NCBI GenBank assembly: GCA_016946835.1
Contig: JACVTC010000167.1
Span: 207,501-271,500, forward strand
DNA: 64,000 nt
DNA from: Neocallimastix lanati (nom. inval.)
Lineage: Eukaryota; Neocallimastigomycota; Neocallimastigomycetes; Neocallimastigales; Neocallimastigaceae
Direction of reading: 5' to 3'
Positions 1-64,000 of the stretch are shown here, piece by piece (position 1 is the first letter of the stretch; every line of letters begins with the position of its first letter). The notes beneath the pieces were generated by a model that had not been told where the DNA came from, did not search any database, and saw nothing but the letters and a program-made list of their open reading frames with translations. A program made the translations under genes and the position numbers.

Positions 1-1325
1 TAATACAAATATAATTGGTTACTTACAAAGCAAGACCATCCTTCCAACTGAAAGTAAAGTCCTTAACATTAACTTCTGGTTTGTAATCAGCAGTTTGTCT
101 TTGACACCATAAGAGAAGACCTTCCTTAGCGTTAAGACCTTCTTCACTTTATTTTTTTTTTTAAAATTATAAAATATTATTATATTTAATAACTGACTTT
201 ATTTTCTTAAACTCATATTAATAATTCTAATATAATACCTAATTTCAGCAATAGTGAAACGTAAAATAATAGTCCATATAAGACCTAAAATAAGCTTTGG
301 GTTACTGTCAACAATATCTTCAGCACCAATATTAGTAAGACTGACACCTCTACTCTTAATAAATTCTAAAGCTTTATTAACATTTTCAATTCTTTGTAAA
401 CGTAATTTTGGGTTCTATATTAAATTTATAATAGCGTAACATCAATAATAACAATAATAATGATAATTATAATAAAAAGCAAAAAAAAAAAAAAAAAAAA
501 AAAAATAATTAATAATCACATTAACAAAAGGCAATAAAAGAAAATTTAATTATACCTTATTGTAACGACCAAGAGATTCACCACCAATGATTTCTAATTT
601 ATTAATTTATTAATTTATTAATTTATTAATTTATTAATTTATTAATTTATTAATTTATTTATTATTGAATTAATTGATTTATTTTATTAAATTTTATTAG
701 TTATACGTTATTTATAAATTTTTAAAATTATATTTATATTATTAAAAATTATATACTCAATATAATAAATACCTAATAATTCAATTAATCTTTCACCAGT
801 AGATAAATCAGTGTCAAGATTAGTAATAGATTTGCAACCCTTCATTGCTAACTTATTATTAATCCAATTGGTAAAGGCTTATTAATATATGTGTATATGT
901 ATTACATTTTTATAAATATTTTTTAAATAGTATGAATATATATATTCATTTATAAAATTATATATAATATTTATATAATTATTTCATTTAAAAAAAAAAA
1001 AAAAAAAAAAAAAACATTAGTACCATAAAAATATTATTTATCGTAAAATATTTTCTTTTACTATTTATTTCAACTTACTCTTAATTTGGGTTCTCTGTTT
1101 TTGGTTTTAATAATATTTTATATTTAATAATATTTTATATTTTAATTTATCAAAGGGTATATATAATAAAAATATTTTGATTTTTAGTTATTTTATTGTT
1201 TATTTATTCATTATTAATTATTTTTATATATTTAAATAAATACACACTTCCCATCCTTTATCAAGTAATCTAGCTTGATCATCGACTACCTCAACAGAAG
1301 CCTTTGATTGATACTCTGTCGCCAT
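1..1325 (-). CDS. Alpha-actinin-like actin cross-linker, N-terminal actin-binding domain (partial, continues past left edge)
   Basis: The product should cross-link F-actin through two calponin-homology (CH) domains; only the N-terminal part lies in the window. Minus-strand exons that keep frame are 1248-1325 (start [11 protein letters not shown]), 1079-1094, 773-877, 556-593, 239-414 and 27-146, then a GTAAGT donor at 21-26. The joined protein reads [17 protein letters not shown], then [35 protein letters not shown] and [17 protein letters not shown], ending in FSWKDGLAL. These are hallmark CH1 and CH2-start motifs of alpha-actinin/spectrin-type domains, and the order is that of alpha-actinin. 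All introns are GT-AG. The second exon is only 16 nt and supplies RTQIK, which joins the tryptophan-glutamate to the first CH helix. The spectrin repeats and EF hands expected downstream lie outside the window. Spectrin or fimbrin are less likely from the start WE..Q.KTFT.W and the SWKDGLAL motif. Confidence 0.9.
1079..1094 (-). other. 16-nt microexon of the alpha-actinin gene
   Basis: On the minus strand the 16 bases lie between an AG (1095-1096) and a perfect GTAAGT donor (1073-1078). They begin in phase 0 and end in phase 1. Including them gives the conserved WE-RTQIK-TFTNW; leaving them out breaks the frame. Confidence 0.85.
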
Positions 1326-1567
1326 ATTGTATTTATATTTTTAATCTTATTATTGAATTTTTATTTATTAATAAAATACATTTTTAAATAATCAAAGAAA
1401 TATAATATTTTTTTAATTAGTAAATGAGTTTAAAAGTATAAATATATATTTAAATGACTATTTTTTTTTTTTTTTAATAAATTTCTTTCTAAAATGTATG
1501 CTACATTTAATTCTTGTGATGCGAATTTTAGATATTTATTTTTATTATTTATATCAACAATTACATA

Positions 1568-1599
<32 letters not shown>

Positions 1600-1685
1600 T
1601 ATATATATATATTCAATTTTTACTTTTTTTTCTTATCTTTTTTCTTTTTTTTTTTTATTTTATTTTCTTTTATTTTTTCTTTCTT

Positions 1686-1719
<34 letters not shown>

Positions 1720-1965
1720 TTTTCTTTTTTTATTTATTTTCTTTTTTTTATTTTTGTTAGTATATAGTATATATGTACAACTATTTTCTTTTATTATATC
1801 TTTTTTAATATATATAATAATAAAATTGAAAAATATTTTTAATTTATTTTTATTTTTATTAAACTTAATATTTTAAAGTTAAAGTTTTGAAATTTTTATA
1901 TTTAATTACTTTCATTATATAAAAATATATTTAACTTAATGAATATTAAATAAATGTTTCTAACT

Positions 1966-1998
<33 letters not shown>

Positions 1999-2735
1999 CA
2001 ATAATCTATTTAGAATTTTAAAGATCTCTATTTTTTTTTTTTTTATATTATTATAAAGTTAATCTATTAAAGAAAAAAGTGATGAAAGAGAGCAATAGTA
2101 GAAATAATGTTAAAACATATTAAAAAGAATAAAATATTATCTTTAAAAAATACTAAAATAAATTTATCATTATATATTATTCCTATATAATGTACTTCAT
2201 ATTAAGTATGCTAATTATTTGGCTAAAATATATACATATAATATATATATATAGTTTATTTATAATTGATATAGTATATCTTATCAAACTAGTTTAATAT
2301 GAATATATATATATATTTGGAATTATAAATTATATACTTTTATGAAACTTTAAAATTAAAATTTGATTAAACTATTTTTTTTTTATTTTATTCTTTTTTT
2401 TTTATATAAAAAATTACAATTTTCATTAATTTTTTAGTTTGACAAATTAGATAAAAACAATTAAAAAAAAATTGACTTCATTATCGAATTTATCAAAATT
2501 TCTATTTTTATATTACTATACCATTATTAAAAAATAAAGCTTTATATTTTTTAAAATATAATATTATTATCAACTGTTCTAATTTTTTTTTTTAACTTTT
2601 TCTATAATAAACAAAATTATAATATTATAATAAAATTGATAAAAAAAAAAAAATAAAAAGGCATTTTGAAATACATTAGAAAAGTCCTAAATTAAATTCT
2701 AATTCATGTATTAAAAAATAAAAATTAATCTGCAA

Positions 2736-2769
<34 letters not shown>

Positions 2770-4183
2770 GTTTCTAAAGGATTTAATTATCATAAATTCA
2801 TATTACTAACCACAATTATATTTGATATCAATTCTAATAATAATAATACATAATGAAAATAATAATTAATCCTAACCTGTGGTTATAGATAAGTTTATAA
2901 ATTATTTTAATTACTGTATAGCTAATGAGTGAACGTGATAAAAAAGTATTAAAGTTGATTAATTATGATAATACTACATATTTATTATTTCTTTAATACT
3001 ATAGTGAAAAATTTAAATTACTGTAAACTTATTTTAAAATAATTTTTAATTACTTCCTGTTATAAAAAAGGAAATTCAAGATAAAAATAAAAGATTATAA
3101 AATTATAAAATAATCTAATGAATCTAATAAAGTAGTTATTTTTTAATAAATTATATATATATGTATAAAAGGAATGATATATTTGTGTTTTCCAAAAATA
3201 AGCTATAATATGGTTGATTCTAATTTCTAAAATTATAAAATTGAAAAATAATAAAAAAAAAAGTTATGTGCATTTAAAGATTTAAAGATAAAAATTGAAG
3301 TAAAAAAATAAAATAATAAAATTACTAGAAAAAAAAATCTTTTTATTGTTTTTGTAATACATTTTTATCAATATAGCATCTAATTATAACATATTTTGTG
3401 GAAATTATTAATATATGATTAGATGTAAATGTCATTATAATTAATAATATAATTAATGTAAATAAAAAAATAGTATAATAAGAGGATATATAATTATTAT
3501 AGTAATAAAGTAAAAATTCATCATAATAATTACAAATAATAATAAGTAATAATAAATTATTACTTCAAATTGTTAATAATAATTATCATTATTACTGTTA
3601 AACTGATAATAGTAATAATAATAATAATTTATATAAAATAAAATATATCCTATATAAGAAATAATTTTATATTTTAATATTTAAAGTTTGGGAAAAAAAA
3701 ATAAAAATATGCGAATAATATTAAAAGATATTCTATATAGATATATAGATTTTGTTTATATTATCTTTTAAAATTAATTATATAGATACCTTAATTATAT
3801 CGTTTTTAATATTATTATGGAATTGGTTAATATTATATACATATATACAATATTATATATAAAAAAATTAAGTTATATTAGTTTAATAAATATATAATAT
3901 ATATTAAATATAAAAAAAAAAGATCAAAAGGTAATGTGATAAATTTTAACAAAAGCGTATTAGTTTTTCTGTGAAAAAGATAAAAAAAAAAAAAAAAAGA
4001 AAATTATAATTAATATAATTAAAAAAATAAATCTAATAATTTTAAATAATTTTCCTTTAAGAGATAATTTTATTGATAATTTAATTTATTATAACTTTTT
4101 TAAATTCACTTTTTATTTTATTTTATTTTTATTTTATTTTTTACTTTATTTTTTTTTTAATTTTTACTTTTATTTTATTTTAT

Positions 4184-4236
<53 letters not shown>

Positions 4237-4547
4237 TTGTATTTCATTTTATTAAATATAGATGATAAAAAAGCATTTGAATAAAATTATATAATATTAT
4301 ATAATATTATATGTATATAATTTATATTTTTTAATTGTCAAGCTTTATAAAAAAAAAAAAAAACTTAAGTTCCTAGTTTCTATTTAATTAAACATTATAA
4401 ATATTAATGAATTATTTAATAAACTAATAATATTTAATAAAATTTTATTAATTCTTTGTGTATAAAAAATTACGCACATATATACTTATACATTAATAGT
4501 GGTTAAAATAAAATAAAATAAAATAAAATAAAATAAAATAAAATAAA

Positions 4548-4584
<37 letters not shown>

Positions 4585-4691
4585 GGAAAGCAAATTTGAA
4601 ATTAGAATATATTGGAAAATTAATCATATTAAATTGTATATTCATGCTATAAGACTATTAATATTAATTAATAAAAATATTGAAAAAATTG
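1326..4691. other. Intergenic AT-rich DNA between divergent genes
   Basis: About 3.4 kb between the divergent alpha-actinin and SH3-protein starts. It holds long T tracts (near 1565-1595, 1965-2000 and 4198-4233), A tracts, a dinucleotide TA run near 2735-2758, and a TAAAA pentamer run near 4507-4550 that leads into a 30-A tract just upstream of the next gene. The only long reading frame (1494-1760) is a poly-phenylalanine artefact of T tracts. I see no gene or RNA. Confidence 0.7.
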
Positions 4692-6428
4692 ATGAATTAT
4701 AAATTTATTATTTTTTCTTTTTTCAGTCAAATGAATATTAATCATAAAAAAGAGTTAAAATCTCGAGAAATATATAGAAAACCCTTAAAAATGTTTATAT
4801 ATTATCTGTTTTTTCTGATATTATTTAACCATTTTTTGACAGCTTTGGCTGGAAAGATAAATACAAAGAGAGAAAATGATTTACGAGATATTAATTATAA
4901 AGAATGTCCAATTTGTTATGATGAAGATATTTTTAAATTGCTAAATAGAAAATGTGACGGTTTAGCGACCATTTCAGATTATAATGAGATGACTGATGAC
5001 AATTTATTATGTTTATGCGATGTATGAATAAAATAAAAAAAAAAAAAATAAAAAAAAAAATAAAAAGAAAAAGAATATTATTATAATACAACCCAGTTAA
5101 TATTATCAATGATTAATTCATTTTTATTTATATATGAAATCATACTTATTCATTTTATTATTATTATAATAATTATAATATAATAAGATTTCTGAAAAAT
5201 ATTCAACCATAGAAAATTGTCAAAAATGTGCTGGGTTAGATATGGATGAGTTTAAACAGAAATGCATAAAAATCAAAAAAATTAGTAATAAATTAATATA
5301 TTTATTTATATAATATTTTTATACATTATTACTTTTATCTAGTTTATTTATTTATTTATGCTTTTTTTTTTATTATAATTATAATTAATTAACTAATTAT
5401 TAAATCATGTTAAAGAAAATAAGGAAAATTTAAAAGAAATGAAACAAGATATATCAGATATATATGTAGCAGATAAAGCAATTACAAAATCAAATAATAA
5501 TATAAATAAAACAACTAATGATGAAAAGTCAATTCGTTCAAAAAATTTTAAACCAATACTTTTATATTCCCTTGTTGGTGGTGGGTTTATTTTTATAACA
5601 GCAACAGGACTTTTTGCTCTAAGAAGATTAATGCATATATCTGGTGTGAATAATAGAGAAGAAGTTCAGTTGGATTCCTTTAGAGGAGGTACTTTTATAT
5701 ATATAAATATTTTTAATATATTATTACAAAAAACATTATTAAACTTTTATATATATGTATAATTATGCAATGTACTTTGTTAATTTATTTTATTATTTAA
5801 TCTATTTATTTTATTATTTATATATATAAATTACATTTTCAAAATGAATAATCAATTAGATTTGAATAATTTACCTGATATAAATATTGATAGAACCTAT
5901 AATAATAACTCTCCTCTAATGAGAATGGATCAGGTATTAACAAACAATAGAGTATCTAATAGGCATAATAATAATCAATTATCATACCAAGGATATGCTT
6001 CAGCTTCATCTTCCGAACCAATATTAAATAGTAATCCTGAATATATAGATACTAAACTAAATAATAATAATAAATATTTTTCTTCAGCACCTAATATTCC
6101 AAAAGGAATATTAATTAATAGGGGAAGAGGAAATAATTATGTTAATGACACAAGAAGATCATCTCTTGGATTAAGTTCGAAGAATTCAAATAGAGTGTCT
6201 TCCAGTTCAAAAACATCACAGTCAGAAAAAAAACCCCATGTAACTTTTAGTAAAGGATTAACTACTATGCAAGAATTTATGTCAAAAGAATGGAATAAGG
6301 CGATAAATTGTAAAGATTTGAAAAAAGAAACTTTAGTGGATCTTGGATGGAGAAATGGTACCGTGGTTCGTAATTTTAATCCTAGCAAAGAAGATGAAAT
6401 TAAATTGAGAATGGGTGATAGTGGTATG

Positions 6429-6461
<33 letters not shown>

Positions 6462-6555
6462 TTATTGTATAAATTTTTTTAATATATTTAATAATATGAA
6501 AATTGAATAATTTATTGTTAATATTTTTGCTTTATATATATATATATATGTATTA

Positions 6556-6588
<33 letters not shown>

Positions 6589-6864
6589 TAATATTTAAAA
6601 GTTATTATAAGACTAGCGTTTGATGATGGATGGGGTATTTTTTTTTTTTTTTAATATCTATATTATAAATATTATTTCTATATTAATAAAGTATATAAAT
6701 GATTTATCATGATTAATACTTTTTTATTTTTATTTTTATTTTTTATTTTTATTTTTTTTTTTTTTATAGCTTATGCTTTCAATAGAAACACTGGTATTGT
6801 AGGAATGATTCCAATAATATGTGTAAAACCTATGAAAATCTCAAAAAAATCAAATCGATATTAA
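4692..6864 (+). CDS. Single-pass membrane protein: N-terminal hydrophobic/signal segment, Cys-rich domain, TM helix, cytoplasmic SH3 domain
   Basis: Exons 4692-5021, 5188-5284, 5416-5688, 5860-6423, 6602-6634 and 6770-6864 join in frame to about 463 aa, all by GT-AG introns. A hydrophobic segment (FIYYLFFLILFNHFLTALAG, around residues 34-55) looks like a signal peptide; translation may really start at a later Met (4791) just before it. Next comes a short Cys-rich luminal/extracellular part (CPICYDED..., CLCD, NCQKCAG), then one TM helix (LLYSLVGGGFIFITATGLFA) followed by basic residues, a long Ser/Asn-rich cytoplasmic linker, and a C-terminal SH3 domain. The SH3 domain is seen in the spliced string RNFNPSKEDEIKLRMGD-SVIIRLAFDDGWAYAFN and NTGIVGMIPIICV (ALYDY-like start replaced by VVRNF, E-rich RT loop, DDGW, G.iP..cV). 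This architecture resembles fungal SH3-bearing plasma membrane proteins that anchor polarity or signalling complexes. The partner is unknown and I cannot name an orthologue. Confidence 0.82.
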
Positions 6865-7557
6865 ATAATAAATATAAGAACAATGCATACAAATATACAA
6901 TGTATCACTTTGTTTTTTTTTTTTTTTTTAACAAACAAACAAACAAACGAATATATAAAATATCTAGTTTTTTGTTTTATATATAAACTAATAAGAAATT
7001 ATTATTATCATTTATTTTTATAATTATTTTTATTCTTTTTTTATATTTAATACATCTTATATAGAATGGACTTCTTTAATAGAATTTGTTATTATTATTA
7101 TCAATATTATCATTTCAACATTTAAATATTTCTAATCTTATTATCTTTTAATTATAAAATATTATAAAATAACTATTTACATTATGATTATTAATTTTAT
7201 ATTATCTTTAAATATTTATGAATATATATATTATTTTAATTATAAAAACTATTTAATTATATTTATTGAAAATAATGTAAATGAAAATGTAATATAATGT
7301 AACGTAAAAACTTTTTTTTCTTGATCAAAAAAAAAAAACCAAATATATATATATATATATAAATATATTGAAGAAAATTTTTAATAATTTATTATTAATT
7401 ATATGAAAAATTAAATGATTCTATTTATTTAAAAAGATAAATATAGAAAATAAATAGACATTTAAAAATTTTGGAATTATTTAAATAATAATAATAATAA
7501 TAAAAAAAAAAAAAAGAATTAAAAAAAAAAAATAAAAAATAAAAATAAAATATAAAA
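6865..7557. other. Intergenic, low complexity
   Basis: About 0.7 kb of AT-rich DNA after the SH3-protein stop, with TA dinucleotide and A runs and an AACAAAC-type short repeat near 6930-6950. I see no gene. It presumably holds the terminator of the upstream gene and the promoter of the AP-1 sigma gene. Confidence 0.6.
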
Positions 7558-9955
<2,398 letters not shown>

Positions 9956-9965
9956 GAAGAAAAAA

Positions 9966-10009
<44 letters not shown>

Positions 10010-10560
10010 CATCTATAAAGATTTTACTTAAAATTATCAAAGAAAATTAAGCTTATTTTTTTTTTCTTAAATACCAACAATAGTATATATTTATAAATTA
10101 TTATTGTTATGGATTTTTAATTTCATTCTATTTCTTTTCTTTCTATAATTATAATATTTTATAATAAAGTAAATGAAAAAGATATTTAATACTAAATTTT
10201 TTTATTTTGTAATAAAAATAATTAAATAATAATAATAATAACAATAATAATAACAGTTAATGAAAAATACAAAATTTCACAAATATAAAGAAATTTATTT
10301 AATATCAAAAAATTAAATAAAATAATAATCCCATATAAATTTTAATTTTATTATACAAATAATTAAAACTTTTATTTATGAGCAATTAAAAATAAATTCA
10401 TGAAAATAAAATAAAGTTAATATATAAAAACCAACGCCAACAACAATAATATTAATAGTTATATAAAAACAAAACAAACAAACAAAAAAAAAAATAATTA
10501 AAAAAAAATTCAAATAAAAAAAAAATTATAAAGAATATATTTAATCAAAATGATTGTTGT

Positions 10561-10631
<71 letters not shown>

Positions 10632-11951
10632 CCTATCTCTTTAAATTTGCAATTTAAATTTAATATACTCTAAATTAGGTGAATAAATAAATGAAAGAAA
10701 CAATGAATATAATTAATGCATAAATATAATAAATATAGTTTCTTATATTATATAATTATTAACAAATTAAAAATATCAAATTGAAAAGCTATTACAAATG
10801 TTATATAATATTATTATATTATATAATATGATATTGCTTATTATTATTATTTTATTATTAATTATTAAAAACATTTTAATGTCATTAATTTATTTGATAA
10901 ATTATAATTTAATTATTAGGGAATGTAAAGTCATATTAATTTAAAATTAGTTATTATAATTTTTCTTCCAACTTTAATTAAAGTAGATTTTAATTTTATA
11001 AAAATTATAATTTATTTATTAGTATGTATTATTATTATTTAAAGTTATTTTTCTTATATAAATTTTTATATTTTTTTATTTTTTAATTTTTTATTTTTAT
11101 ATATTATAAATTCTAAAATATTAATTATAAATTATAATTAATTATAAAATGGATCCTTTTTATTTGATTAATAATTTTCATTATACTATTAATTATTTAT
11201 TCTATTTTATAGAAATAATTATATATATATATAAAATACAATAATTATAAATTAAAATTATTGTATAAATAATTTTTATTTATAAATATATTATTAGTAA
11301 TGATTTTGGCTAAAGCTTTATTTTTAAACTTTATTGTTTTATTATTATTATTATTATTATTATTTTTTTTTTTTTAATATATATATGATTTAATAGATGT
11401 AATTAGGAAGACTAAATATTATAATTATAATTATAAAATGCATTTTTAATATAAATATTTTTTTTTATTATAATATTCATTCTTTTTTCTTTACATTAAT
11501 TTACTATGTCAATAATTTTTTTTTTTTTTTTTTTTTTTTATTTTTAAATATTATTAATAATATCAATAATTTAAGAATATATTAATAATAACTAATAACT
11601 AATAACTAATAAATAATAAAAAAAAAGTTTACAATAAAATTATCTTCCAATATTTATTTTCTAGTGGAACTATGATATTCTTTTATTTTTGAAAAATATT
11701 TATATGGATTTTTAGAAATCAATTCAAGTATTTATCACAATAATATCCACAATAATATCCTCAACAAATAAAAATTATAATCATTATTTTATTGGAAAAT
11801 ATTTATAGTTAATACTGCTTGATATATTTGATAATTGAAATAATATTATATATAAAAGAAAGAAAAGGGGATAGAAACGAGATAAAACCATTATATAAAA
11901 ATCCATTTCAATTACATAAATGAATAAATAATAAATAATTAATAATTAATA

Positions 11952-12023
<72 letters not shown>

Positions 12024-12439
12024 TATAATAATAATAATAATAAAAGGAAAAGGAAAAATACATAATTTAATATGACTTAAAGATATTTTTTAAATATTTC
12101 ATTTTTCATTTTAAATATTTTAATTATGCTATCGAATATATATTGAATCCATTCAATATTTTGATACACTTTAATAATGCTTATGGGCTTACATTCTAAT
12201 ACCTATTATTACTAGTTCTATTAGTTTAAATAAATTAATTTATTAAAAATATTTTCATAATACAATAATATTGAAATATATAAATATTAATATATAGAAT
12301 AATATCATAAAAAATTACAGTAAAATATAACAAATAATTATTTTGTATAAAAATTATTAATTAATAATAATAATAAGAGGGATAAAAAAATTAAGAAATA
12401 ATAATTAAAAAAAAAAAAAAAAAAGAAACAAGAGTATAA
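9956..12439. other. Long intergenic region
   Basis: About 2.5 kb of very AT-rich DNA: a 36-T tract near 9971-10006, TA run plus T tract near 10561-10632, an AAT microsatellite near 11958-12030, and many short TTA/TAA runs. I find no reading frame with normal composition and no recognisable RNA. Confidence 0.7.
11958..12032. repeat. (AAT)n microsatellite
   Basis: About 24 AAT units with a single AATTAT interruption near 12020, upstream of the RasGEF gene. Confidence 0.9.
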
Positions 12440-19789
<7,350 letters not shown>

Positions 19790-20799
19790 ATCAAAATTGA
19801 TAAATAATACTATTACTATTTTAGTGAAAATTAATTCCAATTTATATATAAATACATATATATATTTATATTTTTTTTATTTACTTTGTAATAAAGAGAA
19901 AGAAAAACAATTATTTTTTTATTACATCTTTCATATACATTAATAGAAATAATTAATCTTTGAATTTTTTTTTTTTTTTTTTTTTATAGTATCTAAAAAT
20001 TTTATTTAAAATTAATATTAATATTTTTAAATATTTATTTTTATAATAAAAATAATATTGAATTTTAAATATTCATAAAATATATCGTTTAATATTTCAT
20101 CTTATACTAATAGTAAAAAAAAAAAAAAATAATTGAAAAGCTCAAATAAAATAAAATAAAATAAAAATAAAAATAATAATAATAATAAGAGAGAAATAAT
20201 ATATTTTAGATATAATAAATTAAAAAAAAATATGATAAAAAATTTTTTTTATTAAATTATAATTAATCTAATTCCAATAAACAAAAATCAATATATCTAT
20301 AATAAAATAAATTAATAAATAAATAAATAAAACTAAAACTAAAAAAAAAAAAAAAAAAAAATACAAAATTGTGATTACGTTGTATTATTATTCATTTATT
20401 TATTTATTTATTTATTTATTAAATACAGAATTTTTTTATAATAGCTTTTATTCTTTATATTAATTATAAAAATACAAATTTTTATTCATATTATGTGTAT
20501 ATATACCAATTTTTAAATATAAAAATAATTAATTAATAAATAAATAAATAATATTTAATTCATTTAAATAATTTACATATATGAGAGCTATAATTATTAA
20601 CATAAATTGGAATAATTACTTTACAATTAGAAAAAAGAGAAAGACAATCTATACTTTAATATATATATTATATATTATAATTACATAAATAACTAGTATT
20701 ATATTTATATATGGTTTATGTTAAAATATTATTCACTATTTAATGATTAGAAAAATTATTGAGAAAAAATCAATTTTATTTTATTATTTTACTTAATTT

Positions 20800-20839
<40 letters not shown>

Positions 20840-21217
20840 GTTTTTATTATTAATATTTTTAATTTCCATATACTTTATTATTATTATTATTATTAAATTT
20901 ATATTTATTTTTTGTATGTTTTATTTTTTTTATCTTTACTTTTTTTTTTTTTTTTTTTTTTTTTGTTAAAAAAAAAGTAAAAAAAAAAGTATTCTATTTT
21001 TTAGTTTATAATAATCAGATAATTAGATATATGATATTTATGATGAATTTTTCATAGTAACATGATTGATATTTAATTTAAAATGATAATTGATGGTATT
21101 GTAAATAAGTCATAATATAATTAATATTTTATTAATTCATATTTATTATTTTATATTCCAATATTTTCATTTCTTTTTATCTTTTCTTTTAATATTTTTT
21201 TTTCTATTTTTTTTATC

Positions 21218-21264
<47 letters not shown>

Positions 21265-21374
21265 TGAATTAGATAAAAAATAATATTTATAGATAAAACG
21301 ACTATATTATGAAAAATAGTAAAAATATTTTGATTACGTTTTGATTTTATATTATTATAAGATTATTATATTTA
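19790..21374. other. Intergenic between convergent genes
   Basis: About 1.6 kb between the RasGEF and RNF121-like stops. A and T tracts lie near 19967-19985, 20340-20361, 20801-20835, 20940-20964 and 21226-21253, with a TTTA run near 20398-20420. No gene or RNA recognised. Confidence 0.7.
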
Positions 21375-21647
21375 TTAAATATTAGTGGTTGTTGTATCAA
21401 TTGGTTGATCTTTTGTATAAACTCTTGAAAAAACTTCAACAATAGTTATTATTAATGGCTAATATAATTAAAAGATATGATATTATAGTAAGAATAAAAT
21501 AAAATAAAATAAAATAAAATAAAATAAAATAAAAAAATAAAAAAATAATTTTTTTAATAGGTATATTATTAATCAATAAATATATTATAAGATTAACATA
21601 AATTATAAAAATATTAATACTCACTTGCCTAAAGTTTAAAATATATA

Positions 21648-21678
<31 letters not shown>

Positions 21679-23315
21679 CATGTTTAGTTAGAAGTTTGAA
21701 AGAATATTTTTTAATAAATTAATAATTAATTATTGTCATAATGTCACAATACTTACCATACTAATAAATATCTAAAGAAATCAAGAACATTTGAATACAT
21801 TATATCTATTTTATTCCACCTAAAATAATAATAATAAATATAAAAACAAAAACAAAAACAAAAATAAATAAATAATAATAGTAATAATGTATTCAATATT
21901 TCTTTTTTTGGCTTATGTATATATATATATATATATATATATACTATAAAATTACTTACGGGTTATTAGCTAAGTCATTAGTTTCTACTTTTTCCTTACT
22001 ATTTATTTGGTATTTATTTATTTATTATTATTTTAATTTAATAATTTTCTTATTGTTAATAAATAGAAATTTTTATATTATATGCATATATATATTGTAT
22101 TTATCAATTACCAATATGGACAGGTAGCCTTCTTTCCTATAATAATCCATCCTCTAATACAATATTCATGATACATGTGACCACAATCTAATTTACATGA
22201 TGGTTCTCCTTCCCTAACATGACCACCACAAATTGAACTAATAATACAGTACAAATATATTGGTTAATTATTATATTATTATATTCATATATTATTTTTA
22301 TTTAGTATTATTTAATAATATTAATTATTATTTCATCAGTATCTTTCAATTTTTTTTTTTTTCGAATAAATATTTAAGAGATTTAAATAATTACTTACCA
22401 TACATTTCCAGATAAATTTTTTGTAGGAATACCTTGTTTTTGAATATAACCAGCATTTAATGCCACTTTGTTTTTTTTTTTTTTAAAAAAAATATTAATT
22501 TGAAATATAATAACATAAAAATATAAATTTTAAATAGTACTGAAAACAATTTTAAGAATAATATATATATTATTCTTAAAATACTTACTCCTTGAGGATA
22601 ATTCATCTACAGTATCTTTATTAAGAATACCAAAATATATACCATAGAAGGCAATATAAAGACCAATTTCTAAGATTTTAGTTTGACCTGTTATAAACAT
22701 ACCAAGAAGGAAAACAATATAACCAGAAGCTCCCATAAAATAGGTAACTAATATCAAAAATCAATTAAAATTAACAAGAAAATTTCAATATATTAAATTT
22801 ATATATATATATATATTATTTTTTTGTTTAACTAATTACTTTTATGTACTATAGCAAACCAGGTATATAAAGTTCTTGGAGTTTCTGGTTTTAATGGTCT
22901 TTCTTGAGATTTTCTATACATAAAGAAACTAGCTATTCCAAATAATGTGCATATTACAACATAACGACTATTAAAATTTTATAGATTTGCATTTGAATTA
23001 AAACATATTTAAATACATGAATAAATATACATTATATAAAGAATTAATTTGTTTTTAATTTTGTTTGTGTGTATATTCTTCATATTATACTAATATTTTA
23101 TTATTATAAGATTATTTATAATATAAAGTAATAAAATTGAATTGTATAGTTACTAATTTTTTAATAAAACACCAATAACAGGTGGAACAATCCATAAACC
23201 AATTAAAGTAACGGTTTGGAATGAAGAAGGATGATACTATTAAATTTTAATTGATTTTTAGATAATTAATATATATAAATTTACAACCATTGCATTAAGT
23301 GAAGTTCGATTATAT

Positions 23316-23367
<52 letters not shown>

Positions 23368-23612
23368 TGAAAAATCAATATAATGTCCTCAATATTATAT
23401 TATAAATTGATTAAAATTGATAAATATTAAATTTTGCATTAACCTTTTTCCAAGCTAAAACTCCAAATTGAGAACAAAACAAGAATGCAAGGGTTAATAG
23501 TGCAAATAATTCATCACCTTCTTGAACTAATTAGGATAAAACAAAATTTAATAATGAAATTCATTTTAAAAAGTATTATATATAATAAATGAGATTTCAT
23601 TAATAATACAAG

Positions 23613-23645
<33 letters not shown>

Positions 23646-23970
23646 GTTATTACTACTATTATTATTATAATTTTGAAAAAAAAAATAATAAAATATTTCC
23701 ATTGAATTTGTATATGAATAATAATAATAACCTTCATTAATATCAATAACACCTGAAGTATTGTTTAATCTTTAAATACAATATATGTAAAGGATAAATA
23801 TTAAAAAATTAAAAACAATTATAATTCATATTAATATTAGATTTTATTAATTATTTTTTAATATATATTTAAATTACTTTATAATTATTTTTAAATTATT
23901 AAATAATATTATTTATTATATTTTAAATTAAATCTTACTCGGGAAATTCATTTTCTAATTCATTCATCAT
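21375..23970 (-). CDS. RNF121: RNF121/RNF175-like multi-pass membrane RING protein (probable E3 ubiquitin ligase)
   Basis: Family members are ER/Golgi membrane E3 ligases. Minus-strand exons: 23939-23970, 23732-23769, 23444-23526, 23154-23236, 22840-22967, 22589-22747, 22399-22465, 22112-22237, 21960-21998, 21762-21819 and 21375-21458, in frame to 298 aa (family about 300-330). Hydrophobic segments include ELFALLTLAFLFCSQFGVL, TVTLIGLWIVPPVIGVLL, YRYVVICTLFGIASFFMY, YFMGASGYIVFLLGMF and LEIGLYIAFYGIYFGIL. Then comes the RING: CSICGG, CKLDCGHMYHEYCIRGW and KATCPYC, followed by KEKVETNDLANNPW. This order and the CIRGWIIIGKKATCPYC signature match RNF121. The second-last exon has two overlapping donors: GTATGG (in frame to the end PLIITIVEVF) and a stronger GTAAGT 5 nt on, which would truncate the protein within three codons. 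I chose the first because PLIITIV fits the conserved tail. Confidence 0.92.
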
Positions 23971-24122
23971 GAATAACTAATTTATTTTTTTTTTTCCTTT
24001 AATAAATAAATACTATAATTGAATTAAATATTTTTGTTTTTTTATAAATAGATTTAAATATTTTTATATAGTAAAAATATAATAATATATATTCTATTCT
24101 ATACTATTTCTTTTTAATTATT

Positions 24123-24165
<43 letters not shown>

Positions 24166-24612
24166 CAAATTCCTTTTCTTTTAAAAAATAAAGAGTAGCC
24201 TTTTTTATTTAATTTTTAAAATAATAAAAAAAAATTATAATAAAATATTTGAATATTTCCTTTTAAACTATTTTAAACTTTTTTTCTTCCTTATGAAAAA
24301 TTTAAAAATATTAATAATTTTAATAAATATAAAAAAATATAAATTTACTACAAAAATATTTTAATTTATTTAGTTATTTTTATTCATCCATTCATTTATT
24401 TAATTATTATTCATTATTCATTTATATAGTTAATTATTTAATTAATTGGAATAGTTTAATAAAATTGTATAATAATTATTTATATATATTAATAAAATAA
24501 AAAATAAGAATTATTTAGCAATATTCAAAATAAAAAATGAAATTCAGTAAAGGATAAATAAGAAAAACAATGAATAATATAAATAAAATCCTTTTCTATT
24601 AGTTTTTTTTTT
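23971..24612. other. Intergenic, low complexity
   Basis: AT-rich stretch upstream of the RNF121-like gene with a 36-T tract near 24129-24165. No gene seen; it should carry that gene's promoter on the minus strand. Confidence 0.6.
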
Positions 24613-24614
24613 TT

Positions 24615-24800
24615 GCCATTGTGTACCGCCCTTTAGCAAGACATGGGAGTGTTGAGGTATGCTTTCGTATAGGCGGATATTGTCTCCGTTAGATGGCATT
24701 ACTGAGTGTTCAGCATTGGTACTTTGACATGCATATTATTGCTTGGAATTTTCTAGTAAGATTTTTTCTCGAGGTGCCTCTCCAGTTCCTAACTTCTTTT
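24615..24800. ncRNA. GC-richer island, possible structured RNA or SINE-like retroposon (unassigned)
   Basis: A block of about 185 bases with roughly balanced composition inside DNA that is otherwise over 80 percent AT. It has no open frame. On the plus strand TGCCAT near 24614 can pair with ATGGCA near 24693, enclosing ACCGCC/GGCGG (near 24625 and 24675) and a small TATGC-TTTC-GTATA hairpin. A further CTGA-GTGT-TCAG hairpin and a GAGG/CCTC pair follow. On the minus strand the block ends in AATGGC and then about 13 A, as a retroposed transcript would. I could not match it to U1-U6, U11/U12, SRP, RNase P/MRP, U3 or 5S from memory. Confidence 0.45.
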
Positions 24801-24801
24801 A

Positions 24802-25895
24802 GGTTAAATCTAATCTTTTCATATAAAATTCAAATCTTAAATATTCTAATTAATTGCTAAAAAAAAAATAAAAAAAATAAAAATTTAATACGTTATTGAT
24901 ACATTTTAATACAAAATCAATACATTACATTCATATATAATAAGTATTAATAAATTAAAATAAATAAATAATTAATTAAAATTTTAATATTTATTATTTA
25001 ATATTTAATATTTAATATTTAATATTTATTATTTATTATTTATTATTTATTATTTATTTATTATTTATTATTTATTATTTAATTATTTATTATATTTATT
25101 ATTTATTATTTATTATTTATTATTTATTATTTATTATTTATTATTTATTATTTATTATTTATTATTTATTATTTATTATATTAATATATATTGACTTTAT
25201 TATATCAATTTATAATTTATATTTTTTTCTTTTATATATTTTATTATTGTTTTTTTAAATATTTTTCATTTATATAATTTTATATAATTTATATATTTAT
25301 TTTTATTGTGACTTTTATATTTTGCTATTATATTCTTTTTTATTAAAGATAAAATTAAATTTATAAAAATAATTTATTTTTTTTTAGAAAAAAAAAAAAA
25401 AAAAAAGAAAAGAAAATTAAAAATAAATTATAAAAATTTTAATTTTATTTTAAATAATAATTTATTAAAAAAATAATTATAAAGTCATATCAAAGTTTTT
25501 AAATTAATAATAAAAGTTAAAAATAAATTATATTTATTCATTTATTGATTTACTTTAAATATTTATATATTTTATATTACACTATTTCACTTTGTTTAAA
25601 AGAAAATTAAATACATTTATTTCTTTTAGATTAATAAATAATTATACCTTGAAATATAGTCATTGAAATATAATATATATAATAAAAATAATTTTTATTA
25701 AAAAAAATTTTTTTTTTTATTTTATCTTGAGACGTATCATCCATTATAAAGAATAGAAAATATATTTTATTTTTTATTATTTATAATTATTACTACTATT
25801 ATTCTTTTTTATAGTATTATAATTATTTTCAAATATATATAAACACGTATATAATTCTTTAAAGATAAAAAAAAAAAAAAAAAAGACGAATAATT
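24802..25895. other. Intergenic with TTATTTAT-type repeats
   Basis: AT-only DNA. From about 24987 to 25178 it is a TTTATTA/ATTTAAT heptamer-like tandem array. No gene recognised. An 18-A tract lies just before the next start codon. Confidence 0.7.
24987..25178. repeat. TTTATTA heptamer tandem repeat
   Basis: Nearly perfect 7-bp repeats (TTTATTA and TTTAATA variants) over about 190 bp. Confidence 0.85.
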
Positions 25896-27373
25896 ATGTC
25901 AGTTTCAGAATATCCAGCACTTTATTCAGGTCAAATACGGCAATTATTACAAAAAGATGATATTGATCTAGCAACTATTACAACAAAGTTAATAAGAAAA
26001 CAATTAGAAAATGATTTTAACGTTCATTTTTCAACAAAAGAAGAAAAAAAAGCAATTAATGATTTAATTAGAAGAATATACGATGAAGTGACAGAACAAA
26101 GTGAAGAAGAAGAAAGTGAAGAAGAAGGTACAGGTAAAAATATATTTATATATTTTTTAATATTGAATTACAATATTATGATATTATATTTAAAACAATA
26201 GTTTAATGAATAATAAGAATATGATTTTACAATAATATCAATCATGTTTATATGCTTAATATTTAATCATTAATACTTATCGTACTTATTCAATATTAAT
26301 ATTCAAATATTATGCTATACCATTTAAACAATATATATATAAATATATTATAAAAATTTTGTTATAATTATTCATTCTGATATCAATATTTATAATTTAA
26401 TATATATAATGCTAAAATATTTTATATTAATAAAATTTTGATAATAAAAATTCAATAAATAGAAGAAAAATCTTATGGATTATCAGATGATGAATATGTT
26501 GATTCCATTAAAAATTCAAAATCAGATGGTATTAATCATACCAACTTAGTTTCATCAGAAGAAGAAATGAACAGTGATAGTGTTGATAGTGATGTTTATG
26601 ATGATGTAAATAAAGCAGTTAAAGCAGGAGATAAAAGAAAACGTAAAACTAAAACTAAAACAAAAGCTAAAGCTAAAAAAACAAAGAGAAAACCAGGATC
26701 AGGAGGTTTAAATGCTCCACTGATATTAAGTGAAAAACTTGGAAAATTCTTAGGGGCAGAGCAAATGTCAAGAACAGAAATTGTTAAAAACTTATGGGCC
26801 TATATTAAAGAAAATGATTTACAAGATCCAGCTGACAAACGTTTTATACTAAGTGACAGTAAATTAAAGAATGTATTTGGTGTAGATAGATTTTCAGGAT
26901 TTTCAATGAATAAATTACTAAATGATCACTTAACAAAATTGGATGGAACTTCCTGTAAAAAGGAAAAAACAGAAGAAGAAGAAAAAGCTGAAAAAGAAAA
27001 GAAAGCTGCCAGAAAGAAAGCTGGTGGTAGAGGCAAAGCTTCCAAAGCTGATAAACCTAAAAAGGCAGCCCCTAATAATGGATTTAATAAGCCTATGCTA
27101 TTGAGTCCAGTACTTTCCAGTTTTCTTAATAATCAAACAGAACTACCCAGACCTCAGGTAGTGAAACAGATATGGGAATATATTAAAGAAAAAAAATTAC
27201 AAGATGAAAGTGATAAACGTTACATTCTCTGTGATGATAATCTATTTTCCATCTTTAAAACTAAGAGAGTTCATATGTTCCAAATGAATAAAATATTAGC
27301 AGAACATTTAAAATCTAAAGATGACGTTGTTGATGTAAAAGAAGAAGCAAATAACATTAAATTAGAAGATTAA
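25896..27373 (+). CDS. DEK_C plus double SWIB domain protein (UAF30/TRI1-like chromatin or Pol I factor)
   Basis: Two exons, 25896-26133 (or -26127; two donors 6 nt apart, both in frame) and 26463-27373, give about 382 aa. The N-terminal 60 residues (LYSGQIRQLLQKDDIDLATITTK, LIRKQLENDF) look like the DEK_C helical domain. An acidic Glu/Ser stretch and a Lys-rich basic stretch follow. Then come two SWIB/MDM2 domains, about residues 164-236 (PLILSEKLGKFLG, LWAYIKENDLQDPADKR) and 283-358 (PMLLSPVLSSFL, IWEYIKEKKLQDESDKR), joined by a Lys/Ala/Glu linker. DEK_C plus SWIB is the layout of yeast UAF30 (rDNA upstream activating factor) and TRI1, which have one SWIB. Paired SWIB domains occur in some other fungal and plant relatives. 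A nuclear DNA/chromatin role is inferred. The ATG follows a purine-rich leader, with no earlier in-frame ATG. Confidence 0.9.
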
Positions 27374-28001
27374 ATAATTCAATATTACTTTTTTATTTTA
27401 TTCTATTATATATATATTTAAATATATATATATATATGTTATCTCTCACAAAAAAATGGAATTAACATACCATCCATAAAATAATTAAATAGATAAATAA
27501 ATAAATAATAAGATATATATATAGAGGTAAATTATTTTATATAATAAAAGCATAATAATATGAATATTTTATTTTTTATTTTTTTAAAAAATAATTTTTT
27601 TAAATAATAACTAATTATTAAATATTTTTATTAAATTCAAATTTAATAAAATATTCTAATTATTAATATTAAATTAGAATAATAATCATAATGACCCCTA
27701 TTAAGATGATAAAATATACAATAAAGAAAAAAAAAATGCATAAAACAAAAACAAATAAAAATAAAAATAAAAAAGAAAGTAGTTAGTCAAAATTAAGAAA
27801 ATATAAACCAAAAAATTTATATATATATATATTTATTTATATGTATTTTATATCCGTTATTTATTCATAATAATTATAATAATTGCAAATATATATATGA
27901 TATATATATATATTATTTTTTTCTTTTTTTTTCTAATTGAATTCCATATATATATTACTAAATAATAATAATAATAATAAATCAATATATCCTTTTTTTT
28001 T

Positions 28002-28032
<31 letters not shown>

Positions 28033-28643
28033 TATTTTATTTTACTTATAAAATTTATAATTATAATAATGATAAAAAAAAAGTTTATAAAAATTTAATT
28101 TAATGAATATTATAAATAAAAAAAACTAATAATAATAATAAACAATATATATATATTTATTTTATTTAATATTCCACTTTTTATTTTTTATTTTCATACA
28201 AATCCTTTTTTTTTCTTTTATATATATATATATATTTATGTATGAATATGTATTTTTGATTTTGATTTGAATTTAAATACAAGTTTTATAATTATTCATT
28301 AATAAAGTAAAAAATAAAAATAAATATATTTATATTTATATAAATAAAATCTATATAGCTTATAACTTTGTTTTTTTTTGTCTGTCTGTTTGTTTGCTTG
28401 ATAAAATATATTATTTTTAAAATATCAAACTCTGTAAATTTTCATAGAAAAACTTTTCCTTTTAAATTGTCAATTGTTTATTCTTATTGATGTGTAGTCA
28501 GTTAAAGTATTTAAGAATAAATGATATTCTTCGTTTATTTAAAGAACAGTTAAAATAATTCAAATATTCAAATAAGAATTTTAGAACTAAAAAGTAATAA
28601 TTTAATAGCTATAGAAGAGATTTTGACTTTTGTAATATAAAAA

Positions 28644-28685
<42 letters not shown>

Positions 28686-28712
28686 CATTATTATTATTAT
28701 TAGTAGTAATAT

Positions 28713-28768
<56 letters not shown>

Positions 28769-29469
28769 AATAATGTGAAAGAAATTAATTAATCCTTTGC
28801 AATCACATCAGTTTAAGATAATGCTAATACAACACTGAAGAATTACCAAATACTAAATAAAAACTATTTTTGTTATATCTTTATTTCATAAAACATTAAA
28901 TAAATAGTAGTAATTATCCTTCCTTTTTTTTTCAGGCTACTGAATAAATTTTAATAATTCTATTGATTTGAGGATGAGCTTTTTTCTGAACATCAAATTA
29001 TGTCATATGAAGAAATTACTTTTTACTGTTTTAAAAAATGATTATATTTTTATTATTTAAATTATATATATAAATATATATATATTTATATAATATATAT
29101 AATTTATTGTTAATATTATTATTAATAATATAAAAAGATAATTTCTTAATAGTTACCTATAAATTGAAATTCTATTATAATCTGTTATAAAATATAGACT
29201 TATTCTAGAAAATCTGAATTATTTATTTTTTAAATAACAATTTATTAATGAAGTATTGAATAAATAACAAAAAATCAACTTTCCTAAAATTTTAATAAAC
29301 AAAATTTATTTATTTATTTATTTATTTGATATTATTGATATTAATATATTATTTAAACAATAAATAAATAAAATATATTTAAAATAAGTATTTCTATTTT
29401 TATGTTTATTTTTTATAAAAAATTTTATATTTAAATTTTTAATTTCAAAATTTATATCCAATTTTCAAA
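27374..29469. other. Intergenic region
   Basis: About 2.1 kb. It has TA runs, a TCTGTCTGTTTG microrepeat near 28380-28396, and two long T tracts near 28647-28685 and 28739-28767 separated by a TA run. A less biased stretch lies near 28780-28850, but it shows no open frame and no RNA I recognise. Confidence 0.65.
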
Positions 29470-30165
29470 ATGAAAATTAAATTAAATAGTAAAATTGAGA
29501 AAAAAAAATAATTATATATAATGGCTATTTTTTTTTGTTATATAAATATATTCTAATAATTTAAAATATTTTAAAAAACAATTCTATTTTTTATGAATAT
29601 TTAAAATAAATTTCTTGAATATAGGGTAAAATAATAATCGTTTTTTTTAATGTTTTTACATTATAAATATATATATTATGTTTAAACTAATTATTTATTA
29701 AAAAATACAATTAATAAATAAATAAAAAGCTGGTCAAGTGTAGCTTTATGGAAATGGGCTGTAACTGATGAGGATGATGTTTGCGGTATATGTAGAAATC
29801 AATTTGATAGATGCTGCCCATCCTGTAAAATTCCAGGAGATGATTGTCCATTAGGTAGTAATATGCAGACTTTTTTAAAAAATAAAAAATATATATATTA
29901 TATGTAAATTTAAATAAATTAATAAATAACTTAACATAAAATATTGAATTAATTTATAAACTATAAAGTGTGGGGTCAATGTAGACATTGTTTTCATTTA
30001 CATTGTATGATAAAATGGCTTCAAACTGAATCAAGTAATCAAGCCTGTCCAATGGATAGAAGACCTTGGGTATATTTAACAGGAGATCCTAATACTGCAC
30101 AAAATTCACAAGATCAACAGGAAACTAATACTCAACATCAAGAACAACCATCTGAAGAACAATAA
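29470..30165 (+). CDS. APC11: Anaphase-promoting complex subunit 11 (RING-H2)
   Basis: Catalytic RING subunit of the APC/C ubiquitin ligase that drives mitotic exit. Exons: 29470-29488, 29625 (one base), 29730-29854 and 29969-30165; 113 aa. The spliced protein starts [16 protein letters not shown], in register with the conserved APC11 start (Met-Lys-Val/Ile, a tryptophan at position 8, then VA.W.W). The RING-H2 ligands follow in order: [40 protein letters not shown] and ACPMDRRPW. The usual final C-x2-C reads CPMD here, so the last cysteine is replaced by aspartate, unless this reflects an error. A Gln/Asn/Thr/Glu-rich tail of about 30 aa extends beyond the usual length. No other combination of AG and GT sites between exon 1 and 29730 restores frame without a stop. 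Confidence 0.92.
29625..29625 (+). other. APC11: Single-nucleotide exon (G) of APC11
   Basis: The sequence TATAG-G-GTAAAA holds an acceptor, one base and a donor. Exon 1 ends AAT-A and exon 3 starts C-TGG, so A+G+C gives serine before the conserved tryptophan. Direct joining of exon 1 to exon 3 is one base short and meets a stop four codons later (GTG TAG). Confidence 0.75.
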
Positions 30166-30963
30166 TAAAAGTCAAATCACTAAAAAAAAAAACTTTATTT
30201 TTTTTTTTTGAGATAATTAATATCTTACTAAAAATAATATATGAATAATATTAATGTTAAAATTATTATAATTAATTTCTTCATAAATATCTTAATAAGC
30301 ATTGTATATATATCAAAACAAAATAAACAAAATATTATAATTTAAACAAAATTTAATTGATTCATTACTATTTATATAATTTTATTATATATTTTATTTT
30401 TACTTTTTAATTGTATACATTATAAATTATATATTTGTAAATTATTTTATTTTTGCTCTAATTTTAAAAATAAAAATAAATAAAAAAAAAAATTAAAAAA
30501 AAACATATTATATTTATTTATTTATTTTAATGCATTAAAAAACCTTTTTTTTTTTCTCTTGAAAAAGTCTATATGGGGTATTAATTTTAAATAATGCATT
30601 ATGAATGAAATGAATTTTTTTTTTTTTTTTTTTTTTTTTAATTTTTAATTATTAGATATTTAATAATTTTGAAATATATATATATATATATTTTTTTTTT
30701 CTATTTTATAAATTATTAATATATAATAAATAAATTATATAATATTAAATCTATTATATTAAAATAAATTATTTTATATATTTGTAATTGAATATATAAA
30801 ATATTATTCTTATGTATAAATCGTATTCTTATTAACTAATTTATTTTATTAAATTAAGTTATATTTTCTAATTGAATATTCCTTTTTTAATTCTTTTAAC
30901 TTTTTATTTTTAATACTTTATTTTATTTATTTATTTATTTTATTTTTTAATTTAAAAAATTTA
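30166..30963. other. Intergenic region
   Basis: About 0.8 kb of AT-rich DNA after the APC11 stop with A/T tracts (30481-30503, 30617-30639) and a TA run near 30675-30690. No gene seen. Confidence 0.6.
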
Positions 30964-31838
30964 AATGCTTTTAATATCAGTTTGGTTGTTAAGAATTTTT
31001 AATTGACCCTTTAATTCATTTTTCTTTTGATATAAACGTTCATTCTCTTTTTCTACTTCAATAATTTGTTCACAGCTAATGAAGTATAATATATTGAACC
31101 CTTATCACCAATAGCAATTTTTAATTGATCAGCCATCTTCATTCTATTTTGGATTGATTAACTTGTTCAATTAAAATTTATTTGGTTTTATAAGGTGGTC
31201 TTAGCTTGGTTCATAGATTTCTTAAGATTATCTTCGTCATCCGTCATTTTCTTTATACGTTGATGAAGGAATTCATTTTCTTGTTTATAATTATTTAACT
31301 TCTTTTGAGTAGAATTCAAGTGATTTATAATATCAACTATGATCATCTTTCGAGTTAAGGACATAACAATTTCTTCTTCTAATTTAGCGATTTTTGAATC
31401 TTTTGCTTCCAAAGTTTGTTTATACATATTTTGATTTTGATTTTCTTCAAATTTTGATCTTATTTTTCTTCAAGCTCCTTTAACTGAAATATTTTACTGT
31501 TGTAATCAAGTTGGATTTGATCAATATTTGTTTGATATTCTTGAACTAATTCTACAAGATAACGATTTCTTTCCATAATTTGTTGCTGTTGTGATTGAGG
31601 AAGTGGTTGCTGTGGTGGTGGATTTGGTGGAGCTTGATTTCCTGAAGCATTTTTATATGGAAGGGTAAGACTAATTACAGAATATTGTAAGTTTGGTGAA
31701 TTATATGCAGAATTTGGAGGGGAATATGAAACTTTTGGACTACCAAAGTGATTAACTTTAATTTGTTGTTCAACGCCATTATTAAAACTATTAACACTAC
31801 TATGATTACTTAAATTACTTAAATTTCTTGAACGTTTA
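30964..31838 (-). pseudogene. Decayed coiled-coil protein gene, frameshifted
   Basis: Read on the minus strand, 31838 begins after a plausible acceptor (TTTTACAG) with KRSRNLSNLSNHSSVNSF. It goes on through a Pro/Gln-rich stretch (PPNPPPQQPLPQSQQQQ) to a coiled coil (MERNRYLVELVQEYQ, KIFQLKELEEK). A stop follows at 31461-31463, which a one-base slip in an A run would bypass. The coiled coil resumes in another frame (MYKQTLEAKDSKIAKLEEEI ... KKSMNQAKTTL, ending near 31188). At least two more shifts are needed to reach KENERLYQKKNELKGQL and the end IKSI near 30964. No GT-AG introns explain the breaks. The 5' exons are missing, and an LTR abuts the break. I do not recognise the parent gene. Homopolymer sequencing errors are an alternative for some of the shifts. 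Confidence 0.7.
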
Positions 31839-31856
31839 CTGTAAAAGGTTTGTTAT

Positions 31857-32602
31857 AAAACAGATTACAAATAACTAAATAAACACAAAAATTTTTTTAA
31901 AATAAAGCACAAAAAAAATTTCTTTCCTCTTAAATTTAATCTTTATTAATTGTTGATATTTAGATCTCCTTTGTTATAAACTATATAATAGTCAATAACT
32001 GATATATCGATTTAAATAATAATATTTACACGTATTTATATTTTTTCTTGACTACATTATAATATATTATTCCTATCTAATTTACATATATTACTATTTA
32101 TTTATAAACAAAATATATATTAATAATTTTATTAAATAACAACTATCTAAAAATAAACAATTATTAATTCAATAAACTTTCAATTTATTTACAATAATAA
32201 CTAAATTCAATAAGAGCTCATTTATTATTTATTTATTATATAAATATTATTAATACTAATGTTTATATATTTACAAATCAAAACTATTTTTATAAATTAT
32301 TTAAACTAATTTTAACTATTTAAAACTACTCCAAAATTAATTTTGAAGTATTTTAAACTAACTAAACTAATTAACTAAGTTAAATAAAATAACTAAATTA
32401 AATAAACTAAACTAAATTGACTAACTTAAGTAAATTATTTAGATTTAATTTATTATCCAAAATTATTTATATAATAATTTATCCTTTTGAAGAATTTACA
32501 TAAATTATAATAAATTTTAATAAAATTGAATCATAAATTTATGTATTGTTTTACATTAATTATTATATAATTACTTATTAAAGATTTTATTAAAACTTTA
32601 CA
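31857..32602 (-). repeat. 3' LTR of a chromovirus fragment
   Basis: On the minus strand the purine-rich stretch CTTGAAAGGCGAGAA (polypurine tract) just after the chromodomain frame is followed by TGTAAAG at 32602, a normal LTR start. The far end near 31857 abuts the decayed coiled-coil gene; its exact position is a guess. Confidence 0.5.
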
Positions 32603-33120
32603 TTCTCGCCTTTCAAGTTGAGCTCCTGCGAACTGAAAGTTCAATCTCCGAGAAGGAATATCAATTACAAATGGTTGATATTTATGCCTAATGTTTTCTT
32701 TATTAAAATCTTAATCACCATCATCAACCTCATTTGGTCTATTCCTTTTAGATATACGATAATATTCTTGAATTAGTTGTCTATCATTAATTTGATCCTC
32801 ATCGATCCAAGAATCTTCAACAGAATTAAGGCCTTTCCAAGATACGAGGAAACAATTTTTTCCTATATGTCCTCATATCAATAATTATTTCAGGAACCTT
32901 ATTAATGGTATCGATAGTTAACTTAGTATTCTTTCTTTTCCTATTATTTCTATTAGCAAATTCATTTATATAGTACGGTTCCAGTAAAGATACATGAAAA
33001 ATAGGTATCACTATCACTATCACTATCATTACCACTATCATTAATGATTCTAAGATTTCTTCAACGAACGTATTCAGCTTTGCTTTCTGATTCGGAATCA
33101 CATAGGTATTATAAAACAAG
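32603..33120 (-). mobile_element. Chromovirus (Ty3/gypsy) fragment: integrase C-terminus and chromodomain, broken
   Basis: The minus strand shows PIFHVSLLEPYYINEF and then a Lys/Arg-rich strand (INKVPEIIIDMRTYRKK). In another frame it reads CFLVSWKGLNSVEDSWIDED and LIQEYYRISKRN. This is the same order as in the intact chromovirus near 58.3-58.5 kb (PVFHVSLLEPAYENEF ... YLIHWKGYDDSENSWEP). A frameshift splits the chromodomain, and everything upstream is missing where another LTR begins near 33121. Non-functional remnant. Confidence 0.85.
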
Positions 33121-34090
33121 CACTAAAATAGATTACAATAACTTTAGGATAAATTTTTGTTTTATTAATTTTTTATTAAAAATCTTCTTTCTTAATATTT
33201 AATAATTAATAATAGTTAATAATAATTACATCGAAAAAAAATCTTCTATTTATACTTTTCCTAAATACATTAATAATATATTATTTTATTTAAATTATAT
33301 ATATTATAATATAAAACTATCCTAATAAAATTTATTAAATAATAAATTTATAAAATATAGCTAAATTTAGAAAAATATAATTATTAATTAAACTAAATTC
33401 TAAATAATTTAAATTAAGGACATTTATTATCTATTTATTATTTTAATATTATAAGTAAAATCTTTATTTATTTTCAATTTAAAAACAATATTAAAAAAGT
33501 CATGATTAAAATTTAAAACTTAATTTTCACAAATTAAATTATTAATTTATGATATACAACTCAAAAGTTCTATGTACTTTTGTTGGGATTTATTTATTAA
33601 ATTTATTAGTTTATTAGTTTATTTCTTTAATTGATTTTATTTAAAAATTGCATATATTTAAAGAGCTATTTAACAACTTTCTTATACTTTTAATTACAAA
33701 CTAACTTAACATTACTAAACACGACATAACTTAATTTAACACTTAACACTTCTCTTAATTCAGAGAAATGCTTTATTTTTATGTCATTTAGTTATAGTTA
33801 ACTATTTAATTAATTGTTCTTGTGATTAAAATAAACTATTAATAATTATTATTTAAGGAAATATTTAATAACTATATAAATATAAATATAAAATAGTAAG
33901 AATATAATTAAAGCATTGATTTATACTATAAAATTTATTATTATTTATAAATATAATTAATCTATAGAAATCAAGCCACATATTGTTATAAAATCATTAG
34001 ATTTAAATTTGATTTATGACGTTAATTTATGTTTGAATATTAAAAATTATTTTATATTAATTAAGGTTTGAATATTTTTATTTTATATCA
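33121..34090 (-). repeat. Probable 3' LTR of the degenerate gypsy copy at 34.1-36.6 kb
   Basis: On the minus strand, the end of the gypsy pol frame is followed by CTTAAGGTGGGACGAA, a polypurine-like tract, and then TGATATAAAAT at 34090. The left limit is taken at the junction with the chromovirus fragment. No second copy is available to fix the ends. Confidence 0.45.
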
Positions 34091-36600
34091 TTCGTCCCAC
34101 CTTAAGATACAACTCTACCTTAATTGTATTATACTTGGTAATATTTTTAATATGTACTGGTCGTTCTAAGCATGTATGTGTGGTAGGATCCATTAATTGA
34201 ACTGTATTAAATTTCTTTTTAACTACTTGATAAGGTCCAACAAAATAAGGGTCTAATTTATATCTCGAAAAGTTCCTTACTTTAATTAAATCGCCTATTT
34301 TTATTTCATTTTGTTTATTAAAACTTGTTTCTTCTTCTCTTTTAGTTTCCTAATATTTATTATTTTTAATGATATTATTACAAGCATCTATAACCCATTT
34401 ATAGTGGTCTATAAATTTTTCAATTAACTTTTCTTCTTAAGTTCTTTGAACATAAGTGGTAGGTAAGGTTGTGGATAATTCGAATGGTTGTTGATCTTTT
34501 CTACCGTAAACAAGTTCAAAACTGGAATATTTCGTTACTGAACTTTTTGAAGTTCTTAAAGCCCATAAAGCAGAAGGTAAAAGCATATCCCATTCTCTTT
34601 ATTTATTTCCCAGTAGTCTTAGTAATTTTCCGATTTCTCGATTTCTATTTTCTGTTAAGCCGTTAGATTCTGGATGATAAGTAACAGTAAATTTAACATA
34701 TACGTCAAATAGATCTAGGATTTGTTAAATTTTTAGAATATTCCATGATTTTTGGATCTTCTATATACCTTGCTTTTTCCCTCGAAATTTTTAAATTAGA
34801 AATAATTTTGAAATTTTTAATTTTTTTGTCTAAATTAATTTTTGAAATTTTATATTAGAATTTTTTAAATTTTCATTTTTATATAAATTTCTTAATATCT
34901 TTATTTTCTGGTTTCTCATTGTCCTTATTTTCTAAGTCCTTATTCTTTCCCTCCTGAGATGATACTTCCCTTTTATTAGATATTTCTATAGTATTCTTAT
35001 TTTCATTAATATTTTGATTATTTGACTTAATTCTTGAGAGAGCATCTGCATGAGAATTTTTCTTATGCCTCATATTATTAGGCTCTTTATTATTAAATAA
35101 ACCAACTAGAGGTTTATGGTCTGTAAGTGGTTGCGTCTCAAATTTATTCCCAGAAATATAAGATTTAAATTTTTTTTGCATAGAAATATACCGCAGTACC
35201 TTCTAAATCTGTGATACTATAATTTTTTTCGGCTTTTTCTATCGTTCTACTAACAAAATGAACAGGATGTTCAAGTCCATCTTCTTCATTTATTTGTAAT
35301 AATACTCCACCTAACCCATCTTTTGAAGCATCAGTTTTAATTATAAATTGCTCATTATAATCGGGAAAAGCTAAGATAGGAGTCTGAATAATAGAATTTT
35401 TTAATTTATCAAAACTAGATTGTTGTACTTCTGTCCATGTAAATGAAACATTCTTTCTCAAAAGTTTATTTAAGGGAGCGGCTAACATAGCGAAATTATT
35501 TATAAATTTTCTATAATATCCAACAGTACCCAGGAAAGATCGTAATTCATTAATATTGCAAGGTCTAATCCAGTTTTTAACAGCATTAACCTTTATTAGT
35601 AACTATATGACCTAAAACTTCAACTTCTTCTGGGAAAAAGGAACATTTTTCAATATTGATTTTTATTTCATATTTTCTGAATACTTCAAATACCATGTTT
35701 AAATGTTTTAAGTGATATTCTTTTGATTTAGAAAATATTAAAATGTCATCAATAAAAACAAATACACATTTACCCAATAAATCAAAGAGAATCCGATTCA
35801 TTTGAGTAGCTGGAGCACCAGTAAGTCCAAAGGGCATAACATTGTAGACGAAATTACCAAATTTAGTGGTAAAACATGTTAAGCCGATACTATCTTCGTC
35901 CATTCTAATTTGATGATAACCTGAGAAGAGATCCAGAGTTGAGAAAATTTTCGCACCTCCTAGACTGTCAAAAATTTCATCAATATTAGGAAGAGAATAA
36001 GAATCTGGTACTGTTATAGCATTTAGCTTACGGTAGTCAGAACACAATCTCCATTTTCCATTTTTCTTTAGTACTAACACAATAGGAGAAGACCAGGAAG
36101 ATTTAGAGTGCTCAATTAACCCCTGATTAATAAGTTTAATCAACTCTTCCTTAAGTATATCCGACTTAATTTTATTTAATTTATAAAATTTGCTTTTAAA
36201 TGGTTATGCGTTCTTAATAAGTTCAATATGATGAAGATTTAATTTGGAAGGTGTAAGTTCATCAGTTGAAGTAGAAATAACATCAATATATACAACTAAA
36301 ATTTCTATTATTTCATTTCTAACTTTTGGATCTAATTTTGAATAAAACTTAGTAGAATGAATATATTCTAAAGGAAACATTACATCTTTCTCTTTAATGG
36401 AAGATTCATCAGTACTTTTATTTATACGTTCTTTTTTTTCTAAATATGAATCTCCGTTATCTGTCAAAAACATTCCTAATGTATTAATACTTTTATTAGG
36501 TCCAATATATCTAATATAACAGGCAATCATTTCCATATCTTGGTCTTCCACAATAGGAGCAATGATATCAAATTTTTCAACTGAAGTAAAACGACACAAT
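34091..36600 (-). mobile_element. Degenerate Ty3/gypsy pol (RT present, integrase core deleted)
   Basis: Minus-strand order: protease-RT linker (36204-36599), RT (35586-36143, with SSWSSPIVLVLKKNGKWRLC, DLFSGYHQI and the FIDDILIFS catalytic motif), RT connection and RNase H (about 34879-35580, with KTDASKDGLGGVLL and TDHKPLVGLF). The frame then jumps to the end of the integrase core (DVYVKFTVTYHPESNGLTEN) near 34740, with the HHCC finger and most of the DDE core missing. The C-terminus (DPYFVGPYQVVKKKFNTVQL) follows. Several stops and shifts are present. It is related to the two-LTR element at 38.9-46.3 kb, which lost RT but kept integrase. The upstream end at 36600 is cut by a copia LTR. Confidence 0.88.
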
Positions 36601-36780
36601 AATCATCTTTTAATTTACTTCATAATAAATATTAAATATAGCTATCTATAATAATTCTACATAAAATAATAAAAACATGTGATTTTATAATATCATTATA
36701 CGCCACATTATACATTTTATTATAATATTGAATAATAATCTATATAATATTTATAAATTATCTAAAATATACTTTGATTT
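36601..36780 (-). repeat. Partial copia LTR
   Basis: The sequence around 36640-36740 (AATAATAAAAACATGTGATT and CGCCACATTATACATTTT) recurs at about 55760-55830 in a separate LTR. It sits between the copia RNase H remnant and the interrupted gypsy linker. Confidence 0.6.
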
Positions 36781-38864
36781 TATATAGTTTAAATTAATTT
36801 TGTTTTCCTTCACTAATTCTCTAATTTTATGATATTTGGTATCTATATGTCTTGATTTTATATTTAATGAATTATTTTTACTATTATAAATAGCAGCTTT
36901 ATTATCAACATTTATTGTAATATTTTTTATGTTAATATTTAATTCATTTAATAAATTTATTATCCATATACACTTTAATGCACACTCATTCAGGCTATAA
37001 TATTCGCTCTGCTATAGACACAGCCATATAATGTTGTAATTTGGAATACCAAGTTATTGGTGTTCCCCCCATTATTATAATAAAGCTTGTTGGTCTGCGA
37101 GTTTCTATGTAACCACCTAAATCTGCATCAACATAAGTTTTTATATTTATATTCCTTTTAAACTTTAATCCATAATTTTTATTTTTTTTTAAATATTTAA
37201 AAATTTTTATTACATTATTCCAATCTTCATAAATTGGATTTTTATTTTTTCTTGAGGCTTTACTTACCACAAATAAAATATCTGGTCGTGTTCCCATAGC
37301 TAAATAGAGTAAACTACCAACAGCCTGCATATATTTTTTAGCATCAAATAATTTATTTTTTAATTTTTTATTTTCCTCAAATTTCATATTATTGCATCCA
37401 TAAAATTTACTTATTTCAAATTTATTTAATATTTTTTCTAAATATAATAATTGAAGCAATATAATTCCATCATGACAATTTATAAATTTAATTCCAATTA
37501 TGAAATCTACATTACCTATATCTGTCATGTCACATTCATTTTTAATTTGTAAATTAATTTTTTCAATTTCTTTTTTATTACCTGCTAATAAAATATCGCA
37601 TAAATAAACTGCTATAATTGAGATAATTTTGTTAAATATATTTAATTTTAAATATATACATGGTTCACTTTTTAATCTTATAAAACCAATTTTAATTAAA
37701 TTGTCATTTAATTTTTCATTCCATATCCTGCCTGCTTGTTTTAATCCATATAGTGCTTTCTTAATTTCCAAAATTTCTTACCTTTTCCATTAATTCCTAT
37801 AGGTATTTCAGTATATATTTCTTCATTTAATTCAGCATTTAAGTATGCTGCTTTAATATCTAATTGAAAAATCTTAAAATTATAATATAATGAAATTGAA
37901 ATTATTATTCTTAATGAGTTTTTTTGCAGTGTTGGTGAGAAGGTTTCTATATAATCAACTAAATATATTTGTGAGAAACCTCTCGCAACAAGTTTCGCCT
38001 TAAATTTTATTACCTTTTCTTATTATTTCTCTTATAAGTAAATATCCATTTCAATGTAATTAAATTCTTACCTGGAGGAATATGATCTCTCTCTTCATAT
38101 ACTATTTTTTCAATTAAATTATTTTTTTCATCTTTTATTGCTTCCAACCACCCTTCTTTATCTTGTCTATTAACAATTTCTTCATATGAATTGGGTGGAG
38201 GAAAGTCATAGTGATTAATGAAAGTTAACAAGCATATTAGTCTATTTTTTTCATTTAGTGAAAATTCATCCTCGCTTTCGTATTCATATTTTCTTTTATT
38301 TGTTATTTGATTTTTATTTATACTCTCATTATTATTTAACATACTTTCATTTTTTTGTTTATTTTCAGAAATATTTACCATTGTTTATATTTAATGAATT
38401 TAACTTCATTATTTTTGTAATTATCAAAAACATTTTTAATTTCATCATATTCAATATTATTATTATTAATATTTATATTATTTGTATTATTTTCGTTATC
38501 ATTTATATCAAAATCGTTATTATTTCTTTTTTCTTTATTTAAAATTTTAATTTCTTCTTTGTTTGCATTTCTTTCATTAGTTCCTTTTAATAATTCATAA
38601 ACTTCATATGTTATTAATGAAATGAAGTCTATATTAATAGCTATTATATTTTCTATGCTGTTTAAAATTAATTCTTTTGCTTTTCATCTTTACTGACAAA
38701 TTCTTTTGTAACGGTAGATTCAAAGTAAGTATTGTACCATCTACTAAAATTAAATTCTTTTCTTTTTCTTTTTTCAAATCATTACCGGAAAAATTTTTAA
38801 ATTTCTTTTCATATACATGAGATATTAAATTTTTGTTTTTTAATAATTGTAACGAATACTAAAA
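36781..38864 (-). mobile_element. Ty1/copia fragment with dead reverse transcriptase
   Basis: On the minus strand, linker and RT N-terminus lie at 38010-38381 (WLEAIKDEKNNLIEK, NLITLKWIFTYK) and the rest of RT plus RNase H at 36995-37771 (KKALYGLKQAG, VGSLLYLAMGTRPDILFVVS, ITWYSKLQHYMAVSIAE). RNase H tail pieces continue to about 36790. The catalytic YVDD reads YLCD, so both a substitution and loss of one Asp are visible. Frameshifts separate the pieces. Low-complexity Lys/Asn-rich linker DNA fills 38382-38864. Inactive remnant, cut on the right by the gypsy LTR. Confidence 0.85.
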
Positions 38865-39096
38865 TGTTATGGTTCATTGGGAAAAACAAAATTTTTTATA
38901 CAGAAAAGATAAAGATTTAAAATATTTATTTACACAATAACAATTTTATAATTTATTTATTTATTTAATTTTTAAAGTAATTACATTATTTATTAAACTA
39001 ATTAAATTTTATTAGCTAAATTATTACTATTCCTAATATTAATATTAATACTATTACTTATATTATTACTAATATTATTACTATTTTTATTTTATT

Positions 39097-39174
<78 letters not shown>

Positions 39175-39931
39175 TTTATTATTTTTATTATTGTTTTGTG
39201 TTATTTTTTTTTTTTAGAAGAAGTTATTTTCTTCAGATATTTATATTCGATTTCATTTTTAAAGTTTAATATCTTGGAAATGAAAAAGAATTTAAGTATT
39301 TAATTAAAAGAATTATTAATTCATTCTTAATTAAATGCTAAATAAAATTATTAATAATAAGTTTAATATAAATTCCATAAAGGAATAAAAAATTATTATT
39401 TAAAAAAAAAAGATATTATAAAGATTTTAATTAAATAATATCTGGAGTAAATAATTAAAAAGTTTTTAATAAAATTTTTAATTAAAAGTTTACAAAAATA
39501 TTAATTTAATTTTATAAAAGATAATAAATTATTTAATGATAATTTATTTTAAGTTTAATAAAAATTAATATTAATTTATAGTGTTATTGAAAGTTAATAA
39601 TAATTAATTTGATAAAAATATAATAAAAATATAAAATAATTTTAATATAGATTCAATAAAGAATTTGTTAATATAAATTTTTGAAGAGTTTATATGTATT
39701 TTAATATTAATTTAATTAAGATTCAGTAATGATTTTATAAAAAATATTTTTATAAAGATTTTAATTAATATTATAATAATTTTAATTAATTTATAATATT
39801 ATATAATAAAATTTTTAATTTAATTCAGGGAAGAATATAATAAAGTTCCATTAGTAAAGAATATAAACTTAATTATGGTTAAGTTATGTCTAAACATAAC
39901 AAAATAAGTAATTTATAGTCATTCTTTACCA
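38865..39931 (-). repeat. 3' LTR of two-LTR gypsy element
   Basis: Nearly identical to 45249-46321, differing mainly in the length of an ATT microsatellite. Plus-strand ends are TGTTATGG and TTTACCA, so on the element's own strand it is TGG...ACA. The flanks outside the pair (TAAAA and AAATG) do not form a clear target-site duplication. Confidence 0.93.
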
Positions 39932-42869
39932 AGATGCCCCGACGAAGACTCAAGCTATCCTGAAGCTGAGTTATACTTTACTATATTCTTTAAATGAACA
40001 TTTCTGTTTAATTGTACGCCTGAATTAGGATCTGCTAAAGTAACTGTATTAAATTGTTTCTTTATAACCTTCAAGGGACCTACAAAGTAAGGCTCCAACT
40101 TAGTTCTAGATAGATTTCTTACCAGAACCAAATCTCCAGGATTAATGCTTTTTCCTTTGTTCATACTATTTTTCTCTTGTCTACGAATTGCCCAATATTT
40201 GTTGGCATTTTTGACATTTTTGGCAGCTTCTAATGTCCATCTATAATGATTAATAAATTTTTCAAGTATTATTTCATCTGATGTTTTTCCTTTGGTATCT
40301 TTCGTTGGACGAGCTGCAATATCAAAGGGTTGCTGATCTTCACGACCATACACAAGTTCAAAGCTAGAATATTTTGTTACATTGTTTTAAGTAGTACGTA
40401 AAGCCTATAAAGCGGAAGGGAGGATTTCATCTCAATCCTTATATTTAGTTCCTAGCAATCTCAATAATTTGCCTATCTCCTTATTTCTGTTTTCTACTAA
40501 GCCATTGCTCTCAGGATGATAGGTTGAGGTAAACTTAACATAGACATCATAAAGATCAAGAAATATTTTAGTCATGTCCGCAGTAAATTGTACTCCATTA
40601 TCAGTAGTAATCACCTGTGGAATCCCATGCCTCGAAAATATATTAATAAGAAATTTTATTGCATCCATTGCAGTGATGGTTTCTGTAGGTTCGGCTTCCA
40701 CCCACTTAGTGAAATAGTCTACCATTACTATTAAATATTGATTTTTATTTCTCGTTTGAACCAATGGACCTATGATATCCAGACCCATATGTACAAATGG
40801 TCCTTCAACTTGGGTTGGAATTCCTTCAGTTGGATTAGGATATGGTTGAGGGCGGTTCAGTTGACATTTCTCACATTTACTAACTACCCTCTTGACATCG
40901 CTGATCATATTATTCCAATAATAACATCTTTTTAACCTTTGATATGTCTTGTAGTATCCTTCATGACCTACGTTATGTGCTGCAAAAATAAGTTTTAATT
41001 TTTCTTCAGTATTGGTTATTAATTTACGATAATTATTTCCATCGATAAAATATTCAACTCCATCAATAACAGTAAATTTTTCTTCAAGAAATTCCTTGAT
41101 TACTTTAGATAACAGGGTTTCATCAATTTCAGAATTAATATTGGTAGCTAAAACAACTTTATTACTTTCATTTTTCATTCTGGAGAGAGCATCAGCAACG
41201 ACATTTTTCTTGCCACTTTCATACCTTATCTCAACTCCTAGCATACTTGCAGTTAGACACCAACGAGTTTGTCTTGCATTATGTGGTTCTTTATTTTTAA
41301 ATAAACCTATTGATGGTTTATGGTCCGTATATATGATGGTTTTAATGGGATTACCTATAATGTAAGGTTTCAATTTAGTTAAACAATAATATAGTGCAGC
41401 ACCTTCTAAATCAGTAATTCCATAATTCTTCTCCGATTTAGTTAAGGTTCTACTAATATAGTGAACCGGATGCTCAATCTTTGTTTCTTCATCTTTTTGC
41501 AGGAGTAGTCCGCCTATTCCATCGTAAGAGGCATCAGTTCTTATTATAAATTCTTTGTCAAATTGCGGAAATTTTAATATAGGTGCATTAATTAAACCCT
41601 CTTTAAGTGATTTAAAGCTTTCTTCTTGTTCTTTATTCCAAATATATTTTTCCCCTTTCTTTAAAAGTTTGCATAAAGGTGCTGAAATTTGTGAATATTT
41701 ATTAACAAAATTACGATAGTAACCAACTGCTCCCAGAAAAGATCTGAGCTCATGAACATTAGTAGGAGATTTCAGATTAATAAGAACATCATAAAATGGA
41801 TCTTCTTTTTCAACTAATCTACAGTTAACAATCATTTTGAATTTATTAATTTGTATAGGAATTTTTAGAATATAGCTTTCAGAATAATCATCATTCCTGG
41901 TAGCTAGTCGAATCCTACCACAACTAATTCCAATAGGTTCATATTTATTAGGAAGTTTATCTAGAAACTGTTTAGTAATTATGCTTAAATTACTACAAGA
42001 ATCAACTAATGCTTTTCCTTTAACACCATCTACCGTAATATCTACCATAGCCACATCATCTTCCTGTGCTTCACGACTTCAACTTTTATAAGTATGTTCT
42101 ATGTTATTTACCATAACAGTGGTTGCAGATAAGTTATCCACTACACCAGTAACCTTAGTTTGATTCCTTTCTAATCTAAGACCATGAGACACTTGCGTAC
42201 GTATTTTAGGTGATACATCCAGAAGTTTTCCAAAGGTAATATTACATTGAGTCTTATTTAAATCAATTACATCGTAAGGTTCTTTATTTATTTGCATTTG
42301 TATTTTTCTGGATATTTTTATATTTTTGTTTTCCGGAATATTGTCTTTAGGAAGTTGATCATTAATAAGTCTTGTCAAGGAGATATGGTTTCCAAGATTT
42401 TGGTCACTCTTATTTCCTTCAGTAACATTTTCTTTAGTGAAATCGGAATCTAAGATTTGATTTGTCTCTGCTCGTTCTTTATCACGAATTGCTTTTTCTT
42501 TCATCTTTTCTTTTTCAATCCTAGGCTCAGTTAGTATAGAAGGACTGACTTGATTTTTATACTTTTCTTGTGGAGTTTTACTAGTCATTTCTTCTTCTTG
42601 TTTCTTCCTTAAGGCAGGAGTTAAAATAGTAATAGGATTGTCCTTTAAGCTTCTATGACTTCTCTTCCTTCCACTTTCATGTGTAATGCTATCCACTTGG
42701 TCACTTTTTCTCTTTGAATTCCTAGTCATAGCCGCTATTAAATGGTTGGAATTTTTAAAATTTTCTGAATCTAATATTTCTTTAATATTACTAAACTCTT
42801 TATTAATTGATTCTTGATGATATTTTAATGAAGCTGTTTTATTGACAATGGGAGAGCTTCTACTCCCTC

Positions 42870-43787
42870 TTACTGATTTAAATGATCATCTTGAATTAAC
42901 TCTTCCCGGTTTTTCTGTATAATTTTACGAAGTTTAGGACAGTTACTCTGAAAATGGCCTTGTTCTTTATAGAAATAGCATGCTTTGATAGTTAGATTTT
43001 TCATTTTTCTTGTTAAATCCTCCATTTCTTTTCCTTCTTTAGACCTTTCTATTCTTAATTTATCAAAACTTTTTTGGTTATTATAATTGTTAGTATTACT
43101 ACTTCTAAGATTAGAACGAGAATAGTTATTAGAAAAAGAATTATTAGATGTAAAATTTTGCCTTGGTTGGGTACTTCCTTGAGTTGACCTATTTTGCAAA
43201 CGGTCTACCTTTTCAGCGATTTGATAAGCTTTTGAGAGAGTTAAATCATCTTCCAATGCTACTCGTTTCCAAGCTTCTTGGTTGTTTTCTAAAGCATCAA
43301 CATAATCTAATACACTGACATGTCTTTTTCTCTTTTTATCTAGTTTTAAGTATAAGGTTTTAAATTTGACATTAAAATCCTTTACCCTTTCATTTCTTTT
43401 TATTTTTAAAGACCGTAATTCCCTTAATAATATATTTTGGTCTTCTTTAGTGCCATAAAATTCTTCTAATGCATTAGTTATCTCTTGTAAGGAAGGATAA
43501 TACTTTTCAGATGAAAATTCCGAGCCTGAAGAGCTATCTTCTTCATCATTGTCAATTGAACTATCATTGGTATTAATTTGATTTCCGAGTTCTTGAATAA
43601 TTTGTCTCGGTTCTCCTGTTGAAGTTAAAACGCAAGCCAAGAAAATTTTTCTTTCATCTGTCACTTCACCAAGTTCTACCCAAAGTTCAAGATCAGAACA
43701 CCAGGTCTTGATATCTAAATTGTCCTTAGACAATTTTTCGATATCCTTTAATTCTTTCTTTAGTTCTTTGAAATGAATGTCACTCAT
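42870..43787 (-). CDS. Gag protein of two-LTR gypsy element
   Basis: Open frame of 305 aa starting MSDIHFKELKKELKD. A capsid-like helical region contains WCSDLELWVELGEVTDERK and FYGTKEDQNILLRELRSLKI. A Ser/Asn-rich linker is followed by one zinc-knuckle remnant (CYFYKEQGHFQSNC), whose second Cys is Tyr. The frame closes before pol, which starts in a different frame, so Gag-Pol would need a frameshift if still functional. The encoded Gag may still be made, but RNA binding is likely impaired. Confidence 0.8.
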   Translation of the reverse strand: MSDIHFKELKKELKDIEKLSKDNLDIKTWCSDLELWVELGEVTDERKIFLACVLTSTGEPRQIIQELGNQINTNDSSIDNDEEDSSSGSEFSSEKYYPSLQEITNALEEFYGTKEDQNILLRELRSLKIKRNERVKDFNVKFKTLYLKLDKKRKRHVSVLDYVDALENNQEAWKRVALEDDLTLSKAYQIAEKVDRLQNRSTQGSTQPRQNFTSNNSFSNNYSRSNLRSSNTNNYNNQKSFDKLRIERSKEGKEMEDLTRKMKNLTIKACYFYKEQGHFQSNCPKLRKIIQKNREELIQDDHLNQ

Positions 43788-43974
43788 TTTTACCAGAATT
43801 TTTAGTATTTAATTTGAATTTAATTTATTTATTAATTAATATTTTATTTTAAGTAGTTTTATTAAAGAAAAATAACAAAACTATCAAGTATTTGTAAAAA
43901 AAAATTATATATATATATTAAATATATTAATTGTAAATAATATAATTTATTTTATTTATTTTTTTTTTTTTTTT

Positions 43975-44200
43975 CAAACACTCTGTTTAACAGATAAAAA
44001 AAAATAATATTGTTATAATATTAATTAATCCTTTATTCCAAACACTCTGTTTGACGAATAAATAAAAATTTTTGTAATATTAATGAATCTTTTATTCCAA
44101 ACACTCTGTTTGACGAATAAATAAAATTATTGTTAATAATATTAATATTTACTTTATTTCAAACACTCTGTTCGACAATAAAGAAAGAAAACTTTTGTTC
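43975..44200 (-). repeat. Four tandem ~62-bp repeats with a CAAAC/GTTTG palindrome in the gypsy leader
   Basis: CAAACACTCTGTTYRAC starts at 43975, 44039, 44098 and 44160, each followed by a similar AT-rich spacer. The core CAAAC-ACTCT-GTTTG is self-complementary. It lies in the 5' leader between the PBS and gag. Confidence 0.85.
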
Positions 44201-44218
44201 AAAAAAAAAAAAAAATTA

Positions 44219-44271
<53 letters not shown>

Positions 44272-45224
44272 TGAGTAAATAATATAAGTACTATACCCGG
44301 AGAATCAATAATTATTTCATATGCATATATTATAAATTTAAATCGTTTTTCAAACCCCAAGTGAAGTTACTGCGTCGTTCGACCTCGTTCTAAAGACCGT
44401 CAGTTAGATACTCTTGATATATCGTAACCTTATCTTTAAAATCTCTACTACCCCGCTTCAATGCAACCTCACTCTGTTTTACTTTGCGAATTTAAAATTA
44501 TTTTTATATCTTTATAACCTCTACTACGTATATCGTTATCTAGATACTATATGCAGGTATATAATTACACCGGATACCTAAAAAAAAAATTTTTGTTGGA
44601 ATAAATATTTACTCAAAGAAAAATATTTTAATGCGTATATTTTTAAAAAAAAAATTTTTTTTTTTTTTTTTTTTTTTTATATAATTTATAATTAATAACA
44701 ATTTTAATATATACTAATAATTTAAAAATTAAATATTTTAAAATTAATTATTATAATCAAATAGCATTTCCAGCTACTATCCAATAGTATTGTTAGGATT
44801 AGTAAAAATCGTTTACGTTTTACATAGCTTACCTATTAACGGTGTCATGGATAAAACGCACAGAGTACAATTATTCTCAAACGAAAATTGTAGCACATTG
44901 CCTTACAATATAAAAATTGTTAAGGATATACTTAGGTCGATAATTTTTACTCTTACAATCCCAACAATAGTACTTCTTCTGAAGCGTACTAATTCAATTT
45001 AATTATAACAATTAAAATAAAATAACTTAATCAAAAGTTATTTAATTAAAGCTTCATTAATAAATTTTAAAAAAAAAAATTTATCTATCGCTTTAACTTT
45101 TTTAAAAAAAAAGATTTTAGAAAAAAAATGTTTTATAAAAAAAAAACTATTTCATAAAAAAAATTTTAAATTAACAACTAATATTTTAAATAATTATCTA
45201 ATGTAATATTAAAATTTTGTTTTT

Positions 45225-45241
45225 CCCCGATCTTTCCACCA
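45225..45241 (-). promoter_or_regulatory. Primer binding site of two-LTR gypsy element
   Basis: Seven bases inside the 5' LTR the minus strand reads TGGTGGAAAGATCGGGG, complementary to a tRNA 3' end in ...CCACCA. The gag-bearing element near 53.95 kb has the same 7-base gap and TGGTGGA start. Confidence 0.75.
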
Positions 45242-45248
45242 AAACTTA

Positions 45249-45511
45249 TGTTATGGTTCATTGGGAAAAACAAAATTTTTTATACAGAAAAGATAAAGAT
45301 TTAAAATATTTATTTACACAATAACAATTTTATAATTTATTTATTTATTTAATTTTTAAAGTAATTACATTATTTATTAAACTAATTAAATTTTATTAGC
45401 TAAATTATTACTATTCCTAATATTAATATTAATACTATTACTTATATTATTACTAATATTATTACTATTTTTATTTTATTATTATTATTATTTTTATTAT
45501 TATTATTATTA

Positions 45512-45564
<53 letters not shown>

Positions 45565-46321
45565 TTTATTATTTTTATTATTGTTTTGTGTTATTTTTTT
45601 TTTTTAGAAGAAGTTATTTTCTTCAGATATTTATATTCGATTTCATTTTTAAAGTTTAATATCTTGGAAATGAAAAAGAATTTAAGTATTTAATTAAAAG
45701 AATTATTAATTCATTCTTAATTAAATGCTAAATAAAATTATTAATAATAAGTTTAATATAAATTCCATAAAGGAATAAAAAATTATTATTTAAAAAAAAA
45801 AGATATTATAAAGATTTTAATTAAATAATATCTGGAGTAAATAATTAAAAAGTTTTTAATAAAATTTTTAATTAAAAGTTTACAAAAATATTAATTTAAT
45901 TTTATAAAAGATAATAAATTATTTAATGATAATTTATTTTAAGTTTAATAAAAATTAATATTAATTTATAGTGTTATTGAAAGTTAATAATAATTAATTT
46001 GATAAAAATATAATAAAAATATAAAATAATTTTAATATAGATTCAATAAAGAATTTGTTAATATAAATTTTTGAAGAGTTTATATGTATTTTAATATTAA
46101 TTTAATTAAGATTCAGTAATGATTTTATAAAAAATATTTTTATAAAGATTTTAATTAATATTATAATAATTTTAATTAATTTATAATATTATATAATAAA
46201 ATTTTTAATTTAATTCAGGGAAGAATATAATAAAGTTCCATTAGTAAAGAATATAAACTTAATTATGGTTAAGTTATGTCTAAACATAACAAAATAAGTA
46301 ATTTATAGTCATTCTTTACCA
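45249..46321 (-). repeat. 5' LTR of two-LTR gypsy element
   Basis: Pairs with 38865-39931 at near identity over about 1.07 kb. Transcription would run leftward from here. An ATT microsatellite (about 45478-45590) is the main length difference between the two copies. Confidence 0.93.
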
Positions 46322-46324
46322 AAA

Positions 46325-47727
46325 TGTAAGAATCTATAATTATTTGCTAACAAATAATTATATTTTCTTAGTTAAGTTATTATAACTATAACTTTATTTA
46401 ATTACATATAATATTTATTAAATTTATTTAATTTAATTTTAAATATTCATTAATTTAACAAAATTTATTTAATTAATTTTAAATAATATATTTACAATAT
46501 GTTAAATTCTCTACTGTAACTAATGTATTTTGTATTGTATTTTATTCTTTATTTTATAATGTATTCTGTATTTTATTAACTATTAAATTTTATATTTTTA
46601 ATATAAGGATAAATTATATGATCGAAATATCTTTTATTATTTTATTCTTTTATTTTCGATCATTAGATTGGAAAATCGGTTAATTAAGATTTTTTCCAAT
46701 TACTTTTTAGAAGTAATCGGTTTTACTTAATTAATGCGATGATCGATATGGATAGAATATCGATCGAAAACTTATCTAGGTTTTTCTATCTAATCTTTTC
46801 CTAGATAAGAGATTTGTTAAGATTAGAAAACCCTTTCTTATTTAACCTTATTTTCATAAAAAAATATAAATAAGGCTCTTGAGTTCTCTTTGAGAAATCA
46901 AGAGTTATTATTATAAAAAACATAGTTATAATGGTAACAATTTTATATTTTTAACTTTAATAAATTAATAAAAATATTTTATTCAAAAACATATTTTTAA
47001 AATCAATTTATACAAACAATTCTTCTCTTACTTTTTGTGTTATTATAATTAATTTTATAATAAACTCTACTCTAAAGGTAAAAAAATTTATTTTATTTTA
47101 TTTTCTCAACTTAATGAATTAGTCGTTAAGTTGTAGTTAATAATTCTATTTTGAGTTAGTTCTTAATAGAATTATTACACCAAAATGATACGATATTATT
47201 AAAAGTATCAGTGTTCGGTTGAGCAAGTTGTTTAATTATAAAATAATATATTCTAACAGAAGAATATAATAATAAACACACACTAATAAAATATATAGTA
47301 AACAATAATAATTCTTTTGTCGTATTTTAATTTTATTATTTTATTTTATATTTAAATATTAATCAATATATTTTATTATTTTAGTTATATTAATACATAT
47401 TAAATTCTACTAAATTTTATATTAGTTAATTCCTCTGAATAACTAATTATTTTCTTTATAACTATAATTATAATAATATTAAGTTTTCTCTCCTTAATAT
47501 TAACTTTTTAGTTAGCTCTCTAACTTCCTTCTTAATTTATTATTTATTTTCTTCATTTTATATTTCATTATTTCTCTTAACTCTATTCTATTGGTTAGTT
47601 TATCTTATTTAATTTTATTAATACTTTATAATTGTACAAACTCTTTTATTTACATGTATTAAATTATCTATCTATTATTTAAATTATTTTTATAGTTATT
47701 TCTATATTATTTGTAAGTGTCGTATCA
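46325..47727 (-). repeat. LTR of a further gypsy-type element (3' LTR with polypurine tract)
   Basis: At its right end the minus strand reads CAAAGCAGGGGCGTCT and then TGATACG. This parallels the CGGGGCATCT-TGGTAAAG junction of the two-LTR element. The left end is taken as TGTAAGAATC, next to the neighbouring LTR. It contains a TATA-like TATAAATAAGG near 46864 followed by an imperfect hairpin (CTCTTGA...TCAAGAG), as an R region might. There is no second copy, so the ends are uncertain. Confidence 0.5.
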
Positions 47728-47879
47728 AGACGCCCCTGCTTTGAGTAGACTTCGTCCCTTGAAGTCCTTATTTTATATATAATTTCTCTAAAAAAAAATA
47801 TTATTCTAAAAAAAAAAATTAAAATATTATATTTATTCTAGTTTAATTTAATTGGCTAATATCTAAAAATCATAGTTAT

Positions 47880-47897
47880 TATGTATGAATATTATTA

Positions 47898-47935
<38 letters not shown>

Positions 47936-48201
47936 GTATGTATATTGATGAAAATTAAATGTAAATTGATCAATTGAAATTACTTTATTAACTTCATTTT
48001 ATTAAAAATAATATAATATACATCTTAATATATCATAACAATAACATTACATGAATCATAAATGTATTACATAAATATTTATAATGTAGCAAGCCACATT
48101 TTACATACATAAATTTACTTTATAAATTTTACTATATATAAATTTGTATAACTATATAATTAATAATGAAATAGGAATAATATTAAACTTTATTTTCAAC
48201 A
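47880..48201 (-). repeat. 3' LTR of copia element
   Basis: On the minus strand AACTTTAGGAGGGA (polypurine tract) is followed by TGTTGAAAATAAAGTTTAAT at 48201. The solo LTR ending at 55935 starts almost identically (TGTTAGAAATAAAGTTTAAT). The left end is unclear and runs into a T tract near 47900-47932. Confidence 0.65.
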
Positions 48202-50918
48202 TCCCTCCTAAAGTTTGATATTATTTTAAAATTTTGTAAGCAAATTATTTCTAAAATTATTCATTAACTTTCCATTTAAAAATTTTGTAAAACCGTCAGC
48301 TAGATTATTTATCGTTTTTATATATCTGATTTTGATAATGTTATTTTCAATTAATTCTCATATTTTATGATATCGAATATTAATGTGTTTTGATTTTGGA
48401 TTTATTGTATTATTTTCGCAATTGAATATTGCTGCTTGATTGTCTGAATTTATTATCATTTCTTTATTTTTTATTCCTAGTTCTTCAAATACATTTTTTA
48501 GCCATAAACATTCTTTTGCACACTCTACGATTGCATAATATTCACTTTCTGCTGTTGACAAAGCTATGAATTGTTGTAATTTCGAATACCAGGTAATAGG
48601 ACCTGAATCGAAATTAATAATATACCCAGTAGTAGACCTTCTGCTGTCATTATCTCCTGCGTAATCAGCATCTACATAAATATTTAAATTTTTATTTCTT
48701 GTATATTTTATACCATAATTTAGATTTCCTTTTAAGTATCTTATAATCTTCTTCACATTTTCCCAATCGTATTGCGAAGGTTTACTTGCATTCCTTGATG
48801 TCTTTACTACTGCGAATAATATATCTGGTCTTGTGCACGTTGCCAGATATAAGAGGCTTCCTATTACTTGTTGATATTTTTTGGCGTTAAATAGTTTTTC
48901 TTTTAGTTTTATGTCTTGAGTAGGTGTCATATTTGATGTTGGTTTTAATTCACTAAAATTAAATTTATTTAAAATATCATTTATATACTTTTCTTGATGG
49001 ATTAAATAACCATCTTTTAATTTTTTAAATTGGATTCCAATAATATATTTTATTTCGCCTAAATCTGATAATTCAAAATATTTTGTTAGTAAAGTTTTAG
49101 TTTTGTTTATTTCATTATCTGTACCTGTTAATAGTATGTCATCAACGTACACACCAATTATACAGATAATGTTATTATTTATGTCCCTTTTAATATATAT
49201 GCATGGATCACTAACTAATCTTTTAAAATTCATTTTTAATAATTTATCATTTAACTCGTCATTCCAAGCACGACCGGATTGTTTGAGTCCGTAAAGTGCT
49301 TTATTTAATTTCCAAATGTATTTACTGTGGTCTTTATGACCTTCTGGTGGGTACATATAAATTTCTTCTTTTAACTTTGCGTTTAAATATGCTGTCTTTA
49401 TATCTAATTGGTGTATTTTAAAATTATTTTGAACACCAATTGCTGTAAGTAATCTAAGTGATTTTTGTCTTAATGTAGGAGAGAAGGTTTTATTGAAATC
49501 GATTCCTTCCTTTTGTGTATAACCACGAGCGACAACTCTTGCTTTTCTCTTTTCAATAGTGCCGTCGGGTTTTAATTTATATTTAAAAATAATTCTGGGG
49601 GTAATTATGTTTATCCCCTCTTTAACTTTCTTTACTTTATCATATACTTTTAATTTTTCTAAACTATTAAATTCACTGTTAAGAGCATCCAACCATAGCT
49701 CTTTGTCTCTTTTATTAAATATGTCTCTATAGTTTTTTGGTTCACTTAATATTGATAAACTATTAAACGAGAATTTTTTATCGTAATTTAATTTATACTC
49801 ATTTGAATTATCTTTTTTATTTACTTTTAATTTAACCTTTTTAATTTCTTTCTTTTTCTTTTTACTTTTTAACATTTTATTCTTTTGTTTTCTTTTCTTA
49901 CCTTGTTCTTCTAGTTTTTCTTCCACTTCTATATCTGATATATCATTTTCTTTGTTTATATTTTTCTTTAAGTCTTCATTATTTTTATATTCTTTATTTT
50001 TCTTCTTTATTTTTAAATTACTTTTATTATGTATTGAATTGTTATTTGAATTTACATTTAAATTTAAATTTATATTCTTTAAGTTTGTGTATAATTTATT
50101 GCTTTGGTTATTTTTTGTATTTTTATCTTTATCTTTATTATTATTTTCAATATTATCATTGTTTATTTGATTTGATAAATTATTCATTAGCTGTTTATTC
50201 ATAATTTTTTCATTTAAATTTAAATTGTCATTTAAAATTTCAATATCATTATTTATTTGAACATTTCTATTTTTATTTGTTAATTTCCTTTTATTAATAT
50301 ATTCTTTTTCTTTATTGTCCTGAATATTTAAACTCTGATCTATTACCTTTGTTCCATTGTTTACACTGTTTACATTTTTATTTAATTGTTTGTTTACATT
50401 TTTAGAATTTGAATTTGAAATTGAAAAATTAAATTTATTATTTGCATTTAATTCGTTTGTTATTGTTAACTCCTGTTTTTCTTGTTTGTTATTTTTATTT
50501 TCATTGTTCTCTTCAGGTTTATTCTCGATATTTAAGGTTTCTTTTTGTTTATTTGGTACTTCTTCATTGTTAATTAGATTATTTACATTTAAATTGTTTA
50601 AATTTATATTTTCTTGTTTATTTACATTCATCTTACTTTGTTTACTTACAGTTTCATTCATAATTACCTTATTTCCTGTTTTCTTATTTATGTTTTCTTC
50701 TTCCTCTTTATTTTTTATTTAAAATGTCCTCCCTTTTATTTTTATTTTCAGCAATTAGATTTATTTGATTTTGATTTGTTTTGTCATTGTTTAATAAATT
50801 ATTAATATTTAAAATTTTTAAATTATTATTTAAATTATTATTTAAATTCAGATAATTATTATATTCATTTTGAAAATAATTATTATTTTCTTTTTGAATA
50901 TAGTTATGATGATCAATA

Positions 50919-50964
<46 letters not shown>

Positions 50965-50990
50965 GTATGTATATATTTAATATTTAATAT
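48202..50990 (-). mobile_element. Ty1/copia element, 5' truncated, with intact RT motif
   Basis: A 767-aa frame (48358-50661) starts in an Asn/Lys-rich linker of about 300 aa. It then covers copia RT (WLDALNSEFNSLEKL, KARVVARGYTQKEGIDF, QLDIKTAYLNAKL, KALYGLKQSGRAW, catalytic VYVDDILLTG) and RNase H (YVDADYAGDNDSRRSTTGY, LSTAESEYYAI). The frame meets a TGA at 48358-48360 where family members have Arg. After it the same frame reads ELIENNIIKIRYIKTINN, LADGFTKFLNGKLMNN and a final stop, then the polypurine tract. Gag, protease and integrase are absent: upstream of 50661 a frameshift in an A run and then a T tract (50927-50962) end the similarity. No 5' LTR copy is seen to the right. Confidence 0.88.
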
Positions 50991-51780
50991 TTTTTTTTTG
51001 TGTGTAAATTTTGAAATCTAAATTTTGAAATGTAAATTTTTTTTTTTTTTTTTTTATAAATTTGAAATCTAAATTTTGAAATGTAAATATTATTTTTTTT
51101 TGTACTAACTTATCATTATATATTTATATATCTATATTATTATTTATTGTATATACCTCTGTCTATATTATATATTGTATATATATATTTATATATTTAT
51201 ATTATATTATTGTATTTTATTGTAGTATGCTTGTCATTATATATATTTTATTATGATCAATTCCTTAGTATTTATCGTATCATATTATATGTACAATTTT
51301 ATTATGAATTTAATTATATTTAATTATTGTGAGTGAAAATTATTATTTATTATATTTATATTCCTTAACATTGTGTGTTGTACCTGTAATAATACTACCT
51401 TATATATTATTGATTATATATAAATATTATTCATTATACGTCGTTGTTTGTATTATTATATATTGCTCTTAATATTTTATTATATATATTATTTTTTTTG
51501 TATGATAATATTATCTTATACTTATGTTATTCTTATTATATATTGTATATATGTTATTTCTTATGTGTATTACTATTTAATCATATATGATTTTACTATT
51601 CTTATTATATTTATATATATTTTATTACATATATATTATTATTTATGTTATATTTATGCTATATTATTATACTATTCCTATTATATTGTATATATGAAAT
51701 TATATATATATCTTTTATATCTGTGTTATTACTGTGTTGTATATATTTATATATCTGTTTTTATTTTAAACTATTTTGTC
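50991..51780. other. AT-rich DNA with a duplicated 25-bp unit; no gene
   Basis: GAAATCTAAATTTTGAAATG occurs twice (near 51013 and 51065) around a T tract. The rest is TATA/TTAT-rich. The Tyr/Ile-rich reading frame here has no domain and looks like composition only. Confidence 0.5.
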
Positions 51781-51938
51781 ATTATGATATATTAAATGGA
51801 AGCTCCCAGAAGATTGTAGACAATCGTAGAAAAAGATACATTGAAAGGTTATTACAATACAAAGTTACAGGAAGATATATTAAGGGAAAAACCAACGACA
51901 TAGCTGATTGGTTAAGCCACTTACATTTTGAGACTTAA
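51781..51938 (+). pseudogene. Short gypsy RNase H C-terminal fragment, plus strand
   Basis: The frame reads NRRKRYIERLLQYKVTGRYI, then KGKTNDIADWLSHLHFET and stop. This matches the RNase H end of gypsy pol (R..RW...L..Y...Y..GK.N..AD.LSR). It is on the opposite strand to all neighbouring elements. Probably a small rearranged remnant. Confidence 0.55.
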
Positions 51939-52279
51939 ACTAATAATACATATTAAATTTAAATATTAATTAATTATATTATTATTATCCAATAGTATAG
52001 GTTATAAGTCAGTGAATAGAACTGATACCTTTAAATAAATATTTTAATATAAAAACATGTAATTTTCTTATAATTTTAAAACTTTGTTATTTTCTTGAAA
52101 AACTTGTAAGATATAAATAATATAATATAGATAACGGTTTCTTATCTATAAAAATAAAATACTTAATAAGTTTTTCTTCTTTAAAAATTATTATAAAAAT
52201 TATATATTAATAAAAATATTAAAAACTTAAATAAATAAAATATAATACAAAACATAAACATTAATTAATAATTCGTATT

Positions 52280-52569
52280 TGTTGAAACTTATTTCGCATC
52301 GTGTTTTCTTTAAACAAGTTTTTTACACGTATATATTTATTGTGGCAATAGGTGATACTAAAAGAAGAAGTATCGCTAATTAACATTACCTCCCTCCGCA
52401 TACTAAGGTCAAGATTTGTCATCTACTTTAGTAATCACTGTTTCCGGTCAGCATAGATAGAAAAAAGCCTAGTACGCTTCCTCCAAGGACTCACAACCAA
52501 AAGAAACAAAAAGCACGGTTTCTCGGCTTTAACCCCACTTGCGTAAACCGAACAGAGCAAGTTTAGTTT
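52280..52569 (-). other. Less AT-rich stretch downstream of a gypsy gag
   Basis: Has near-normal base composition but no open frame. Probably decayed gag-pol or element DNA; I cannot assign it. Confidence 0.35.
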
Positions 52570-53334
52570 TCAGACGAAATTTTTTTCAAGAAAATAACTT
52601 GGAGACATTTTAACCAGTTTTGAATTTAAATTTCTTCTATTACCGGTATTATTCATTCTATTGAATCCATTATACGTAGGATAACTCACTTCTTCATTAA
52701 TGAATCCACGATAGAATGGATGACCCATCATATAATTATTATTCTGCGTAAACATAGATATATTTTTGAGACCTCTTCTAGCTCGTGGTCCATTGTTTTC
52801 ATTTTTCTCCTTTATTTCATTTTCTGTCTTTTCAGCTAATTCTGCAATTCTGTATGCTTCCTGTAGATCAGTAACTCTTGCCAAAGCAACTTGTGAGCAT
52901 GGAAAGATCCTAGAACTAATAGCTTCTTGGTATTCCTTAACAGTAATCAATTATTGATATTCTCTGTTAAGGTTATGATAATATCTTCTGTATCTATAAT
53001 TAAATTTTTTTATTGTTTCTTCCTCTGCAATGTTCATATTTCTTAATATGCTCCATTTATCCCCTTCTGTAATTTCCAAATATTCCTCCACCGATTTCTT
53101 TATTTCACTAAACTTTGGATAGTGGATTTCATTATTTCTTCTGGTTACTAATGCTTTTATTATATCCTTTACGTCATCTTCCACGGATGCCAAAACCCAC
53201 GCAAAAGCCTTCTTGGACTCCGTTATATCATAGAGAGTGAGTAAATCTTTCAAATCTTCTATCCACTCAAATACATTTTTGCCGTAATTTTCCAGATAGA
53301 GGAGTTCTTTATTTATCTTTGATACGTCCAACAT
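52570..53334 (-). pseudogene. Gypsy gag of a third family, interrupted by one stop
   Basis: On the minus strand 53334-52951 starts MLDVSKINKELLYLENYGKN, with VFEWIEDLKDLLTLYDITES and FSEIKKSVEEYLEITEGDKW, like retrotransposon Gag. A TAA at 52951-52953 (after REYQ) interrupts it. The same frame continues at 52950-52570 (LITVKEYQEAISSRIFPCSQ, DLQEAYRIAELAEKTE). No zinc knuckle is seen. The PBS lies about 610 bases upstream of the start. Confidence 0.8.
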
Positions 53335-53946
53335 TTAATTTTATTAGTATTGATATATATTTTTCTTTATTTAAATTTATACTTTATGTATATTATGTAT
53401 ATATATATTATTTTTTTATAAGATTATATATATTGATGAAGAATATTACTCTTTGAACCCTTAATATAATTCAATAATTGTGGTATTGATAATGAAAATA
53501 TTATTATTCGTATATATTATTATTATATTCAAATAAATATTGCTTTTATAAATTATTCCTAAATTCTAATTATGTTATTATTTATTCACCAATAACTATA
53601 TTTATATAACTTATATTTAAAACTAATATTTATTATTTATTATCTACCATATAACCTAATAATAATATTATTTATTCTTATATAATTATATCTTTATATA
53701 ACTTATACTAAATAACTTAATAACTATAATTATCTATATTACTATATCTATTAATTATAATTTAATATTTTTTTTTTTTTTTTATTATTATTATCTAATT
53801 TTATTAGTATTTTTTTATTACTATTATTTTATTAATATTTATAATTTAAAACAAAAACTTTCAACAATTATATTGTTTACTTGTTCTCGTTTTATATAAT
53901 TTAAATAATTATTTAATTTATTTTCATAAAATTTTCTAATAGACAC

Positions 53947-53964
53947 GCCCGGATTTCTCCACCA
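53947..53964 (-). promoter_or_regulatory. Primer binding site of the gag-bearing element
   Basis: The minus strand reads TGGTGGAGAAATCCGGGC, complementary to a tRNA 3' end in ...UCUCCACCA. It is separated by 7 bases from a probable LTR end (CCGTCCCA) at 53972, as in the two-LTR element. Confidence 0.7.
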
Positions 53965-53971
53965 AAAAGAT

Positions 53972-55685
53972 TGGGACGGTCTATTTCTTTTTATATATTT
54001 TTTATAGAAAATTTTATATTCTATACTAAATAAATATTACTTTTAATAATAATATCTTTCTTATTTTCTTACCACAATTATTTTTTTTTTTTTTTTTTTT
54101 TTTTATTTCTTATTTATTATTTATTATTTATTATTTATTATTTATTATTTTTATTATTAATAGTAAAGAATATAATAATATATTTTTATATAATGTTGAA
54201 ATTACAACTGAATTAAATTTCAATTTCAATTAATTTCAATTAAAATTATTAAAAACAAAATAATTAATAAAAATTTATAATTCATTAATTATTCTTTAAA
54301 TTTTATTTATTTTATAATATTATAAGTTATTTGATCATCTTAGGACCAGCTTAGGCCTACTGATTCTAATGATATCATATTAAACTTAAATATTATTAAT
54401 AAATAAAATATTTATTAACATGAATCATTTGGTCATGTCATCCTTGATTCATAAATTAATGTTTATGTATTAATTTATGTTATATTGATTTAATTAATTA
54501 TTAATTATTAATTACTATATTAAATATTTAAATTTAATATTATATTATATATATTAGCTAATATATTAGATTAAAAAATATAATTTATTTATATTAAACA
54601 TATTCTTATACTAAATATTATTATTATCAACTTTATATTATTATTATCAATATTCTCAAACCTACAAAGTATAAAAAGAAAATTCAAATTTATCTTTTTG
54701 TTCTTTGTAAGGTTATAGTTAACCTATTATAATATAACTATATATTTTATTAATAAATAAAAATTTTTATCATATCAAACCAATTATTAGTTTTAATTAA
54801 GTGTTAAATTAACAAATTTAACTTTATAACTCTTTTATTTTAGTAATTTACTTATATCTATATAGTTATATTATATAGATATATCAACCTGATTCCTCGT
54901 TAAATTCAATCTGTTTACTTTTTAACATATAATTAATTATTAAAAATTTAATTAAAAATATCATTATTCTATTCTTTATCAAAATTTGTAAAAGGAAATC
55001 TTGGTATAGCGGTTAGAGCTATAGCCATGAATCGAACTCGAGTAGTTCGATTCACACTTTAACCTACTTTTTGAATATTTTATTTTCATTGTTCTAGTTA
55101 ATTCTTTCTGTATTTTCTTTAAGAATTTCATAGAAATTCTTAATAATTAAAATGATTTTTTTATTTTATTTTATCCTTTTTTCCATTAGTTTCTAAATTA
55201 ACCGAGAAAATCAGTTTTAAACGATTTTTCTAAGATTCTAAAATTTTTGAAAATCATACAAACTGTTTTTCTGTAAAAAGTATAAATATGAGTAAATTTT
55301 CACAAAAGAAATATTTTAATTCGTGCTTTTATTAATTAATCAATTAATAATAAGTAATTTGATATATTACAAAATTAGTTAATTAATTAATAAATAATTA
55401 CTTTAATAAATTTTATTTTAATAAATTAATAAAACAAAATTTTTTAAAAAACATTTTAACTTATTATTAATTTTCCAGTGTTGCCTATTGCTATAAATGA
55501 CCAGCTTGTTACAATAATAAATAAATTTGATTTTTTCATAGATGGAAATTTGTTCCATCTAAAAGATCCTTTATTCTATTTTCCGGCTTATTCATATTAG
55601 TTAATTTTTTTATTTTATTAAAAATAAGACACCTGAGACTCTTAACACTTTTTTTAAATTAATTAAATTTATTAATATATTTTAT
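53972..55685 (-). repeat. Probable 5' LTR and flank of the gag-bearing gypsy element
   Basis: Begins TGGGACGG next to the PBS. Only this one end can be fixed; the right end is unknown. It contains a TATA-like TATAAAAAG near 54670, a tRNA-like segment (54993-55060) and a perfect 8-bp hairpin AGATGGAA/TTCCATCT near 55540-55562. No coding frame. Confidence 0.4.
54993..55060 (+). repeat. tRNA-like sequence (A and B box), copy 1
   Basis: TCTTGGTATAGCGGTTAGAG resembles a Pol III A box and D arm, and AGTTCGATTCAC a B box. A normal T stem and acceptor stem cannot be formed, so it is not a canonical tRNA. Instead TGAATCGAACT and AGTTCGATTCA form an 11-bp hairpin. Confidence 0.5.
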
Positions 55686-55689
55686 TTTT

Positions 55690-55935
55690 TATATAAATAG
55701 GATCATCTATTAATTTACTACATAATAAAATATTAAATATAACTATCTATAATAATTATACATAAAATAATAAAAACATGTGATTTTATAAAATTATTAT
55801 ACGCCACATTATACATTTTATTATAATTTTTTGAATATTAATAATTTATATAATATTTATAAATTATTATTATAATAAATTTATTTATTTATTCATTTAT
55901 TTATTTATATTTAATATTAAACTTTATTTCTAACA
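55690..55935 (-). repeat. Solo copia-type LTR
   Basis: The minus-strand start TGTTAGAAATAAAG at 55935 matches the copia LTR start at 48201. The section 55740-55830 matches the partial LTR at 36640-36740. No coding sequence adjoins it. Confidence 0.65.
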
Positions 55936-56139
55936 AAATTTATAGAAATTATTAAAAACATATTTAATAATTAATAGTGATATTTTATAAATAATATTCA
56001 ATAAAATATTTAATTTATTATAAAAATTTAAATTGAAATAAAAATTATAATAAATAATTTAATTAAAACTTGATAACGAATTAATATTTCTAAATTATTT
56101 TTTTTCTAAATTTGATTTAATACTATTATTAAATTTTTC

Positions 56140-56460
56140 GTGGTTTAGTTTATGAGAAAGGTTACGGGTTAAGTTGTTTAAAGATTCTCAAATTTTGGGT
56201 TAAATCGGTCAGGTCAAGATGTTTGTATTAAGTATAACAATTAATTAAAATTAAATAATTAAAGACACACACAAAATTTATAGTTAAGAATTCAATTTTA
56301 ATAATAATATAGTATAAGATAAAAATAAAATGAATTAAACTATTAAAACTAATTAAAAGTCTCTTTTGGAAATCTTTACAATTATAAAGAATTCCTTAGA
56401 ATCTTTTAGAAAATTATTGAATAAATTATGTAATAATAAAATATATAAATCTTATAAACT
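56140..56460. repeat. Duplicated LTR-like sequence, copy 1
   Basis: Shares GTTTATGAGAAAGGTTACG, TCAGGTCAAGATGTTTGTAT and GACACACACAAA with 56925-57557. It also shares the later segment around TTGGAAATCTTTA and AATTCCTTAGAA. The copies are diverged, so the duplication is old. Confidence 0.7.
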
Positions 56461-56924
56461 TATTTAAAATAACATAGACTGTTACTAATTACTAATTCTG
56501 TATTTTTATATTATTAATATTTGTTTATAAAAATTAGTAATATAAATTTCAAGTTTAGAGATTTTATCTATATAATATATTAATTAATAATTTAGGGTCT
56601 ATTTAAAATAATTATATTATTTTTTAAAATTAAAATTTCTTTAAAGTCCAATATCTCGTCTCCTAATTTTTGATAATAATATTTAATTAATACTTTTGAT
56701 AAACATAATAATATCTTATTTAAAAAATTTATAATTTTTAATATTTACAATAGTATTTTAATATATAATTATTTTAATAATATAAACAATAAATTAATTA
56801 AGATTGATTTAAAATTATTTACAAAGTTTAATTTAATTTATATCAAAATAAATTATTTTTATAATTAGGTTTAAGTTATCAAGAATATAGGAAAGTACAA
56901 ATAAGTAAAGAATTATTATGTCAA

Positions 56925-57557
56925 GCTTTATTTGGGTTTTGTTTATGAGAAAGGTTACGATTGCATAAAGATTCTTGAGTTTTGGGTTAAATTGGTCAGG
57001 TCAAGATGTTTGTATTAATTATAACAATTAATTAAATTTAAATAATTATTGACACACACAAAGCTTTATAATTAAGAATTCAATCTTTAAGATTTATGTT
57101 TTATTAAAACTTTATTTAATATATATTTTAATAATAAAATTTACTAATATTTATATTAAGAATTATTATTGTTATAATTAATATATTAACGTTATGTTAA
57201 TAGGTTAAAAGGTTAATAATCTTATAAAGTTTTCAAAGGATGGAATTTCAATTCCTTTTTATACTAAACTAAAATAATAATTAACAATATAATTAAATAA
57301 TACATTATAATCTTAATATATTCATACAAGTATATAAACTATATAAAATATAATAATAAAATAATATTGATAAGAATCCTTTAATAAAATAACTATGTAA
57401 TTATTCAAAAAACAATTTAATACTAAAACTAATTAATAATAAAATAATATAAAAAATAAAATAAAATATTAATTAAAAATTCTCTTTGGAAATCTTTAGA
57501 ATGATAAGGAATTCCTTAGAACTTTATAGAAAATAATTGAATAAAATTATAATATAA
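56925..57557. repeat. Duplicated LTR-like sequence, copy 2, cut by the chromovirus LTR
   Basis: Same order of shared blocks as 56140-56460, but with an extra segment of about 300 bases between the GACACACACAAA block and the TTGGAAATCTTTA block. It ends where the chromovirus 3' LTR begins. Family unknown. Confidence 0.65.
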
Positions 57558-58217
57558 TTATAACAAAATATTATAATAAATATAATAACACTCAAAAAAA
57601 AACAAAAATTATTTTATTTTTTATTTATTTTTTTTTTTTTTTTTTTTTTTTCTTTTATTATAATTATTTTATTAATTATATTTATTATAATACTATAAGC
57701 CGCAAGGGTTGATATAGTATTAATATTAAAAAAAGTTTTATTAAAAAATTAAGTTTTATTAGCTAAACAAAATTAAAATAAAAAACACAAAGAAAAGAAT
57801 ATTTGTTAATAAGAATTTTACTCATATTTATATTTTTTTCAAAAGTTAAAGTTATTAAAAAATAAAAATAAAAGTTTCTAAAAAGTTCTTAAAAATCGAA
57901 AAATTTAGAAAAAATAGAAAACAATAGAATTAAGAATTTAATAGAATAAATTTTAATTAATTAAACACAAGAATTATCAAGAAATTCTAGTAATTTCTTG
58001 AACTATAAAGAATCTTCTAGATATTTTTTAGAATAAAACTATAAAATAATAATAAATGTGAATCGAACCCTAAGTAGTTTGATTCATGGTATTAGTTACT
58101 AACAACTATACCAGAAATAATATTTTTTAAATTTAATTATTTGTTTTAAAACTTTATTGAAAAATAATACTAAATATTAAAATAATAAAATAATTGTAAT
58201 TATTGATTCTGTTATAA
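57558..58217 (-). repeat. 3' LTR of intact chromovirus
   Basis: Its first 230 bases are identical to 63769-64000 apart from T-tract length. The inner end is set by the polypurine tract AAGGGAGAGAG followed by TTATAACAG on the minus strand. Both ends read TTATAAC/GTTATAA rather than TG/CA. About 660 bp long. Confidence 0.88.
58057..58118 (-). repeat. tRNA-like sequence, copy 2, inside the chromovirus LTR
   Basis: The minus strand reads TTCTGGTATAGTTGTTAGTA (A-box-like) and GGGTTCGATTCACA (B-box-like), sharing CCATGAATC.AAC and TTCGATTCACA with the copy at 54993-55060. No full cloverleaf forms. Confidence 0.55.
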
Positions 58218-58229
58218 CTCTCTCCCTTA
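58217..58229 (-). promoter_or_regulatory. Polypurine tract of chromovirus
   Basis: Minus-strand CTAAGGGAGAGAG overlaps the Gag-Pol stop codon and directly precedes the 3' LTR start. Confidence 0.7.
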
Positions 58230-61200
58230 GAGACGGATTCCAGACGTCTTAGGTTTTGGTTTATTTGGAAACTTCTTGTGGAATTCGGCAAGAAGTTTAT
58301 TGCAATGAAGATTCTCAAAAGGTTCCCATGAGTTTTCAGAATCATCATAACCTTTCCAATGAATTAAATATTTAATTTTGTTATGAAATTTCTTTGAATC
58401 AAGAATAGATTCAACTTCATATTCTTTTTCTCCATTAAGTATAATAGGTTTTGGAGTTGGGATATTTCTTTCTGTAAATTCATTTTCATAGGCTGGCTCA
58501 AGAAGTGAAACGTGGAAAACTGGAAAGACCCTAAAAGAGTTTGGTAACTTTAATTTATAACTTACATCTGAAATTTTCTTTAAAATAGTAAATGGACCAG
58601 ATTTCTTAGGAGCAAGTTTACCTTTTTTATTATTTATTAAATCATTCCTTAACAGCCAAACTTTTGAGCCAACTTTAAACTCAGGCGGAGACATATGTTT
58701 ATCATCATAATATTTTTTTTGAAAATTAACTGCACTTTGAAGATTTTCTTTAAGTACATTTCTTAATTCTTTTAAGTCTTTAGCAATAATTTCAGCACGA
58801 GGGACAATAGAAACATCTGGAGTAGAAGGATCAAATTTAGGATTGAACCCATAATTAAGAAAGAAAGGAGTAGCATTTGCAGATTCTTGTATTGTGTTAT
58901 TGTAAGCAAATTCTGCAAGAGATAAATATTCTATCCAATTATTTTGTTGATAATTAACATAACATCTTAAGTATTGTTCAAGTATTGCGTTTACCCTCTC
59001 CGTTTGACCATTAGTTTGCTGATGATGAGCAGATGATAAACAAAGATCAACATGAAGTAAATTAAATAATCTATTCCAAAATTTAGAAGTAAACTGAGTA
59101 CCTCTATCCGACACAATATCCTTTGGCAGACCATGAAGTTTGAAAATAGAATTAAGAAATTGTTCAGCACAATCCTCAGCAGAGGGAACTGATTTAAAGG
59201 GAACAAAATGAGCCATCTTCGTAAAGCGATCAACTACGACAAGAATACAAGACATACCATTGGAAGAGGGAAGATCTGTTATAAAATCCATTGAAATTGA
59301 TTCCCAAGGATTATTGCCAATGGGTAAAGATTTAAGTAAACCGTAAGGTTTATGACGAGGAGCTTTTGAAGCGCAGCACACATTACAAGTACGAATATAT
59401 TTTTTAATATCCTTATGCATACCAGGCCACCAATAATTTCTAGAAACTAAGTCAGAGGTTTTATTTATGCCAAAGTGGCCAGCAGTAGGAGAATCATGAC
59501 AAGAACAAAGAATTTTAAATCTAAGGCATTCAGGAATATAAATAAGATTGTCATATAAAAGAATACCATTGGAGAACGAAAGGAGATCAACCGAAGCAAT
59601 GGGTTTCTCATTAGCAGAAGGCTTTTCAAAATATATCTTAACATTATTAAAGAAAGGATCCTTGGAGTAACACTTTTTAATTTCATCTTGTAGATTTGAT
59701 TCAATAGAGATACTTGAAGTAAAACAAAAATTTTCCGGTTTAAGTACTTGGTAAGGTTTAGCAGGTTCATGATTATCATAATCAGGACGGCGAGATAAAG
59801 CATCTGGCTTACCACCGCGAGAACCTGGACGATACTCAATTTGAAAGTCAAATCGAGTAAAGAACATTGACCATCTAATTAAACGTTGTGAAAGCTGTTC
59901 TGGTTTCTTAAAGTAGAGTAGATTTCTATGATCAGTAAGAACTTTAATAGTATTCTTAGCACCTTCTAAATAGTACCTCCAAGTTTCAAAAGCAGTCTTA
60001 ATAGCAAGTAACTCTTTATCATAAATTGGATAATTGCATTCAGCAGAGGTAAAAGCTCTAGAATAGAAAGCAATTGGATGAAGCTTATTATCTTTAGAGC
60101 TAACTTGGGATAAAATACATCCAAGCGCAAAATTACTTGCATCCGTTTCAACAAAAAATTGAGAATTAGGATCAGCAGGAATAAGGATGGGAGCAGAAGT
60201 AAAAGAACGTTTAAGAAGTTCAAAGGAGTCATTAGCATCTTTTGACCAAACAAAAGGAACATTTTTTCTTGTAAGTTTATTAAGAGGATAAGCAATTTTA
60301 GCAAAATTTTTTATAAAGCGTCTGTAGAAATTGGCTAGGCCAAGAAACGATTGAACTTCTTTAACTGTAGTTGGAGCAGGCCAATCTAAAATAGCTGAGA
60401 CTTTCTTAATATCCATCTTAAGACCATCTGAAGATACATAATATCCTAAAAATTTAACTTCGAACTTATCAAACTCACATTTTTCAAGGTTAACATGTAA
60501 ATGAAATTTCCTAAGTTGTAATAGTACTTTTTTAACGTGTAAATGATGTTCAGAAAGATCATCAGAAAAAATGATAATATCATCAATATAGGCATAACAA
60601 AATTTACCTAAATAGTCACTTAATGCAGTATCAATCATTCTTTGAAAACAGGCAGGTGCATTCTTGAAACCGAAAGGCATAACTCTAAATTCAAAGTGTC
60701 CTAAGCTACATACAAAAGCTGTTTTGTATTCATCTCCAGACCTGATACGAATTTGGAAGTAAGCAGATTTTAAATCAAGCTTTGAGTAATACTTATGACC
60801 AGGAGCTTTATTAAAAATAACAGTTGTTAAAGGCATAGGATAACTATCTCTAATGGTGATTTCATTAAGTTTCCTAAGATCAATACACATACGTAACTCA
60901 CCATTATCTTTTGGAGCAAATAAAATTGGATGACCAGCTTCTGATTTTGACCTAACAATAAAACCGTATTTTAAATAGTCTTTAATAATTTTTTCTAAAG
61001 CTATTTCTTCGGGAATTGTAAGGGGATAAATTGCACTATAATATAACTTAGTATTAGGTTTAAGGTCAATAGCACAATCAAAACTAGAATGAGGAGGTAA
61101 GATTTTAGCTTCTTCTTCACTAAATACATCAGAGAATTCTAGATAAATGGCGGGAAGTGTTTTATTTGGAGTATCCATGTTTGGGGAAGAGGCAATTGAA

Positions 61201-62555
61201 TTCTTCAACACGGAAGGAGAAATAGAAGAATTATCAAACAAAGAATTATTAGGGGTGCATGAACTGGAATAGGCTGGTTTCGAAGAGATAGAGTCGGAAG
61301 TATTAGAAGTAAGAGAAAGTGAAGTAGAGTTAACCGAGGTTGAAGGTATTGATTCAACAAAGGAAGAATCTGACGCATTGTTATTACTATTGCAAAAGCT
61401 TAAAATATTATTGTTGAAATCAATTGATGATTTATTTTCTTTAAGAAATCTAGAACCAATTAAGCACTCAAATTTGTCGTTCAAATCAATAACAAAAAAT
61501 TCTGTTAAGACCTGAAGGTTACTAACTTTAAATAATATTGGTATAGTTTTACCAACAACGTCTTTGCCACCACCAATACCAGTAATGTTATCAGCTTCTA
61601 AATTATCATGTACAAGCTTAAAATTATTAATTTTAGCAAAATTACTATCCATAAGATTCAAGTCGGAGCCGGAATCTATAAGAGCCTTAGCTTTAATCCA
61701 TTTATTTTTGTAGTTAAAGGAACACTTAATAATACAATCTTTATTAAATTTCTTAGAAGAATTAGATCTAGCCATATGGGAGGAGCCAGGTTTATTTGCT
61801 CGCTTTGGACAATTTATTAACTTATGGCCTGATTGTCCACAATATAGACAAAGCCCTTCTTTAATTCTTCTTGCTCTTTCTTCAGGGGATAAATGAGAGT
61901 AATTTGAATCATTATTTGATTTGAAAAAAGAATTAGAATTGGCGTTTCTATTATTACTAGAGTTAAATCTATAATACTTCCTATTATTACGAGAATTATT
62001 ATTATTATTACTGTTATTTCTAGAATTGTAATTGTTGATCGTTGCAAATCGAGTCATTTGATGATCTATACGATTGGTAATTCGCATTAGTTCATTTAAT
62101 TTGGCAGGAGGAGGGAACAAACTAATTACTCTTTCTTGAAGTCTTGGTAGCAATCCTTCAATATAAACATCCATTAAGGCAAATTCATTCCAGTCCGTTT
62201 TTTCCGAAAGCCTACGGAATTCATTATTGTAATCAGTGACTTTACCATATGCTTTTTGCTTAATATGCATAAGAGCTTGATTACAATTAAAAACTGCATC
62301 TACGTCACTGAATCTATCCTTCATAAGTTCAATGAAAGCGTTAAAATCGTCAAGGACTGGGTTATTTTCATTCATCAAGTCTGCAGCCCAATCCATAGCT
62401 TCATCTCTTAACAAAGTGATGGTATAAGCTACTTTTAACGGATCATTGGTGAAATATTCAGGACGAAGTGCAATGGCTAACCCAACATAAGCTAAAAATC
62501 CCTTGAGCTTAGCTGAATCGCCATTAAAATGAAAATCGTTTGATGAAGAAGACAT
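58227..62555 (-). CDS. Intact chromovirus (Ty3/gypsy, Tf1-like) Gag-Pol polyprotein
   Basis: A single uninterrupted 1442-aa frame for a retrotransposon that copies its RNA into DNA and integrates it. In order: Gag capsid region (about 1-170), one zinc knuckle CLYCGQSGHKLINC (236-249), protease ALIDSGSDLN (about 291-300), a Ser-rich spacer, RT (about 500-700, YIDDIIIFS near 656), RNase H (ETDASNFALGCIL), integrase HHCC finger (HDSPTAGHFG...CNVCCASK), DDE core (SMDFITDLP, SDRGTQFTSKFW, HQQTNGQTERVN) and the C-terminal barrel (SGPFTILKKISDVSYKL). It ends in a chromodomain (YEVESILDSK, YLIHWKGYDDSENSWEP). All catalytic motifs look intact. Gag and Pol share one frame, as in Tf1-type elements. The chromodomain probably steers integration to particular chromatin. 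Start MSSSSNDFHF is the first ATG after the leader. With nearly identical LTRs it is likely a recent and perhaps active insertion. Confidence 0.96.
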   Translation of the reverse strand: MSSSSNDFHFNGDSAKLKGFLAYVGLAIALRPEYFTNDPLKVAYTITLLRDEAMDWAADLMNENNPVLDDFNAFIELMKDRFSDVDAVFNCNQALMHIKQKAYGKVTDYNNEFRRLSEKTDWNEFALMDVYIEGLLPRLQERVISLFPPPAKLNELMRITNRIDHQMTRFATINNYNSRNNSNNNNNSRNNRKYYRFNSSNNRNANSNSFFKSNNDSNYSHLSPEERARRIKEGLCLYCGQSGHKLINCPKRANKPGSSHMARSNSSKKFNKDCIIKCSFNYKNKWIKAKALIDSGSDLNLMDSNFAKINNFKLVHDNLEADNITGIGGGKDVVGKTIPILFKVSNLQVLTEFFVIDLNDKFECLIGSRFLKENKSSIDFNNNILSFCNSNNNASDSSFVESIPSTSVNSTSLSLTSNTSDSISSKPAYSSSCTPNNSLFDNSSISPSVLKNSIASSPNMDTPNKTLPAIYLEFSDVFSEEEAKILPPHSSFDCAIDLKPNTKLYYSAIYPLTIPEEIALEKIIKDYLKYGFIVRSKSEAGHPILFAPKDNGELRMCIDLRKLNEITIRDSYPMPLTTVIFNKAPGHKYYSKLDLKSAYFQIRIRSGDEYKTAFVCSLGHFEFRVMPFGFKNAPACFQRMIDTALSDYLGKFCYAYIDDIIIFSDDLSEHHLHVKKVLLQLRKFHLHVNLEKCEFDKFEVKFLGYYVSSDGLKMDIKKVSAILDWPAPTTVKEVQSFLGLANFYRRFIKNFAKIAYPLNKLTRKNVPFVWSKDANDSFELLKRSFTSAPILIPADPNSQFFVETDASNFALGCILSQVSSKDNKLHPIAFYSRAFTSAECNYPIYDKELLAIKTAFETWRYYLEGAKNTIKVLTDHRNLLYFKKPEQLSQRLIRWSMFFTRFDFQIEYRPGSRGGKPDALSRRPDYDNHEPAKPYQVLKPENFCFTSSISIESNLQDEIKKCYSKDPFFNNVKIYFEKPSANEKPIASVDLLSFSNGILLYDNLIYIPECLRFKILCSCHDSPTAGHFGINKTSDLVSRNYWWPGMHKDIKKYIRTCNVCCASKAPRHKPYGLLKSLPIGNNPWESISMDFITDLPSSNGMSCILVVVDRFTKMAHFVPFKSVPSAEDCAEQFLNSIFKLHGLPKDIVSDRGTQFTSKFWNRLFNLLHVDLCLSSAHHQQTNGQTERVNAILEQYLRCYVNYQQNNWIEYLSLAEFAYNNTIQESANATPFFLNYGFNPKFDPSTPDVSIVPRAEIIAKDLKELRNVLKENLQSAVNFQKKYYDDKHMSPPEFKVGSKVWLLRNDLINNKKGKLAPKKSGPFTILKKISDVSYKLKLPNSFRVFPVFHVSLLEPAYENEFTERNIPTPKPIILNGEKEYEVESILDSKKFHNKIKYLIHWKGYDDSENSWEPFENLHCNKLLAEFHKKFPNKPKPKTSGIRL

Positions 62556-62637
62556 TGAAAGAATTATTAAATTATAAACAAGTTTAAGAATTGCAATAAG
62601 AAGATTTATTTAATATTATCACTATTATTATTATTAT

Positions 62638-62670
<33 letters not shown>

Positions 62671-63768
62671 TGCTCCCGAATGAAAATTGTAATGATAAAG
62701 AATTATAAATTATTATTTTTCTAGGCGTTTAGTTTAATTGCTGATTTAAATTTTTTTTTTTTTTTTTTTTTTTAAATTTAATTTGGTAAATATAATAACT
62801 AGACTAAATTTCACTCTTTTATGCCTTACAACAAAATAAAAAACCGGCAAGAGTTACTAACTAGAGGTATATACTAGACCTCAAAATAAAAAATTATAAA
62901 CTATATATTTTAAAGTCGCTTTACCTTCACGACCAACCTATAGCCTTCGGTGACTATAGTTCCTTATTCGCCAGAGCTTATTCGAATAGAGCAACCACCG
63001 AACTGTTGAAGTTGGTTGGTAGGATGTGGCTTTCGTTTAATCCACACGCTCTTCACGCCCTAGGGTTTTGAAGCCCGTTTATATTCGAATAATTAACGGC
63101 TATAGTTTCTAACCTACTGAAACTAGTTACTAACCGCCGAAACTCTGTTTATGAGCTCTAATCGCTCCTAGTATATTTAAATATTATATTTACCTGTAAT
63201 ATTCTTTAAAAAGTCTCAAGAACTGTAGAACTTCTTAAAGAATTTTTTTTTTTTTTTTTTTATATCAAAAATTTTTTTTTCGCCTAGATAGATTTTGGTA
63301 TTATTGTGAGTTTGCTATTAATACCAAAAACCGAGAATTTTATTTTTTAAAGAAAAAAAAAGTAGATCCAAGAAGCAAGGCTGAACCCAAAGAAGATATC
63401 AGAGACTAAGAGAAGAAGAGATTTTGTCCAAAAGTAGAAACCAAGAATCAGAAACCCGAAACCAATGGAAACAAAAACCAAGTCCAAAACTAAGAAATCT
63501 GAAACCAATGGAAACAGAAACCAAGGCCAAAAATAAGAAATCCAAGGCAAACAGAAAGAATCTAACCAAAAGTGGAAACCTGAAGCCAATAAGATAAGTA
63601 GCCAAACAGAAACCAAAAACAAAGGAAACAGAAAATCCGAGAGATTCAAAAAATAAAGTCCAAAAAGAAAACAAAAAGGCAGTAGATACTAATTCCAAAA
63701 GAAAGCTTCAAACCAAACAAAAGGGTAGATATATCAAGGCACGGCGTCTAAATCTTGGGTGTTTTTTA
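62556..63768 (-). other. Chromovirus 5' leader
   Basis: About 1.2 kb between the 5' LTR and Gag-Pol. It holds T tracts, a less AT-rich block (62930-63170) and the purine-rich minisatellite at 63356-63720. No frame of credible composition on either strand. Next to the LTR the minus strand reads AACACCCAAGATTTAGACG; it does not start TGG, so the primer is unclear. Confidence 0.65.
63356..63720 (+). repeat. Purine-rich imperfect minisatellite in the chromovirus leader
   Basis: The block GAAACCAATGGAAACA.AAACCAAG.CCAAAA.TAAGAAATC recurs from about 63458, with looser copies before and after. The plus strand has almost no T, so the transcribed (minus) strand is pyrimidine-rich. Confidence 0.75.
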
Positions 63769-64000
63769 TTATAACAAAATATTATAATAAATATAATAAC
63801 ACTCAAAAAAAAACAAAAATTATTTTATTTTTTATTTATTTTTTTTTTTTTTTTTTTTTTTTTTTCTTTTATTATAATTATTTTATTAATTATATTTATT
63901 ATAATACTATAAGCCGCAAGGGTTGATATAGTATTAATATTAAAAAAAGTTTTATTAAAAAATTAAGTTTTATTAGCTAAACAAAATTAAAATAAAAAAC
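63769..64000 (-). repeat. 5' LTR of intact chromovirus (partial, runs off right edge)
   Basis: Begins TTATAACAAAAT and continues identically to the 3' LTR at 57558 until the window ends. The remaining 430 bases or so lie outside. Confidence 0.9.

Follow-up and report, generated by a model that had tools for sequence, protein, structure and literature searches.

The exon A333 of Arabidopsis APC11, correctly given as a precedent in the preliminary description of the DNA analysed here, is a constitutive exon of one base, as established with mutated constructs (PMC4674806). One-base exons have been reported for very few nuclear genes. In plants, PMC8831610 describes two conserved clusters of them, in APC11 and in VPS55; it places the APC11 exon in early plants and gives GTRAGT as the donor following the VPS55 exon, the inclusion of which can be alternative. 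The VPS55 exon is also present in Zygnema, and none of 45 plant microexon clusters was found in Chlorophyta, according to PMC11096116; only one cluster, which is neither APC11 nor VPS55, is shared with Chlorella according to PMC8831610. A one-base exon in CYP621A of Fusarium is presented in PMC12940212 as the first for a fungal gene. Among the literature matches listed, which also include mitochondrial one-base exons, the nuclear ones are those of plants and of Fusarium CYP621A, and none from outside plants and algae belongs to APC11 or to VPS55.

The window, that is, the whole stretch of 64,000 nt that was analysed, comes from contig JACVTC010000167.1 of Neocallimastix lanati, whose genome comprises 199,045,447 bases in 762 contigs. 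The window is AT-rich (12.5 to 30.3 per cent GC in 4-kb steps) and fungal dockerin (CBM_10) modules are abundant, with all 150 scored candidates matching PF02013 (1440 candidates in all); an AT-rich genome with many such modules is what we take to be the mark of anaerobic fungi (Neocallimastigomycota).

The plus strand of the window carries an APC11 gene that starts with an ATG at 29470. Exon 1 (29470–29488) encodes MKIKLN and the first base of codon 7, and is followed by intron 1 (29489–29624, 136 nt, GTAAAA...ATATAG). The putative one-base exon, G 29625, supplies the middle base of codon 7 (A/G/C, serine). After intron 2 (29626–29729, 104 nt, GTAAAA...AAAAAG), exon 3 (29730–29854) opens with the last base of this codon and encodes the conserved tryptophan and the first part of the RING; intron 3 (29855–29968, 114 nt) separates it from exon 4 (29969–30165), which ends with the stop codon at 30163–30165. 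The three junctions, AAT-A/GTAAAA, TATAG-G-GTAAAA and AAAAAG/C-TGG, lie exactly where the preliminary description had placed them, and the serine that it had predicted before the conserved tryptophan stands in a protein matching human APC11. Once joined, the four exons, G 29625 included, encode 113 amino acids identified as APC11 (Pfam zf-ANAPC11, E = 3e-32). The human chain 4ui9_B aligns with this product over residues 1–84 with 118.4 bits; the first 21 residues are aligned free of gaps, a segment that includes MKVKIKCWNGVALWLW of that chain and in which MKIKLN of exon 1 faces human MKVKIK.

The Arabidopsis exon A333 and the land-plant cluster to which it belongs share with this locus the gene, the position near the N-terminus, the two flanking GT–AG introns and the necessity for the frame. 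The plant exon differs in its base, which is A instead of G, and in its surroundings, the plant upstream part being 333 nt long whereas the introns here are much shorter. The plant APC11 protein has arginine at codon 7; the plant A is, for that reason, hardly the middle base of this codon, and its position may differ from that of the fungal G. The Fusarium CYP621A exon (PMC12940212) likewise lies in a fungal nuclear gene, has the context AG-G-GT and provides the middle base of a codon, but gene and lineage are unrelated and it is backed by RNA reads. There is also a likeness to the recursive splicing of long introns (cited in PMC4674806) in the stepwise removal at one point and the possible recreation of a donor; the differences are that one essential base would stay here in the mRNA, and that the interval measures just 241 nt.

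If exon 1 is fused directly to exon 3, the message reads MKIKLNTGQV-stop, that is, a stop after ten codons, and insertion of G 29625 gives an open frame of the full 113 amino acids. All GT and AG choices between the ATG and the last base of exon 3 were enumerated, 30 nt being the shortest intron allowed. Four solutions have an open, in-frame message, one with two exons and three with three. The two-exon solution uses the acceptor GTGTAG, which ends at 29743 inside exon 3, and loses five residues, the conserved tryptophan among them. Two of the three-exon solutions include G 29625: with the acceptor at 29729 the conserved tryptophan is kept, which is true of this solution only, and with that at 29738 three residues are lost. 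The last combines an exon of 8 nt with an intron of 35 nt, and more residues are lost. The preliminary description had held that each other AG/GT pair fails, and this was too strong: the acceptor at 29743, three bases beyond the interval that it had considered, gives an open two-exon mRNA, and the enumeration leaves two further open three-exon solutions. Of the readings whose introns are all GT–AG, only that with the one-base exon yields full-length APC11. We estimate at roughly 0.88 the probability that APC11 is split in codon 7 by two ordinary GT–AG introns one base apart, with G 29625 as an exon.

The strength of the splice sites was measured with models built from donors and acceptors of kinase genes of the same genome. 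The kinase profile was derived from 12 of 22 seed loci, the other 10 being left out for stop codons, probably because they were read on the wrong strand. Among 46 exon pairs, 36 were kept, and 10, for which the best join was ahead by less than 9 bits, were left out; in the search for these reference introns, donors had to be GT or GC and acceptors AG, and reference sites were compared by leave-one-out scores. The 36 reference introns are 105 to 492 nt long, their commonest donor hexamer is GTAAAA (6/36) and they end in TAG (27), AAG (8) or CAG (1); some introns inferred in RBX1 and VPS55 of the same genome are shorter, at 72 to 98 nt. The acceptor before G 29625 scores 9.6, at least as high as 35 of the 36 reference acceptors, and the donor after it scores 10.9, at least as high as 31 of the 36 reference donors. 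The exon-3 acceptor AAAAAG scores 6.8 (at least equal to 22/36), and the exon-1 donor, in the context ATA/GTAAAA, falls below all 36 reference donors. The branch-point candidate CTAAT is not enriched near the reference acceptors (1/36), so its occurrences in introns 1 and 2 are not counted as evidence.

When the interval was shuffled 5000 times, only 3 shuffles contained a one-base exon with both sites equally good. At a lenient threshold, corresponding to the weaker extreme of real sites, a one-base exon is found in 152 of 5000 shuffles, and an exon of any size of 1, 4 ... 31 nt in about 339. The bare motif AG-N-GT, without site scores, occurs in 169 of 5000; the argument therefore rests on the strength of the sites and not on the bare motif. 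On both strands of the window, AG-G-GT at 29625 is the only AG-N-GT attaining both scores, among 69 and 82 bare motifs on the two strands, of which 30 and 31 are above the lenient thresholds (a density of 0.11 per 241 nt of window).

The alternative that survives best is a plain two-exon join across one intron of 255 nt (29489–29743), implying an mRNA without TGGTCAAGTGTAGC after exon 1 and an APC11 that lacks five residues (MKIKLN-T-LWKW). This join is open, in frame and canonical, and its acceptor scores 6.0 (at least equal to 19/36), close to the 6.8 of AAAAAG. Against this, it removes or breaks the segment 29731–29745, whose translation, WSSVA, corresponds to WNGVA in human APC11; the human match falls by 15 bits, from 118.4 to 103.3, its start moving from human residue 1 to residue 12, and the strong AG-G-GT is left without explanation. 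We regard this join as improbable in place of the one-base exon, and the shorter form may occur as a minor isoform.

VPS55 was selected in advance for examination because, next to APC11, it is the gene in which plants conserve a one-base exon (PMC8831610). Two paralogues are present, L037 on C632 and L038 on C554, both on the minus strand, with exons chosen by eye under the guidance of the protein. Both have a candidate one-base exon C, in the context AG-C-GTAAGT, in the N-terminal region and at the same codon and phase (L037:2485). The last nucleotide of exon 1 is a first codon base (MARIPGVT+G in L037, MAKSQGIT+A in L038) and the exon that follows the C, 13 nt long (L037:2171–2183, with a matching place in L038), opens at a third codon base (T CTT AT. 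GGT TTA); omission of the C breaks the frame. Starting from this ATG in L038, no solution but that with the one-base exon is open; an upstream ATG allows one two-exon and three three-exon solutions, all without likeness to L037. Without site filter, 36 three-exon solutions are open in L037 and four in L038, and the layout of 25 nt, C and 13 nt is the only solution common to both. Among 3000 shuffles, 5 and 4 contain an equally good site, and any AG-N-GT appears in 17 and 27 per cent. The assembled protein of 139 amino acids is Vps55 (E = 3.2e-32), and it also needs the 13-nt exon and one of 6 nt (L037:1780–1785, AGAAAA / GGAAAA, with a matching place in L038). As in the plant gene, the one-base exon lies near the N-terminus in both paralogues, and the donor GTAAGT fits the plant GTRAGT. 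The presence of the 6-nt and 13-nt exons in both paralogues suggests that this genome routinely accommodates exons of very small size.

These paralogues bear on the two other alternatives for APC11. A single intron with non-standard ends, either GT–AA (29489–29728) or TA–AG (29490–29729), would produce the identical mRNA, AAT AGC TGG; the sequence is compatible with this, because the base of the exon is identical with the G adjoining both ends. With scores of −2.3 and −5.0, such ends rank beneath every site of a reference set in which donors were confined to GT or GC and acceptors to AG. In VPS55, moreover, the exon base is C, and the whole intron of 394 or 654 nt (GTA...TTAG or ATAG) cannot supply a C by a shift. 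We consider a shifted single intron improbable, marginally more so than the shorter two-exon form. Least probable of all, and very unlikely, is a base missing from the assembly, or lost, at the exon-3 acceptor, which would make the gene a plain join of two exons there: one base next to a run of A would suffice, but a second copy of the gene on contig C224, with 4 to 6 per cent mismatches in introns 1 and 2, carries the same AAAAAGCTGG, which makes a chance loss at the acceptor unlikely. The strong AG-G-GT would moreover be a coincidence, and VPS55 has the same layout twice.

This second copy (C224:1163600–1166000) belongs to a duplicate of positions 29034–31839 of the window, which a comparison with 30 kb of C224 resolves into three aligned pieces, 83 to 89 per cent identical. 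All splice sites are retained, including the exon-1 donor, ATATAG-G-GTAAAA and AAAAAG-C-TGG. Two premature stops are present, a TGA at the tryptophan before AVTDE and a TAA in exon 4, and the duplicate is a decaying copy; its agreement with the first gene was consequently dropped as a sign of selection. A long ATTT-type repeat lies upstream of it. A search of the genome by DNA for a spliced, intronless APC11 copy matched only the two intron-bearing loci. No relatives were confirmed in viral contigs (3 pattern matches) or in the collection of genome contigs (44 pattern matches).

The order of splicing at the one-base exon is suggested, like the splicing itself, by the arrangement of the sites. 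The two sites at AG-G-GT are too near each other to be bound simultaneously, and the two introns would for this reason probably be removed stepwise; stepwise removal is also argued for Arabidopsis APC11 (PMC4674806). Given a weak donor at exon 1 and a strong one after G, intron 2 might often leave first, which would fuse G to exon 3 (TATAG/GCTGG) and make intron 1 an ordinary intron. Removal of intron 1 first would also be workable, as the junction recreates a donor, TAG/GTAAAA, that scores 9.9 bits, at least as high as 22 of the 36 reference donors. Inclusion of G is predicted to be necessary for APC11, skipping being expected to give a null mRNA, and the choice between inclusion and skipping could in principle act as a switch.

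The preliminary description had raised deep conservation or a striking recurrence as the two possible origins of the exon, an idea that gains weight because both VPS55 paralogues also have a predicted one-base exon. The recurrence, as predicted here, covers both genes that have a conserved one-base exon in plants. One-base exons in both genes of an anaerobic fungus would indicate either an ancient common descent or a hidden cause for the acquisition of such exons by these two genes. The exons of APC11 and VPS55, the shortest that can exist, may be survivals from the ancestor of plants and fungi rather than inventions of plants, kept for more than 1 billion years and missed by annotation; we view this tentatively, at somewhat below even odds. 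In favour of descent, both plant genes are predicted to be built in this way in the N. lanati genome and the VPS55 donor agrees with the plant consensus (PMC8831610). Against it stand the absence of the plant microexon clusters from Chlorophyta (PMC11096116), the sharing of only one other cluster with Chlorella and the early-plant dating of the APC11 exon (PMC8831610), and the different base. The arginine at plant codon 7 also argues that the codon position is hardly the same. If descent is true, the inability of annotation to find such exons would explain why they have escaped notice elsewhere. The case also cautions that, in many genomes, the models of genes for such proteins may contain errors at the N-terminus.

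One-base exons were sought in kinases, ubiquitin-conjugating enzymes, RBX1, APC11 and VPS55. As a control, 74 exon junctions, 49 of kinases and 25 of ubiquitin-conjugating enzymes (73 of them distinct, since L035 and L040 are the same gene), were each joined with and without a one-base exon, and the one-base exon was favoured at none of the 74. A one-base candidate is open at four of them and loses by at least 12 bits each time. One-base exons are not commonplace in the genome, with a loose upper bound of about 4 per cent of junctions.

RBX1, a relative of APC11, has five exons (L078:728–1602, contig C168), and its four junctions join without a one-base exon. An ordinary intron lies directly before the tryptophan codon equivalent to that following the APC11 one-base exon; an intron may thus have been present here from very early on, a point in favour of common descent. 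A one-base exon common to APC11 and RBX1 is ruled out, since RBX1 has a single ordinary intron at this place. One of the RBX1 acceptors is AAAAAG, as in APC11. A second RBX1-like locus, L005, lies on the minus strand of contig C468, and its C-terminal exon is near-identical.
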